Below, piece after piece: positions 1-64,000 of a stretch of DNA of 64,000 nucleotides (its first letter is position 1; the number at the start of each line of letters is the position of its first letter). Position numbers and translations under genes: made by a program. The notes beneath the pieces are model-generated. The model was not told the origin of the DNA and made no database searches. It saw nothing but the letters and a program-made list of their open reading frames with translations. This stretch comes from Xiphophorus maculatus (lineage: Eukaryota; Chordata; Actinopteri; Cyprinodontiformes; Poeciliidae): the NCBI RefSeq assembly GCF_002775205.1, contig NC_036454.1:15272882-15336881 (forward strand). Direction: 5' to 3'.

Positions 1-3000
1 ATAACTAATGACTTGACCTCAGCTGTGTGTTACTGGGATGGAGGACGAGTCACCAACCTGTATGCCAAGAGGAAAACAAGCTACTCCATAAATAAGAGGT
101 ACGTAGTCAACCTAGCAAAGTAAATACTTGCAAAAAGATTTCCACTTGGCCATAAACTACTGCATAGCACAGCTGCACAAACTTAGAGGACGAAACTTTC
201 ACCATTTACCAAATGGAAACTTAACCAGTGGCAAAATTCCACATAATTCCTGAACAACGTGGCAAGAATAATTTGGAGAGCATTGCTTCAGCCTTTATAA
301 AGCAGCCTATGCTTAAATTACATAAATATGTGAATCACACAATCGATCATAATCTACAAAACAATCTGAAGGATGAGATATTAACCCCTTTATAGAGTAA
401 TGGTTATAATTGTACTTAAAAGAAGGAATTTTTATTTTCTTAGAATGAGTGTTTGCAAAGGTGGATTAAAAAAATCAAGATGAAAAATCTGCATTTGTCT
501 GAAATGTATATAAGAAAAATTAAGTCTAATGTCAGCAAGTAAGGATTTAAATGGGTGAACATTTACCAGCTACTGATTTGGAAAAGATTAAACATCAATT
601 TACAGATTACTTATCAGTTCACAGATAGCAGCCATTAAGAGCTCTGCAGCTGCCTGTCTGTCAGAAACAGGATAGTTATAATTTTTAGGCATAATTCAGG
701 GTTTTAACTTGACATAATCTGTTGAGAAACATTCTTTAGCTCGAAGATTTTCTTATTCAGATGCATTCTTATCTGCACTTGCATTAAAAAAAAGGGCTAC
801 TGAGAACACAATAAAAAGTAAAATAAAAAACAGTCCAATTGTGAACGTAATAAATAAATGTATTGAGCAATCTATAAATCTAACTAAAAATCACATGCAG
901 AAAAAAACAAGGAAATGTGTAATCTGTGTTTTTACTTTAAGGGTTACATTTCTAAAATGGGAAAATCATCCAGTTCTATTGGATATGAGCAGATTTATTA
1001 TTTTGTCACAATATGTAGTATTCATTTTGAGGGTCCGGTGGACCACTAGAGTGCTCTGCTCACACCCAGACTACAGGATGTAAAGGTTTATAGATGTGCG
1101 TGTTTGGACCTTTTTGGCACTGTTGTTCTAAGATGGAGTTGAATGAACGAGAGGATTCAACTTAGCTCCTGTGTCGTCTCCATTATTCTTACGCAGGGGC
1201 AAGAAAAGTGACAATAATAAACATTACAGAAACCATCTGTCGTCTTTTCTGTAATTTTCTCCATGGAATCAACATCGAAAACAGCTTAAAGAGCAAAACA
1301 ATTTAGACTCTAGCATCAGTTTTTTGCAAAAGGCATTAATGCTGACTGATTGATACATCAATATGTCAGTAAGTCGGGGCGTGCTGTGGTGGTGCAGGGG
1401 GTTAGCACGCCCCACATTTGGAGGCCTTAGTCCTCGACGCGGACGTCACGGGTTCAACTCTCGGTCCCGACGACCTTTGTCGCATGTCTTCCCACCTCTC
1501 CTCGCCCTCTTTCCTGTCTGCCTACTGTCACAAAAAATACGAGCCGCTAGCGCCGCAAAAACTCTTCGGAGGAAAAATAAAAAATATGTCAATAAGTCAT
1601 TAATGATGATTTCCAGGCAGTGTTTTTTTTTTTTATTCTGTCACTTACCGTCTGAGATAATACAGTAATTCTGAGCTGTTAATAGTTGAATGTTCTCCAA
1701 AAAATATTTTTCTCTAGAGAGAAACAACAGAAAAAGAGAGATAAAAGCTATAAAGCACTTAGGCTAAGTAACAACTTATGTCTGACTAATGGTGGGTTGG
1801 CTCTCATCCAGACATTTTGCAGAAATCTTTTGAAAGATGGCCAAAACGTCCTTTATTTTTGATCTACCACATCGCTGCTTAAGTCTTTGCTTATTTTGCT
1901 TTCTGAACTGCTTATGGAGAACCTGTAGATAAATACACAGTGCTTTAAAAAAACAAAAACAACACCCAAAAAACAAAAAGATTATTTCATTACATTTTTG
2001 GCCCATGGACCAGATCAGTGTTTTAATCTGGAACCTCTGGATCTTAAACCACATTTGGTTTAGACGTGTAAACAAAGCATTCTGTCTGCTATTTTGCTAA
2101 TGAATATTTGCAAACAAACTAAAATGAGAATCCCGCCCAGGTCTCATAAGTTTAAGTGTTATGAATTTTGAAATGGTGTACAAGTTGGTTTGGATGCCAA
2201 AAAAGTAAATCCCAAATAAATTGTTTTGTGAATGTTACAAAAGATTTCTAAAAGTCTGGTGAAATAATAGATTTTTAAAAATCTATAGGAAACTTGTCTG
2301 ATCTGCTTTTAATCAAATACTGTTATTGTTGCGTCATTATCTCTGTAGGGACTGTCCTGACGGGAAGTGTGTGCTGCCTGAGTGGGACGGTAACTGGACT
2401 CTCTTGGCAGTTAATCCCCTAGGCCAGTACAGTCTGACTTACTCAGCTGAACTTCTTCACAGAGGTAGGTGACCAGACCTTACTCTTCACCAGTGCGTCT
2501 AGTATACACTTTTGTTGATCTAGTTCCCGCAATAAGATTGGTGAAGACAGAATCTGTATTTTTCATAAAAACTTTTGCTACTCATCAGCTCATGTATTGT
2601 CTCACTGTTGCCCACAGTGGTGCCAGTAGCACCAGTTAACCTGAGTGCCACTGACGATGCCTGGAATACCACTGTGAATTGGCATTGGCCATACAGTAGC
2701 TATAACACCCTGGCTCTTCTCTGCCAGGTACAACTGGCCAGCCACAATATATTGGTAAGTTATTTCGAAAAGTTTTTTTTTTAAATCCAAAACTTGAAAA
2801 TCTAATTTTTTAGGGTTTAAACCCTGAAATATGTCCAGATTTCCTCTATTAAGTTTTAAATTACATTTAGTTGCATCAATAATTTTGTTGTTCGTTTATT
2901 CTAAGAAAGGCAACAGGACAAAACTGAAAGCTTAACCCTTTACTGGGGAAACCTTAACATATTTTAAAACTTTTAAATCAAAATATTATCCTACCAGCTT

Positions 3001-6000
3001 CATTGTTGTGGAAAAATATTTTGCATATATTCAGTCTTTATCAGGGACCACAATTATTGTAATGAAAAACATGGGAGGGAAACCCCATGTAGTGCACTAG
3101 AAATTCTCAAACAGATCTTTATTAATTTTAAATCTTATTGCACAAACAGCTTGATGCCATCTGTATGAGACCATATTTGGTGGCTTTGTGATGTTTTTAT
3201 AATGAAAGCACTTTGGAATGCCTTTTTGCTGAAATGTGCTGTACAAATATACTTGACTTGACTTATTCTTTCCTTCCTCTCTAAACCATAAATGGTCTGA
3301 TGCCAGTCATCTAGGCATGGAGTCTGCGTCCACTAAATGCAAAATCTGAATAAATGCTCATCACTCATAAAGTGGATTTGCATGCCCAACATTACTTTTA
3401 TCTCTAAATTGTTCAAAACAATTGGAAGTGTTTAATGTTTTCCTGCCAAAGCATCAGTACGATTTGAACTATTGATTTTCCCTGAAATGCTCATTGCAAA
3501 AATATTTATGGTTAATGTTATCTTGGTGCACTTGAGTGGCAGTGGGCAAGATGGTAGGGTTCTGAGCTAGCTTAAGTTCATAAATAGGAAACCTCATTAA
3601 AATTATTTTTCTTGAGTAATAAAATGTAGTTTTGATCATCTTATTTTTTTTTGTATTTCCTGTAGCTTAGAAATTTCTCAGGTGTGGGTCTCCAGTCTGT
3701 TTTCCTGCCTCACCTCCACCCTAACACCAAATACAGAGTTCAAATCCAATGTGGATCCCTGAATCACTTTTTAAAGTGGGGCAACTGGAGCAAAGAATTT
3801 AATTTCACAACCAAATCATATGGTAAGAGTTTTAATTTTCATTGGTGTTTGCGAATGAATGTTATCGTAAGGGAAGGTACCCGGTTTGATTGTAGTTTAT
3901 GTATTTATTTAAGGGTTTTTATAAAGACATAATGACCATTATTGTTATTACAGGGTTCTGTTCCATTCATTTGTTTTTGGCAGAAATTTCAGTTTCAGGT
4001 ATAGTGTAATTATTTACCTTTTTTCTTCTTCTGTGTTTAGTTCCTGAAGCCCCCGATGTGTGGATGTTTGTGAACAGAGACAACTCTGTGCGGGTTATGT
4101 GGAAGGTGATGTCTTTTCTTCAAAATCTTTCTTTTTTCTTGTTAGAATATGCAGCATTTACATCTAGGTAACAAGCATTACCCCGACTCTCTACAATAGT
4201 TTTCTTTCACATAAAGAAGTTTCTTATTTTCAGACTTCAACATGAAAATAATCTTTCTTCATTTTGTTCTCGTTTTTTTTTTAGCCTCTGACGCAATGGC
4301 AGAGCCACGGTGTGCTCACAGGATACGAAGTTACTCTCTGGAGCCTTGAAGAAAATGAAAACCAAACCAATAATTTATCTCCAAAAGATAACTCTTTGAA
4401 CCTCACGGATTGGGCTTCAATCACTGCTGATAAGAAAGCCATTGCATCAGTGAAGGCAAACAATGTAAAGGGGATGTCTCAACCTTCCAGCATAATGTTA
4501 GGTTTAATAGGTATGTGTGGAGAGAGGGTGAATTTGTGGGATGTTTCACCAGAATCTAACTCTCTTGTCTTTTCTGTGTCTGATTAAATTGTCTTTAATA
4601 GGTATTTAGACCTGACACTTGTGTTTTGTGGACCGTGAAAACAAAGGGATGAGATCAATACCACATACAGGAAAAGAAGAGATGTCTACTGCTTTACTAA
4701 AAGCTATACTTCTCATTTTCAGATGACAAGTGCGCTCCTTTGGCTCAGACCATTTATACCAGCAGTGGTTTCCCTTTGAGCTGGCAGCACAGTGACAACA
4801 GTACAGGCGGTTATTTGGTTGAGTGGTGTGAAGCTGTGTGCACGTCAGACTGCGCTGTGGACTGGATCAGACTGGACGCTGGAAGCACTCATGTCTCCAT
4901 TAAAGATTCTATCGGTATTCAGACTTATGAATGACTCTTCTAAGTCAAATTTAAATGCCGTTAAGATTTTTTTTTGTTTGTTTGCTGTAAATTTAGGGTA
5001 AAATATTTCAGATTTTATTGTATAATATGGTGCACAATGTATAATATTGAATGTATATATATATATATATATTTTTGGTCATCAGTTAAATTCCAGCCAG
5101 GTGTGAGATACAACTTTTCCCTCTATGAGAGCCCATCAGTTTCCCCTGTACTAATACGGCGCTGGCAAGGATATATTCAGGAGCTGCGTAAGGATTGTGC
5201 AATATCCAGAAAATGAAATCTACTTTGGTGATTTTATGTACTGTTCTGTTTCATTTACATCTGTCTGCTGTGACCTCTGCAGCCCCGTCTATTTCTGTCA
5301 ATCTGGAGATCAATCAGCAGGACTGTGACGTTGTTCTTAGCTGGGAGGAGATTCCACTGGCTGGCAGAAGAGGCTTCCTCCTAGGCTACAAAGTTTACAG
5401 AGTCAATAACTTCTCCAATTTCACACTACTTGGTAAATTCACCAGTTTACTGCCACAGTAAAGTGTTTCATAAAGGGGAAAAATCTATAAAACATTTCTT
5501 TTCTCTCTTTCTCTTGTTATTTTTGCCATTTAATTCAACAAATAAGATGGTGCGTGAAAATGGTAATTTCACTCAATAACATATTGGTTGCTTCCTTTTC
5601 TTTTCTGCATCTTTTCCAACCTGACATTTTTGTAGACGATCTGAGCCCTGAAATGAGGACGTACACTGTGAAGGATCTCTCTACCAGCACCTACAAATTC
5701 ACTGTGAAGGCTTACACATCTGCAGGCGAGGATACAGGCGGCACTGCTGCCATCACGCTGAAGCAATGTGGTGTGTGAATTACGAATAAAATTCAGCTAA
5801 TTTATTTTATGTTCAGATAAGATAAACATATGTGAATGTGTTTTTTTTTTTTTTTTTTACTGAAAATATGCTTTGATGTAGTCCAATTATAATGTGTGCC
5901 CTCATCAGAAAATCTTTATTCTTTGTGACCAGTTTCGTGTTTGGTTTTTTGTTTTGTTTTTTTCCTAACAGCGGATGGACTGATTCTGGAGATTTTGACT

Positions 6001-7071
6001 TCTTTGGGAATTGTGACTCTACTACTGACCACTGTTAGTTGCTTTTGCTACAAGAAAAGAAGATGGTAAGAATGTTTGGATAGTTCTTTGTGTTCTTGAA
6101 AAGAATGTATTGACTGTGAAAATCTACATTTCTTAGTATCTTAATATGTTCTACACTGTTAAATCTATGACCATAAATATCACACAGTGTAACAAGTGAT
6201 ATTTATTTGTTTCAGGGTAAAAAAGGCTTTCTACCCGGACATCCCTGAGCCCAAGCTGCCTGGTGATTGGTCGAGAACACAGGTACAGTACCACCTTAAA
6301 GGAGTCCAACTCTTCTGTACTCACATCTACAAATGACCAATCACCATCCATGTTAAAGTGACCCTGTAGTCTCTAATTTGTGCCTTTCAGGGACCTATGG
6401 ACGTGAAGCCGTTTCCCCACAGCATGGTCCACATCATAGAAAAACCCGAGTGGGATTTTAGTAAGGACACTCTCGTTATCATTCCTGAGGAAGAGGATTA
6501 TGAGGGAGAGGGAATTGGAGATGAGCCGGTAGACACAGATGAGCCTCAGCTGTTGCGTTACTACAACCAGGTGGTGGACGAGCGCCCCATTAGGCCGCGG
6601 TTTCCAGACTCCTCAGTTTCATCCTCGTCTTCTGTAGATTCAGCCAACACTGATGTGACGTACACAGGTATCCAGACATCCCACTCTTCTTTGGTCTTCC
6701 CTTCAGACTCTCAGGGATTCTCTGAGGGCTTCCAACCACACAGTGGCCTCTCTTTAAGCAGCAGGAATAAAGGAGAGGGTTACCACCCACAGATGCACTC
6801 TGTAACCCTGGGTGGAAACCTAGCTTCTCCTGAGCCCATTGTGGAGCCTCACGCTGTTGGTTCTGAAGGCTACAAGCCCCAGAACTCCTGGCTTTTAGAC
6901 TCTCCCACTGAGGGAGATGAAAATAGCCCGGCCCCCTCGCTGGGTTCACCCACCTCTGTAGCTTCTACTCAGTTCCTCCTTCCTGACAGAGAAAGACATG
7001 AAGAAAAGAGACAACAACCATCATCAGCAGCAAACTGGTTCACCAACCTGCTGTCATCTGCAAAACCGTGA
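1..7071 (+). CDS. lifr: Leukemia inhibitory factor receptor, 3' part (13 exons, gene enters from the left edge)
   Basis: Type I cytokine receptor that pairs with gp130 to signal through JAK/STAT3. Exons read: 1-98, 2349-2464, 2618-2754, 3666-3822, 4041-4105, 4285-4510, 4723-4914, 5086-5187, 5283-5432, 5636-5770, 5970-6065, 6216-6282, 6391-7071. The extracellular part shows fibronectin III modules, a WSxWS-like WGNWSKE in exon 4, and the LIFR-like string QPGVRYNFSLYES in exon 8. Exon 11 encodes one membrane helix (LILEILTSLGIVTLLLTTV) followed by basic residues. Exon 12 holds box 1 (FYPDIPEPK; human LIFR has FYPDIPNPE). The last exon has two YxxQ STAT3 docking motifs, YHPQ and YKPQ, and ends with an SPTSVASTQFLLP tail resembling the human C-terminus. 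The signal peptide and first domains lie outside the window. Fish may have two lifr paralogues and I cannot say which this is. Confidence 0.93.
1376..1582 (+). mobile_element. tRNA-derived SINE with target-site duplication
   Basis: Starts with a GGGGCGTGCTGTGGTGG head and carries a B-box-like GGTTCAACTCT (RNA polymerase III promoter). A CT-rich body follows and the element ends in an A-rich tail. It is flanked by near-identical 16-base repeats, AATATGTCAGTAAGTC at 1360-1375 and AATATGTCAATAAGTC at 1583-1598, differing at one base. It lies in a lifr intron. Two further copies of the family are in the window in minus orientation. Confidence 0.85.
3180..3265 (+). repeat. Dispersed LINE/SINE 3'-tail-like fragment
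   Basis: Contains AAAGCACTTTGGAATGCC and then a TGCTGAAATGTGCTGTACAAATA block, ending in ACTTGACTTGACTT. The same tail occurs at about 16175-16250 and, in reverse orientation, at the left end of the insertion near 21130. It looks like the shared 3' end of a fish retroposon family. The class is inferred only from this recurrent tail. Confidence 0.5.
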
Positions 7072-7737
7072 CATCATCTCATTTTGGCTGTTAGGTGAAC
7101 CCTTTTCGTTTCTGCCACCATTGTCTCATATCTACATGCAAGGAAGAATCCTCTCACTGTAGCACTGCATTTTCAAAACTTGCATCTTGACTGAGTTAAT
7201 GCCGTTCAAGGTGACTTTACTAAAAAAAAATTCAACAAATATACAAGTTTTTTTTCCCCTCTTTTCTTTTTGGTGGGATATACATTAAAATGTACATGAA
7301 AAAATGTATTTTGTCAACAGATATCTACAGATTTGCAGTTGTCTCTGCTCATACGGTGGTTAATGCCCCCCTGGAAAGCCTGAAAGTTGTTAAATTATTT
7401 TAAAAGCTTACTTGTGCGAAATGCTGTGATGGTCAATCATCTTGCATTTGCAGGTTAGTTTTTGTTATGTAAAATCTAGAGTCCTCTAAAAAAAACTAGG
7501 ACAAAAATAAGTTTCTCTGAGAGCACTAAAAAAATAGAAGTCTTAAACACTAGAAACGTGTGATTAATGCAGTGTTTAGAGTTCTATTTGTGCATATATA
7601 AATTCTAAGTTGACAAAAAGCTTGTATACGCAGTTTTTTAAAGTCTGGTGTTTATTGCGAACACAATACAACAGGCTTATTTTCGCTCAACATTTAATAC
7701 ATTTCTAAAAATGTAACTAATTAAAATATTAAATGAA

Positions 7738-7860
7738 GTGTACTTGTACAGCGCTTTATCAACTCCAGAAGAACCCAAAGCGCTTAACACTACATTCACA
7801 CACTGATGGTGGCAAGCTACTACACTGTAGCCGCTGCTGCCCTGTGGCAGTCTGACAGAA
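7738..7860 (-). repeat. Dispersed repeat fragment with AGCGCTTT tail
   Basis: Read on the minus strand it ends in a TAAGCGCTTTGGG-type block and AAAGCGCTGTACAAGTACA, which resembles tails common to fish SINEs. It lies inside the probable lifr 3' UTR. Boundaries are approximate. Confidence 0.4.
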
Positions 7861-10800
7861 GCAAAGCTGTCGTCTTTTCTGCTGTCAACTGATGAGTTAC
7901 TGAAAGACAATGTCAAGTCACTTTAACAAGAAAAAAAATAGTACTAAAGTAGCTTCCATTTTTTATAGATTTTTTTTAAAAATTACTGTTCTGACAGATG
8001 CACTCATAAAGAAGTGGTGCTTTCTAATGAAGTCTGGACATGTGTGGGGGGTTGAACCTTTCGGATATACACTACAATAAGCTAAAATATTATAAATTTG
8101 TATCATTTATTGCTCAAACTGTTACTATTGAGAATTTTGTTTTGTCTTCCATATTCAGTGAAGTTTATTTTGTTGAACACATTTAACTTCAGGCCAGTGT
8201 CTTCTTTTAAAGCTATGCTCAGCATTATTGAGATTATTATGGGTATTAAATGAACTTTTCTGTGTACAGTGCATAAATTGTCTTCAAAGCTGTTATGCTT
8301 CCAAGAATTTGCACCATTTCACCTTTCACTGCCTTACCCCGAAGTATTTAAAATGTTCTGCAGGTATACAATTTACAACTGATCCAAAATGCACTGTATG
8401 GAGTTATAGATCCCACTGGAGTGTTAATGTAGAAAATTTTATTTAATCTTTTTATTTTAAATTTTTTTATGTGAACTACACTACATGTTACATTGTCTTT
8501 TAAATGCATGCAGCCACTTTCTATTTTTTTATGGCTGTGGAGCTGACTTGTAGCTCTACAGCTACCAGTCAGAACAAAACTTGTTCTGAGTAATTGTGTA
8601 ATTTGGATTTTCAGAAATTGAAAGTAAAAACGTATGAATGAAAAACCAGTGTACACAAGGCAATTGAAAGTGAAAGTAGTTTGGAAACTAACTCAGACGT
8701 GTATATCAGTATAAGTGACCATTCAAGACAATAGTGACACTAAATTTGCAGGTTCAAACTTGAGTTCATGAATTTGAATATTAATATAATGACTTGATAT
8801 GATGCCAGAAATGTCGTGAGAAATGTTGTCTTGAGTGCAGTAGCTTGGAAACTTAACAAACCAGCTACATTTCTGCTATGAGCCCAGTCTGCTTGTAATT
8901 TGCGACAGTGACGGCTTTTGACAAATCTTTGAATCTGTGCGATTCCAGCATTATTAGTCTGATGCCCAAAACAGTCATCACTCCCATTTATCCAAATAAC
9001 TGCGACACCAGAATGCTTACCAATCCAAGAAGTAGTTATACAAATCTCAATTTTTTCTACATGTTTTATATGTTGGGGTATAACTCCACTGCAATTATGT
9101 TGCAGTCAAAACATTATTATCTGGACACCATGTGTCACTTTACCCACTCTGTCATAGTGCCTGTAATTAATTGCCCCACAGATTGTTTGGCAGCAAACGT
9201 CACTTCAAGAAGGAGGTGGAAAAGATAAAATACTCACACAGCAGCTGTAACTAAATCATCTATCCTTCATTTGGCTCAGACACAAAGACAAAATGCTTAG
9301 TTTAGTTTTTCTGGTTAGACATATAGAGGAAACATTTGGAAAAAGTGTTTTAGTTTGATCTGCAGCTATTAGCAGGTGTTTGTACTGATGCAGAAAACAA
9401 AAAAACTAAAATCTTAGTAAAACCAATTCTTTTCCTAGCAAACAGTCTGTCCCTCACAAACTACACCTGCATTTATCTTGATAGGCTTACTGTAAACGTC
9501 CCTCACTTATCCACAACAAGAACAGTTGGGTCTTTCCCCTGAGGGTTGTGTTGACATTTTACTTAAATTTAAAATGTTTATTTGTTAAATAATTCTGGGT
9601 CAAAAATTGTCTGCCACTAAAAGACAATGTTATGGCCATTCTTTTCCGTTCACAAGTGGGTTTAGGATATTTCAAATAGCTGTCTTGTTATTATTATTAT
9701 TGTTATTTGCAAAGCAAGTCTTTTCTGTTTACATGACAGGCTTCAAGATGGCATCAATAAAACATTGTTGTCATACATATGGAAGTGCCTCCATGTTTTC
9801 AGGTGTTTTTTTTTTTTAAGTCTTTCAGTTTCAGGTAGTGCATTTTAAAAGTTTGTATCTGCTTAGAACAATTGGAAGGCTTATCAAGATTTCTATTCAA
9901 GACTTTTGGGATTTTAGGCTCAAAAATATATTTGCCCTTTAAAGAGTCTGCATTTAGTAAAAAATGCACCATTGGTGAGGCTTTGCTAAAGTATCAGTAG
10001 GGAATGTTTATCCTTTGGGTAATACTTCTCAAAATCTCTGGATTTCCCTATTGTATCTTTTTTTTTTTTTTTCCAAGTCGGAATGGATTTTTTTCGGCTG
10101 ACAGTTGTAAATTACTTTAGTGCCTCCAGCCAACAAGCTTTAATGAAAACGACTGTGACATGGAAACGCTATTAAAGGATGTTTTTACATTTGAGATACT
10201 GGTAAGGGGCAATCAGCCCAGTTTTTTTGACACTTGCAAACTTTTTCTTTAGCTTGTAAAACTGATTTAAAAGATTGCATACGAGTGCAAAAATGGCTGA
10301 TTACCTTTAAAGTGTCATTATTAATTGTTACAGAATTTAATTTAAATGGCACCTTTTTTAAGAAAAAATGTTTATATGGGAGTAAGTGATTTCTTTCCTT
10401 GTCATAACAAAATGTTATACTTTATCAGATATATTTGAGTTTAATTAAAATCTTTTTTCATGTAATAAAATGTGAAGTTTTTCTAAAAAAAAATATATTG
10501 TAAACCAACTTAATACTGTGTAGCTGAACTTTCTCTTTATCATATCACAAACTAATTTTTAATCAGTGTAAATGTGACCAGAAAAGTCATCATTGGTGTG
10601 TGCATATTGTTTTTCTTTCAAGCATATTTTTTTGTTTGCTAGAAACTGCCATCTCTGGGGGAAAAAAGATATGCAGGGTCTACTTGTTGTCTAACATCTC
10701 AATATTAGCTCAATAGTTTTGTGAACTTGATGCATGCTACATAAACTGTAAATACAAAACAGTGGCTTTGTGAACCTCTAAAATTGTTACCTTTTTGCCA

Positions 10801-11012
10801 TCTTTGGCTTGAAACACTAACACATTGCATGATAACGTGACTTAAATGTTATCTGTTGAACAAATCCCCCTACCCCCTGGATTTCTGTAAAATGTAGAGA
10901 GTATATTGCAGAATATTTTATTAAGGACCTGTATAGTATAGGAATTGCTTCTGAGTGAATGTGTACATGTAAGACTCAATACCACAGATTGCTATCATTC
11001 TTGTTTAAATGC

Positions 11013-11018
11013 AATAAA
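11013..11018 (+). terminator. Candidate polyadenylation signal of lifr
   Basis: Canonical AATAAA, followed about 35 bases later by a GT-rich downstream element. It is the last plausible signal before the spef2 promoter region. Confidence 0.4.
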
Positions 11019-11040
11019 TCGCTTTTTGTCTGAACACTTG

Positions 11041-12310
11041 GAACTTTGTCGGTGTTTTCATTTCTGTGCTTGGTGAGCTAAATTACTCTTCAGAGAGTTT
11101 ACTACTTATTAGTGTTGAGTATACAATTTTAATATGATATGGCAGCATACATTGTTGCCATATCACCATGGCAACAATGTATGTATGAATACATGTATGT
11201 GACACACCCCAATTGGCTAATTAACTCAAAACATTTGCAAAGGTTCCCTGAGCCTCGAATGGTCTCAGGCTGGACCAGTTGAGGGGACAAATGTCCAGAG
11301 GACGGTCAATACAAAAGGTTATTGCTAAAGATCTGGTTGTTCAAGCTTATTTACCGGAAGTTAGGTGGAAGGAAAAAGTGTGGTAGGCTTTCAGATAAAA
11401 GTAAAGATTGCTTTTCATTTGGAAATCAAGGTACTACAGTCTAAAGGAAGAGTGGGGATGCACAGAATTCACTTTAAGTGAAGTCCAGTGTAAGTTTCAA
11501 ACTTAGTGAAGATTTGGGGACCAGCTGGTGCAGGTCCACTGTGTTTATTAAGTCCACACTCATCTGGTTGGACATTTTAGACATTCCTTTGTTTCTTCTG
11601 CTGTCAAGCTTTATGTAAATGGTTAACTTTACCAAAACCTGTTTAAATGAACCAATATCATCAAAATAACAAGAAATAGAGACTGGAAGTATTTCAATTT
11701 GAGTATAATTAATCTATACAATATATGATTTTCTTTTTCTAAAATTGACAAATATTTTTGCTATATTCAATTTCTTTAGCTGTATCTGTAGATTGGCCCA
11801 ACTTTAGTTTTATTTTCTATTACACCATTTTAGATCAAGGCAGTCTTATTTCTGTTTGTGAAAACAGGGAACATTTTCAATAATTTACTCAAATTTATTT
11901 TACATTTTTTGGCACAAGAAACGTAAAACAACTCCCTGGCTGCAGTGCGCGCTCCCGACACAGGGGAGCAGATTTTTACAGGGGAACAGAATTTCCCACA
12001 AAACCTGGAGCTGGACTAGAAATTAAGATTTGTGAAAAATGAAAGTACTCTTAAAATAAAAATTAATTCACGTATGCATTGCATTTCGAAAATATTAATT
12101 CCCCTTGAACTTTTTTCCACATTTCTTCAATATATTTTGTTATCAGCGTCATCATCATAGACCTCATGGTAACGCTGTTTACATATCACCATGGCAACAA
12201 GGTGAAACTGAAGTCTTCTTCGGTGTTGATTTTTGCAACGGTTATATTATCTAAAAAGGAGGTACTTCTCGTTGAATTGCTTATGAGGTGACATTTATTC
12301 ATCAGAGACA
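11041..12310. other. lifr-spef2 intergenic region
   Basis: No gene is recognised. It holds an inverted repeat at 11149-11180, a Tc1/mariner-like end fragment at about 12075-12140 (CCCCTTGAACTTTTTTCCAC), and two copies of an RFX-like X-box motif at 11162 and 12185. The right-hand end is the presumed spef2 promoter. Confidence 0.5.
12185..12198 (+). promoter_or_regulatory. RFX-type X-box candidate upstream of spef2
   Basis: ATCACCATGGCAAC fits the X-box consensus GTNRCC-spacer-RGYAAC with one mismatch at its first base, and it lies about 113 bases before the spef2 ATG. RFX factors drive many motile-cilia genes, so both the position and the target class fit. Function is inferred. Confidence 0.45.
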
Positions 12311-15300
12311 ATGTCAGATATTTTGTGCTCGTGGCTGAACCGTGAACTAAGGCTCTCTGAAACCGTAGGTAAGTATAAATTAAAACAATCCTACGTAGAG
12401 CTAGCTTCATTGGGCTAACGCTAACGCAATAAATGCCTCAATGCAGTTGTGCGATGAAAATGCTTCGTACATTTTTAGCATTTTGTTAAAAAAAAATGAC
12501 ATTAAGTTTTAAAGGCATGGCACAACTGTGCCTGTGGTTTTGATGTCTTAGATTTGAGTTGCGAATATCTGAGCACAGAACTTTCTGAACTTTATAATTT
12601 ATCAAAAGTTTATGACACCATCATTGCTGTCTGTTTCTTAGACGCCAGGAACTTTTGCAAGGATTTCTCTAATGGCTACCTATTCGGAGAGATACTTCAT
12701 AAATATCAGATGCAGGAGGATTTTAATATGTTTCTGAAAAGCGAGTAAGTTCCATATTGTGAAACTAGTGATTATATAGCACCTTTCAAAAGTTCAATGC
12801 AAACTTTACTTAATTGGAATTATATGTGGTAGGCCAACTCACATGCTTATTAGAATTACAATTTATAATTTGTTGTTTCTATACACATGTACAATGAGAT
12901 TAAAACCAACTCCAAAACCAGTGCAAACAGTGGAAGATGTAAAATATCAACATAAATATGGTGGTATTACATACATACCTACCTACATACATGTACATAT
13001 AACCACCATGTGACTAGCACATAGCTTTGAGTAATAAGAGCTTTCTGGAAGTACTTGTTTTTGTTCTGTACATATGTACATACATGTACATATAACCACC
13101 ATGTGACTAGCACATAGCTTTGAGTAATAAGAGCTTTCTGGAAGTACTTGTTTTTGTTCTGGTGCACCTGTAGCGCTTCCCTGAGGGCAGCAGGTCAAAC
13201 ATGTTGGAACCAGAGTGGGAGCTGTCCTCTGTGATGGTTATAGCTCTACTGGGGCAGCTGAGCCCCAGTAGAGCTCAGCTGCCAGAGAGGGAAAATGGGG
13301 GCCAACAATCCTTTGAGCTGCCTTTATGCCTACATAAATGGATGATGGATGAAAGTGCACTTTGTGAGATGGTCAAACTTATGGGATTGTTTTATAACCT
13401 AGCCTTGCTGTGAATCCCTCCACTACTTTATCACAGACTTAAACTGTTGGGCTCCTTGGTCTTAATGATGCCGTTTATTCATTGACTAAAACTGGTTGAA
13501 CTGGACTTTACTTAAGAATATCAAAGTGAAAGGGGAGGAACATAGAAGAACACCAAACTTTACATTGTTGAATAAAAAAGGAGTAACTTCACAACTTTGT
13601 ACTGTTTTGTGTTGGTTTATCACATGAAATCACAACACAGCTTGATGTAGAATCATTCAGCCCCAGTTTGACCATGGTAGATTTTAAAGTAGGTGATAAA
13701 ATGAAGTCCAGATTCTTCAAAAGCAATGAAATAAACCTCCACCCCAGTACTGAACTCAACATTTCTAATCAAATACCAAACTCAATGTCATACTGTTTGC
13801 CAACAAATTTAAAGTGTTCAGCAATCATTAAATTACATTTTTTATTTTAGTTCCTCCGACGCCAAAACCAATAACTTTTCACGGCTTGAGCCAACTATTA
13901 AGCGTCTGGGGGTCAGCTTCAATAAGAGCACAGCCCAAGATCTGATGCAGAAGAAGCACGGTGTCGCCACAAACCTTCTTTACCAGCTCTACGTCGCACT
14001 AGAAGAGAAGAAGCCTGCAGGAACCAGCCGGGTGGTGAAGCTGCCCTCCCTGCAGAAAAGGGAGTCTGAAACCCAGTCCTATGTAAGAGCATTGAATAAA
14101 TGTGTAAGGTATTTTGCAGTAAGAGAGGTTAGAGGCTAGTGTCTGTGGATAATATGCTCTTTACCAATACTCAGCTGACTTTTACCTTTCCATTTGAATT
14201 CAAAATTAGTAGATTGATAATTGATATTATGACAAAAAATGTAAAAAGTATTTTTCCTTTTATACAGCAACTTCCTCAGGTGGTGTCACCCAACGCAGAC
14301 CAGTGTCTTCCGGAAATTACTCAGGATAATGAATGTAAAGAACTGGATGATTTGTCTAAGGCGATCCTACCCATTCAACAAATGAAGCTACCCAAAATCC
14401 AAGATGAGAGAAAACTAGAAAAGAGCGAGAAGGTAAAAAATATGGAAAATAAAGTACATTTTTACTCTTCTATTCAGTTTAACCTAAATATGCCTGGGTT
14501 TGTGGAAAACATACACGTGGTCCTTAGAAGCTTGATAATGTGGGGAAATGTGTGAGTTGCAGATTGGTCATCAGAAGTTCATTGACTTAATTGTGACCAA
14601 TACGAAGCTGCTAAAGCCACTGGACTCCAATGTAGTTCTCAGGAAAAAGAGTAATCAGGAGGAGCTCAAAGAAAAAGAAGTTCAGGTTTGATCAAGATAC
14701 AAACATTTATGTGAATCTTTTCATTTTGCAAAAGGAAGGGTTTTTTTTGTTTTGTTTTGAGAATAGGGTTCTAGGATAATTGTTCTGCTTTTCCAACTGC
14801 TTTGCTTGTGCAGATGGTCCAGGCTGAAATAGCCAAGTTTGAGGAGAAACAGCACAAACTTGCCAACTCTAGTTATGTGACCTTGTCAAGGTAAGAGAAA
14901 ACGGTAAAGTTAATATAAGATACTATTTTATTTAAATGGTTCTGTTTGTAGAGTTGTATACTTTTATATTTATTATTTTCAGCCCCAGTGACCAATCCAT
15001 CCCTGCAGACTCTTCTCTTAGTCCCGTCATACAGGACATTGAAGTCCCTGCAGATAAACCAGATAAAGTGACAATACAATCCAGCACCAAGTATGTACAG
15101 GGGATCCGGCAGCAGCTGAAGGAGAATGCAGTGGCTAGAGAAGAGAGACAAAAAAGAGTAGACAGATTTCTATTGGAGCAGTATAAAGCGCGTGAATCTC
15201 TGCAGGTAAAACTTTGTGAAGTTATATATCCCCAACAGAAACAAATACTCACAGTGGCATCTGTTTTTGTTCTGGAATTTTGCATATCCGCGAATATCCT

Positions 15301-18300
15301 CAATCACATTGTCCTGTACCATGGTTTTAAACCTCTGTTTCAGGAGGCGCAGCTTGAAGACCAAATGGTGCGTCGTCTGACTCGTCAGACGCAGCAGGAG
15401 CAGCGTTTGGCTGAGCAGCTGATGCAGATACGGAAGCAGAAAGAGGTGATTTTGGAGAATCGCCTGTTCAGAGAGGAGCAGTACAAACGTCAGAGAGAAA
15501 AGGATTTTCAAGAAGCTCTGGACAAGGAGGCGGTGAGAAGCATATTCAGTCATTCTATGGGTGGTCACTGCAAAAACAAAATCTTGCCAAGTACTTTTGC
15601 ATGGTTTCTGGAGCAAATATCTGTATGCACTTGAAAAAAGACAAAGCTAACTTAAAAGTACATTGTGATCCAGATATATGGGCTTGTTTTAAGTAAATAC
15701 TTCTTGACCATAGATTAAAAAGTACTATAGTTTCACTGGCAGATGTTTCCCTTATTACATGGTGAAAAATGTGTTATTAGTGACATAATCTGCCAGTGGA
15801 ACTAGTACATTGTCAACAATGTTAGCACATTTTTAGCTTTAAACAAGCTTCTGTATCTTGCTCAGAAGAAAGTGACTTGTAAGTTAGCTTTGTGTTTTTT
15901 CAAGCGTACAAAGATATTTGCACTCAAAACCCAACAAAATACAAGTGAGATTTTGTGGTTTTGCAGTGTTTCCATAGGGATTTCAAGGAAATGTATGGTT
16001 TTGGTGGCTTTGAGTTAATGTGTGGTTGTGTTGTTTGGTGTTATGAACAAAAGAATTTGTAAAATAGACAATTTTACAAGCGTGGGTAAGTAATAATTAT
16101 TAAAGTAAATTTAATGATGGAACTTGACTTAATGTCATGTTTTGATTGTTGATTCTATGTTGCATTGTGTTTCTGTGTTTGATATGATGTAAAGCACTTT
16201 GAAATGCCTTGCTGCTGAAATGTGCTATACAAATAAAATTTGATTGAAGTAAAGAATGGCATTGACAGATTTCAATATTTAAGTAAGAATTCATTATTGT
16301 CTTAATTAGTTCCAACAGCAACATAAAGATTTTGCCATGCTGCCTCTACTAAATCCTTGCTTCTGCCTGGACCTGTTGCAGGTTCTGGCTGAGCATGCCA
16401 AATTGGCTCGAGCAGAAGAGATCGAAAAAGAGATTGAATTTTGCAAGATGGTAGCTGCAGAGCGTGCTCACGAAAAACATATGAAACACTACACCATCTG
16501 CTCAGAGACTTTGGGACAGATAGTGGACATGGCAACCACAGTCGGAGAATATCGCAGCATCACGGAGAAGTACGTGACATCCTCGCTTTTAGAAATATGC
16601 AAGAAACAAAGTATTGTCAGTAGTGGTGCACTAATTGCAGTTTTCTGGCTGACCAGAGATCAACGATCTTTAAAAAACCTAACTTGCCAATTTCGATTTT
16701 CGCCAATACCAATGTTTTTGTTGCTGAGCTGGCAACAGGGGAGTAACTATTGTTAACTGTGAACATGCAGACATATCCTGGTGGGTCGGGCTGTCAGTCA
16801 ACCCTCTCACAGCAGAGCAACAGAGGACGGTGGCCAATTTTCTACCGAGGTAGATAAGATTAGTGGATAAGATTGGCTTCATATTTAAGTATTGGGCGAT
16901 CACCAATCTCCTAAAATTAAGAAAATCGGGGCCAATTTATCAGTACACTCCTAACTGTCAGTGGAATACTTATTTTCAAATTGACCTCTTAGATTTTAGA
17001 CAAAACAAAATGACATTTTTGTGAAAAGGAACCTAAGTTGAATACATGTTTCTGCTATCACAACTTAATGATCTGAAAGATGCAACTGAGTAAGTAAAAG
17101 TTCAAATCCTACAGATATTCTCATTGACTCATGATTCATAGTGATGTCATTAGGGTGTTCGTTCATTTAATAAAATACAGCATGAAAATTAGCAATAGTC
17201 TGTTAGAGTAATGCATCTGTTGCTGCACACTATCGGTCAGCAGGCCGGAAAAAGCTTACTCAACTTATCCCCCGTTTACAAAAAAGTCTAATTCAGCTTT
17301 TTGGAAATGCTTCTAGATCAGCAAAATGCAATAATATTCTGTGCAATAAGCTTGTCAGGACAAATACTGCTGCTAAACGTAGAAGGTGTATTTTGTATTT
17401 GAATCCAGCCAATGTATATACGTAAAAAAAAGAACTATTCATAAGCGCTAACATGCTTATGACTGCAATGATAATTATGTTGTGTTATTTTATGAGCAGT
17501 TAAGTAGTTCATCTGTTTTGTAATAAGGGGAATTTGGTCATTTTATAATTTGTGTTTTGAATTTTTATGTAAATTCTATTGTAGCTGATTATTGTATTAG
17601 AGTCTCTTAGTGGCCAGCTCAACAATTACTGGATGCAAGGTACTTTGTGTTAATATCTCATTTAAAAAATATTTTTCAACTGTTTAATAAATAAATCTGT
17701 TTATGAAACAACACTTAAATTATCTTTTGATATTGTTTAGTAATTTATGACCCTGAAGCCATTTTTTAGATCTATGGTCTAATTGTATCCACAATTTAAA
17801 GTCTACATTTGCTTCTTGACATTTTTCATTCTGTCATTTTCAGTCTTGTTCCAGAGAAGAAATATAAAGAGTGGAAGGAACTGTTCATTCGGGGTGTTCC
17901 CTTCTACGAGTCACAAAAAGACATTGAGCCAGAGATTTTATTCTTAGCAGCATTAAGCCCCTCAGACCTTAAGAAAGAGGAGGTACTCAACAACCTGGAT
18001 TATGATGAATACACTGTGAGTATGAAACTTTACTTCACTACTTTTAAATTCAGTCGGTGTGCTTTGCCAAAGATAACACATGGCTTTCTTTTTTCTTTTT
18101 AATAGAAGAAAGCTTTTTTTTAAAATTCTGTTTTATTTTTAAGAATATGATTGGTGTGTGGACATGGCCAAAGGCTACAGAAGAAACAAAGTTACCACCG
18201 AGCATCAACGACATTCTCGCATATGCTATCCAGCGAATTAAAACTATTGCTCATCCAACTGTTGCGGAACCGGCCACGACCGTTCCTCTATTTTCTATCA

Positions 18301-21300
18301 AGTCCTGCATCAAGGGCAAGGTTTGCCAATGCAAGAGCAAATGTATGGCCAAGATTGCTGAAGGTTTAAAATCTTTGAAGAAAAGAGATTTTCGTATCAA
18401 GGCTTGCGTCCTGGGCAAGGCTTCCTCAGGCAAGACCACATGTCTGGCCAAGATTGCTGAAGGTATACAATTTTATTTAAAAATGTGTGCCTTTTAGAGT
18501 TCACACATTAAAAGTGTTTAGCCCTTGTGATTTCTACTTTGCTGTTGAAATATAAAGTTAATGTTTCCTACCCAGCGCATGGCGTCACTGTGTTGTCGCC
18601 TGACACACTGATTGAAGAGGCGCTGAGGTCTGCTAAAGAAGGAGAGAAGGTAAATTATAGTGCTGGAACTTCTGTCTCGAGGCTTTTTAACCTGCAACTG
18701 ATTTGCCATTTAATCTTAGTTGTTGATCTTAGTTCAAAGTTTAAAGCAGATGTTTTTTTGTGTTTTTTTTTAACAATATAGGCTACAGATCAGCAGGAGG
18801 AGAAGGAGAGCGAGCAGTTTTTTAAACCCCCCACACCAGTTCAGTCAGGTGGTTTATTGAAGCTGCTTTTTCTGTACAGTCTCTTGCAAAACTATTCATG
18901 CCCCTGGAAAGTTTTCACAATTTTGGCATGCTGCAAACTCAAATTTTAATGTATCTCATTGGTATTTATGTGATGGACCACTATGAAGTAGAGCACAATT
19001 GTGAGGTGGAAGGAAGTTCATTTTTACTCTGTCCTATGCACTTTCTCCTTTAAGTAAAAAAGTTGAAAATGTATAAAAATGCTTTTCCGTGGGACTAAGT
19101 AAAATTTTTATTGAAGCTGCTTATGTACTTTTATTTTGCTTTGTTTTTCTTTCTTCTTCCTTTCTTTCTTTCTCAGATTCTAGCAAACCAGAAGAAAAAA
19201 GAGAATGTAGTAACAAAGTGAGTGTTCAAGGGTGCTCATAATGAAATTTTAATACACTGTTTTAATTTTGTATTCCTTTGTACATCACACATTACATTGA
19301 TCTCTCTGGTATTACGGAGGATTTTTCAACTAGTAACATAACAAAGAGACTTTGAGAATCCTAATATTCAAATGAATGCATTTTAGGCATAATTATTCCA
19401 GACCTAACATCTGTTTGTAATGAAACATATCTACTTTCACTTTCTGTTATGTGTTTATGCAGATGGCCTCGATTGCAGCATCAGTAGAAAGGGAGCTGAA
19501 GAAAGGAAATACCATTCCAAATGAGCTGATAGTGGACATTGTAGTTGACGCAATCAGGTAATAATGATGTTACATGAACTATGAAATACTATTTGCATGG
19601 ATTAGGCAGGCCAACTGTTCTAAGTAGGTTGACTGTGGTTCAGTGGGTAGTTGTCTTGCAATTGACAGGTTTTCAGTTCCAGCTTTCTCTTGTCACATAT
19701 CTGCGTATATATGGCTGAAAGTGGCTCTAGTATAAAGCACTGTGAGCTATCAGTATGACAGGAAAATGACTACACAATTTTAGTTGATTTTATTGTACCA
19801 TATTTGATAAAATGGTCATTGGTGTATTGAACTAAATGGTTGGTTTCTATTAATGCGGATTTACAACAAGCACTAAAATAGCTGATTTCTTCCCATTAGT
19901 CAGGTTTCATCTCAGTCAGGTTGGATCCTGGATGGCTTTCCAACTAATATCGGTCAAGCCCAATTGCTGGAGAAAGCTTTGGGTGGGTTTGTGGAAGAAG
20001 AACACGGCACTGAAATCAACACATATGAACTTGTTCCTAATCCAGAGCAGCTCAAACCACCAACACCTATTCCGCCTGTGCTGGACGTGGCTCTTCTGCT
20101 GGATATATCTGATGAGTGTGTGATTAGAAGGGCATCCACAGATAAAGGTACAATTATGTGATTGGAGCTTTTTGCTCTGTGTTATGAAAAAGAACAAGGT
20201 AAATGTTTTTGGTGCTCATGTGGTCATTTTCGTCCCAAAATATCTAAAGATGCTGCTGCTGCAACCTCCCAACCAGCAGATACCACCAGGTTTTCTCCAC
20301 ACATTACACACAGGTAGTACAGCGTTACACCCAGGTAGTACAGCGTTACATACAGATAGCACAACGTGATCAGGCAGGAATACTGCTGGATTGAATTCTT
20401 CTGCATGACTGTAATCTCGAGGTTTGAACTTGATTTGATTTTTTGTGGAAGGATTGCAGCTTTTCAGGATACCTGGCCAGAGCTAGAAAAGTGGTATGGT
20501 GAAAAGCAAAACATTTTGGTTAATATCAACGCTGATGTGGAAGAGAGGGAACTTTATAACAAAGTGGAGTCGTCCCTGTGTGAGGTTATGAAAGAGCAAG
20601 AAGAAGGTGACTTTTTTTCTTTTTACCATTTTAATGTTGATGTTTAGCTGTTAAAGTCAGGTAATTTAGTCAATTATTCCAAATAATTAAATGATTAGAA
20701 TACTTTAATTCAAAGAAACCTCCTTGCTTTTAAACACTGATAAGATTTTCACTGCTTAAGTACAGAGACATTTGTATTTGAATTTGTCAACATGTTTTTC
20801 CTGAAATCTTGCAATTAATTCCCTCAGGTATTCCTGAGGGAAGTTTGGGAATTGAGGAAATCCCAAAAGGTGTGGAAACAAGAAGAAGTTCTAAATCCGT
20901 TAGGAGGGGAAGAGACTCAGGTGAGATTTCACACTTATGACATGATTTGATCACGTCATGCAGTTATTTTAAAGTTAATTTGTGTTTGTCAACATGTTCT
21001 ATTGTGCAGGAATACAATATTTACTCAAATCTTGCGATTGACTCCCTTATTAGTTACTGGGTTTCATGCTGGTGAAGATGGTGTGTTAGATTTCATACCA
21101 AGAAGGAAGAGCAGCTCCATCTTTAAGGCAAAGCAAGGCAAGGCAGATTTATTTATATATAGCACCTATCAGCCAAAAGGAATTCAAAATGCTAATATAA
21201 AAACAAAAATCTAACAACAGATCAAATCAATAAAATCAAAGAAAAAAATTGGGTTAAAAGTAGGCATCAGCAAATAGGATATTTTTTTAAACTAGTTTTT

Positions 21301-24300
21301 GAAAAAACTTGAGGTGTGAGCATTCCTGCAGTGAACAGGTAGTTTATTCCAGATTAGATTTTTGGTGCATAATAACTAAAAGCTGCTTCAGCATGCTTTG
21401 TTGGAACTCATGGAATAGTAATTAGGTTTAGTTCAGATGTTCTTAGAAGTCTTGAGGGTTCATAGCAATTAGGGGTGCACCAATAAATCACCCCCGATTT
21501 CCTTATTTTTTGAAGATCGGTGATCAATGCGTAAATAGGAAGCTGATCTTAACTACTGATCTTATATACCTCAACAAAGATTTAAAAATCTGTCACATTC
21601 CTCTATCGCTTTGCTGTGAGCAATAGAGGACATGATCAGCCGGCTGATCATGTCTGCACATTCGCACTTAAGAATAGTCACCCCACTGTTGCCAACTCAG
21701 CAACTAATTTACCATGAAACAAAACAATTGGTATCAGCCAAAATCAGAATCGGCAGGTCAGGTGATCAGCCAGAAAATTGTGATTGGTGCATCCCTAATA
21801 GCAATGAACAGACCAGAGATGTAGCCCGGGATTTTACCTTAAAGTCCTTTGTAAACCTTCAGTGAAATTTTGAACTCTATTCTTTGAGCAACAGATAACC
21901 AATGTAAAGACCGGACTAATATTTTGGTCTCGATTTGTATTAGAGGAGACTCTCGCTGTGGAGACTCTTCAGCTTCTGAAGAGGCTTGATCAATAGGATC
22001 AAGGGGGACTCTTGATCTTATTGATTTTTTTGGCAGTCTGGGCAAAATAACATTATAATAATCGAGTCTCCTAAAAACAAAGGCATTAATTATTAATTTT
22101 TCAGAGTCCTGTTGAACATGTTAAATCAGAACATGTTAAACTAATTTAAAGGAGATGTGCATTAATTTTTAACCTGTGCCTATTCTGACCAAAAACTGAA
22201 AATTCATTTTTTTCATTACTTTACTGAAGAAAATTTAGACTCATCCAAATGTTAATCTGTTTAATACATTTATCAAATACATGCACCTGACTAAAGTCTC
22301 CTGGTAATAGGCTAATATATAGTTGTGTTTCATCAGCATAATTATGGTACTCTACATTTTTATTCTGCAAAATTTCAAAGGAGAAAATTATGTTGATATT
22401 GAAGAGGAGAGGACCCAGAGTAGAACCTCGGGGAACTCCACAGAGATTTTATTTAGTTTAGATTTATGTGTGAATATGGATAGAAAGAGGGGAAGATATT
22501 CAAATGAGATTTTACTCTTGATCTAAAAATATTTATTAAGACATGATTTAATCAGCTGTTCTTTAATCACGCCTTATACAGTTATTTTAAAGTGAATTTA
22601 TATTTGTCAAACATTTTTTACTGAGCATAAATACAATATTAACTCAATTGTTGCAATTAATTCCCTCATTAGTCGCCGCTGATCTTCTTAGTGACGATCT
22701 GTCGACGGAGGGCACAAGAAGTGTGGAGAGAAGGAGTTCTACAAGGCCCAGCTCCAGCCTCAAGAAGGCAAAAGACACAAGTCAGATTGTACTCTTGATC
22801 TAAAAACATTCATTAAGACATGATTTGATCAGCTGCTTTTGAATCATACCTTGTTTTAATGTTAACTTGTACATTTTTGTGTGATGAAAAGGGTTTTCTG
22901 ACAGTGTGCCACTGTCCGCTGGGTCTATTGACGGAATCAATGACAGCGTCCAACCGCCAGGGTCGTTCACATTAAACCCGCTCTACATAAATGAACCTCT
23001 GTCTCCAGTAAGACATACTGTTTTTATTTACATGCTTTATTTGTTTTTAGGTGGTTTCTGAATACCTGCTTATTCTCTACATTTAGTTGTATCTCTTGCA
23101 TATATTACAAAAAATGTATTCATTTTAGCCACCTTGTAACATGTATAGTACCTTGCAAAGCTCTTTGTAGACCTTTTGTCTTGTTACAGCCACAAACATT
23201 TGTGCATTTTATTGATTTCTTTGATAGACTTCTAGTCTCCTATATGTATTATCTGTCAGAGATAACTGATATTACTCTTTTTCCTGTTTTGCTATTACTA
23301 TCCTCCTTCTCTGCTGTTGATTTAGTTCCCTTATTATCTTTCTCCAGCAAGTACCTGAGTACCTGTGTTCACATTGGAAAGATGTCTGTAATTCTTATGT
23401 AAACACCATGAAGCATGTGATGCAGCAGCTGCGTTTACAGCTCACTCTTATTGATCGCCACCTTTTCAACATCAGGTATCATGTTCAGTCTTTTGGTTTC
23501 TAGGTTTCAACTCGAAGCACCAACTGCCCTTTGTGTGAAATTTTCCATTTTACAAGCTAACAAGAATTGATTGTTCAGTTAAACCAAACATATTTGGATC
23601 CACATTCAGCCAGCAACACCTTGTAGCATATTTTTATTCTTTTTAGAGGTGCAACTAATGATTATTTTAGTTATTAATTAATCTGTTGATTTTTCAGATT
23701 ATTGGCATAACAAAAGGACACATTCTGCATTTTTCTTCTCAGCCAGTATTAAAAATACATTAATAGATGCAAATAAATAAATAATTCGATTCATTTTGTA
23801 GATAATAAAATGCAATAACATGACATTCCTTTAGTGAACATTCGATCATTTGGAGCAAAGGATGCAGATAAAAAACACCTCTAACATCGACATGTAAAAA
23901 GCTCAGCCCTTTCTGCTTGACTAACATTAATACAGTGTAGGGCTAATGTGCTTAATATTTTTTGATTAACCGATTACGGTAATCATTGGACAGCAAAAGG
24001 TGTTTGATAGGAGATTTTGAATTGGATTCATAATTTGGTTCAAGAATTTGAACCATGTGAAGCTAAAACCACCACTTCAGTAGTTCTGGGTAGAATGGAT
24101 TTACAGACAAAAATGTTTCCTTCTTTAGTCTCAAAGAAGGAGACTAAAGTATATAAGCCAAAACTACAGTTTGGGCTTATGTGCTGCGCTGAGTACGTTC
24201 TTTCAGCAAATGACCCTTTTTCAAGACTATACACTAGTTAACAACTAATTGATTGCTAAATTTGTTGACGATTTTTGCAATAAGCAATTCATCATGATTA

Positions 24301-27300
24301 ACACGATAATCATTTATCGTTCTAATTCTTTTGTTTCTAGATTTTGTTTTGCACTTTTAAAACATGACCTCCTGGTTTTTTCATGTCAGAATAGGCATAA
24401 ATGTAATTTGTACTAATGTGGGTGCACAGAAAAGGGGTTTAGAAGTGTTTATGGGTGACTTTTTTTCCACAGTATTTTGCAGTTAATGTAAATTTTTCTA
24501 ATTTTATTGTAAAACTGTGACACTTTTTCAGAGAAAGATACACCCACTTTTTGAGTTGCCCTGACTTGAAGCAGGAGTTAGTTTCTCAGTGGCAGAAGGT
24601 GTTCAACAGCGTGCCAGACGACATGAGAGAGGATGAGGAGACCAAAGCGGAGCTTCATCTGAGGCTGGATGTAAGACTACATTAGAATATGCTGTACTGT
24701 GATGCAAAAGGAGCAAACAAATTAGGTGCCCGTCATTTAAAAAGGAATGCAAGAACCCTGAATGGATCCGATGTATATTCAGGAGCTGCAGGAACGCCTG
24801 TGGGACATTACCGACAAGCGTAAAGAAGAAGACCAGCAGGAGAGGTCAGCTTTCATGTGTGATGGATGGCTGGAGGAGCAATCAGCGTTGCTCATCAATC
24901 ACTACTCCATGATAATACAGGTAACTTTCTAAATGTATGTAACTGTTTGGTTTATGGTTTGATGTTACAGAAACGTTGAAATCCCAGCATTTCCTTGGTT
25001 GTGTCCTATAGGCAGAAATGAACCGTTTCCGTGAAACACTGTGTACCCTGGCGGTCTACTACTGGGGCATGCACAAGCATTTACCACTTAGGACATCTCC
25101 CAAAGATTTCAGTATCACACTGCTGAAAGAAACTGGAGCTGAAGATCAGGACAAAGATCAGGTTATGTAAGAACCTTAAATATACAGTGCCTTGCAAAAG
25201 CTCTGGAGCTTTTCCAAATTTTCCCAAGTTATAGCCAGAAACCTCACTGGATTTTATTAGGATGTCATGTCATTGACTGGCACAAGGTAATGTAAAATTA
25301 TGAAGTAAAGGCAAAATGCTACTGTAATTTTAAAAAAATCTGAAAAGTGTGGCATACGTTTGTATTCCACCCCCCATTACACCAACAAACCAGAGAAACA
25401 ACCAACATGCCCTGGTAACTCTGGCACTTGAATCTATTGACGAGAAAAAACATCAGCTGTGTTTTCCACACATCTGGTCCAAATCAACAAATTCAAATCT
25501 GCATGTGCTTTAATACCAGCAATGCAGACAACTTCAAGTTCCAGTCACCACACTGGAAGAAAAAGCAGGATTCGACACAGACATCCTTCATACTAAAGTT
25601 ATTGTGTTTCTCTATAGAGATATATCTTTTATTTATTTAACCTTGATTTACCCTGGTAGTCATTATCATTTAGATTAAGAGTCTTATTTTAAGGGAGACC
25701 TGGCAATAATAGGAGGCAGCATAAAACAAAACATTGGCAAACAGTACACACAAATCACATATATATATATATATATTTATATGAGGTGAGGCTTAAAACT
25801 GCTAAAACTCAGGAGTTCTGGGTAGAACATATTTACAGACAAAAATGTGATTGTTTAATTTCTTACAATATAAATTGTTTTCATTTCTATTGTAAGTTTT
25901 ATACCAAAAACATTGTAATATATATCGTTACTGCCACCTATCACAATAGATATGATCTTTTTTCCATATCACACATCCCTAGACCTAAATGTTATCGAAA
26001 ATCTGTGTTGAGACCAAAATTGCTTTTTACAGATTCTCTGTTCAAAGAAAAACAACTTTTCCACCCACCTCATTATTATATGTATTTTTTCCTGATCTGC
26101 CCCATAAAATCTAATTAAAATGCATTGAATAATGAAGCTGTCACAACACAAAGTCTAAAAAACATTTAAAGAGTATCAGTACTTTTGTACTGCATTGATA
26201 TTAGTCTAGTTATTGAAATGAACATAAGTCAGTAAATGTGATGGAAAGTTACTAAAGGCTAATGAAAATTGCTTAAAAATGTGTTTTGTTAGTACGGAGC
26301 CATTGAGCAGTGGTGTGAAGGAACAGGCAAGCGAAAAAAACCTGCCGTAAGTAGAAGTACATCAGTTGTCCTCTGATAAGCCTGTTGATGCTCACCTAAA
26401 CACTTCGAAGTATATATGGTGATAATACTCTAAAGTAAGACATTCTTAAGACATTCTGTACACCTGATTGTTCTCTACTTTTGTTAGACCCGCTGACTCC
26501 ACGAAGTCTTCCTCTAAGATGATAGACAATGTAAATGTTACTTTTAGTGTTCTACTTTATTCTGATCCATAAGCGCAGCAGATACTGATTCTTTTTGTTG
26601 TTTCTTCAAGTTATTTCGGGGGAAACTTGTAAGTGACTATGAAGAGGCTCTTCAAGCTACTCAAACTATCAAGGATATGGTAATGTTAATTTTTGTTAGC
26701 TTGAAGAGTATTATAAATGTTCTCTACACATTATATTACCTACTATTTTGCTGTAGTGACTCTTGCTGGTCTTTCAATTGTGCAGGTGTCAGTAGAATTC
26801 CAGCAGAAAGATGCAGAAGTGCCAGAAGAGACCGTAGAAGAAAAAGAGACCGTATCAAAGAAGACTAGTCCAAAAAGTTCTAAAAAGGAAAAGCAGTCAC
26901 AAAAAAAGCATTCAGGCATGATACTGAACAACTTTTAGCAAATATATGTACTGTAATTGTCTAATTTCTTTTTTTTAAATCAACCCTCCTGTATAATCTT
27001 TTACTTTCCATAGCAATACCTCCACCAGCAGTGGAGATTCCATCCCCAAAACCTCCAGAAAAAACTCAAGAACAAGAAGTTAGAGAGAAAATATATAAAG
27101 AACTTACAACTTCTGTGACTCATGAGGGTATGTACATGTACACTATCTGTCCCACTAACATATAGCCAAGTATTTATATTATCATGCAGTGGGTTGTTTT
27201 AATGTCTGTTACTGTATGCAGTTATTTTTATGCACAGAGATAACATTGTATTTAGTACTTTATTAGTCAGTGTTTAGCTGGGTATTTGTCCTGTTTCTGT

Positions 27301-30300
27301 GTGTGTTTTGTAGAAAATTCAATAAAGGTTCGTCTTGAGCTGGTGAAAGATTGCGGCCTGGCGATGGTCAACGCCCTGGAAGACAGAGTGCATGAGACTT
27401 TTAGCAAACTGGAGAAGCAGTTTGAATCATGCTATCTGTCCGAAATGAAGTGGTATGATTATATAAACATCTGTTCCCCTCATGGTTTGGTGTGGTTTGA
27501 CCATATGTGTGTATGTACAGCCCTTTACATCTTGTGATTTACAAATGCATTCATACCTCTTGAAATTCTCCCTATTTTGTCACATTACAATCACAAAGTA
27601 GATTACAGTCAGTAGTGTAAACCTGATTTGAATATTTTTGGTTGTAGTGAAACATATTTGTATTCTTAAACAGTGTAAAGGGGGTTTGAACTTCTGTATT
27701 TGACCTGTTAGAAAAATAATAGTTTTTTTTAGCTGTTTGATGTAACTCATAATGCCCCACAATGCTTAACAAATGTCTGTCATTTGTTTATGGAACTTTA
27801 GAAAATAATTTCGGTTAAATCCATTTATGTTGGACATGTTTTTTTTTTTACCCCTCCAGGGTTTTTTTTGTGGACTCTAGTATCCCTTATAGTAGGCTGA
27901 CAGGAGAGGGGGAAAGACACACGGCAAACATCATCGGGTCTGGGAGTCAAACCCGCGACAGCCGCGTCGAGGACTCAAGGCCTCCAAACATGGGTCGCGC
28001 TATCCCCTATGCCGCCACGGCACGCCCTTGAACATGTATTTTAATAGAACTGTATTTGTTGATCATTTTCAAAACCATACTTTTTTATTTTTTTGTCCGT
28101 GTGGGCGCGCTGTAGATATAGATAAAAGCTGACTCAGACATGGTCCAGTCAGAGTCCTGACCTAAATACAGTAAAATGCGATATATGGCATGATTTGAAA
28201 ATTGATATTCAGAGATGGTCTCCATCCAATCTGACTCAGCCTTAACTATCGTGCAGTGGAGGATGAGCAAAAGATGCTCAGCCTCTTCAGAGCAGCAGGT
28301 AGAGATATACCCAAAAGACCTGCTGCAATTCTGATCGAGCATAAATGCACGCCACTATTCACTACTTTGTGCTTGTCTATTCCATAAAATCCCATTAAAG
28401 TGCAATGAATATTGTGGTTGTAATAAAATGGGAAAATATTTAGGGGTCTTAAATGCGGCAAGGTATTTTAAACATGTATTGTGTACAGAATGTTTTAAGT
28501 TTTCTGTTTCCAGTATCGATCAACTTGGAGAAGTGGTTCGCTACCACATAGAGGCTTCCAGTAAGCTGCAGTACGAGCTGGTGATGGTTTGTAAAGCCTT
28601 TCATTGAATCTTTTTAGTATGTTTGGGTGCTTTTATTGTAAAATCTGAGAACAGTTTTTACGTTCTGTACTTTAGGAAGATCGTGAGTTCTATTTGAATG
28701 GAGATTGTCTGTTGGTTTCGGGTGTGGTTTTTCCACCGCGTCCCCCTTCCATGGAGAAACCAAATCGGTCCATACTCACGGTGGCTCAGTTGGAATCACT
28801 CTTCAATCATCTGTTCAACATGGCTCCATCAGGTTTATGTGTACACCAGAGACTAATTGGACTGTTACTAAGTTTACTGTTCTTCCCACTAATGGCCCAT
28901 AATTTCTTCTCCCTTCTTTCTGTCTTTTAGGCTTTATGTCCAGCTCTGACTTCTTTTACTTTTTCCAAGATTTGGTCTCTAACAGCACAGGCAGGAGCAT
29001 TGTACCTGAGGCCTGGACAGATATGATTGAAATGCAGGTATTCAGCAGGTTCGAGGCTCTCAGTGACCAGAGTAGAGGTGGTCTTCTTGAATTTTATGTT
29101 TCTGATATCCGTTCATTTGTAATGTTTTATTTTTTTAAAGTGTAGCAGTGTTTCATTTTTTTTTTTGAAGTGTAGCAGTGAATACAGCGTAATTTATTTT
29201 TTTGAATGAGCAGTAAATGCCATGTCCTGTCTCTTGCTTTCAGCTGTTAGAGATTAATACTTTGCTAACTGATGAATTTGAGCTGATCGACTGGCGGCGC
29301 TTTCTGCTCAGCGCTACTCTCCCGTGGCCGCTTCCCTCTCTGTCACAGCTGCTGTATTTGTTGAAACAGTTTAAGGAAGCAGATACTGATAACACTGGAT
29401 ATATAAACGAGGACCAGTACCTACAGGTTAGGATCTATCCTGAACCCAGATTTCACACTAATTTGAACTATGTGTGTGTGACTTATAACATGTCCAACCC
29501 TGTTCTGTTTGTTTGTGAGAAAAATAAACATATAATGTATAGATACAAGCGGTCACAGAAATTAGTTTCATGGATTGGTTGATCAGCTTTTCTTTTTCCT
29601 TCTTAACAGGTAGAGTTGTGGTTTCCTGGTCAGAGTGTCCAGAAAGTTCCTGAGGATCCTTTAGAGCCTCTCCCCTACGACCGTTCAGCCAACCTGCAGA
29701 AGGTAACAGGCTAGAGTTTAACTTCTTTATTTCTAATCTAAAAAGAAACTTGATTTGTCCACACCATAAACTTGAATTATTTTTCAGTTGAATTTTACGT
29801 GACAGAGCAACCCATAATTGTGAAAGGGAAAAAACATAATGCATGGTTTTAATTTAAAATTAACAATATCAAAAGTGTGTCACAAAAAAATCCAGTACAG
29901 TTAATTTCCCTCAGAAGTTCCTCAGTTAGTAGGTATATTTCACCTGTGTGTAATCTCACTTCATATATAAAAGATTGGTAAATGTTTGCAAATGTTTGTT
30001 GAATAAAAGCCAAAAAATGTGCTGTTTACAGTTCATCACACACCATGTCAGAGGACACAGAAAACATGGGAAAAGGTGTGCCGGTCAGATGAAACCGGAA
30101 TAAAACCTTTTAGCCAAACATAATCTATAGTAGAAATGTGGCCATGGTGGCGGCAGTATCATTATGAGTAGATACATAGATTTTTCACAGGTGTTCTCCA
30201 TCCAGTATCATTGAGAATGTGAAAATGTTCTAGAGGTATGGATACATTTGCAAGGGAGCCTAAGTAATTTAACCTTTGCAGTTTTTACATTCTACTATTT

Positions 30301-32021
30301 TTGATTACACAAAGATGGTGGAACTTTTGTTTTGTCTTACGTTTACATTTCAAATTAACACACCTGCGAAAGACTGAAATAATTATTAATTGATACTTGT
30401 ATCAATTTGTTTCTGTTGTAGTTCTTTTTCCAGATGTTTGCAGACCATTCCTCCTCTCCCCCTCTGCTGGATTATGTGTCCATGCTGCAGTACTTTGCAG
30501 CCAACCCAAACCCCAAACAGGGCTTTATCAGAGCACTTAGTGTAGTGTTGGGGAAACATCTCCAGCAGCCATTACTGAGCCTTCTCGTAAATGTGAGTAT
30601 ATAAAAAGCAAAGTGAGTCAAATCAAACCCAGATGTACTGTTGTGCTATATTTCTGTATTTGTTAGATTATTTTATATGAGCCAAAAATAATTACAGAGA
30701 CACGCACATTTCTTAAATTGACATAAAGGTTTTTTTTAATACAGTCTCTGCCTGGCACGGAAGAAACCACAGAGCCCACATCCTTCAAGTTCACTGAAGA
30801 CTACAAAGAGGAGGATGCTCTGTTTTCATCTTGCAGTTTTTTTAAGGACGAGGAAGTTTCCATTTCTGCTCTACTTAACGTCATCTGCCACAAACTCATC
30901 AAGATGGGGGGTATTTCCCTTCCTCCAGGGAGCATGAGTTATGAACAACACAAACAGGTATTTAGGAATTTCAATTGAACAAATTACTAATATTTAGGTT
31001 GGGAGGAAAATGTGTTCCACTATATTGTGGAGCACACAATTCATGTTACATTCTGTTAAATCTGTAATAATGACGAATTACCCAGAGAGCAACGGTAGAC
31101 CTCATTTAGCATCTCCAGTTCAATTTAAGCTTCATTTAACCAAAGCTCTTCAGAAGTGTTACACAACACACATAACACCAGATTGGATTTAATAACTAAA
31201 TATAAGTATTGTGGTTATAAAATGAATGTGTAAAGAATTTAGCCTAGTCCTAATTTAGAAGGTAACAACGGAGAGAGAATGAATTGTTAATGAAGCAGGC
31301 AGGTCTTTTGTGCTCGGCTGTTTTAGTAGGTTTGTCATCAATCTAAAACCTAAAAATGCATTGCCCTGCATCATGATAATATCATAGAGACTCTTCAGGC
31401 TGGCTTCAACAATAATTTATTGAGTTCTGTGTAAGAAAAGCAGAGATAAAAGGTTGAATTTCAGGGATACACCAATTCTATTCCCATAGTTCATCCAATA
31501 TGCTTGGATTTTTGGTTAGAATCAGACACATTGAGAAGATACTGATTACTTTGGAGCCTCTTACGGTCCATTTTGGCAAGTATTCAAGGCAAAAATGGTC
31601 ACTAGGAATTGTTTGTCTTTATTTTTATTACTGACGTTTTCTGACCTGCTAATTAATCTTTTTGTCTCTGCTGTCTGTTTAGAATCTTGAGAATGTGTAC
31701 ATTGAGATGGGATATGAGTGCACTGAATCAGTCCCATTCTCTGTTATTTATAAGCATCCATACACCCACATGCTGATGGAAACTTCAACAAACTTCCAGC
31801 TCATTGTAAGTTTTTGCAAATTTTTAAGTATGCTCATTGATCTTCTTATTCCTATCTCACCCAACATTTAGTTGCACTATTTGCATTATATGCATTATAT
31901 GTATTTATCCTGCCCCCACCTTGTTTGCAAATCATTATTATTTTAACCAATAATACCAATACTAATGTTTTAACTGTCTTTCCTTCAGAATATTCTGAAT
32001 ACTACTGTCCCATCTGGATGA
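12311..32021 (+). CDS. spef2: Sperm flagellar protein 2 (central-pair apparatus), complete, 40 exons
   Basis: Axonemal protein of the central-pair C1b region, needed for sperm tails and ciliary motility. Exons: 12311-12368, 12642-12744, 13851-14082, 14268-14432, 14563-14685, 14814-14890, 14983-15205, 15344-15532, 16382-16569, 17844-18015, 18144-18462, 18576-18649, 18782-18848, 19177-19217, 19463-19557, 19900-20147, 20250-20289, 20452-20606, 20828-20920, 22673-22780, 22892-23007, 23348-23475, 24532-24670, 24783-24920, 25012-25166, 26293-26346, 26488-26530, 26611-26679, 26786-26915, 27014-27127, 27314-27452, 28514-28586, 28676-28832, 28931-29037, 29244-29426, 29610-29702, 30422-30592, 30745-30957, 31683-31805, 31989-32021. 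Phases agree at every junction, giving about 1715 residues (human about 1822). It starts MSDILCSWLNREL, with an N-terminal calponin-homology-like domain through exon 3. A charged coiled-coil region fills exons 4-9. An adenylate-kinase-like P-loop (GKASSGKTT) is in exon 11 and WILDGFP is in exon 16. An EF-hand-like loop (DTDNTGYINEDQ) is in exon 35, with Q rather than E at position 12. Alternative small exons are possible. Confidence 0.95.
12984..13161 (+). repeat. 93-base-offset tandem duplication in spef2 intron 2
   Basis: The 85 bases at 12984-13068 recur at 13077-13161 with essentially no difference, separated by a TACATA-rich spacer. The near identity implies a recent duplication. Confidence 0.85.
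13242..13275. repeat. Perfect inverted repeat in spef2 intron 2
   Basis: AGCTCTACTGGGGC (13242-13255), loop AGCTGA, then GCCCCAGTAGAGCT (13262-13275). A 14-base perfect stem that would fold in DNA or pre-mRNA. Confidence 0.85.
15566..15968. mobile_element. Long palindromic MITE, copy 1 (spef2 intron 8)
   Basis: Begins CACTGCAAAAACAAAATCTT and ends TTTTGTGGTTTTGCAGTG. The two halves are inverted copies over nearly the whole length, including CACTGGCAGAT and ATCTGCCAGTG near the centre. The same family is at 38290-38641 and, in part, at about 56519-56753. No coding capacity. Confidence 0.82.
16175..16250 (+). repeat. Dispersed LINE/SINE 3'-tail-like fragment
   Basis: TGTAAAGCACTTTGAAATGC followed by TGCTGAAATGTGCTATACAAATAAA. 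It is a close relative of the block at 3180-3265 and lies in spef2 intron 8. Confidence 0.5.
16621..16953. mobile_element. hAT-type MITE in spef2 intron 9
   Basis: Starts TAGTGGTGCACTAAT and ends AGTACACTCCTA. Internal sequence (reverse-complement CCCCGATTTTCTTA) matches the nested copy at 21470. Flanks are ATTGTCAG (16613-16620) and ACTGTCAG (16954-16961), an 8-base duplication with one change. It is older than the nested copy to judge by its TIR decay. Confidence 0.8.
18291..18464 (+). repeat. Tandem duplication of the P-loop segment inside spef2 exon 11
   Basis: Two related segments, 18291-18365 and 18389-18464, encode FSIKSCIKGKVCQCKSKCM and FRIKACVLGKASSGKTTCL, each followed by AKIAEG. 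Only the second keeps a Walker A motif (GxxxxGKT). The 19-base end GGCCAAGATTGCTGAAGGT is identical in both. Human SPEF2 as I recall it has a single copy here. Confidence 0.85.
18875..19090. mobile_element. Tc1/mariner-like element fragment
   Basis: Contains CTTGCAAAACTATTCATGCC, and further on AATGTATCTCATTGGTATTTATGTGATGGACC-like text. This matches the decayed terminus of a non-autonomous Tc1-like family widespread in fish. It lies in spef2 intron 13. Confidence 0.5.
19620..19790 (+). repeat. Degenerate SINE-like repeat
   Basis: GTGGTTCAGTGGGTAGTTGT followed by GTTTTCAGTTCCAGC resembles a worn tRNA-like head, and AAAGCACTGTGAGC resembles a fish SINE tail. It lies in a spef2 intron. Assignment is tentative. 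Confidence 0.4.
20291..20365 (+). repeat. Short minisatellite in a spef2 intron
   Basis: About three units of a CAGGTAGTACAGCGTTACA-like repeat of about 22 bases, directly after the small exon 20250-20289. Each unit holds AG/GT dinucleotides that mimic splice sites. Using them would break the frame, so they were not used in the gene model. Confidence 0.7.
21054..21140 (+). pseudogene. Probable decayed duplicate of a spef2 linker exon
   Basis: Begins after an acceptor (CCCTTATTAG) like those of the exons at 20828 and 22673. It is open in the compatible phase (VTGFHAGEDGVLDFIPRRKS then SSIFKAK). Where its donor should be, a 1.4 kb repeat has been inserted. It is the middle member of three exon copies and was left out of the spef2 model. 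Splicing to a cryptic site cannot be excluded. Confidence 0.6.
21130..22505 (-). mobile_element. Unclassified fish interspersed repeat (about 1.4 kb) inserted in spef2
   Basis: The left end, read on the minus strand, is a retroposon-like tail (GGTGCTATATATAAATAAAT followed by TTGCC repeats). The right end is near 22505, where sequence matching the other exon-copy flanks resumes. It contains a nested hAT-type MITE. No open reading frame of useful length survives. I recognise the sequence as a common fish repeat type but cannot name the family. Confidence 0.55.
21470..21797. mobile_element. hAT-type MITE nested in the 1.4 kb repeat
   Basis: Terminal inverted repeats TAGGGGTGCACCAAT and ATTGGTGCATCCCTA differ at one base. 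They are flanked by the perfect 8-base target duplication ATAGCAAT (21462-21469 and 21798-21805). An 8-base duplication and TAGGG-type ends are typical of the hAT superfamily. At 328 bases without a transposase it is non-autonomous. Confidence 0.88.
23645..24340. mobile_element. Degenerate hAT-like repeat in a spef2 intron
   Basis: Left end TAGAGGTGCAACTAATGATT is a hAT-like terminus, and the right end has a rough inverted match (GATAATCATTTATCGTTCTA). The interior is AT-rich and decayed. No clear target duplication was found and the ends are approximate. Confidence 0.45.
25183..26200. mobile_element. Decayed Tc1/mariner-like element in a spef2 intron
   Basis: Left part has CAGTGCCTTGCAAAAGCTCT and a CTGAAAAGTGTGGCATACGT block. 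The right part, near 26100-26190, repeats the family end with CATAAAATCTAATTAAAATG. An (AT)n run at about 25758 interrupts it. No usable transposase frame was seen. Confidence 0.45.
26916..26917 (+). other. Non-canonical GC 5' splice site in spef2
   Basis: The exon ending at 26915 is followed by GCATGA, and the next exon begins after a good acceptor (CTTTCCATAG, exon at 27014). Joining CAG|GC to the AG keeps phase 1 and gives HSAIPPP. No in-frame GT donor was seen nearby, so this is read as one of the rare GC-AG introns. Confidence 0.65.
27535..28475. mobile_element. Decayed Tc1/mariner-like element carrying a nested SINE
   Basis: The outer ends are roughly inverted: CATTCATACCTCTTGAAATT with TTTTGTCACATTACAATCAC on the left, and GGTTGTAATAAAATGGGAAA with ATTTAGGGGTCTTAAATGC on the right. 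Interior text near 28140-28230 (GTCCTGACCTAAATACAG, TCTCCATCCAATCTGACTC) is typical of worn Tc1-like transposase DNA. The SINE at about 27841-28027 splits it, so the SINE is younger. Confidence 0.6.
27841..28027 (-). mobile_element. tRNA-derived SINE, minus orientation, nested in a Tc1-like copy
   Basis: Same family as the element at 1376. On the minus strand it shows GGGCGTGCCGTGGCGGCATA, the CTCGACGCGGC region and a B-box-like GGTTTGACTCC. It ends in an A-rich tail seen as T runs on the plus strand. Short flanking similarity (GGACATGT and GAACATGT) may be the target duplication. Confidence 0.78.
29790..30360. mobile_element. Decayed Tc1/mariner-like element in a spef2 intron
   Basis: ACAGAGCAACCCATAATTGT at the left and the interior phrase ATGGTGGCGGCAGTATCATT are recognisable remnants of fish Tc1-like elements. 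GGTATGGATACATTTGCAAG marks the right end. No intact frame. Confidence 0.5.
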
Positions 32022-32065
32022 AAAGGAATTTTAACCGTTTTTGTTTAATCTTTACTTTGTTGTTA

Positions 32066-32071
32066 AATAAA
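32066..32071 (+). terminator. Polyadenylation signal of spef2
   Basis: AATAAA 45 bases after the spef2 stop codon, implying a very short 3' UTR. Confidence 0.6.
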
Positions 32072-33573
32072 CAGACAATGCAACCATACCTGCACTGACT
32101 GAAGTGGTTTAAACTGAACTGAAATTTGGGATTGCATTATGTTTGAAACAACAATCACCTCAGTGATGGCAGGAACGACCTCCTTAACTTGCCTTTTCTC
32201 TTCGTCAAGCACTCCTGCAGTTTTTCTGAGTGACTTGCTTTTCTAATGGCCTGCCTAACACAAGCAGCATCATTTGTGCTTACAATGAGAGCATTGCCCA
32301 GGATAACCTGCTTGTCAAGCTTCACTGGCTACAACCAACCAAAGCACATTCAACACCTAACAGAGTTCATTCTGCAGAACTCCCTATTCGTTTATGTAAC
32401 ATCGGTTTATATGACATTTACCTATTTGTTCATGGTTGACTCCCAAGGAGAAGGACTTTGTGTTTTTTAAGAAGGTAGTAAAGAATATGTTTGTCTGCTT
32501 TTTGAAGGTATTTTGTGTCTTTTTGGAAAAGTCTTCTAAACTTTTTCAAACTTTTTTTTTGAAAAAGTGTGATTAAACCAACTGAGAAGAAAACAAGAGA
32601 AACAAGTCACTGTGTGTTTGTTTAAACATTCACTATAATTTTAACAGCTCATCTTTGCTGCCATTTTCATCTTTTTTTTTTGTCCTCTGCTTTAATGGGT
32701 TTATTACATTTACATGTCTGCAAAAGCAGTAACTCTGCTCTGTGCTGTAGAAAACAGATCTATGTAAAATTATGTGATCCCTTACAGACTTCTTTGGTTT
32801 TTGATTTTTGTAAAACGTAAGTGTTTTATTTTCATTTCTCCTCATCCCAGTTTATTCACTCACTTCAGGTATTTGATTTTGTTTGGATTTGTTTTCTTTT
32901 TGTATGATTTTATTCTAGTTCATTCCTCCTGTTAGCTTAGATTCCTATTCAAGGCATAGAATTTATTTTGTTAGAATTTCTGTTTTGGTTTCCCTCTTGT
33001 GTCATCCTTATTTCACTCAGTCTGCCATTCACTCCCCTTCCCCAGCTGCTGATTATTTACCTCATCACCGCTCCCTTCCCAGCTGCAGTAAGTTTCCCTA
33101 ATGACTCCCTACTCTGTATATTTACCTTCCAGACTCATTGCTCTCCACTGGTTCCCTCTGTTAACCTGCTTCTCTCTGTTGCACCTTCTTACCCTCCAGC
33201 CATATCTCTAGTTGCCCACTGGTCCTCAGTTCAGTTTTGTTATTTCATTTTTTAAAGAAAGTATTTCCTCCAGCTCTCTGCACTTGGGTTCTCCTTTAAA
33301 CTTGCATCATGACAAATATGTCAATGACTTTGCATCATGGCAGGATGTGTCTGTAAAAAGTTTTAACCGACTTCATATCGTCTGGCAGTAAACATACCTC
33401 TTTAATTTTTCACAAGTTGATTTTTATTTCTCTTTGTTCTCTTAATAAACATATTTTGTGTTGAATCAGATTATCTGTTTCTGATAGTGAAAACTATTTG
33501 ATCTGAAAGACCTGACTGTGACATAAAAGGCAGAGGAAAAAAATATTTTTGCAAAATTTCTAATAGGCATACA
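32072..33573. other. Intergenic DNA after spef2; possible old LTR-type repeat
   Basis: No gene recognised. A pyrimidine-rich stretch at about 32880-33312 ends CTGCACTTGGG...CATGACA. This resembles the 3' end of fish Gypsy-type LTRs. If that is right it is an old, partial, non-functional LTR remnant, and I could not find its matching start. The rest is AT-rich and unremarkable. Confidence 0.3.
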
Positions 33574-33819
33574 ATGAGGGCTTTGGGAACCCTTCTCCCC
33601 CCTTTCACTACACCCATGATCTATTTCCCTGCCTTTTCTCTGTTTCTCCCTGGCCTTCTCATTGTCTGGTTTTCAACAATACGGAGCAACGCGCACGGGA
33701 CAAGTACACACAGAGAAGTTCTTGGAAATTTCTTGAAAAATAAGGAAATAAAAGTACCTCAGAGTTGGACCTATTCCATGTTTCTGCAAGAAAACCCCCA
33801 TCTTGGATGCATTCTATGA
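33574..33819 (+). other. Orphan open reading frame, 81 codons, unrecognised
   Basis: Starts MRALGTLLPPFTTPMIYFPA, has a hydrophobic stretch (FSLFLPGLLIVWF), then a polar tail ending LQENPHLGCIL. I do not recognise a family, and no splice-linked exons were found. It could be chance or a piece of a lost gene between spef2 and the UGT remnant. Confidence 0.2.
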
Positions 33820-33889
33820 TAAGATATACAAATTACAAGTTTAACAGGGTTTAACCCTCCCGACCCCATTAGGGACTAAGGGTGAATAG

Positions 33890-33910
33890 AAAATGGATGG
33901 ATGGATGGAA
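33890..33910. repeat. (ATGG)n microsatellite
   Basis: About five units of TGGA/ATGG next to the phrase AGGGTGAATAGAAAATGGAT, a common fish repeat end. Confidence 0.7.
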
Positions 33911-34042
33911 GTTTAACAGGTGCATTTATTTTTTTTTTAGCTTAGTCTCTTTTGTTTTCTGTTTGTGCTGTTTTCATTGATTTGTTTCGGAGTTTGACGA
34001 AAAGACTTGAGCTACATACCAGCACATGCTGCTAATAACAGC

Positions 34043-34371
34043 ATGGGTATTGCTTTTTGGATGATCTTTCTTCTGGCTCTTCCTCTGCTTCACTTTGCCA
34101 ACATCCTAACGGTCTGTCTGATTGGTGAGTATAACTTGAAGATCTCTTTAAACAATTTTGTATCGCTTAGCAAACTTTTGATATCGCGCTGACATAATTT
34201 GTTGAGGTAGCTTATAAAAATATTACATGTGCATTTTTTATTTTCTGCCTTGTAGGAGGAAGTCGCTTCTTGTTGATGGATGAAATTTCTCATACCTTGC
34301 ACCAGCAAGGTCATGAGGTTCGCATGGTCTTGCAACTTAGTAACCCAGTTATTAGAGATATTTACATTTAA
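34043..34371 (+). pseudogene. UDP-glycosyltransferase 3 (UGT3-like) 5' remnant
   Basis: The first piece (34043-34124) encodes MGIAFWMIFLLALPLLHFAN and then ILTVCLI, a signal peptide followed by a UGT-like beta strand. A good donor (ATTG|GTGAGT) leads to an acceptor (CTTGTAG) and a second piece from 34256. That piece encodes GGSRFLLMDEISHTLHQQGH and EVRMV, and terminates at 34371. Human UGT3A1 reads GGSHYLLLDRVSQILQEHGH at this point. The rest of the glycosyltransferase (nucleotide-sugar signature, C-terminal membrane helix) is not found before pdxp begins. It is therefore probably a relic of a ugt3 gene. Human UGT3A1/2 also lie close to SPEF2. Confidence 0.62.
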
Positions 34372-34548
34372 ACATACAGAACCTTTCTGGAGCGACAAAC
34401 ACAGCAACAGTTTTTACTGGAAAGTTATTTTGTAATAATTTTGAGGATTTATCATGCAGCCCTTGCTCTAGACTTCTGAACCTTTTTAGCTCATTTAGAG
34501 AAATTTTATTTTCCAAGGATTTAAAGCCTTCTGACACATTCATCTGTG

Positions 34549-34576
34549 ATTGGCTGCAGTGCTGCGTTTTGATTGG
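34549..34576 (-). promoter_or_regulatory. Two inverted CCAAT boxes before pdxp
   Basis: ATTGG at 34549-34553 (in GTGATTGGCTG) and at 34572-34576 (in TTGATTGGTCG), about 220-250 bases upstream of the pdxp ATG at the edge of a CpG-rich stretch. The arrangement is typical of NF-Y-bound TATA-less promoters. Function is inferred. Confidence 0.45.
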
Positions 34577-34795
34577 TCGATCTGGACAAGCGAGCGTGGC
34601 TGGACGTCAATGTTTATGTAGCTCCTCTATGTCGGGTTTGTGCAACAGCATCAAGGTCTCTGCAATGTGATTTCCTGACGCTGTTTTGTTGTCGTCCCGT
34701 ATAAGCTCGCCGTTTTCCGTCACGTTATGTCGCAGCCTCTGACATGGGGCACCACTAGCCGGTGAAAGACGGAAGAGACGGAGGAAAACGCCGGA

Positions 34796-36949
34796 ATGGC
34801 AGGCGCCTTTGCCTTCAAAGGCTGCCAGAAAATTCGCGGTGCGCAAATCAGGGTTCTGCTCGAAGCGAAGGACTTCTTCCTGTTCGACTGCGACGGGGTC
34901 ATCTGGCACGGGGAGAATGAGATCACGGGAGCGGCCAAGGTGGTGAACGCTCTGATCCGCCGCGGGAAAAACGTGGTGTTCGTCACCAACAACTCCACCA
35001 GGCCCCGGGAGAATTACGTGAACAAGTTCACGCGCCTGGGCTTCACCGACGTGATGCTGGACCAGATCTTCAGCTCCTCCTACTGCTCGGCCCTCTACCT
35101 GAGGGACGTCGTGAAGGTCCGCGGCCAAGTGTTCGTCATCGGCTGCGAGGGGCTCCGCAGGGAGCTGCTGGAGGCGGGGATCCCCTGCGTGGAGGAGGCG
35201 GACGACCCGGACGCCACCATCTACAACTGCGACCTGACTCCGGACGTGAAAGCGGTTCTGGTGGGACACGACGACAAACTGACTTTTCTCAAACTGGCCA
35301 AAGCTACGTGCTACCTGAGGGACCCGGAGTGTCTGTTCCTGGCCACCGACAACGACCCGTGGCACCCGCTGTCAGGTGGACGGATCCTGCCAGGTATGAT
35401 GATGATGATGATTGGAGTAATGAAGCTTGACCCAGTTACAATCAGCTAATTCAAGCGGACAGTTTTCCCCTCCTATGTTTAATATAATATTCTTTAGCTC
35501 TGTTCAAACCTAAAGCTTTGGAGTTGTGTGTGTGAATCTTTGCTGTGATTCATCCCACCTTTTGCTTCAAATACTACAAATGTTATTGTTGCTGTTTTCT
35601 GTTCATTGTTTCTCTTCCCCTCTTCACACCTGAACATCAATAGTGTGCAGTAAAACAAAAATAACATCCTCGTGAAGATAATGTTTCTGTTTCATTGAAT
35701 GCAGAATAGAATATGAATGTGTGAATAGAACTTGAACTGACTACATAATATCAGATAATCACCATTAAAACTCACCTTTGGTTTGGAAACAACTAGGCTA
35801 GGTAATGATTCAAATGAATTATTAACTGTTCTAGCAGCATTATAGATCGCCTGGTTAAAATATTAAGGGTCAGGAGAGTGACCTCTAACCGTCATTTTCA
35901 AGTCTTATTGCAAATTCTCCTTTAGTTTTAGGTCTGGACATCGACTGGGGCATTCCTTCACATGCAGATGCTTCAATCTTTACCTTTCCATTGAGATTCT
36001 GGCTGTATGTTTAGGTCACCCTGCTGCTGGAAGGTGAAGCTCAGTCCCAACTTAAAGTCTTTAGCAGCTTTTAAAAGTTTTTCTCCCAGGATTGCCCAGT
36101 ATTTACAAAAAATAGTCCAAACCCCCTCTTTGACGACAACTGTCCAAATGAAAATTGTGGCATTCATTTTAATTTATCATGTGATTTATTTATTGCTTAA
36201 TGTGACAGGCTTACACACACATAATTTTTTTTTTACCCAATAATAGCCATAAATCTCAGAGTCAGACCGGCTGAAAAACCTGCCGCAGCATCAAGCTGCC
36301 ACCTTGGGAATAGAGCATTCCAGGTGACGTGCAGTGTTAATTTTCTATCAGTGTTTTGCTTGTGAGTCAAAAGTCCAATTGTATCTGACATTTACTCCCA
36401 TGCGGATTATTTAAATTACACACAGATTAACTTTATGAATTACTTGACTTTATATGTGAATTTCTTGCAGTTTTTAAGCTGCATCAATGTAAATACAAAT
36501 GCATAACACACATTTAACATCAGTGATAGGAACACTTGTGTAAACCTATGTCATAACACTTGGAGGCTCCTTCTGTTTTTGATGTTTTGCTCTCCGTAGG
36601 TTCTGGTTCCCTCACTGCCGCCCTGGAAGTGGCGTCGGGCCGTAAAGCAACTGTGATCGGCAAGCCGAGCCGCTTCATGTTCGAGTGCATCTCCAGCCAG
36701 TTCAGCGGCGTGGATCCCGCCCAGTGCCTGATGGTCGGGGACCGACTGGAGACCGACATGCTGTTCGGGTCCAACTGCGGCCTGGACACCATGCTCACCC
36801 TCACCGGCGTGTCTCAGATCGAGGAGGCCCAGGAATACAGAAGCAGTGACCTGAGCACCAACCACAGCTACGTGCCTGACTACGTGGTGGACACCATCGC
36901 CGACTTCCTCCCAGCTTTTGAGGAAATAGAAGAGCAGAACGACGATTGA
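34796..36949 (+). CDS. pdxp: Pyridoxal phosphatase / chronophin (HAD family), two exons
   Basis: Cytosolic HAD phosphatase that dephosphorylates pyridoxal 5'-phosphate and, in mammals, cofilin. Exons 34796-35393 and 36600-36949 join in phase and give 315 residues (human about 296). The catalytic DxD is in FDCDGVIW (residues 31-33). Motif II is FVTNNST, motif III is IGKPSRFMFE and motif IV is GDRLETDM. It resembles human PDXP more than PGP: DNDPWHPLS matches DRDPWHPLS, and RDPECLFLATD and SQIEEAQEY are also PDXP-like. The ATG follows GCCGGA and is the first in a GC-rich CpG exon. Exon 1 has a much higher GC content than neighbouring DNA, and frames open on its opposite strand are by-products of this. 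Alternative: a fish-specific pdxp paralogue. Confidence 0.92.
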
Positions 36950-37405
36950 CGAACGATTCCGTCGGCAGCACAGATCGCTTTTGCGACATTACAAGTGCAG
37001 TGTTGAGTCTCACGTTTGCAAGAAAATGTTCCAGTTTATGGCAAGAGAGGGGGGGAGGGGAAAAAAGAGCTGCTTATATCAAAAGCAACTCACATCTAGG
37101 ACAAATATCTGAAAATAATGATTAACCTGTGCATTCCTCTGTGTTTCTTCTAGTGTTGTGGCCATTTGTGACTGAATGTTTTGTTGTTGCTGTGTTTAAT
37201 GGATATACTGCACTTTGTTAATCAAGTCCATTGGTAGTATTTGATATTAGGGTTTTGAACATTCAAAGTTATTTTTGTAAAACCATGAATTATTCTTAAT
37301 TCATGTGTTTAGGAGCTGGTATTGTTTTTGTGAATGCAGAATAATCTCCTCTGATCTGTCTGGCTGAGTGTCACTTCAAGGTGAAAACATGCAGCTCTGG
37401 CAGAA

Positions 37406-37411
37406 AATAAA
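37406..37411 (+). terminator. Candidate polyadenylation signal of pdxp
   Basis: AATAAA about 460 bases after the stop, followed by a GT-rich stretch. Another AATAAA near 37607 could also serve. Confidence 0.4.
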
Positions 37412-37957
37412 GCAGAGACTGTAGGCGGAGTGTCTTCTCACCTGTCATGTCTGTACTACATTGTGCCAACATTTATCTGGGTAATGAACAACCCACTGGA
37501 CTCTATTTTGGAGAACATTAATGGTTGCCAGTGTTAAGCACTGACATGGGAATATTAGTGTTGTGAATGTTTTTACCATTTAAAGCATGCCAGCAATGGT
37601 ATCAACAATAAAATACCCGAGGAGCAAATTAAATATTGTTCATCTGATCAGCAGCAATTGCCTCTTCTTTCAACTAATGCTTCGTATATTTCTCGGATGC
37701 CAGTGTTGTTTAAAAAGAAATTTTCACAACAAACCAAATCATTATAATCAATTTAATCCAGTGGTTCACAACAAAACAGTTTCAAAAATTTTCATAACCA
37801 CTTTTTTTTTTTGACGTTTGCCCTGATTTAAAATAAAACCAGATGTCATTTTATTTTGTCGACTTGCATTTGAGGATAGTTACAGTTCATGTGTAGCTCC
37901 ATCAAATTTAAATGATCATTTAAAACCAAGCTGTCTCCACTGCCGTCATGGTTCAAT
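37412..37957. other. Convergent gap between pdxp and kgd4
   Basis: AT-rich sequence between two convergent 3' ends. No gene or clear repeat seen. Confidence 0.5.
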
Positions 37958-37963
37958 TTTATT
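37958..37963 (-). terminator. Candidate polyadenylation signal of kgd4
   Basis: TTTATT on the plus strand (AATAAA on the minus), about 220 bases past the kgd4 stop. Confidence 0.4.
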
Positions 37964-38179
37964 GAAGGAAAAAAAAAAATAATTATGGCTTTTTTTTGTG
38001 TATTACAATGAAGCTATCCTTTAGTGTGAACTTAAAATAAATTGTAATCATTTAAAATAAACATTATGTACATTGCAATAGGATTTATGTAATATATCCT
38101 ATGAATCTCAGCATTAGGGTTGTGTTGATGAGAAGAAAGACTCCTCTTCCTTTGGCTGCAGAGAATGAATTGTTTCGGA

Positions 38180-41100
38180 TCACTCTGGTCCACCACGCTG
38201 AGGCAAAGAGAAATTACAATTCAGTGTTTAAAAAAAGAACAAAAAGCACCAAATATCCAATAATTTCTTTAACCACATTATCCTTCTCACACTGCAAAAA
38301 CAGTCTTGCCAAGTATTTTTGATCTCGTTTCTAGTGCAAATATCTTAGTACACCTAAAATAAAACAAAACAAACTTGCAAGTAACTGTTGAGAAAGATAT
38401 AGGAGCTTTTTTTAAGCCCATAATTCCTTAATATTAATAAAAAAGTACTTGTTCCACTGGCATATTAATTCATTTATAACATGGGAAAATGTTGTGTTAT
38501 AAGTGAAATGATTCACCTGTAGAACTAATACTTTTAAAAAATCAACATTAAGGCATTATTTACGTAAGACAACCTCCAATACGTTGCTGTTACTTGAAAC
38601 TAGACCAAAAATACTTGGTAAGATTTTGTGTTTTTGCAGTGCAGAGCTGCAGGGGAGCTGAAGCCTACACTAATAGACAGGGTACCAGCTCACTGCAGGG
38701 CCAACACAAACATCCAAACACACACACTTTGTCCAATTTAAATGTGCTAAATAATTAAACATACACTGAATTACCTAGAGTATTTGCTTTTACACACACA
38801 TGGACTGTAATTACATCCTACCTCAGTAGGACACTCAGTGCACACTGACGCCACTCTTAAGGTTTTTAACACCCTAATACTTTGCGGCAGAACTGCCATT
38901 TTTTCTCATTGCTTCCACAGAAGTTAATAACTTCTGGTTGTGGAATATTTAGCAGAGAAGAAATTATTTCACAGGAAGCATCCCACCATATTAGGAAGTC
39001 ACTGAGCTCCAGAGAGCGATCCAGTCTTTCCCAAATGTTTGTAAAAGCAGTCTGCATGCCTAAGTGCTGGACATTATACACCTCTGGCCAAGAAAGGGAC
39101 TGAAACACCTGAATTAAATGGTTTGAAAGAGTGGGTGTATACTTTTGGCATTATAGTGTGCATGTCTTTGGACTGTGGTTGGAAACTAGAGTAAGCAGGA
39201 AGAGTTGTGTTCCAAGTACTCAACACAATTTCTAACCTCCCATTTTTGGCCATTCTATCTCAATGCTATTACATTGTCACTAGTTTATTTCCTCACACTG
39301 TATTTTCCAATGAATAAGAGGTTTCTGCGTCAATATTTCATCAGCTTGTTAGCATGAGATGATGCAGGAGAGACAGATTTCTGCTCATTGCAACCATTCT
39401 GTGTGGAATTTGGAGGTGTGTGCGCATTTCCCCAGCTGGTAGCCCCATCTATTGGCTGTGTGCTGCTTTACCTCCGTGGACACAGTAGCATTCAAGTGAT
39501 ATCTATGAATGTACAAACAAAAAAAAACATTTCTTCTTCTAGTCTAAAAGCACACAAATAAACTTACTAAACCAATGAAGTAATAAAAATAATTTGCCAT
39601 ACTTCTATGGTAGGCTGCACCCCTCACCTGGATGTAGTCCATTTCATCCAGAGTTAACGGTCTCCTGCGGTACCTGGCGGGCAGCTGCTGAACAGAGGCC
39701 AGTGAGTCCGGCGTTCCCAGGGTGGGAGTCAAAGGTACTTGAGGTCTGGACGACGTTGAGGCTGAACTGGGGGCGTTGTGTTGTGGAACGTTAAGACCGA
39801 GCAGTTTCAATGCCTCTTGGACTAAAACAAACAGAGTACAGCAGGAAATCCTTTCATTTAATGTTACCAGTAAATGACTATGCTGTATTGAGCTTGCATA
39901 AATACATCAGAGCATGTGGAATTATCAGGAAACACTCCCTCAGAGACAAATACAAGTGTATCTGGAGACATTTCTGTGTTGTTTTTTTTTTTAAGTTGAG
40001 TGTGCCGAAGGTCAAGATTGTGGCAACTGGACTTTTATCAGATAAGGCGCAGCTAAACAAAGAGTTAAACATTTTGCTGTAGATTTTGCTCTTGTGATAA
40101 TAGTTTGGCTTCTGAAGTCAAGGACAGGTGACCTGAAGGAAAGGAAGCCTCTTCCCAACAACTTTGGAGCTGGTTTCATGTCATTTTGACATCAGATACA
40201 ACTACACATTCTTCATTTGTCTGAACGTCACAGCCAAAATGATTCCTTAGTGTTACAAATCTGTTCTTAAAGTATGCATAAAACAACTGGTGTTGGTGAA
40301 CATCTTCTGCAGTGCTGGTTTTTGTTGGCATCTGCCCCTATGCTGAAGCTTTTTTCAGAGAAAGCCACATATTGAAATCTGTTTTTGTTGTCAAATAAAT
40401 GTTCTTATCCCTTCTCATTCTCTCTTTCTCTGCATAAAAAGAAAATATCATACAAAACTATCCTTAATTTTAACAGCTGCAGGAAAGTTAAAGTGTTTTC
40501 TCCAGCTTCTAACAAAAACTCATTCTGCTAAAATAAACCAGATATGTTTTTGATCAGTAAAGACATAAACTTTTGACACATACTCTGCTGGTTGGTTCTG
40601 TTTAAATCTCACACATTTTTTATAAACAGACTTACCATTGGGCCTTGGTACATCCTGTCTGTTTGGGAACTTGATCAAAGGAGCATGTGGCCGAACAGCC
40701 TGAGCAGAAACACACATAACAACCCAAATCATTTATTACTTTAAAAAAATCATTAAAAGGTACAGAATTTTGATGCCTTCTTTTAGTACCAAGTTCATCT
40801 GTATGGAAAAAAGCAACAACAACAACAAACAAAATAAGCCAGGAAAAGCTTGATGGATACATCTGTAATTGATATAGTGCTGAAGTTCGGATATATGGTT
40901 AGCCTACAGAATATTAAATGTCTAATACAATTGTACAAAAACAGAAAAACACAGATAAGGGGGCATTTAATAAGGAATCAATCATTCCAGTCATTAATAT
41001 GCATTGGGATTTTCTCAAGGGAACATTTGTTATAATGTAAGACAGGCTTCCACCCCAGGCAGTCCCCAGTTTTGTGAGATTTGTGCTATAAATCAGCAAC

Positions 41101-41840
41101 CACTTCAAGTTAATCAATATACACTTTTAAAACACAGAGAGTAACGAGATCCCGATTAACTAGGTTGCCATGAATCAAATTGAGCAAATAGAATCAGTCT
41201 TTCTAGGTTTTGTAGATGTTTTTGCAAAGACATATTAACAGGCAAATTAATGATCATTGAAATAACAGTATGAAGTGTCTGTCTTCTGAAATCTTTGCGT
41301 TTCTCCAACCTGAGGTAAATTTGTTGGATGCATAGTCATTTTAATAATAAAAAAGCGTGAAGGAGCATGCAATACACAGCCGCCGGCTGAACTCCACCTG
41401 AGTTACCAAATGGAAAATAAATTTGGTCACCCCTATGGACATTTTCTGGGGGCGCCACTGGTGCAAAACGTTGAGGTGCAACTATTCAATCCTATCTACC
41501 TTGTAACAGGCCATAATATAGAAAAAAACCTCAATTATCAAGTGACCTGAAACACATTTTAATTACTAGAAATATACTGTTGCAGCAGAGCAAAACACAA
41601 GACACGACTGCGAGTCGTTCGGTTTAACAAGGACATCAACAAGGGTACAAGAGGTATTTCAGCCAGTAGCCCTCACTAAAATGAGTCAAAAACATCCCGA
41701 ATTAATTTTTGTACTTTAACCATATACTAAAATAGCAACAAACCAAACGGGAGGTAGAACGATTCAAATTTCTTCAGCAACTTTACCTGAATTACTCTAG
41801 CGGTGGGAGCTGCCATTTTGGAGCTGACTTTGCTCCCCAT
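38180..41840 (-). CDS. kgd4: Alpha-ketoglutarate dehydrogenase subunit 4 (formerly mitochondrial ribosomal protein S36)
   Basis: Small mitochondrial adaptor that holds the E3 subunit in the 2-oxoglutarate dehydrogenase complex; long annotated as MRPS36. Minus-strand exons in order: 41840-41787, 40699-40636, 39821-39628, 38197-38180. They give 109 residues (human 103). The protein starts MGSKVSSKMAAPTARVIQ. Exon 2 holds RPHAPLIKFPNRQDVPRPN (human KPHTPLIRFPDRRDNPKPN). Exon 3 ends LPARYRRRPLTLDEMDYIQ (human LPQKYRRKLVSQEEMEFIQ). The 18-base last exon encodes RGGPE and stop, identical to the human C-terminus. The middle of exon 3 is Ser/Thr/Pro-rich and poorly conserved. A palindromic MITE sits in intron 3. 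A downstream in-frame Met (residue 9) is a possible alternative start. Confidence 0.92.
38290..38641. mobile_element. Long palindromic MITE, copy 2 (kgd4 intron 3)
   Basis: Ends CACTGCAAAAACAGTCTTGC and AGATTTTGTGTTTTTGCAGTG are inverted copies. The interior pairs ACTTGTTCCACTGGC and related blocks around a centre near 38490 (ATAACATGGGAAAATG). It is the same family as 15566-15968. Confidence 0.85.
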
Positions 41841-43215
41841 GACGACCTCAAGGTTTACTTCCGGGTATAAAACGTCTCCTGTAGCAACAAACACCCACCA
41901 CAAGAGGGCACTGTTGTTATTGCCAAAAAACAGGTACTTTCTAGAATAAAACGGGTGGGCTATCATTTGTTGAAAGCAAAGAATATATGAAGAATAAGGA
42001 GGCAATGATGCGGGACGGCTGCTTAGCACAGTTCAGAAATGACCACATTTTAACCAGATAACTTAAATAAACGTTAGCTACATTTGTACCGTTTAGATAG
42101 CCGTTGTTGTCAGGGGCTGTCCTGCTTGGTCAAGTAGCCATCCCATAGTAATGCAACCTTCAGATTATGGAAGAATATCCCAGACGAATACAAGACCGTC
42201 ATCCAGAATGAGGTAAAACAGGACAAGCTTCAGTAAGGCCGCTAAGATTTACACACACACAAAAAAAGATTACCGAGTCTGTTTATAATGTTAAACGTTA
42301 AGAGAAGCTCACTGTACTAGAAAAAAAGAAGCTATCTTTAATTTCAACCTACCTTTGGAGCAAAGATAACGTTGTCATATGACCAGGATCTATCCTATCA
42401 GTAATAAGGACCATATCAGAGATCCTTTATAGGTCAAGATGCATCACTGCACGAATACTCAAGAATTTGCAGACGTTTAGTGCGCCAACTTTCTCTCTCT
42501 CTCTCTCTGTCTATCTCTATCTCTCGCTCGCTCTCACTTTTTAAAAAATTATTTTTAGTACATTAAAATGTTTCAGATAAAAAAAGATGTTAATATCAGA
42601 GTAACTGGAAATGAAAATCTTGATTTAAAAGATCATTTTCTTTATTAGCAAAAGTTATTCTCCATGTGGAAAATTACCACTGTATTAGCTCATTCAATAT
42701 GTTTTTATATTTACTAAAGTTACGTTTGTGTGAGGGTTGCATCGCGGCTCTCCATAGTATACAGCAGCTCATTCAGTGTTGATGGCTGTCTAGTTCAAGT
42801 TATGTGTTTTTTTTCAGTAGCGGAAAAATGTCAATCTTTAGTTGTTCCATATTTTCTCTAAATGTTAAGAAAATTCTTCTCGGAAAGCTTAGGTTGATTT
42901 GGAGTTCATCTGAAAATTTATGACTGATAGTAGATGTGAACTACAGAGAAATGAAAGCTAATAAGACCATTACCAACCCAAAACCTGTAATAACACAGTA
43001 TTATTTATCTGGTGGAAAATATTATATTTATTCATATAAATTTGTTTCTTCTTTCTAAAGTACAAGAATAAATTTAATCTGACCATACTTAAACAGAGTT
43101 TTAATATTCTTAATGCTTACAATTTGAAGTATGCAAATCTTTTTTCTAGTATTGATGGTGGAAGAAGTAAGACATCAAAAACTTCATTCAACACAGTTAA
43201 GTAGCCAATTTGTGT
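41841..43215. other. Intergenic DNA between kgd4 and bhmt
   Basis: Presumed kgd4 promoter next to 41840, then AT-rich DNA. A (CT)n microsatellite lies at about 42491-42536. No gene recognised. Confidence 0.5.
42491..42536. repeat. (CT)n microsatellite
   Basis: Run of CT dinucleotides with interruptions (TCTCTCTCTCTCTGTCTATC), ending in CTCGCTCGCTCTC. Confidence 0.8.
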
Positions 43216-43221
43216 TTTATT
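43216..43221 (-). terminator. Candidate polyadenylation signal of bhmt copy A
   Basis: AATAAA on the minus strand about 240 bases beyond the stop codon. Confidence 0.4.
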
Positions 43222-43462
43222 AGATATTACGTCATTTCACAAACTGGTCCAGGATAATGGAAAACAAACCGGTCCCTTTTTCAACATGTGGCTAACTCCT
43301 AACCTGAGACACTGTGGCCTCATTTTCCAAGAAATCGATGAACAGAGCAGTGCAGTCTCAAGTTAGAAATTGCTGCTTGGTTTATACAAAACTGTCCACT
43401 ATATTGTGCTGAGGTGCTTCATGCAGCTGCTTAACTCGCATCTGCTTTCAGGTGGGAAACAC

Positions 43463-46400
43463 TCAGTGGTTCTTTGACCTGTCAAACAGCTGTTTGAGTT
43501 GGTCCTTGGTGGTGGCCTCTTTCTGCTGCATGAGATCAGCGTGGCCCCTGGTAACACCCCAGGAGTCTGGGGCCGACATGGATGGACACAAAGGGCGGCC
43601 AGAGGCTGGCTTCAGGTTCTCCCAGTAATCACGGCGGGCTCTGAATGACAGTGAGGAGATTAGCTGGATCACATTGGTGATTAGAAGCCATAATATGTTC
43701 ATTTCCAAGGTAATAAAAGACAAATGGTTGCTCCTTACCTGGCTCTGACCCAGGGTTTGGTGTGCATCTCCAGACCAGCACCCCACATTCCATGTTTCTC
43801 GGATGCAGCAGGGAGGAAGCCCCTCTCTGGGGCCAGCTCCTCTGACACAGCCCTGATGTGATAAGGCTCATAGCCACAGCAGCCTCCAATGTAGTGGATG
43901 CCAGCTTTGTAGGCCTCCCTGGCGTACTGGTGCATGTCCCAGCGGGTCAGGATTCTGGGCTCCAGGGCTAAGAAACAAGAAAACACAGACAGGAAAAACA
44001 CAAGATGCTAAATTACAACATTCGCTTTTCTCCACTTTTTCTATGTGGAAGCAGGTTGTTGTTACCAAAGGGGAATTCAGGCAGATCGATGAATCCCTGA
44101 CAGTTGCAGTCGGGAGTATGGTACGCCAGTGGCTGCACCATGTAGTGAGCCTTCAGCCCGGCCTTCTCCACTCCCTCCTTCATCATCTTCACAGTCTTTA
44201 CACAGGTCAGGGGGTCAAAGTGGCAGTTGACTCCCACAATCTGGGCACCTAGACAGCATGCAGAAGTTAGAGGAAAACCCTTATTTAAGTGCACAACAAT
44301 GTTATTAACTAAAACTTTGTCATTACCTTTAGCTAGAAATGCCATTAAAAGTTTATTCTGGTCACAAGATATTGTGCTATTACCAAATGCTTTAAGTCCT
44401 TAATATGTTTATAACCCACATTTAATAAAACAAACGTCCTACTGCCATACTTTTAACCACAATAGATCCACATTTCTGACACTACTTGAATTTCATTTTT
44501 TAATTTTTTTTGCACCTTTTGCTCTTGTAATGCAGCTGAAAACAAACATAGATAAATATTGTACGAATATGACCCATTTTCTCACTGTGTCACATTATAT
44601 TTGTGTATGCTTTTCCTGTTAGGATTACCTAAATTATTTCTGCTTACTAAATGCCAGAAAAAATGGAGAGAGAGTTATTTTTTTAAATAATGTTCTACCA
44701 AGTCAAAGTTTGCATGCATCCCCTTAATATTTGATAGATAGTCCAACTGTATAGCTTTACTCAGATCTTCTGGGCACAATTTTCTATCTGCCTGAGATCA
44801 GCATTTTTTTTTTTATGGTCAATCAAAAATAATGGTTTTGTTTTCCTTAAGCCACTTTGAAATGAAATTGGAAGTGTCTATTTAGAAAACCCATTTGCAG
44901 CTGAGGTTTTATTTCCCAGTTGGTGTTTTGAGATGTTTCTTCAACATTTTCATGTAATATTCTTTACTCGTGGTGTTATCAATTTTGTGAGATTTTTCAC
45001 TTTCTCATACAGCAATACCACATGTGTGTTTGTGGTTTTACCCTAAACTACATCCACAGGACTGCCTTCATTTTGAATAGTCCTGGAAGCCTTGACATCA
45101 TCAATGATTACTAAAACATTTAATCCAATGAAATGAATTAAGAACATACTGTACATACTTCGTAATTCAAAAATGTCAAAAAAACAAAAAAAAAACATCA
45201 ATTTAAAAATCCTCTCATTCATCCTTCTGGCACTTGGTAAAGTGAAATAATTTTGGTAATCCTAACTGACCTAAAGCTTTGGGACCAGCTGTGTATGTGT
45301 GTAAGACTTAAACTTAACGATTAGTTTGGGGTACGTTGAAGACTCCGTTACGTACCGGCTTTAACAAGCTTGGCGGCACAGTCTCCAGGTGAGTTGCCGT
45401 GCATGTCTCCCTCAGGTCCGATGCACAGAGTGGCCGCCACAGGCTTTCCCGACTCCTTCAGGACCTCCACCGCCCACACAGCCTCTTCAACATGCTCAAA
45501 GTACTGCAGGACAAAGCTCTCAGTCAAATCATGGTCATCAACATCTATCCAGCAGATACTACATCCAGGAAATATTTTTACTTCCTCAATAGCTTAATCT
45601 CTACCTCAGCAATGAGGAAGTCAACATTCTTCTTAGTGAACACGTCCAGTTGTTTCTTGAAGATGGCTTTCACCTCCTGGTCGCTCTTACAGCTCAGGTA
45701 GGATGGAGTCTGGGACACTCCTCCGGCCACCAGAGCGTCGCCCTCATTGGCGACTTCCCGGGCCAGATCGCAGGCGGCCTCGTTGATCTGAGCTCCCTGT
45801 AGGCCAATTAAAAAAAAATAAAAAATGAAATGCAAATCCATAAAGTGTCACAAAGAGTTATAATCTCTTGTCTTACAGTGAGGGCGAGCTTGTTGCCTCT
45901 GTTCTCCAACTTGTCATCACTGGCATAGAAAGTGAAGGTCTGCATGACGTTGGCTCCAGCCCGCAGAAACTCCCTGTGCAGCTGACGCACTGGAAGTCAA
46001 CCAGAGAGGATGAAATGAAAAATTATAAGAATACAGGAAGCATATAAGGATTTGTTTTAATGTCATTTCATAAACCTGTAGGAAATGTTGAACGTTTTCT
46101 TGATTGTGCTGAGTTAGGATTTAGTAATCCACTGACTTGAAGAGCCTTCTTGATTTGTTTGTGTTCCTTGAATGAGATTTTACTTTAACGTTTACTTTAA
46201 GAATGTCAACGTTTGAAAAGATTTTCTGAAATTGTACATTGTTGCAGGAGAGCTAATCAGATATGCCAACTGAAGAAAATGTAACAGTTCAACATTTTGT
46301 AGAAAGTACCTTAATTTGGTATGGAGTTCATCATTGAAGATGCAAAAATAATATATTTTTTAGCAGAATTTCAACATTAAAGTTTAATCTCACCAGCTTC

Positions 46401-47467
46401 TGGGTGCTCTGCAGCAGCCTCAGGGGTCCAGGGCCCAGCCTTGACGTATCCTCTCTTCTCCAGGGCAAACACAAACCCTCCATCCCCAATCACAATCTCT
46501 CCAGCGTCAAGACGCTCCAAGATACCCTGTAATAATTTATCAGTGAATTCAGTAAAACATTGGATCAGTCAGGCTGCAAATAAATCAGCTGAGCCAAAAA
46601 TAACTTCTGTTCTCATTCCAGGACAATGTTATGAACACCGTCTGATTTTAATCTCTAACAATCCAATATGTGTTGTACAACGTGTGTCCTGAAATCTTTT
46701 AATCCATTTCGCTTTATCACGGTTGCAATGAGTCATGAAAACAGCTGCTTGTGAAATAAGCGTGTACCAAAGGCTTGACACCAGAAGCCTTTATCGAAAT
46801 GTAAGGGTTAAACTTTATCACCATCTGGATTCTGCAAAATGAATCTGCATCCAAGTAGGTCAAGAAATGCAATCTGCAGAGCAAATAAAATGTATTACGT
46901 TTTCCCTTCCTTACAGGAGTGATTTGTCGTTGTTCATTCTTGCTGTTTAATGTAAGATGATCTCTTCTTTAGTCCACACTCAAGAAATTGACTTTTTCTT
47001 CATAATCAACAGAATTTAGGCCAGTCGTAAGCTTAAAAAAAATATAAAGCAAATGTTTTTAATACTTTAAAAAAATTATTCTAACCAATCTACCGTTTAG
47101 AAAAAGTAAAAAAACAAAACACAAAACATGATTTCAACACATTTCCAGGACAGAAGCTTAGAATCAAGGCTTTATAAAACATATCTTATTAGTTGCACTG
47201 GTGTTTCATTTCTGCAGCAACAGTTGGCATTTTGGAGAAATGTGACTCTGGTATGCCAGCTGTGCAGAAGATTTATTAGGAGTCCACAACCACCGGACCC
47301 CCACGTGTTGTTAAAGGAAAAATAAAACCCTCCTTGAAATGAAGCATCTTAGTAAAATACCAACTGCAGTTTGGGTTAATCAGTCCTAAACCAAAAATAA
47401 TACGCTTTCTCAGAAAGCATTCCTGTTTTTCACACATACCTTCTTTGTCGGTGCCATTCTCCTGCTG
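43463..47467 (-). CDS. bhmt: Betaine-homocysteine S-methyltransferase, copy A (downstream tandem copy)
   Basis: Cytosolic zinc enzyme that moves a methyl group from betaine to homocysteine, making dimethylglycine and methionine. Eight minus-strand exons: 47467-47450, 46526-46394, 45989-45877, 45796-45605, 45503-45356, 44248-44066, 43967-43739, 43640-43463. All phases agree and give 397 residues (human 406). It starts [20 protein letters not shown]. The zinc ligands are Cys210 (VGVNCHFDP) and the Cys292-Cys293 pair (GGCCGYEP), matching human Cys217, 299 and 300. [20 protein letters not shown] and [11 protein letters not shown] are hallmark strings. The 3' end encodes [10 protein letters not shown]. 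It lies head-to-tail with a second copy about 1.3 kb further right. Exons 6-7 are almost identical to that copy, while the other exons have diverged. Confidence 0.96.
43735..44250 (-). repeat. Near-identical block shared by the two bhmt copies (exons 6-7)
   Basis: This 516-base block and 49103-49618 are nearly identical, including the 98-base intron 6. Exon 7 differs at only two residues (Lys/Asn and Met/Leu). Similarity stops within a few bases of the outer splice sites. Confidence 0.85.
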
Positions 47468-48680
47468 CTGTGTGGACCCCTGACTGCTCAGACTTTGAGA
47501 AGCTGAAGTGACACCAGAGAGGTGCAGGGGGCCTCATTAAATCCCCCTGAAGCAGGGGAGGGGTCTGTGCAGGGGCCACTCTGATTGGTAAAAGACAAGT
47601 TACTCAACACCTCCCCTTTTTAACTGAATGAGAGCACTGTGAATGCGTTTTTGTGTCTAGTTTGGTCCGGATTAATTACGGTTCTCCGTGTTTTCTGTGT
47701 ACTTCTCTGCTGGCTTGTGGTTTTCTGTTTGTTTGATTTTTTAAAATTATTTTTTGACACATACGTCTTGTTTCAGTCACACAATAACGTTTTATATTGG
47801 GGTTTAATGTGATAAACAAAGCAATGCATCGTGATAAAAATACAAATCTTATAAGAGTGATGTATATTTGTGACCACCATCTTTGAGGCAATACTTTGCA
47901 GAACCACCAGCCACTTGTTTATATTAGTGTATTTCAGTCAGTCTCTGAACCAGTTTGACGCACCTAAAGTCTAAACTCTACTCTGCAGTTCTACTTTGCA
48001 AAATAGCTCCTGTTTAGTCAGATTTGATGGAGGTCTTTAAATTCTAAGTTATAGATTTGAATCTGGATTTTGACCCGTTGTATTATCTATTGAGTTAAAC
48101 TATTCTCTTGTAACTTTAGCTGTTTGTTTTTAGCGCTGTTGAAATGTGATCTTTTCAGGTTTTCTTCCAGTGTTACCCTGTGTCCAGCTCTTCCTGCAGA
48201 AACAAATCATTTCCACACCATAATGCTGCCACTGTTATGTTTCATCATGTGGGCGGTGTGTTTAGTGTAATGTTTAGAGATACGTTTTCCTTTGCTGAAA
48301 GTGTTTTACATCATGGTTCATTCTAAATGTTCAAGTTTGAGTGTTATAGCAAAATAGAATTGGGATATTTTATGAATTTCTGTCAATTTCAGCTGCTGCA
48401 AAAAATCCAGATTTGATAAATGCTCTAAAGGAGTTGCTCTTTTGGCCCCTTCAAATTTCACAAAAACTTTAATTAAAATAGCATTAAAATTTGTAGTTGC
48501 AGTGTAACAAAATGTGTTTATAAGGTAATGTAAATTCAGTTTGTATTAGAAAGTTATTGAATCAATTTCTGAATCAGTAAATGTGTGAAATATGTTAGGA
48601 GTAATAAATGACTCATTTGTTGCACTGATCCACTGATTGAAACAGACCCAGAGCTTTCAGATTTTGTAACAAACTCAGAT
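47468..48680. other. Spacer between bhmt copies; bhmt copy A promoter region
   Basis: A minus-strand CCAAT box lies at about 47583. Most of 47755-48520 looks like a decayed Tc1/mariner-like element: the phrase CACACCATAATGCTGCCACT at about 48215 is a typical remnant. No gene recognised. Confidence 0.45.
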
Positions 48681-48807
48681 TTTATTGTTTCAGGGGTTGT
48701 CATTTTAAGACTCCTCCACTGGAGCGTTGCTTCTGGACTAAAGTGAAAAACTCTTGTCATGTTGACGTAAGAGACAGATACATTTCTATTTATTTAGTGC
48801 ATGATGT

Positions 48808-51610
48808 TCATGCAGAAGATTTGACCTTCTTCTGCTTCTCCAGCACGTGCTTCATTTCCTGGGTGCTCGTTGCCTCTTTGTGCTGCAGCAGGTCACTGTG
48901 GCCCTTGGTCACTCCCCAGCTCTCCGGTGTGGATAATGACGGGCACTTGGGACGACCAGATGCAGGTCGGATGTTTTCCCAGTATTCGCGTCGGGACCTG
49001 TTATAGATGGAAACAAAAGAAATGACTTTTTTGTTGTGTCACAAAAGAATCAACAAAAAAACAAAGAGGTGGATTGCAGAGTTCTTGATGTTTGCAGATG
49101 TTTTACCTGGCTCTGACCCAGGGTTTGGTGTGCATCTCCAGACCAGCACCCCACAATCCATGTTTCTCTGATGCAGCAGGGAGGAAGCCCCTCTCTGGGG
49201 CCAGCTCCTCTGACACAGCCCTGATGTGATAAGGCTCATAGCCACAGCAGCCTCCGATGTAGTGGATGCCAGCATTGTAGGCCTCCCTGGCGTACTGGTG
49301 CATGTCCCAGCGGGTCAGGATTCTGGGCTCCAGGGCTAAGAAACAAGAAAACACAAGACAGAAAAACATAAGATGCTAAATTACAACATTAGCTTTTCTC
49401 CACTTTTTCTATGTGGAGGCAGGTTGTTGTTACCAAAGGGGAATTCAGGCAGATCGATGAATCCCTGACAGTTGCAGTCGGGAGTATGGTACGCCAGCGG
49501 CTGCACCATGTAGTGAGCCTTCAGCCCGGCCTTCTCCACTCCCTCCTTCATCATCTTCACAGTCTTTACACAGGTCAGGGGGTCAAAGTGGCAGTTGACT
49601 CCCACAATCTGGGCACCTTGGAGTTCAAAGCAAAAATATTACAGTCAAATAAGGAAGAAATCTGAGAAGTTTCATGTTGCAAACTCTTCAGGGCGCACCA
49701 GCTTTCACCAGCCGGATGGCACACTCTGCGGGTGAGACGCCGTGCATGTCTCCCTCTGGGCCGATGCACAGAGAGGCGGCCACTGGCTTCCCGCTGGTCT
49801 TCAGCACCTGAACAGCCCACCCTGCTTCCTCCACATGCTCAAAGTACTGCCAACACATAAACACAGCATGAAGAATTAAATGACTTTTCAGGCTAAGTAC
49901 ATTTGGCCGTTTAAAGCCTAATACAAAAATAAACTGTCATAAAAATGAAAAATGGAGGTGTGTGACAAAGCAAAATTTAAGTTGATTTTGCAGGTGGCCA
50001 AATATTTTTTTAAGAGTGATGGTTTTGCAAACACAGTATTTTGTAAAGAAAACTCAAAAGTCCATACTATTGCTAAGTTTATGCAATAAATACTATGCAA
50101 CTACTTGAAAATTGTATCACAAACATGAGATACATCCTCAAACTTAAATAAATCAGAATTAACACATATCCTCTCTATTGCTCCATCTTTGTTTTTGGTG
50201 CATGTCTGTAACTATTTTGCATCGGCACATGCAGGAATGATGATTTGGGTGCAAATCTGTTCTGAATTCAGATCAGAATTATAAAATCACATAACAAAAT
50301 CTAATAGCATTTATCACTTTATAATTTTACAAACAGTTTTAAAATGAGATTTTTCCTGTTTATTTTTATTTTTTGCTTTTGATATAGAATACACAGAATA
50401 TATTCAGCACAACAGTCAGTCAACTCAGCAGGTTTTTGACAAAAGCAGTCATTCTACAGCCAGAGCGATCAATGATTTGACGTTATCGAGTTAAGAGCTA
50501 AATGAATTCACCTCGGCAATCAGGAAGTCCACATTCTTTTTGACAAACACGTCCAGCTGTTTCTTAAAGATGGCTTTCACTTCCGTCTCACTCTTGCAGC
50601 TCAGGTAGGACGGAGTCTGGGCCACTCCTCCAGCTACCAGTGCGTCTCCTTCCTTGGCAACTTCCCTCGCCAGGTCACAAGCAGCCTCGTTGATTTGTGC
50701 TCCCTGGAAAAAACAAACAAACAACTGATTATCACCTTTACTGCTTGCTGAAAAGACCTGTTTGGAGCATTGAGGTGCTGTCCCTGGGTACCTACAGTGA
50801 TTTTCAGTGCCTGACCCCTGTTCTCCAGTTTGTCATCGCTGGCGTAGAATGTGAAGGCCTGCATGACGTTGGCTCCCGCCCTGAGGAACTCCCTGTGCAG
50901 CTGTCGCACTGATAAAAAAACATATCCTGTCACCTTAATGTGAAAGTGTGAGATTGAATTTGGATTAAATGTAAGATTAAAACTGTGATACCAGCTTCAG
51001 GGTGAGTGACAGTAGCCTCAGGAGTCCATGGCCCAGCTTTCACATAGCCCCGCTTCTCCAGAGCAAACACAAAACCTCCATCACCGATTACAATCTCTCC
51101 GGCATTCAGACGCTCCAGGATCCCCTGCGTGAGAAGAAATATCTATTTAATCTGGGTTTAATACTTTAAAAAAATGAGTTGTGCTTCTTTCTTACACCTC
51201 AGTTAAGAAAAAAAAAAACCACAATGAAAAAGGGCAAAATAAAATATGTTCTTGCAAAACAGAAGGAACAGAAATTGATGTTTTGGATGAATAATTTGAA
51301 AATTGATCAAAAATCACTGCGCAATCACAAAAATGCAACCAGATGTGCCTTAGGGGTACAAAGGTGCAAAGATAAGGCTGTTTTTTCTTTTGCCAGAAAT
51401 CAGCATGGACTGACATAGTCTGGGTTTTCAACTAAACGCCTTGACACAGTTCAATACTTTAAAAAAAGCTGCATGAACACCTTCCCAGTAACAGCACAGA
51501 CAAAAGAACATCCACCTCCAGCAGTTTCTTTACATTAACCCATTTTCAATCTGTGTGATGCATTGGGAAAATCTCTGCAGAGTGTGTGTTACCTTCTTGG
51601 TTGGTGCCAT
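48808..51610 (-). CDS. bhmt: Betaine-homocysteine S-methyltransferase, copy B (upstream tandem copy)
   Basis: Second complete eight-exon bhmt: 51610-51593, 51124-50992, 50908-50796, 50703-50512, 49846-49699, 49616-49434, 49335-49107, 48997-48808. Exons 1-7 have the same lengths as copy A, and the total is 401 residues. It starts [20 protein letters not shown]. Zinc ligands Cys210, Cys292 and Cys293 are kept. Exon 5 has diverged ([15 protein letters not shown], against [15 protein letters not shown] in copy A). The C-terminus differs most ([14 protein letters not shown]). The intron 5 donor is GTGCGC, weaker than the GTACGT of copy A. An AATAAA lies only 14 bases past the stop, and another at about 48681. 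It is a lineage-specific or teleost tandem duplicate; which copy corresponds to mammalian BHMT versus BHMT2 cannot be told from sequence alone. Confidence 0.96.
49103..49618 (-). repeat. Conversion-tract partner block in bhmt copy B
   Basis: Partner of 43735-44250. It covers exon 7, the 98-base intron 6 and exon 6, ending at the exon 6 acceptor, where the flanking intron sequences are unrelated. Confidence 0.85.
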
Positions 51611-51700
51611 CTTCGTCCCGTCTCAGTCGCAGCGCACAGCACTTGGTAACAGCGAGCCCCTCAGCTGACCTGATGAGTACCAAGAAGCTGCTCGTCTCCT

Positions 51701-51710
51701 CTTTTATATA
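51701..51710 (-). promoter_or_regulatory. TATA box of bhmt copy B
   Basis: TATATAAAAG on the minus strand, about 90 bases upstream of the ATG. This places transcription start near 51675 and gives a short 5' UTR, as expected for a liver-type gene. Confidence 0.65.
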
Positions 51711-54700
51711 GCAGCAGGATGAATGGGAGGATTTCAGCTTGGTGCCAAATTTACGTCAATTATGTACATGTCTGTTTGAATGTTGTGCAACGCGGCCAAG
51801 CCCACTGATCAATGGAGATGGTATAAGTTGTATTAGTTCTCTGAGGCAGCAGAGAAAGGATCTGTGATAGAAAGACAGATGAGCCTGTGTAGTGGTCAGT
51901 CCAGCCAGTAATATTGCTTATTTAAGATTCCCACTGAGTCCAGCTGAGCTTTGAAAACCCAAAAAGTTATTCTGTGTTCATGTGTCAGGGATAAAAGGAT
52001 GTTCTGGGTTCTGCTTAACAGAACATAAAATCCTTATTATGCAACCAGCTGCATTAATGATTGTCATTTACACAAAGCTAAGAGAATAAAGTTGCTTCAT
52101 GTAAAATCTCCTGCATATATGTTTGTAATCTATTCAAAAAACCCAAGAATATTAAACCAGGTTCCTTTCATCCACATTCCCTGGGAAAAGTACAGTCTGT
52201 GTTGTTTCAGGGTTGCACTGCTTCTCAGCTGCAGTCCTTTGGAAATGTTTGGCAATGTGCTGCAAAATGCTGAAAAGCAAAAAACAAAAAAAGGGTAAGA
52301 AAAACAAAAAAATCTTTGTGTTTTTATTTTATTTTTTATGCATTACAGATCCTCCTCCCTCACCAATTTGCCAAGTAGAAATAGTTTATTATTGTTTTCA
52401 TTCCTTTGAATAATATTTTATTTTAATTGGTTGTCCTGTTTTTTATTAAAATCTTTAAAAAAGAAGCATGTTGAAGATTTAAGTCTGCATACACAAGTGA
52501 TGACAGTTAACTTTCATTTTAATTTGTGCAGAAATTAGTCAATCTTTTGACTGCACATTTCAACTACAGTCAAAATAAATACATGGCTAAAAAACATTAA
52601 ACATTTAGATGACTACATTAAAATATTTTGCTTTTTTTGTAGTTGCTAGAATCACCTCCGACCTCAGATTAGGTTTATTTCAGATTTAAAGCCTCAGCTG
52701 CATGTGGATCATTACATCTCTCCAGATTAACCATTAACACCTTATTTTTTTTGCCACTGAATTTCATGCCTGTCACATTTGCTTTACACAGCTCACAAAA
52801 CCCACAAATATGCACACACACACATGCACACCCCTGCCCACGCCCACACACCCGAACACACACTCTGAGATACGGCTGATCGATGACCTTCGGTGGAGCA
52901 GTTTGGTGTGTGCAGTTCTGGGTTTATCCAGTTTCAGGGGGAACGTTACATTCAGGCCTTCTTCATGTGTTTATCAACAGAGTCAAAGTTCAGGAAACTG
53001 CCTTTCAGCTGCAGTTCATTGCAGGATTTCTGCAAACCTTTGTTGGAGTGCGGAACAAATGCAGCCAGACAGAAATGTCTTGCAATGTAGGGACAGATTC
53101 TGGGACTAATTTGAAAATATTGAGATAAATATGTCATTGCTGTTTGGAGATGTTTCTCAGTGGGAAAAGAAAATAGAATTTAAAATCTACTGCAAAGACA
53201 GTGTTTAGGCATTTATACCCATCTAAAGGTGGGAGGTACAAGTTACATTCACTCAGTCACATGTTTAGGAGTAGTTCCACTGCACCACACTTTTTACTTT
53301 TACTTGAATAATATTATTATGAAGCATCACTGCTCTGATTTAGTTAGATTTTCTTACTACTCTACCCACGGCAAGTAACTTCACCGAATGAATAAGCTAT
53401 TTTATGAAAACGCACCAGACGCATTCAAGACTTCTTGTTTGAACACAAACTTTTGTCCCAATGTCATTTTCCATCTGGTAAACTTGCAGTTCCATTTGGA
53501 GATCATGAAGATCCAGTAAGCCGGGCATATTGTCACTGGAAGTACTTTACTCTTTTCCGATATGTGTTTATCGGAAAAGAGTAATTTTACCTACTATAAA
53601 TATCAGTTTCAAAAGTTTTGTGTTGGCAAAATAAAAGTAAAGTCTCCTCTGTCTAAATTTATTTTGCAGTCATGTTATGTATACGTTCTATTTATTTTAG
53701 TCTTTAAAATACCAGATTTTAAGTGTAACTCTATGTTCTTGTCTGTCTGATTAGAACATTTTAAAATGTTAAATCAGTTATGTGTACTTAAGTAGCCTTT
53801 TTACCAAATACTGTTCTAATCCTAGTTGAGATTTTTTTTGGACAAATACTTTCATGTGAGTAAAATATTTCAAAGTAGTGCAGCTTTATCTACCTCTGTA
53901 AGCATCCATTATTTATACCTGCATGTTCATTAAGCAGTCCAGTCCAGACCCTTTGACCATTTTCCACATTTTGTCATTTGCAGTAAAGCTTTAATGTATT
54001 TTATATTGATATTTTGTTTGATGAATCCAGACAAAGCTACACTGTGTAGTAAAAGGAAAATGTTTTATGTTCCTTTTCATTTTAATTTCTCAGAAAAGTG
54101 ACATCATTGTGACCAAAGAACCCAGCAGACATGTCAGGGAGAGAGTTGTGGGGTTTAAGTTTAGTAAGTTTAAAGTTTAAAGCAACTTTCTTTTCAAGCT
54201 CAGGCTTCTTCTGATCACTGCTGAATTCAGAATCTATTTCTGAAAATATAAAGAACTTGTACTGTTTCTGACTGATGAAATACTTTGAATTTTAGGTCCT
54301 TAAATATGATAAAATGTGTGAACTCTTCTGCAAGGCGTTGTCCATAATCCAGTTGCTGTAAATATAATGATAATTCATTCACGAAGGAGTGTCATGTTTA
54401 CAGAAAGGTGTAGTATTTTTACATGCAAAGACAACACTAAAAGAAACTCTCCGAACTCCAGGCTTAGCAAGTTCACTTTGAATGACTGTTTGTCTGGCTT
54501 AGTGTTTGTATTTAAGAGCAGAAATAGTTCATGTGTGTGTATCAAGGACACTAATAAAAGTGATTTCTAATCTCAAGGAGTTTTTATCCTGGTTAAATAA
54601 AGGCTGCTACTTTGGTGCAGATTTATCTCCATGGTGGAAGAGACCTCAGCTCTAGGTGTAGCAATGTGGACACCATGTTCACATTACGTCTCAATGACTT

Positions 54701-56518
54701 TATGCAACATATGATAAAGTTTAGATTGATTGAGCTTTCTCTCTCCCCCTCATGGAACTGATTAACCTATGTTACAAATTGTACAGAAGCTGTATTTACA
54801 GGGTATCCTCAACTCTATTCTCAGAAATGTATCTACAGAGTTCATGCCTTCTATATCCTATTTCTTTGTGAGTTATTCCTGCTGTTGCAGCACTGGCCTG
54901 TGCTGACTTACGTTTTCCTCATGTTGCTATGACCAGCTGCTGCAGGTTGAGACTGGAGCTTTGGCCGTCTGCGTAATTTCTGTGGCCAGAGGCTGAAGGA
55001 GAAGCAGAAAAGGAGAGGAACATTTGATTGACTTGGGGGAGTAAATCCTGACATTGGTGTAGGGCTTGTGATGTGAAGAAAGATAGAAGGGAGGGAGGCT
55101 AGCTGGAGGGAAAAAAACACTTTGGCTGGCATTAAGCTGGAAGAAAAGAGAGAATGAAACAGACTGTTTGCAAGTTGCAGCAGAGATAATTTTGGTTAAC
55201 TATTGACTCACCATGAACGGATCAAGAGTTGGGCTTATCTCATGTTCCTCTGGTGGGGTGGTAACATAACTGTAATGGTAAAAATAAAAATGTTGCATTG
55301 CCAACTTTGATCTCCATTTTGCAGTGTAATACATGATTCAACATTTTGGTACTGTAACTATAAGCCAATAATGAGACATAGTTTTTTCTGCACATTTTTT
55401 CTGTTCTTGACTGAAATGAAATAAAATGTACAAGAAGTAAAATAAAAATGTGTTGCATCCTACAGAGCTGTCACACCAACTCATGGTCTCCAGAGGCACA
55501 ACTCCTCTCTCTAAAACTCCACCTCATCCTCTGATCCAATCATGGCTCAAGTTTTTGAACTCTATCCACTGACATTGTAACATATATGGATAACCATATA
55601 GGGCTCTTAGTAACACATAAGGTTAAAACACTGAATGAAAACACTTTGTGACAGGGTGTTGTCACTGTAGTGATTCGGACCTGTGTCATATTTCTCCAAT
55701 GTTGTTAGAAAATATTTCTATTAAATTAAAAGTGGAAAATATTGCAATTCCACCTTTGGACACAGGAGGGACCCACAACACACTTTCATACAAAGACGAG
55801 GATCAACACTGTTCTCTAGGTCAAATTGTAAAATCATTGAATCCAGCCTATAAAGAAATATTATTGTTAAAACCATAAAAATATAAGAATTAAAAAAAAA
55901 AAGTATAAATGTTTTCAGAAAGCATTTCCTTTTTGCACATAATGCAAAAGTAAATTAATTAATTGAACCTTTTTACATTTTGGATCACTTGACAAAGTGC
56001 AGCATGATTGTGAAGTGGTACAAAAACTATAAATAGTTAAAAAAGAAAGAAGAAAAATTTTCAAAGTGCAGTATGTATCGTACTTTCTGGACTATAGAGC
56101 GCACTTTACTATATGTTAAATATCTAATTTTAACTGCATATTTAAAATCACCTAAACAATCTAAAAATTGCTTTTCATTGTAACAAAGCAACCGTGCAGC
56201 TTCCCATCCTTCTATAGTGAAATGACACCATTGAGGTAAAATATACACTTAATCTGCGTTTTGCCAAAACATGCTTTAAACCCTCCCTTTAATTTCACCA
56301 TTAAGCTGTGTGACTCAGCAAAAGGCTTAACTGACATGGCCTGTCATCACTTGAATGTATACAGAAATATCTGCAGGAAAATTAAAGGTTAAACAGGGCC
56401 GACTCATTTTTGCTGTTTTCCTCGTCTTCCAAGGTGGCATAGATTTTTTTTTGTACTCCTGCAAAAATCATAAAGCTTAAAATTAACATCAAAAGACAAA
56501 CTACCTGGTGTGGAGATA
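51711..56518. other. Gene-poor intergenic DNA
   Basis: No exon with coding character was recognised on either strand. It holds a (CA)n-rich stretch at about 52811-52862, a Tc1/mariner-like end at about 53935-54060 (CCCTTTGACCATTTTCCACA), and a perfect hairpin at 53547-53584. The longest frames are short, lack splice context and look random. Confidence 0.5.
53547..53584. repeat. Perfect 16-base inverted repeat
   Basis: TTACTCTTTTCCGATA (53547-53562), loop TGTGTT, then TATCGGAAAAGAGTAA (53569-53584). Confidence 0.88.
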
Positions 56519-56753
56519 ACTAAACTCACTTATAACATGGAAAAAAATGTCTTGTTATAAGTAAAATAATCTACTAGAGGAATTAATACTTTGTCTTTTA
56601 TCAGTATTAAGACATTTTTGACTTAAAACAAGCTCCCATATCATGCTGAAAATCTACTTATGAGTTAGTTTTGTCTTATTTCAAGTGTGCTAAAATAGTT
56701 GCACTAGAAACTAGACAAGAAATGCTTGGTCAGATTTATTATTTTTGCAGTGA
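56519..56753. mobile_element. Long palindromic MITE, copy 3 (one-sided fragment)
   Basis: Matches the right half of the family at 38290: ATAACATGGAAAAAAATGTC, TTGACTTAAAACAAGCTCCC, AGTTTTGTCTTATTTCAAGT and terminal ATTTTTGCAGTG. The left half is mostly missing. Confidence 0.75.
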
Positions 56754-59700
56754 ACCACATTGTTTTCTTAAACCAAAATAAAATAAACAAGTGTGATGAA
56801 CATTTTACATGCAGGAATCTAAATCCATTTTGTAGCTGGATCTTAAAGAAAGAAAAAGCTGCCCCAAAGTCAAACAAAGTCAAACAATCTTGGAAATAGA
56901 GGTTTTAGTTTGTGTTTGACCAATTTTAACTAAAAGTGACCAAAAATGGTAAATCAGTTTTCAGCATCAGAAGCATAAAAGTTAACCTTACATAACATTA
57001 TGAACTTTTGGAGCATGATTATGAAAATTTGTGTTGCTGACTTTATTCTGGGATTGAGTTTTTCTTCTGTTTGTTAGCAACCATGGGTGAGTTTTCCAAA
57101 TAAGACTCATGAAGTTACTTCCATCCAAAAGTTGTGTATATTTTGGCAAAGCAAACAGCGGTAAGACATTACTGATGCCTCTCATGTCTGAATGCCTGAC
57201 ATGATGTTATGAGAACGCTTCCAGTGTTTAAAGTCATGCTTCATGTCTGCAGGTTGAGTCATAGAGCAGAGGTTGTACAAGATGTCAGAATGTTTAAATA
57301 CTCCTCAAAAGTGCATGTAAGTTTATGTTTTCGCATGAGAGACTTGATGAGTCAGATTCAGATCAAATTCTTCTATGTCATACTTATTTTACATCCTTAT
57401 TTCTGACCCCATTTCAGTACAGAGTTGCGAAGTGGTTGGAAATGTTCCCAAACAAATTAGGAGTGGATTTTTTTTTCCTTTCACAAAGGCACATATACTT
57501 CAAATCAGAGTGATTTGAAGTATATAATATATATATTATATATTATATATTATATATTACCAACACCCAGTTGAGCTGAAGTCCACCAATATTATCGACG
57601 TGCTGATAAAGCAGCTGATATTTTGCATTTTTCAAGTTTCAGCCGTCGTTCCTGACACTCCCCAGCAATTTTTGAACAGGAAAATCTTACCGCTGTGTTG
57701 TCTGTCACATCTACAGCTACACCCCAGGGGGAAGTGCTTGCTATCTGGTAAGCTAACTGCTGAAAATCATCAGAAGCTAGCTTCGTTATTCAGAAGCTAA
57801 AAACGAAAGTAGTGAAATGACACATTACTGTCTCTTACAGCCATTTATATTCAAGTAGCAAAATGTAAGATGTTATTTTTAGATAAAAATCCCTCAACAC
57901 GTTCCTGATAATGAAGCTTTTAATTTGACGTTGGCTGACGTAGCAGTAGCTTTAGCTAGCAAAAGTTTCATGAGGTGTTTTTCAAGGTATGCATCCCTAT
58001 TTGAATTCATGCACTGTGCCGGGAGTATGCACAAAGTAAGTAAATTCAAATACCTGTCCATCGATTATTACATGTGAAGTTGGTTTTGTTTACTTTTTTG
58101 AGCGTATTTTTAGCTCAGACTGTGGTTAAAAACTAAATTTAACAATTTAATTTTTCTATCTTGCTTTTATGCATATTCATTTCAACATAAAGAGGAAAAT
58201 TGTGTCAATAAACTGAATTTATAAAAAGTTTAATGCAATATGCCATGTTTTCAACTAGTAAAATAATCTGTCTTCTCTTCAAATGTGAACAGTCCTGTTT
58301 CTGGGCTGTGGGAGGAAGCCAGAGTACCCAGAGAGAAGCCATGAAAGCACAGGGAGAACATGTAGAAATCCCAGGCTTGGATTCAAAACTCGGACCCTGT
58401 TGCTGCAAGGTAACAGTGCTACCAGTTCAACTCTGCCCCAATTTGTGTTCCCCACCTAAACAATAAGCAGTGAGTATATAATCATAATATGCATCTTGTC
58501 TTGTGTCAGGTCAAAGCCTGATTCTTTTAAAACTCTGCACAAGATCGATGGTCTGAAATTTTGTGAAAAAGCTGCCAAAGTACAAAGAAAAATGTTTAAA
58601 GACCTTGACAAAACACATCCATCCACTGTTTGGACCCGCTTGTTCTTGTCATCGGGCATGAAGTAGACCTGCAGTCCTCAAGCTTTCACTTTTGTGAACT
58701 GGACAGAAACTTTAACCTTTATAAAACTTTATAATAATACAATAACAATTAAGAGAAGATAAAAAAAACAGTTACAACAGCCCTAATTTCCACACACACA
58801 CATCTAGTTGCATTAACTCACACTCCAGGAAACGCATCGGGATGACTTTCTCCCACACTAACCATCAAACCCAGTTGTCGCTCCCAGTGTCTCACACGCG
58901 CTGTCTGCATTTCCCATGGAGTTGCCCTGCAGCCGAGAGCATCTTCATGTCTCTGGAGACCAGAATGCTGCCATGACCGCACTTTACTATTTACAGAATG
59001 CGCTGCCTCCCACACTGTTCTCACCAAGAAGTCACTCAGAGACAGCGGCGGTGTGGAGAGACGATGACCTGGAAATGAGGCCAGCTAAATGACACAGTGC
59101 CACAGAGGCAACACACTACTGAGGCATTATCTGAGTGATGGGAGATGTTGGTTTCAGCCTGGAAGAATGAGTGGAGGTTGGTGGGTTGGTCTGTGTTTAA
59201 ATCAACTCCCACTGCAACCGGAAACGGGAGCTGGTGTGAACAGACTGGGAAGAGCAGCCATTGGGCTTTATTTGTAGGTTGTGCGCTTGCTAAATAACGC
59301 AAAGAGTGTGCGGCAGGAATGCAGCAAATGGCAGTGTGGTTGTGTTTGAGTGGCAAAGTCACAAACACAAACCAAAATGTGGAGAGAGCAAAAAGAAATA
59401 GTGCATTATAATTAAAATGAGAAATGCACAGAAAGCTTAGAGGAGCTGAGCAAAGCACTGAAACTTACATTTGTCTTTTCAGAGTAGCAACAACTAACCT
59501 GGAAGTGGATTGAACTAAACTAACTGAAATAAGGTACAGATGTTTGAAATAAATTATACTTTTCTAATCCCAAATTTGAAAAACAGTTCAAACATTATTG
59601 ATATTTGATCAGCCTTCTTTAGGTGATAGTTAATTTTTTTTTAGAAACATTTGAACATAAAATATGAGGCAGTCGGATAAATGCCTGTCAACAGGAAAAC

Positions 59701-61480
59701 GTTTTGAATATTTTCTGGTTTGCTTTTATTCCTAATTACATCTTAAAAGTCTAAATATTTTGCTCTTGCAGTATATCAGCATGCTCGCTCGGTTTTTTCA
59801 TTTACTATGTGTTACACTATGTCCTTTGCATCATAGGTGATGTAGCTTCTGTATACACCATGTCATGTCTATAACTGATCCAGTTCTTTATACTCAACCT
59901 CCTAACTGTCACTGTCTCACCCATGAACTGAGGAATCATATGAGTGTCTGGAGAAAGACTCATAACAATCATCAAATCAATTCATCCCTTCCCCAGTGGA
60001 GGGAGAAGAAAGGGCTTGCATGTGTTTTATAGCTTAGAAGTACATCAAAAACAACTGAGTTTGCAGCTCAACAACAAATGGCTCTCAAGTTTTTATGTAA
60101 AAAATAAAACAACATGTGTGCAGTGAAATTTATCACCCTGGTCAGGATGGTAAATTGAAAGCAGAAGAAGTCTTAGAACAGAGGACATCTTTGCCAAAAT
60201 TCATATGCTAATCTACCACAGGGGATAACATTCCAACCATGCGCCTGTTTGTTTCCTTGGGGACATTTTGTACCTGCTCCGGCAAAAAATCTTTTGAAGT
60301 AATTATCTTTAATCTACTTATGGTGTAGTTAAAGAAAATGTAGTTATGTGACTATATCCAACCACTATCTATACTGACTTTGTACATGCAAACTCCATGC
60401 AGAAGGACAACAGGCCAGGACACAAACCCAGGACCTTGCTGTTGCTATGCAACAGTGACATCAAGTGAAGCCGTTATGTGACTATAATAAATATTTTCCA
60501 CCAGCAGGAGATGATTATGGGTCATAATCCCTCATTTATGACTTCATCTGATTTCATGAGTATCAACTAGTACAACAAAAGGATCAGAGTCACAATCAAG
60601 AATAATATCATAATATTAAATCTTCAAGTAATAATACTCAAAACAAATTTAACAATACATGCTTTTGAAAACTTTTATGACTATTTGTCGCCCTAGTTCT
60701 ATAAAACTACTTTACTTTATTACTAGAAGAAATATATTTCTATGCAAGTTTTCTTACACTCTCACCAGATCTTTTTAATACATCTTAAAATAAATGGATT
60801 TTGTCAGCCTCAAAGGCCATATGATGTTGAAAAAACTAATTTAAATCACCGCATTACCAACAACAACTCAGTTTTGATAAGAATCCCTTAATTGTATTAA
60901 AATAATGTTAATAAAATATGTTACACTGTTATAAAGATTTCAAGCTGAAATTATTTTAGAACGTTTAATAATTTTGTCTGAATTCAGTTTTTAGAAAGCA
61001 ATGTAAAACAATTATTCTGTTAAATTCTAACACAATTTTTCTTTTTCAAAGAACTATTTATGAGTATTCTGAGGTTGAGTTTCCCTACGGAAATCCAAAA
61101 CTCTTGCTGGTATTACATGTTTGATCTCCTCCATGCAAATTGTGACTTAAAGACGGTTGACCGCAAGCAAAGTTTACTTAATTTACCCCTGTCTTGCCCT
61201 CAGTTCTGCTGTTCTAGTTTTTTCCCCAACCCCTATGTATATATGCAGCTGCACAGAAACATTTCTTCTTCTTTTTCTCTGACAGACACAGAGGGGGATG
61301 GGTAAAGGTAACAGGAGGAAGGAGGGGCGTAACAAAACGACGTCAGAAAGCTGTGGGATGTCTTTTTGAAAATGAGAAGGAAAGAGAACAGTCCTGAAGA
61401 AAGGAGAGGCACTGAATGAATGTTTGAGAAAGCTGGGCCGCCTCTAGGAAACGGAACCACACCGTTAGAACTCCTTTTTG
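56754..61480. other. Gene-poor intergenic DNA
   Basis: No gene recognised. It holds a hairpin plus AT microsatellite at 57494-57559 and two fragments of one repeat family, at about 58300-58430 and 60380-60470. Both fragments carry a GGACCTTGCTGTTGC or GGACCCTGTTGCTGC phrase. The rest is AT-rich. Confidence 0.45.
57494..57559. repeat. Hairpin followed by (TATAT)n tract
   Basis: TATACTTCAAATCA (57494-57507), loop GAG, TGATTTGAAGTATA (57511-57524), running into a TATATAATATATATATTATA tract. The whole block could extrude as a cruciform. Confidence 0.85.
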
Positions 61481-62910
61481 CCTGCAATGAGTCCTGGATT
61501 CATGTAAGTAGAAAACAATGCAACAAGGAAATATTTCAACTCTCATAGAAGTATCCTGTGGATTTTTATGAATGAAACTGGAGTAGAAGCTCATCTCTCA
61601 GACTTTATCTTCATTCAAATCATGCTTTCATTTCCAGAAACAAGGTTCACTTAAGTCTTTATGCTTCACTTCATTCTTCCTTAATAAGAATGGCGTTGCT
61701 ATGTAGCAGAAGAAATAAAATGTGGTTAAAAGTGAGTTAACTGTGTGTACAGATGACTGCTGTCACTTAGTTTAGATACGACATGTGGAAGCAGTCAAAG
61801 GTCTCATCACCGTGCCATTAGGTTCACAGGAAAACAACTGGGCTGTTTTTACTTCTTAATCTGTCCTCCGCAAATGTCCACACAGCAGCCCCTCTCTTTG
61901 CAACCACAACCTCATGTCCTTGAAGTGCAGGGAGGAGGTCCAGCTACGCTGCAGCCACCCAACATGCTGTGTGCATACTGTTCTAGTTGAGAAGGGAAGT
62001 GGTACTACTTCACAAGCTAAACAAAGCCAGAAACCTCTGCAGTGTTTATACAAGAACAAACTTCAGCAAAATGATGACAAATTTTCATCCTCCCTTCAAT
62101 GGAAGAGCTGAACAAAATGTTAAACTATATTTAAAAGTACATTAACAGCTATACATCATCAGTGCTCAGTGGATTCCAGGACTTGTCTTAAGTTGCAGTC
62201 ATGTTGTTAATTACTTTAGTGGCTGCCCTGACATGTTGAGTTTTTCCCAAAATTAGATTTGACAGGAGCAGAACTGGGACTGTTGGCTGACTAGTCCACA
62301 CAATGAAAGCTTGTGCAAAGCGTTTTAAAAATTGTGCAAAAGTATGAATATATTAAAGTATGTCCACTGATCAGTCCTAATTTTTACCTTGTGAATGAGT
62401 GCAAGGTTTGGTAAACCACTTTTTCTGGAGCTGCATTGAAGAGCAAGACTTTAACAAAAGAGCTTCGGGAACTTGTAAGTGCGTCACTTTGGCTGCACCT
62501 TAGAACAAGTTCAACAAAATAAAGGAAACTACTTCTTACTATTGTTCTGCAGCTGGGTTTAGAAGTAGCTTCAAATAGACATTAACACATTATAAGAGGT
62601 CTAGAAACATGCAGGCAGGATTTTTTTCTGGACTTCAACAATGTCAAAAATAATATGTGCTTAAAAATGAGGCTTGTATTTTAAAGTATGTTGTTCTTTT
62701 TGCTCTGGAGAGTCTTTCAAGCTCCCCTGATTCCTTGGTAGTCATTTTTTCCTTTGCAGTCAAAACACCTTTAAAGATAAGACAGGTAGGGGAAAGATGT
62801 TCCTGAAGTGTGTCATAGCAACAGGTCTTTGTTTTATGAGAAGTGTGTGGCTGGAAAGTGAGGGCATGCGAGGTGGGATGGAGCAGTGGAAGTTTGCTCA
62901 AAATATGTTT
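61481..62910. other. Gene-poor DNA near the right edge
   Basis: No supported gene. A small ATG-plus-donor arrangement at 61487-61505 could be the end of a first exon (see findings). Otherwise AT-rich with no clear repeat. Confidence 0.35.
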
Positions 62911-63123
62911 TTTTTTTATATATTTTTTGTATTCCACCAGGGGGTCTTTTTTGTGGGCTCTAGTGTCTCTTATTTTTCAAAGTAGGCTGACAGGAAAGGG
63001 GGAAGGAGACAGGAGGGAAGACATGTCGCCGGGTCCGCGAGTCGAACCCGCGACGGCTGCGTCAAGGACTCAAGGCCTCCAAACATGGGTCTTGCTATCC
63101 CCTACGCCACCACAGCACGCCCC
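62911..63123 (-). mobile_element. tRNA-derived SINE, minus orientation, with target-site duplication
   Basis: Best-preserved copy of the family. On the minus strand it shows GGGCGTGCTGTGGTGGCGTA, then a B box GGTTCGACTCG and a CT-rich body. It is flanked by TGCTCAAAATATGTTT (62895-62910) and TGCTCAAATTATGTTT (63124-63139), a 16-base duplication with one difference. Confidence 0.88.
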
Positions 63124-63139
63124 TGCTCAAATTATGTTT

Positions 63140-64000
63140 ATGAACCTACATCCCAAATTTACCTAGAGCTCTGGATTATAGTCACTGTAAATTTATTTTT
63201 ATTATTATTTTATTTGCAAACTGGAAAATACTCATCAAAAAAGGGGGGTCAAAGTTCACCCAACTTGGATCCATGTCAAGAGGAAGCTGCAAAGTCATTA
63301 TGACTTCAATATGACAGAGTTAGCCGGGATTGGGGGATGCTGTGTGTGTAATCTCAACCATTGACTTCTGTGACAGAATGATTCTGGATTAGTGTCATCA
63401 TCTAAGATCTAAGTAACTGGTTTAGGATGCGTGTTAAACGTGAATCTTTGTTGTTGGCCGGTTAAAATATGAAGAGCATAACTCCTCCACATGACTTCCT
63501 GGGGAAGTTGCTGAAAATAAAATCTGACAAAATGTCAACAAGAGATATTGGGAGGTAAGTTTGCAAAAATGCATTGATCAACAATTCAGAATTCATTTGT
63601 TCCTTTTCTCGATGAGGCGTGTTGGGATTTTTCTGCCTAGCTGGCTTGTTTAAACAGTGCCTATTGGCAGCTTCAGCTCAAGATTTATGGCAGATGAAAC
63701 ATCTGCATCAAGTTGATTCATTGCCTGCTAATAAGCATGTGTTTGGATAGCAGAGTTTATTTCATAAAAAATAAACAGAAAGTATTAACTTTTTTTTATT
63801 TTAGAAAAAAGTTGCAAAACTTACAGAGGTATTTCAGAAATAGTAGGACTGATACAAAGTTTGTGTGGGAGCTGAAGGGTCGGGATGTGAAATGATGGCA
63901 TGGATCCTGGGTAAACAGTTTCACATCTCAGAGAGTTTAAGTAGGCCAGGATCTCGGCAGATGAAGAGGGATTTACTGGCACATGCACACAAATAAACAC
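63140..64000. other. Right-edge sequence without recognised gene
   Basis: AT-rich DNA with short random frames only. Nothing to annotate. Confidence 0.4.

Follow-up and report, generated by a model that had tools for sequence, protein, structure and literature searches.

The analysed window, a 64,000-nt stretch of the Xiphophorus maculatus genome, carries the gene spef2 on its forward strand. Seventeen exons with AG/GT borders, spanning positions 12642 to 20920, could be joined to give a single 851-codon open frame. Outside this model lie the first exon and those located between approximately 20.9 and 29 kb, and the number of exon 11, the exon of interest here, presupposes one unmodelled first exon. 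At one junction, the acceptor at 20460 was taken because it keeps the frame open, whereas a start at 20468 joined out of frame. Judging by the list of open reading frames, the neighbours on the + strand are a gene at 1-7071 that we take to encode a cytokine receptor of the prolactin-receptor type and a gene at 34766-36949 that presumably encodes a HAD protein of the phosphoglycolate-phosphatase type. Visual inspection additionally revealed a stretch containing GACTAGCACATAGCTTTGAGTAATAAGAGCTTTCTGGAAGTACTTGTTTTTGTTCTG that is present twice in tandem within a spef2 intron (approximately 13000-13160), and an open reading frame on the - strand (22221-22448; NLCGVPRGSTLGPLLFN...) that, in the list of reading frames, resembles a fragment of a LINE reverse transcriptase.

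The assignment of the gene to spef2, made in a previous sequence-only reading of this DNA, is borne out by the colinearity of the modelled protein with mouse SPEF2 (PDB 9IJJ chain 4M). The protein is also similar to CPC1 (7n6g, 7sqc) and AK9 (9d2f); among the best 60 of the 93 PDB matches, mouse SPEF2 is the sole Sperm flagellar protein 2, and CPC1 is present as well. The calponin-homology region encoded by exons 2-3 matches residues 22-114 of mouse SPEF2 (E 4.5e-27) and CPC1 (E 1.9e-11), the middle of the protein contains an adenylate-kinase-like domain (Pfam ADK, 47.5 bits with a cut-off of 26.8; mouse SPEF2, E 2.1e-33), and the C-terminal region of the spef2 product matches residues 1424-1484 and 1516-1561 of the mouse protein. 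Exon 11 in its long form (18144..18462, + strand, 319 nt) is bounded by AG and GT, open throughout and colinear with mouse SPEF2. It is followed by exon 12 (18576..18649, +), which encodes HGVTVLSPDTLIEEALRSAKEGEK, the next part of the kinase-like domain, and is placed by its AG/GT borders and by colinearity with mouse SPEF2; its start at 18576 is the one proposed earlier. The match to Pfam ADK (PF00406, query residues 226-283, E 2.6e-12) begins in the exon at 19463..19557 (+), which encodes ASIAASVERELKKGNTIPNELIV, and continues in the exon at 19900..20147 (+), which encodes GWILDGFP; both exons were recognized by PF00406 and by mouse SPEF2.

The 3′ part of exon 11 consists of a direct in-frame repeat, in agreement with the earlier claim that this single exon encodes two related P-loop segments. 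Positions 18291-18375 and 18390-18474 (85 nt) are 79% identical at a spacing of 99 nt, that is, 33 codons. Copy 1 of the 99-nt unit (18291..18389, +) encodes FSIKSCIKGKVCQCKSKCMAKIAEGLKSLKKRD with a decayed Walker A motif, and its last 26 nt are possibly derived from an intron; copy 2 (18390..18474, +) encodes FRIKACVLGKASSGKTTCLAKIAE with an intact Walker A motif, followed by a splice donor and 12 nt of intron. Across the 24 codons of the coding part (18291-18362 vs 18390-18461), 57 of the 72 nucleotides are identical, and the best 72-nt self-match within 18144-18488 reaches 58, compared with a maximum of 42 and a mean of 32.4 in 1000 first-order Markov shuffles. The copies had been described as ending in the same bases, each followed by T; this description fits copy 1, which reads GCTGAAGGT followed by T, and fails for copy 2, which reads GCTGAAGGTATAC. 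No further copies of the repeat were found in the 704-Mb, 101-contig home assembly, where the exon 11 protein query matched a single place and the exon 11 DNA query matched only the two known copies. In viral contigs, eight stretches matched a pattern and none of these encoded a relative in a tblastn comparison, as expected given that spef2 is an animal gene.

The strict Walker A pattern GxxxxGK[ST] occurs once in exon 11, as GKASSGKT in copy 2. Copy 1 does not match it, and a relaxed pattern picks up GKVCQCKS, so that the pattern scan agrees with the previous description of a degenerate first loop and an intact second one. In the protein sequence of copy 1, FSIKSCIKGKVCQCKSKCMAKIAE, the lysine and the serine of the motif are retained, and the second glycine, the one preceding the lysine, is replaced by cysteine. 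In this family the P-loop segment presumably forms strand 1, the P-loop itself and the start of helix 1, and it is most likely copy 2 that plays this strand-loop-helix part and binds the nucleotide.

Comparison with mouse SPEF2 bears on the number of copies and on how far each has changed. When copy 1 is deleted from the protein encoded by exons 10-12, the remainder aligns with mouse residues 396-548 at 92.3 bits, and when copy 2 is deleted instead, at 80.3 bits, in both cases without a gap at the P-loop; the two-copy protein falls into separate alignments at this point, with mouse residues 501-510 used twice. Because mouse SPEF2 aligns to either single copy without a gap, it has one copy, and the protein encoded in the window, unlike the mouse protein, carries a 33-residue insertion with a second, decayed P-loop segment. 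The form that retains copy 2 also matches AK9, a second AK9-like chain and CPC1 (E up to 1), and the form that retains copy 1 loses all three. The two copies differ at 11 of 24 residues; the mouse residue is that of copy 2 at six of these positions, that of copy 1 at one and neither at four, which indicates that copy 1 is the more changed of the two. The extra copy appears to be a gain in the lineage of X. maculatus, an event polarised by one outgroup sequence, that of mouse, CPC1 being too distant for this purpose (E 0.0092).

The duplicated unit seems to have extended beyond the end of the exon. Of the first 12 intron nucleotides downstream of the copy 2 donor, 9 are identical to those at the corresponding place in copy 1; the 16 remaining modelled introns share 3 to 8 of their first 12 nucleotides with copy 1, and one of them reaches 8. 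This match is suggestive, short of proof, of a unit that crossed the exon end, such that a former piece of intron, now reading LKSLKKRD, would have become coding. Over the final 14 nt of the unit, the two sequences agree at 5 of 14 positions, a near-chance level, so this end may be either diverged intron or filler.

The explanation that we consider distinctly probable is an internal duplication, in all likelihood across the exon end, after which splicing normally uses the downstream donor, copy 2 acts as the functional P-loop and copy 1 persists as a diverged insertion. Under this scenario, a 99-nt tandem duplication would have taken the last 73 coding bases of exon 11, probably together with 12 or more bases from the start of the next intron, and so given rise to a second, in-frame P-loop segment. 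The spliceosome would most likely use the downstream donor in the normal case, with the exon ending at 18462, to yield a protein with both segments. Copy 2, which adjoins the rest of the adenylate-kinase-like domain, would function as the P-loop, and copy 1 would become a 33-residue insertion in the preceding linker, where nucleotide binding was presumably no longer needed and the Walker A motif was lost. As such, copy 1 may be tolerated or may perform a minor structural role. Overall, the duplication in spef2 looks like ordinary gene tinkering.

The pattern of divergence between the copies bears on the question of whether copy 1 has simply decayed. The 15 coding differences are distributed over the first, second and third codon positions as 7, 7 and 1, and all 11 changed codons change the residue (dN 0.30, dS 0.067 over 24 codons). 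When change away from copy 2 was simulated without constraint (three transition-bias values, 5000 runs per value), the P(Sd <= observed) was 0.019-0.038 depending on the bias, in a one-sided test that was chosen after the data had been seen. Plain decay of copy 1 alone, with copy 2 unchanged, would not be expected to leave so few third-position changes, and the shortage may reflect either chance or selected change in copy 1. Under the latter alternative, selection would have remade a retained copy 1 into a lysine- and cysteine-rich surface, metal-binding or disulfide element that is present in every SPEF2 of X. maculatus. The excess of nonsynonymous change fits such a history, as does the presence of four cysteines among the 24 residues of copy 1 vs two in copy 2; however, the test involves a single pair of 24 codons and was devised post hoc, and the lysine plus arginine content is nearly equal in the two copies (6 vs 5). 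To our knowledge, the cysteine spacing in copy 1 fits no known motif. Adaptive remodelling of copy 1 appears unlikely, and a duplication that left copy 1 as a diverged insertion is still the preferred account.

The duplication also provided exon 11 with two potential splice donors. Donor 1, AAG|GTTTAA (18364..18369, +), would end the exon at 18363, and donor 2, AAG|GTATAC (18463..18468, +), ends it at 18462 in the exon model, one base before the end at 18463 given previously. With a 5′ splice-site matrix that yields crude, approximate scores, donor 1 scores -5.44 and donor 2 -0.36, and the pairing with U1 is estimated at -4.1 and -5.7 kcal/mol, respectively, so donor 2 is the stronger by both measures. 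By the matrix, donor 1 lies below every one of the 17 modelled donors, which include donor 2 and span -1.06 to 7.54; among the 508 GT dinucleotides in 12600-21000, 266 score at least as high as donor 1, itself counted. By U1 pairing, 16 of these 17 donors surpass donor 1, and one, the donor after 16569 (-3.1 kcal/mol), is weaker. Four GT sites within 18150-18575 (18153, 18320, 18342 and 18484) outscore donor 2 by the matrix, and the placement of donor 2 is based on the open frame and on colinearity across the junction with exon 12.

These donors had been proposed as a possible switch between nucleotide-binding and non-binding SPEF2 isoforms. In such a scheme, both would be used under regulation, donor 2 yielding the binding protein and donor 1 a non-binding one of the usual SPEF2 length. 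Several features speak for this proposal: the two sites share the phase, as stated earlier, and the AAG|GT core, the 17-exon model is open with either (851 vs 818 codons, 33 apart), and the donor-1 product, which can be aligned gap-free with mouse SPEF2 across the P-loop, would dispense with the only intact loop while preserving the frame. Competition is conceivable because donor 2, too, is a weak site. Nevertheless, donor 1 has T, T, A and A at +3 to +6, and given that its matrix score falls below those of all 17 modelled donors, a regulated switch is not supported. Furthermore, the protein made from donor 1 scores 24.5 against Pfam AAA_17, down from 36.8 and under the cut-off of 27, although the ADK score, which decreases from 47.5 to 40.3, stays above its cut-off of 26.8. 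Searching the home assembly with exon 11, as protein and as DNA, brought up no further place that could represent a processed spef2 copy and reveal the choice of donor. The switch is possible but not indicated, and regulated use of both donors appears quite improbable, although, the scores being crude, donor 1 may be used at a low level. The alternative offered in the sequence-only reading, a duplication, is preferred. A new intron running from donor 1 to an AG within copy 2 was also considered and is not favoured: the candidates are short, no pyrimidine tract was seen by eye, and an intron between the copies is unneeded because the frame is open through both.

Although a single assembly lies behind the repeat, it is very improbable that it represents an assembly artefact or an individual variant instead of a fixed feature of the species, because the divergence of the copies at 15 of 72 coding nucleotides speaks against a falsely doubled stretch of reads and would also be unexpected for a fresh private mutation. 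Scarcely credible at present is a combined scheme in which selection remodelled a spare P-loop, one residue after another, to give a non-binding element rich in lysine and cysteine, and the donor remaining from the duplication lets some transcripts carry this element in place of the ATP-binding segment, so that one exon would give rise to both an active and an inactive kinase-like domain.

SPEF2 and CPC1 are scaffolds of the C1b arm of the ciliary central apparatus and contain an adenylate-kinase-like domain. In mouse sperm, SPEF2 is placed at the centre of the C1b assembly in the accessible text of the structural study from which PDB entry 9IJJ, matched here, derives (PMC12297659). Ensembl lists 5 isoforms of SPEF2 in mouse and 14 in human, as cited in the accessible part of PMC5770417, and nothing relating to the P-loop was found in that part. 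More generally, neither a duplication of the SPEF2 P-loop nor a P-loop isoform was found described in the titles and opening lines of abstracts among the literature matches listed. Crucian carp produces circSPEF2, a circular RNA abundant in testis that is formed from spef2 exons 10-13 according to the accessible text of PMC13162906, in which no length or sequence that would reveal the exon size was found. By our own numbering, exons 10-13 occupy 17844-18848, and the P-loop exon would lie inside the circSPEF2 span if, as assumed, the two numberings agree.

Exon 11 of spef2 provides a clear, small case of an exon-end duplication through which a conserved ciliary protein can gain a module while a competing splice site stays in the exon as a remnant. 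Were both donors in use, the gene would be a natural experiment on whether the motility of sperm and cilia requires nucleotide binding by the adenylate-kinase-like domain of SPEF2. Among known systems, the intron gain in the potato RdRp gene (PMC4974935, in its accessible part) resembles that of spef2 in that a tandem copy spans a splice border and duplicates the splice signals. Unlike the potato case, the copy in spef2 is located at the end of the exon that carries the 5′ splice site; it has lengthened this exon and supplied an additional donor that may compete, and there is no sign of an added intron. The general class of tandem alternative 5′ splice sites likewise combines two in-phase donors in one exon, whereas the donors of spef2 lie 99 nt apart as a result of duplication, and use of the first one appears unlikely from its sequence.
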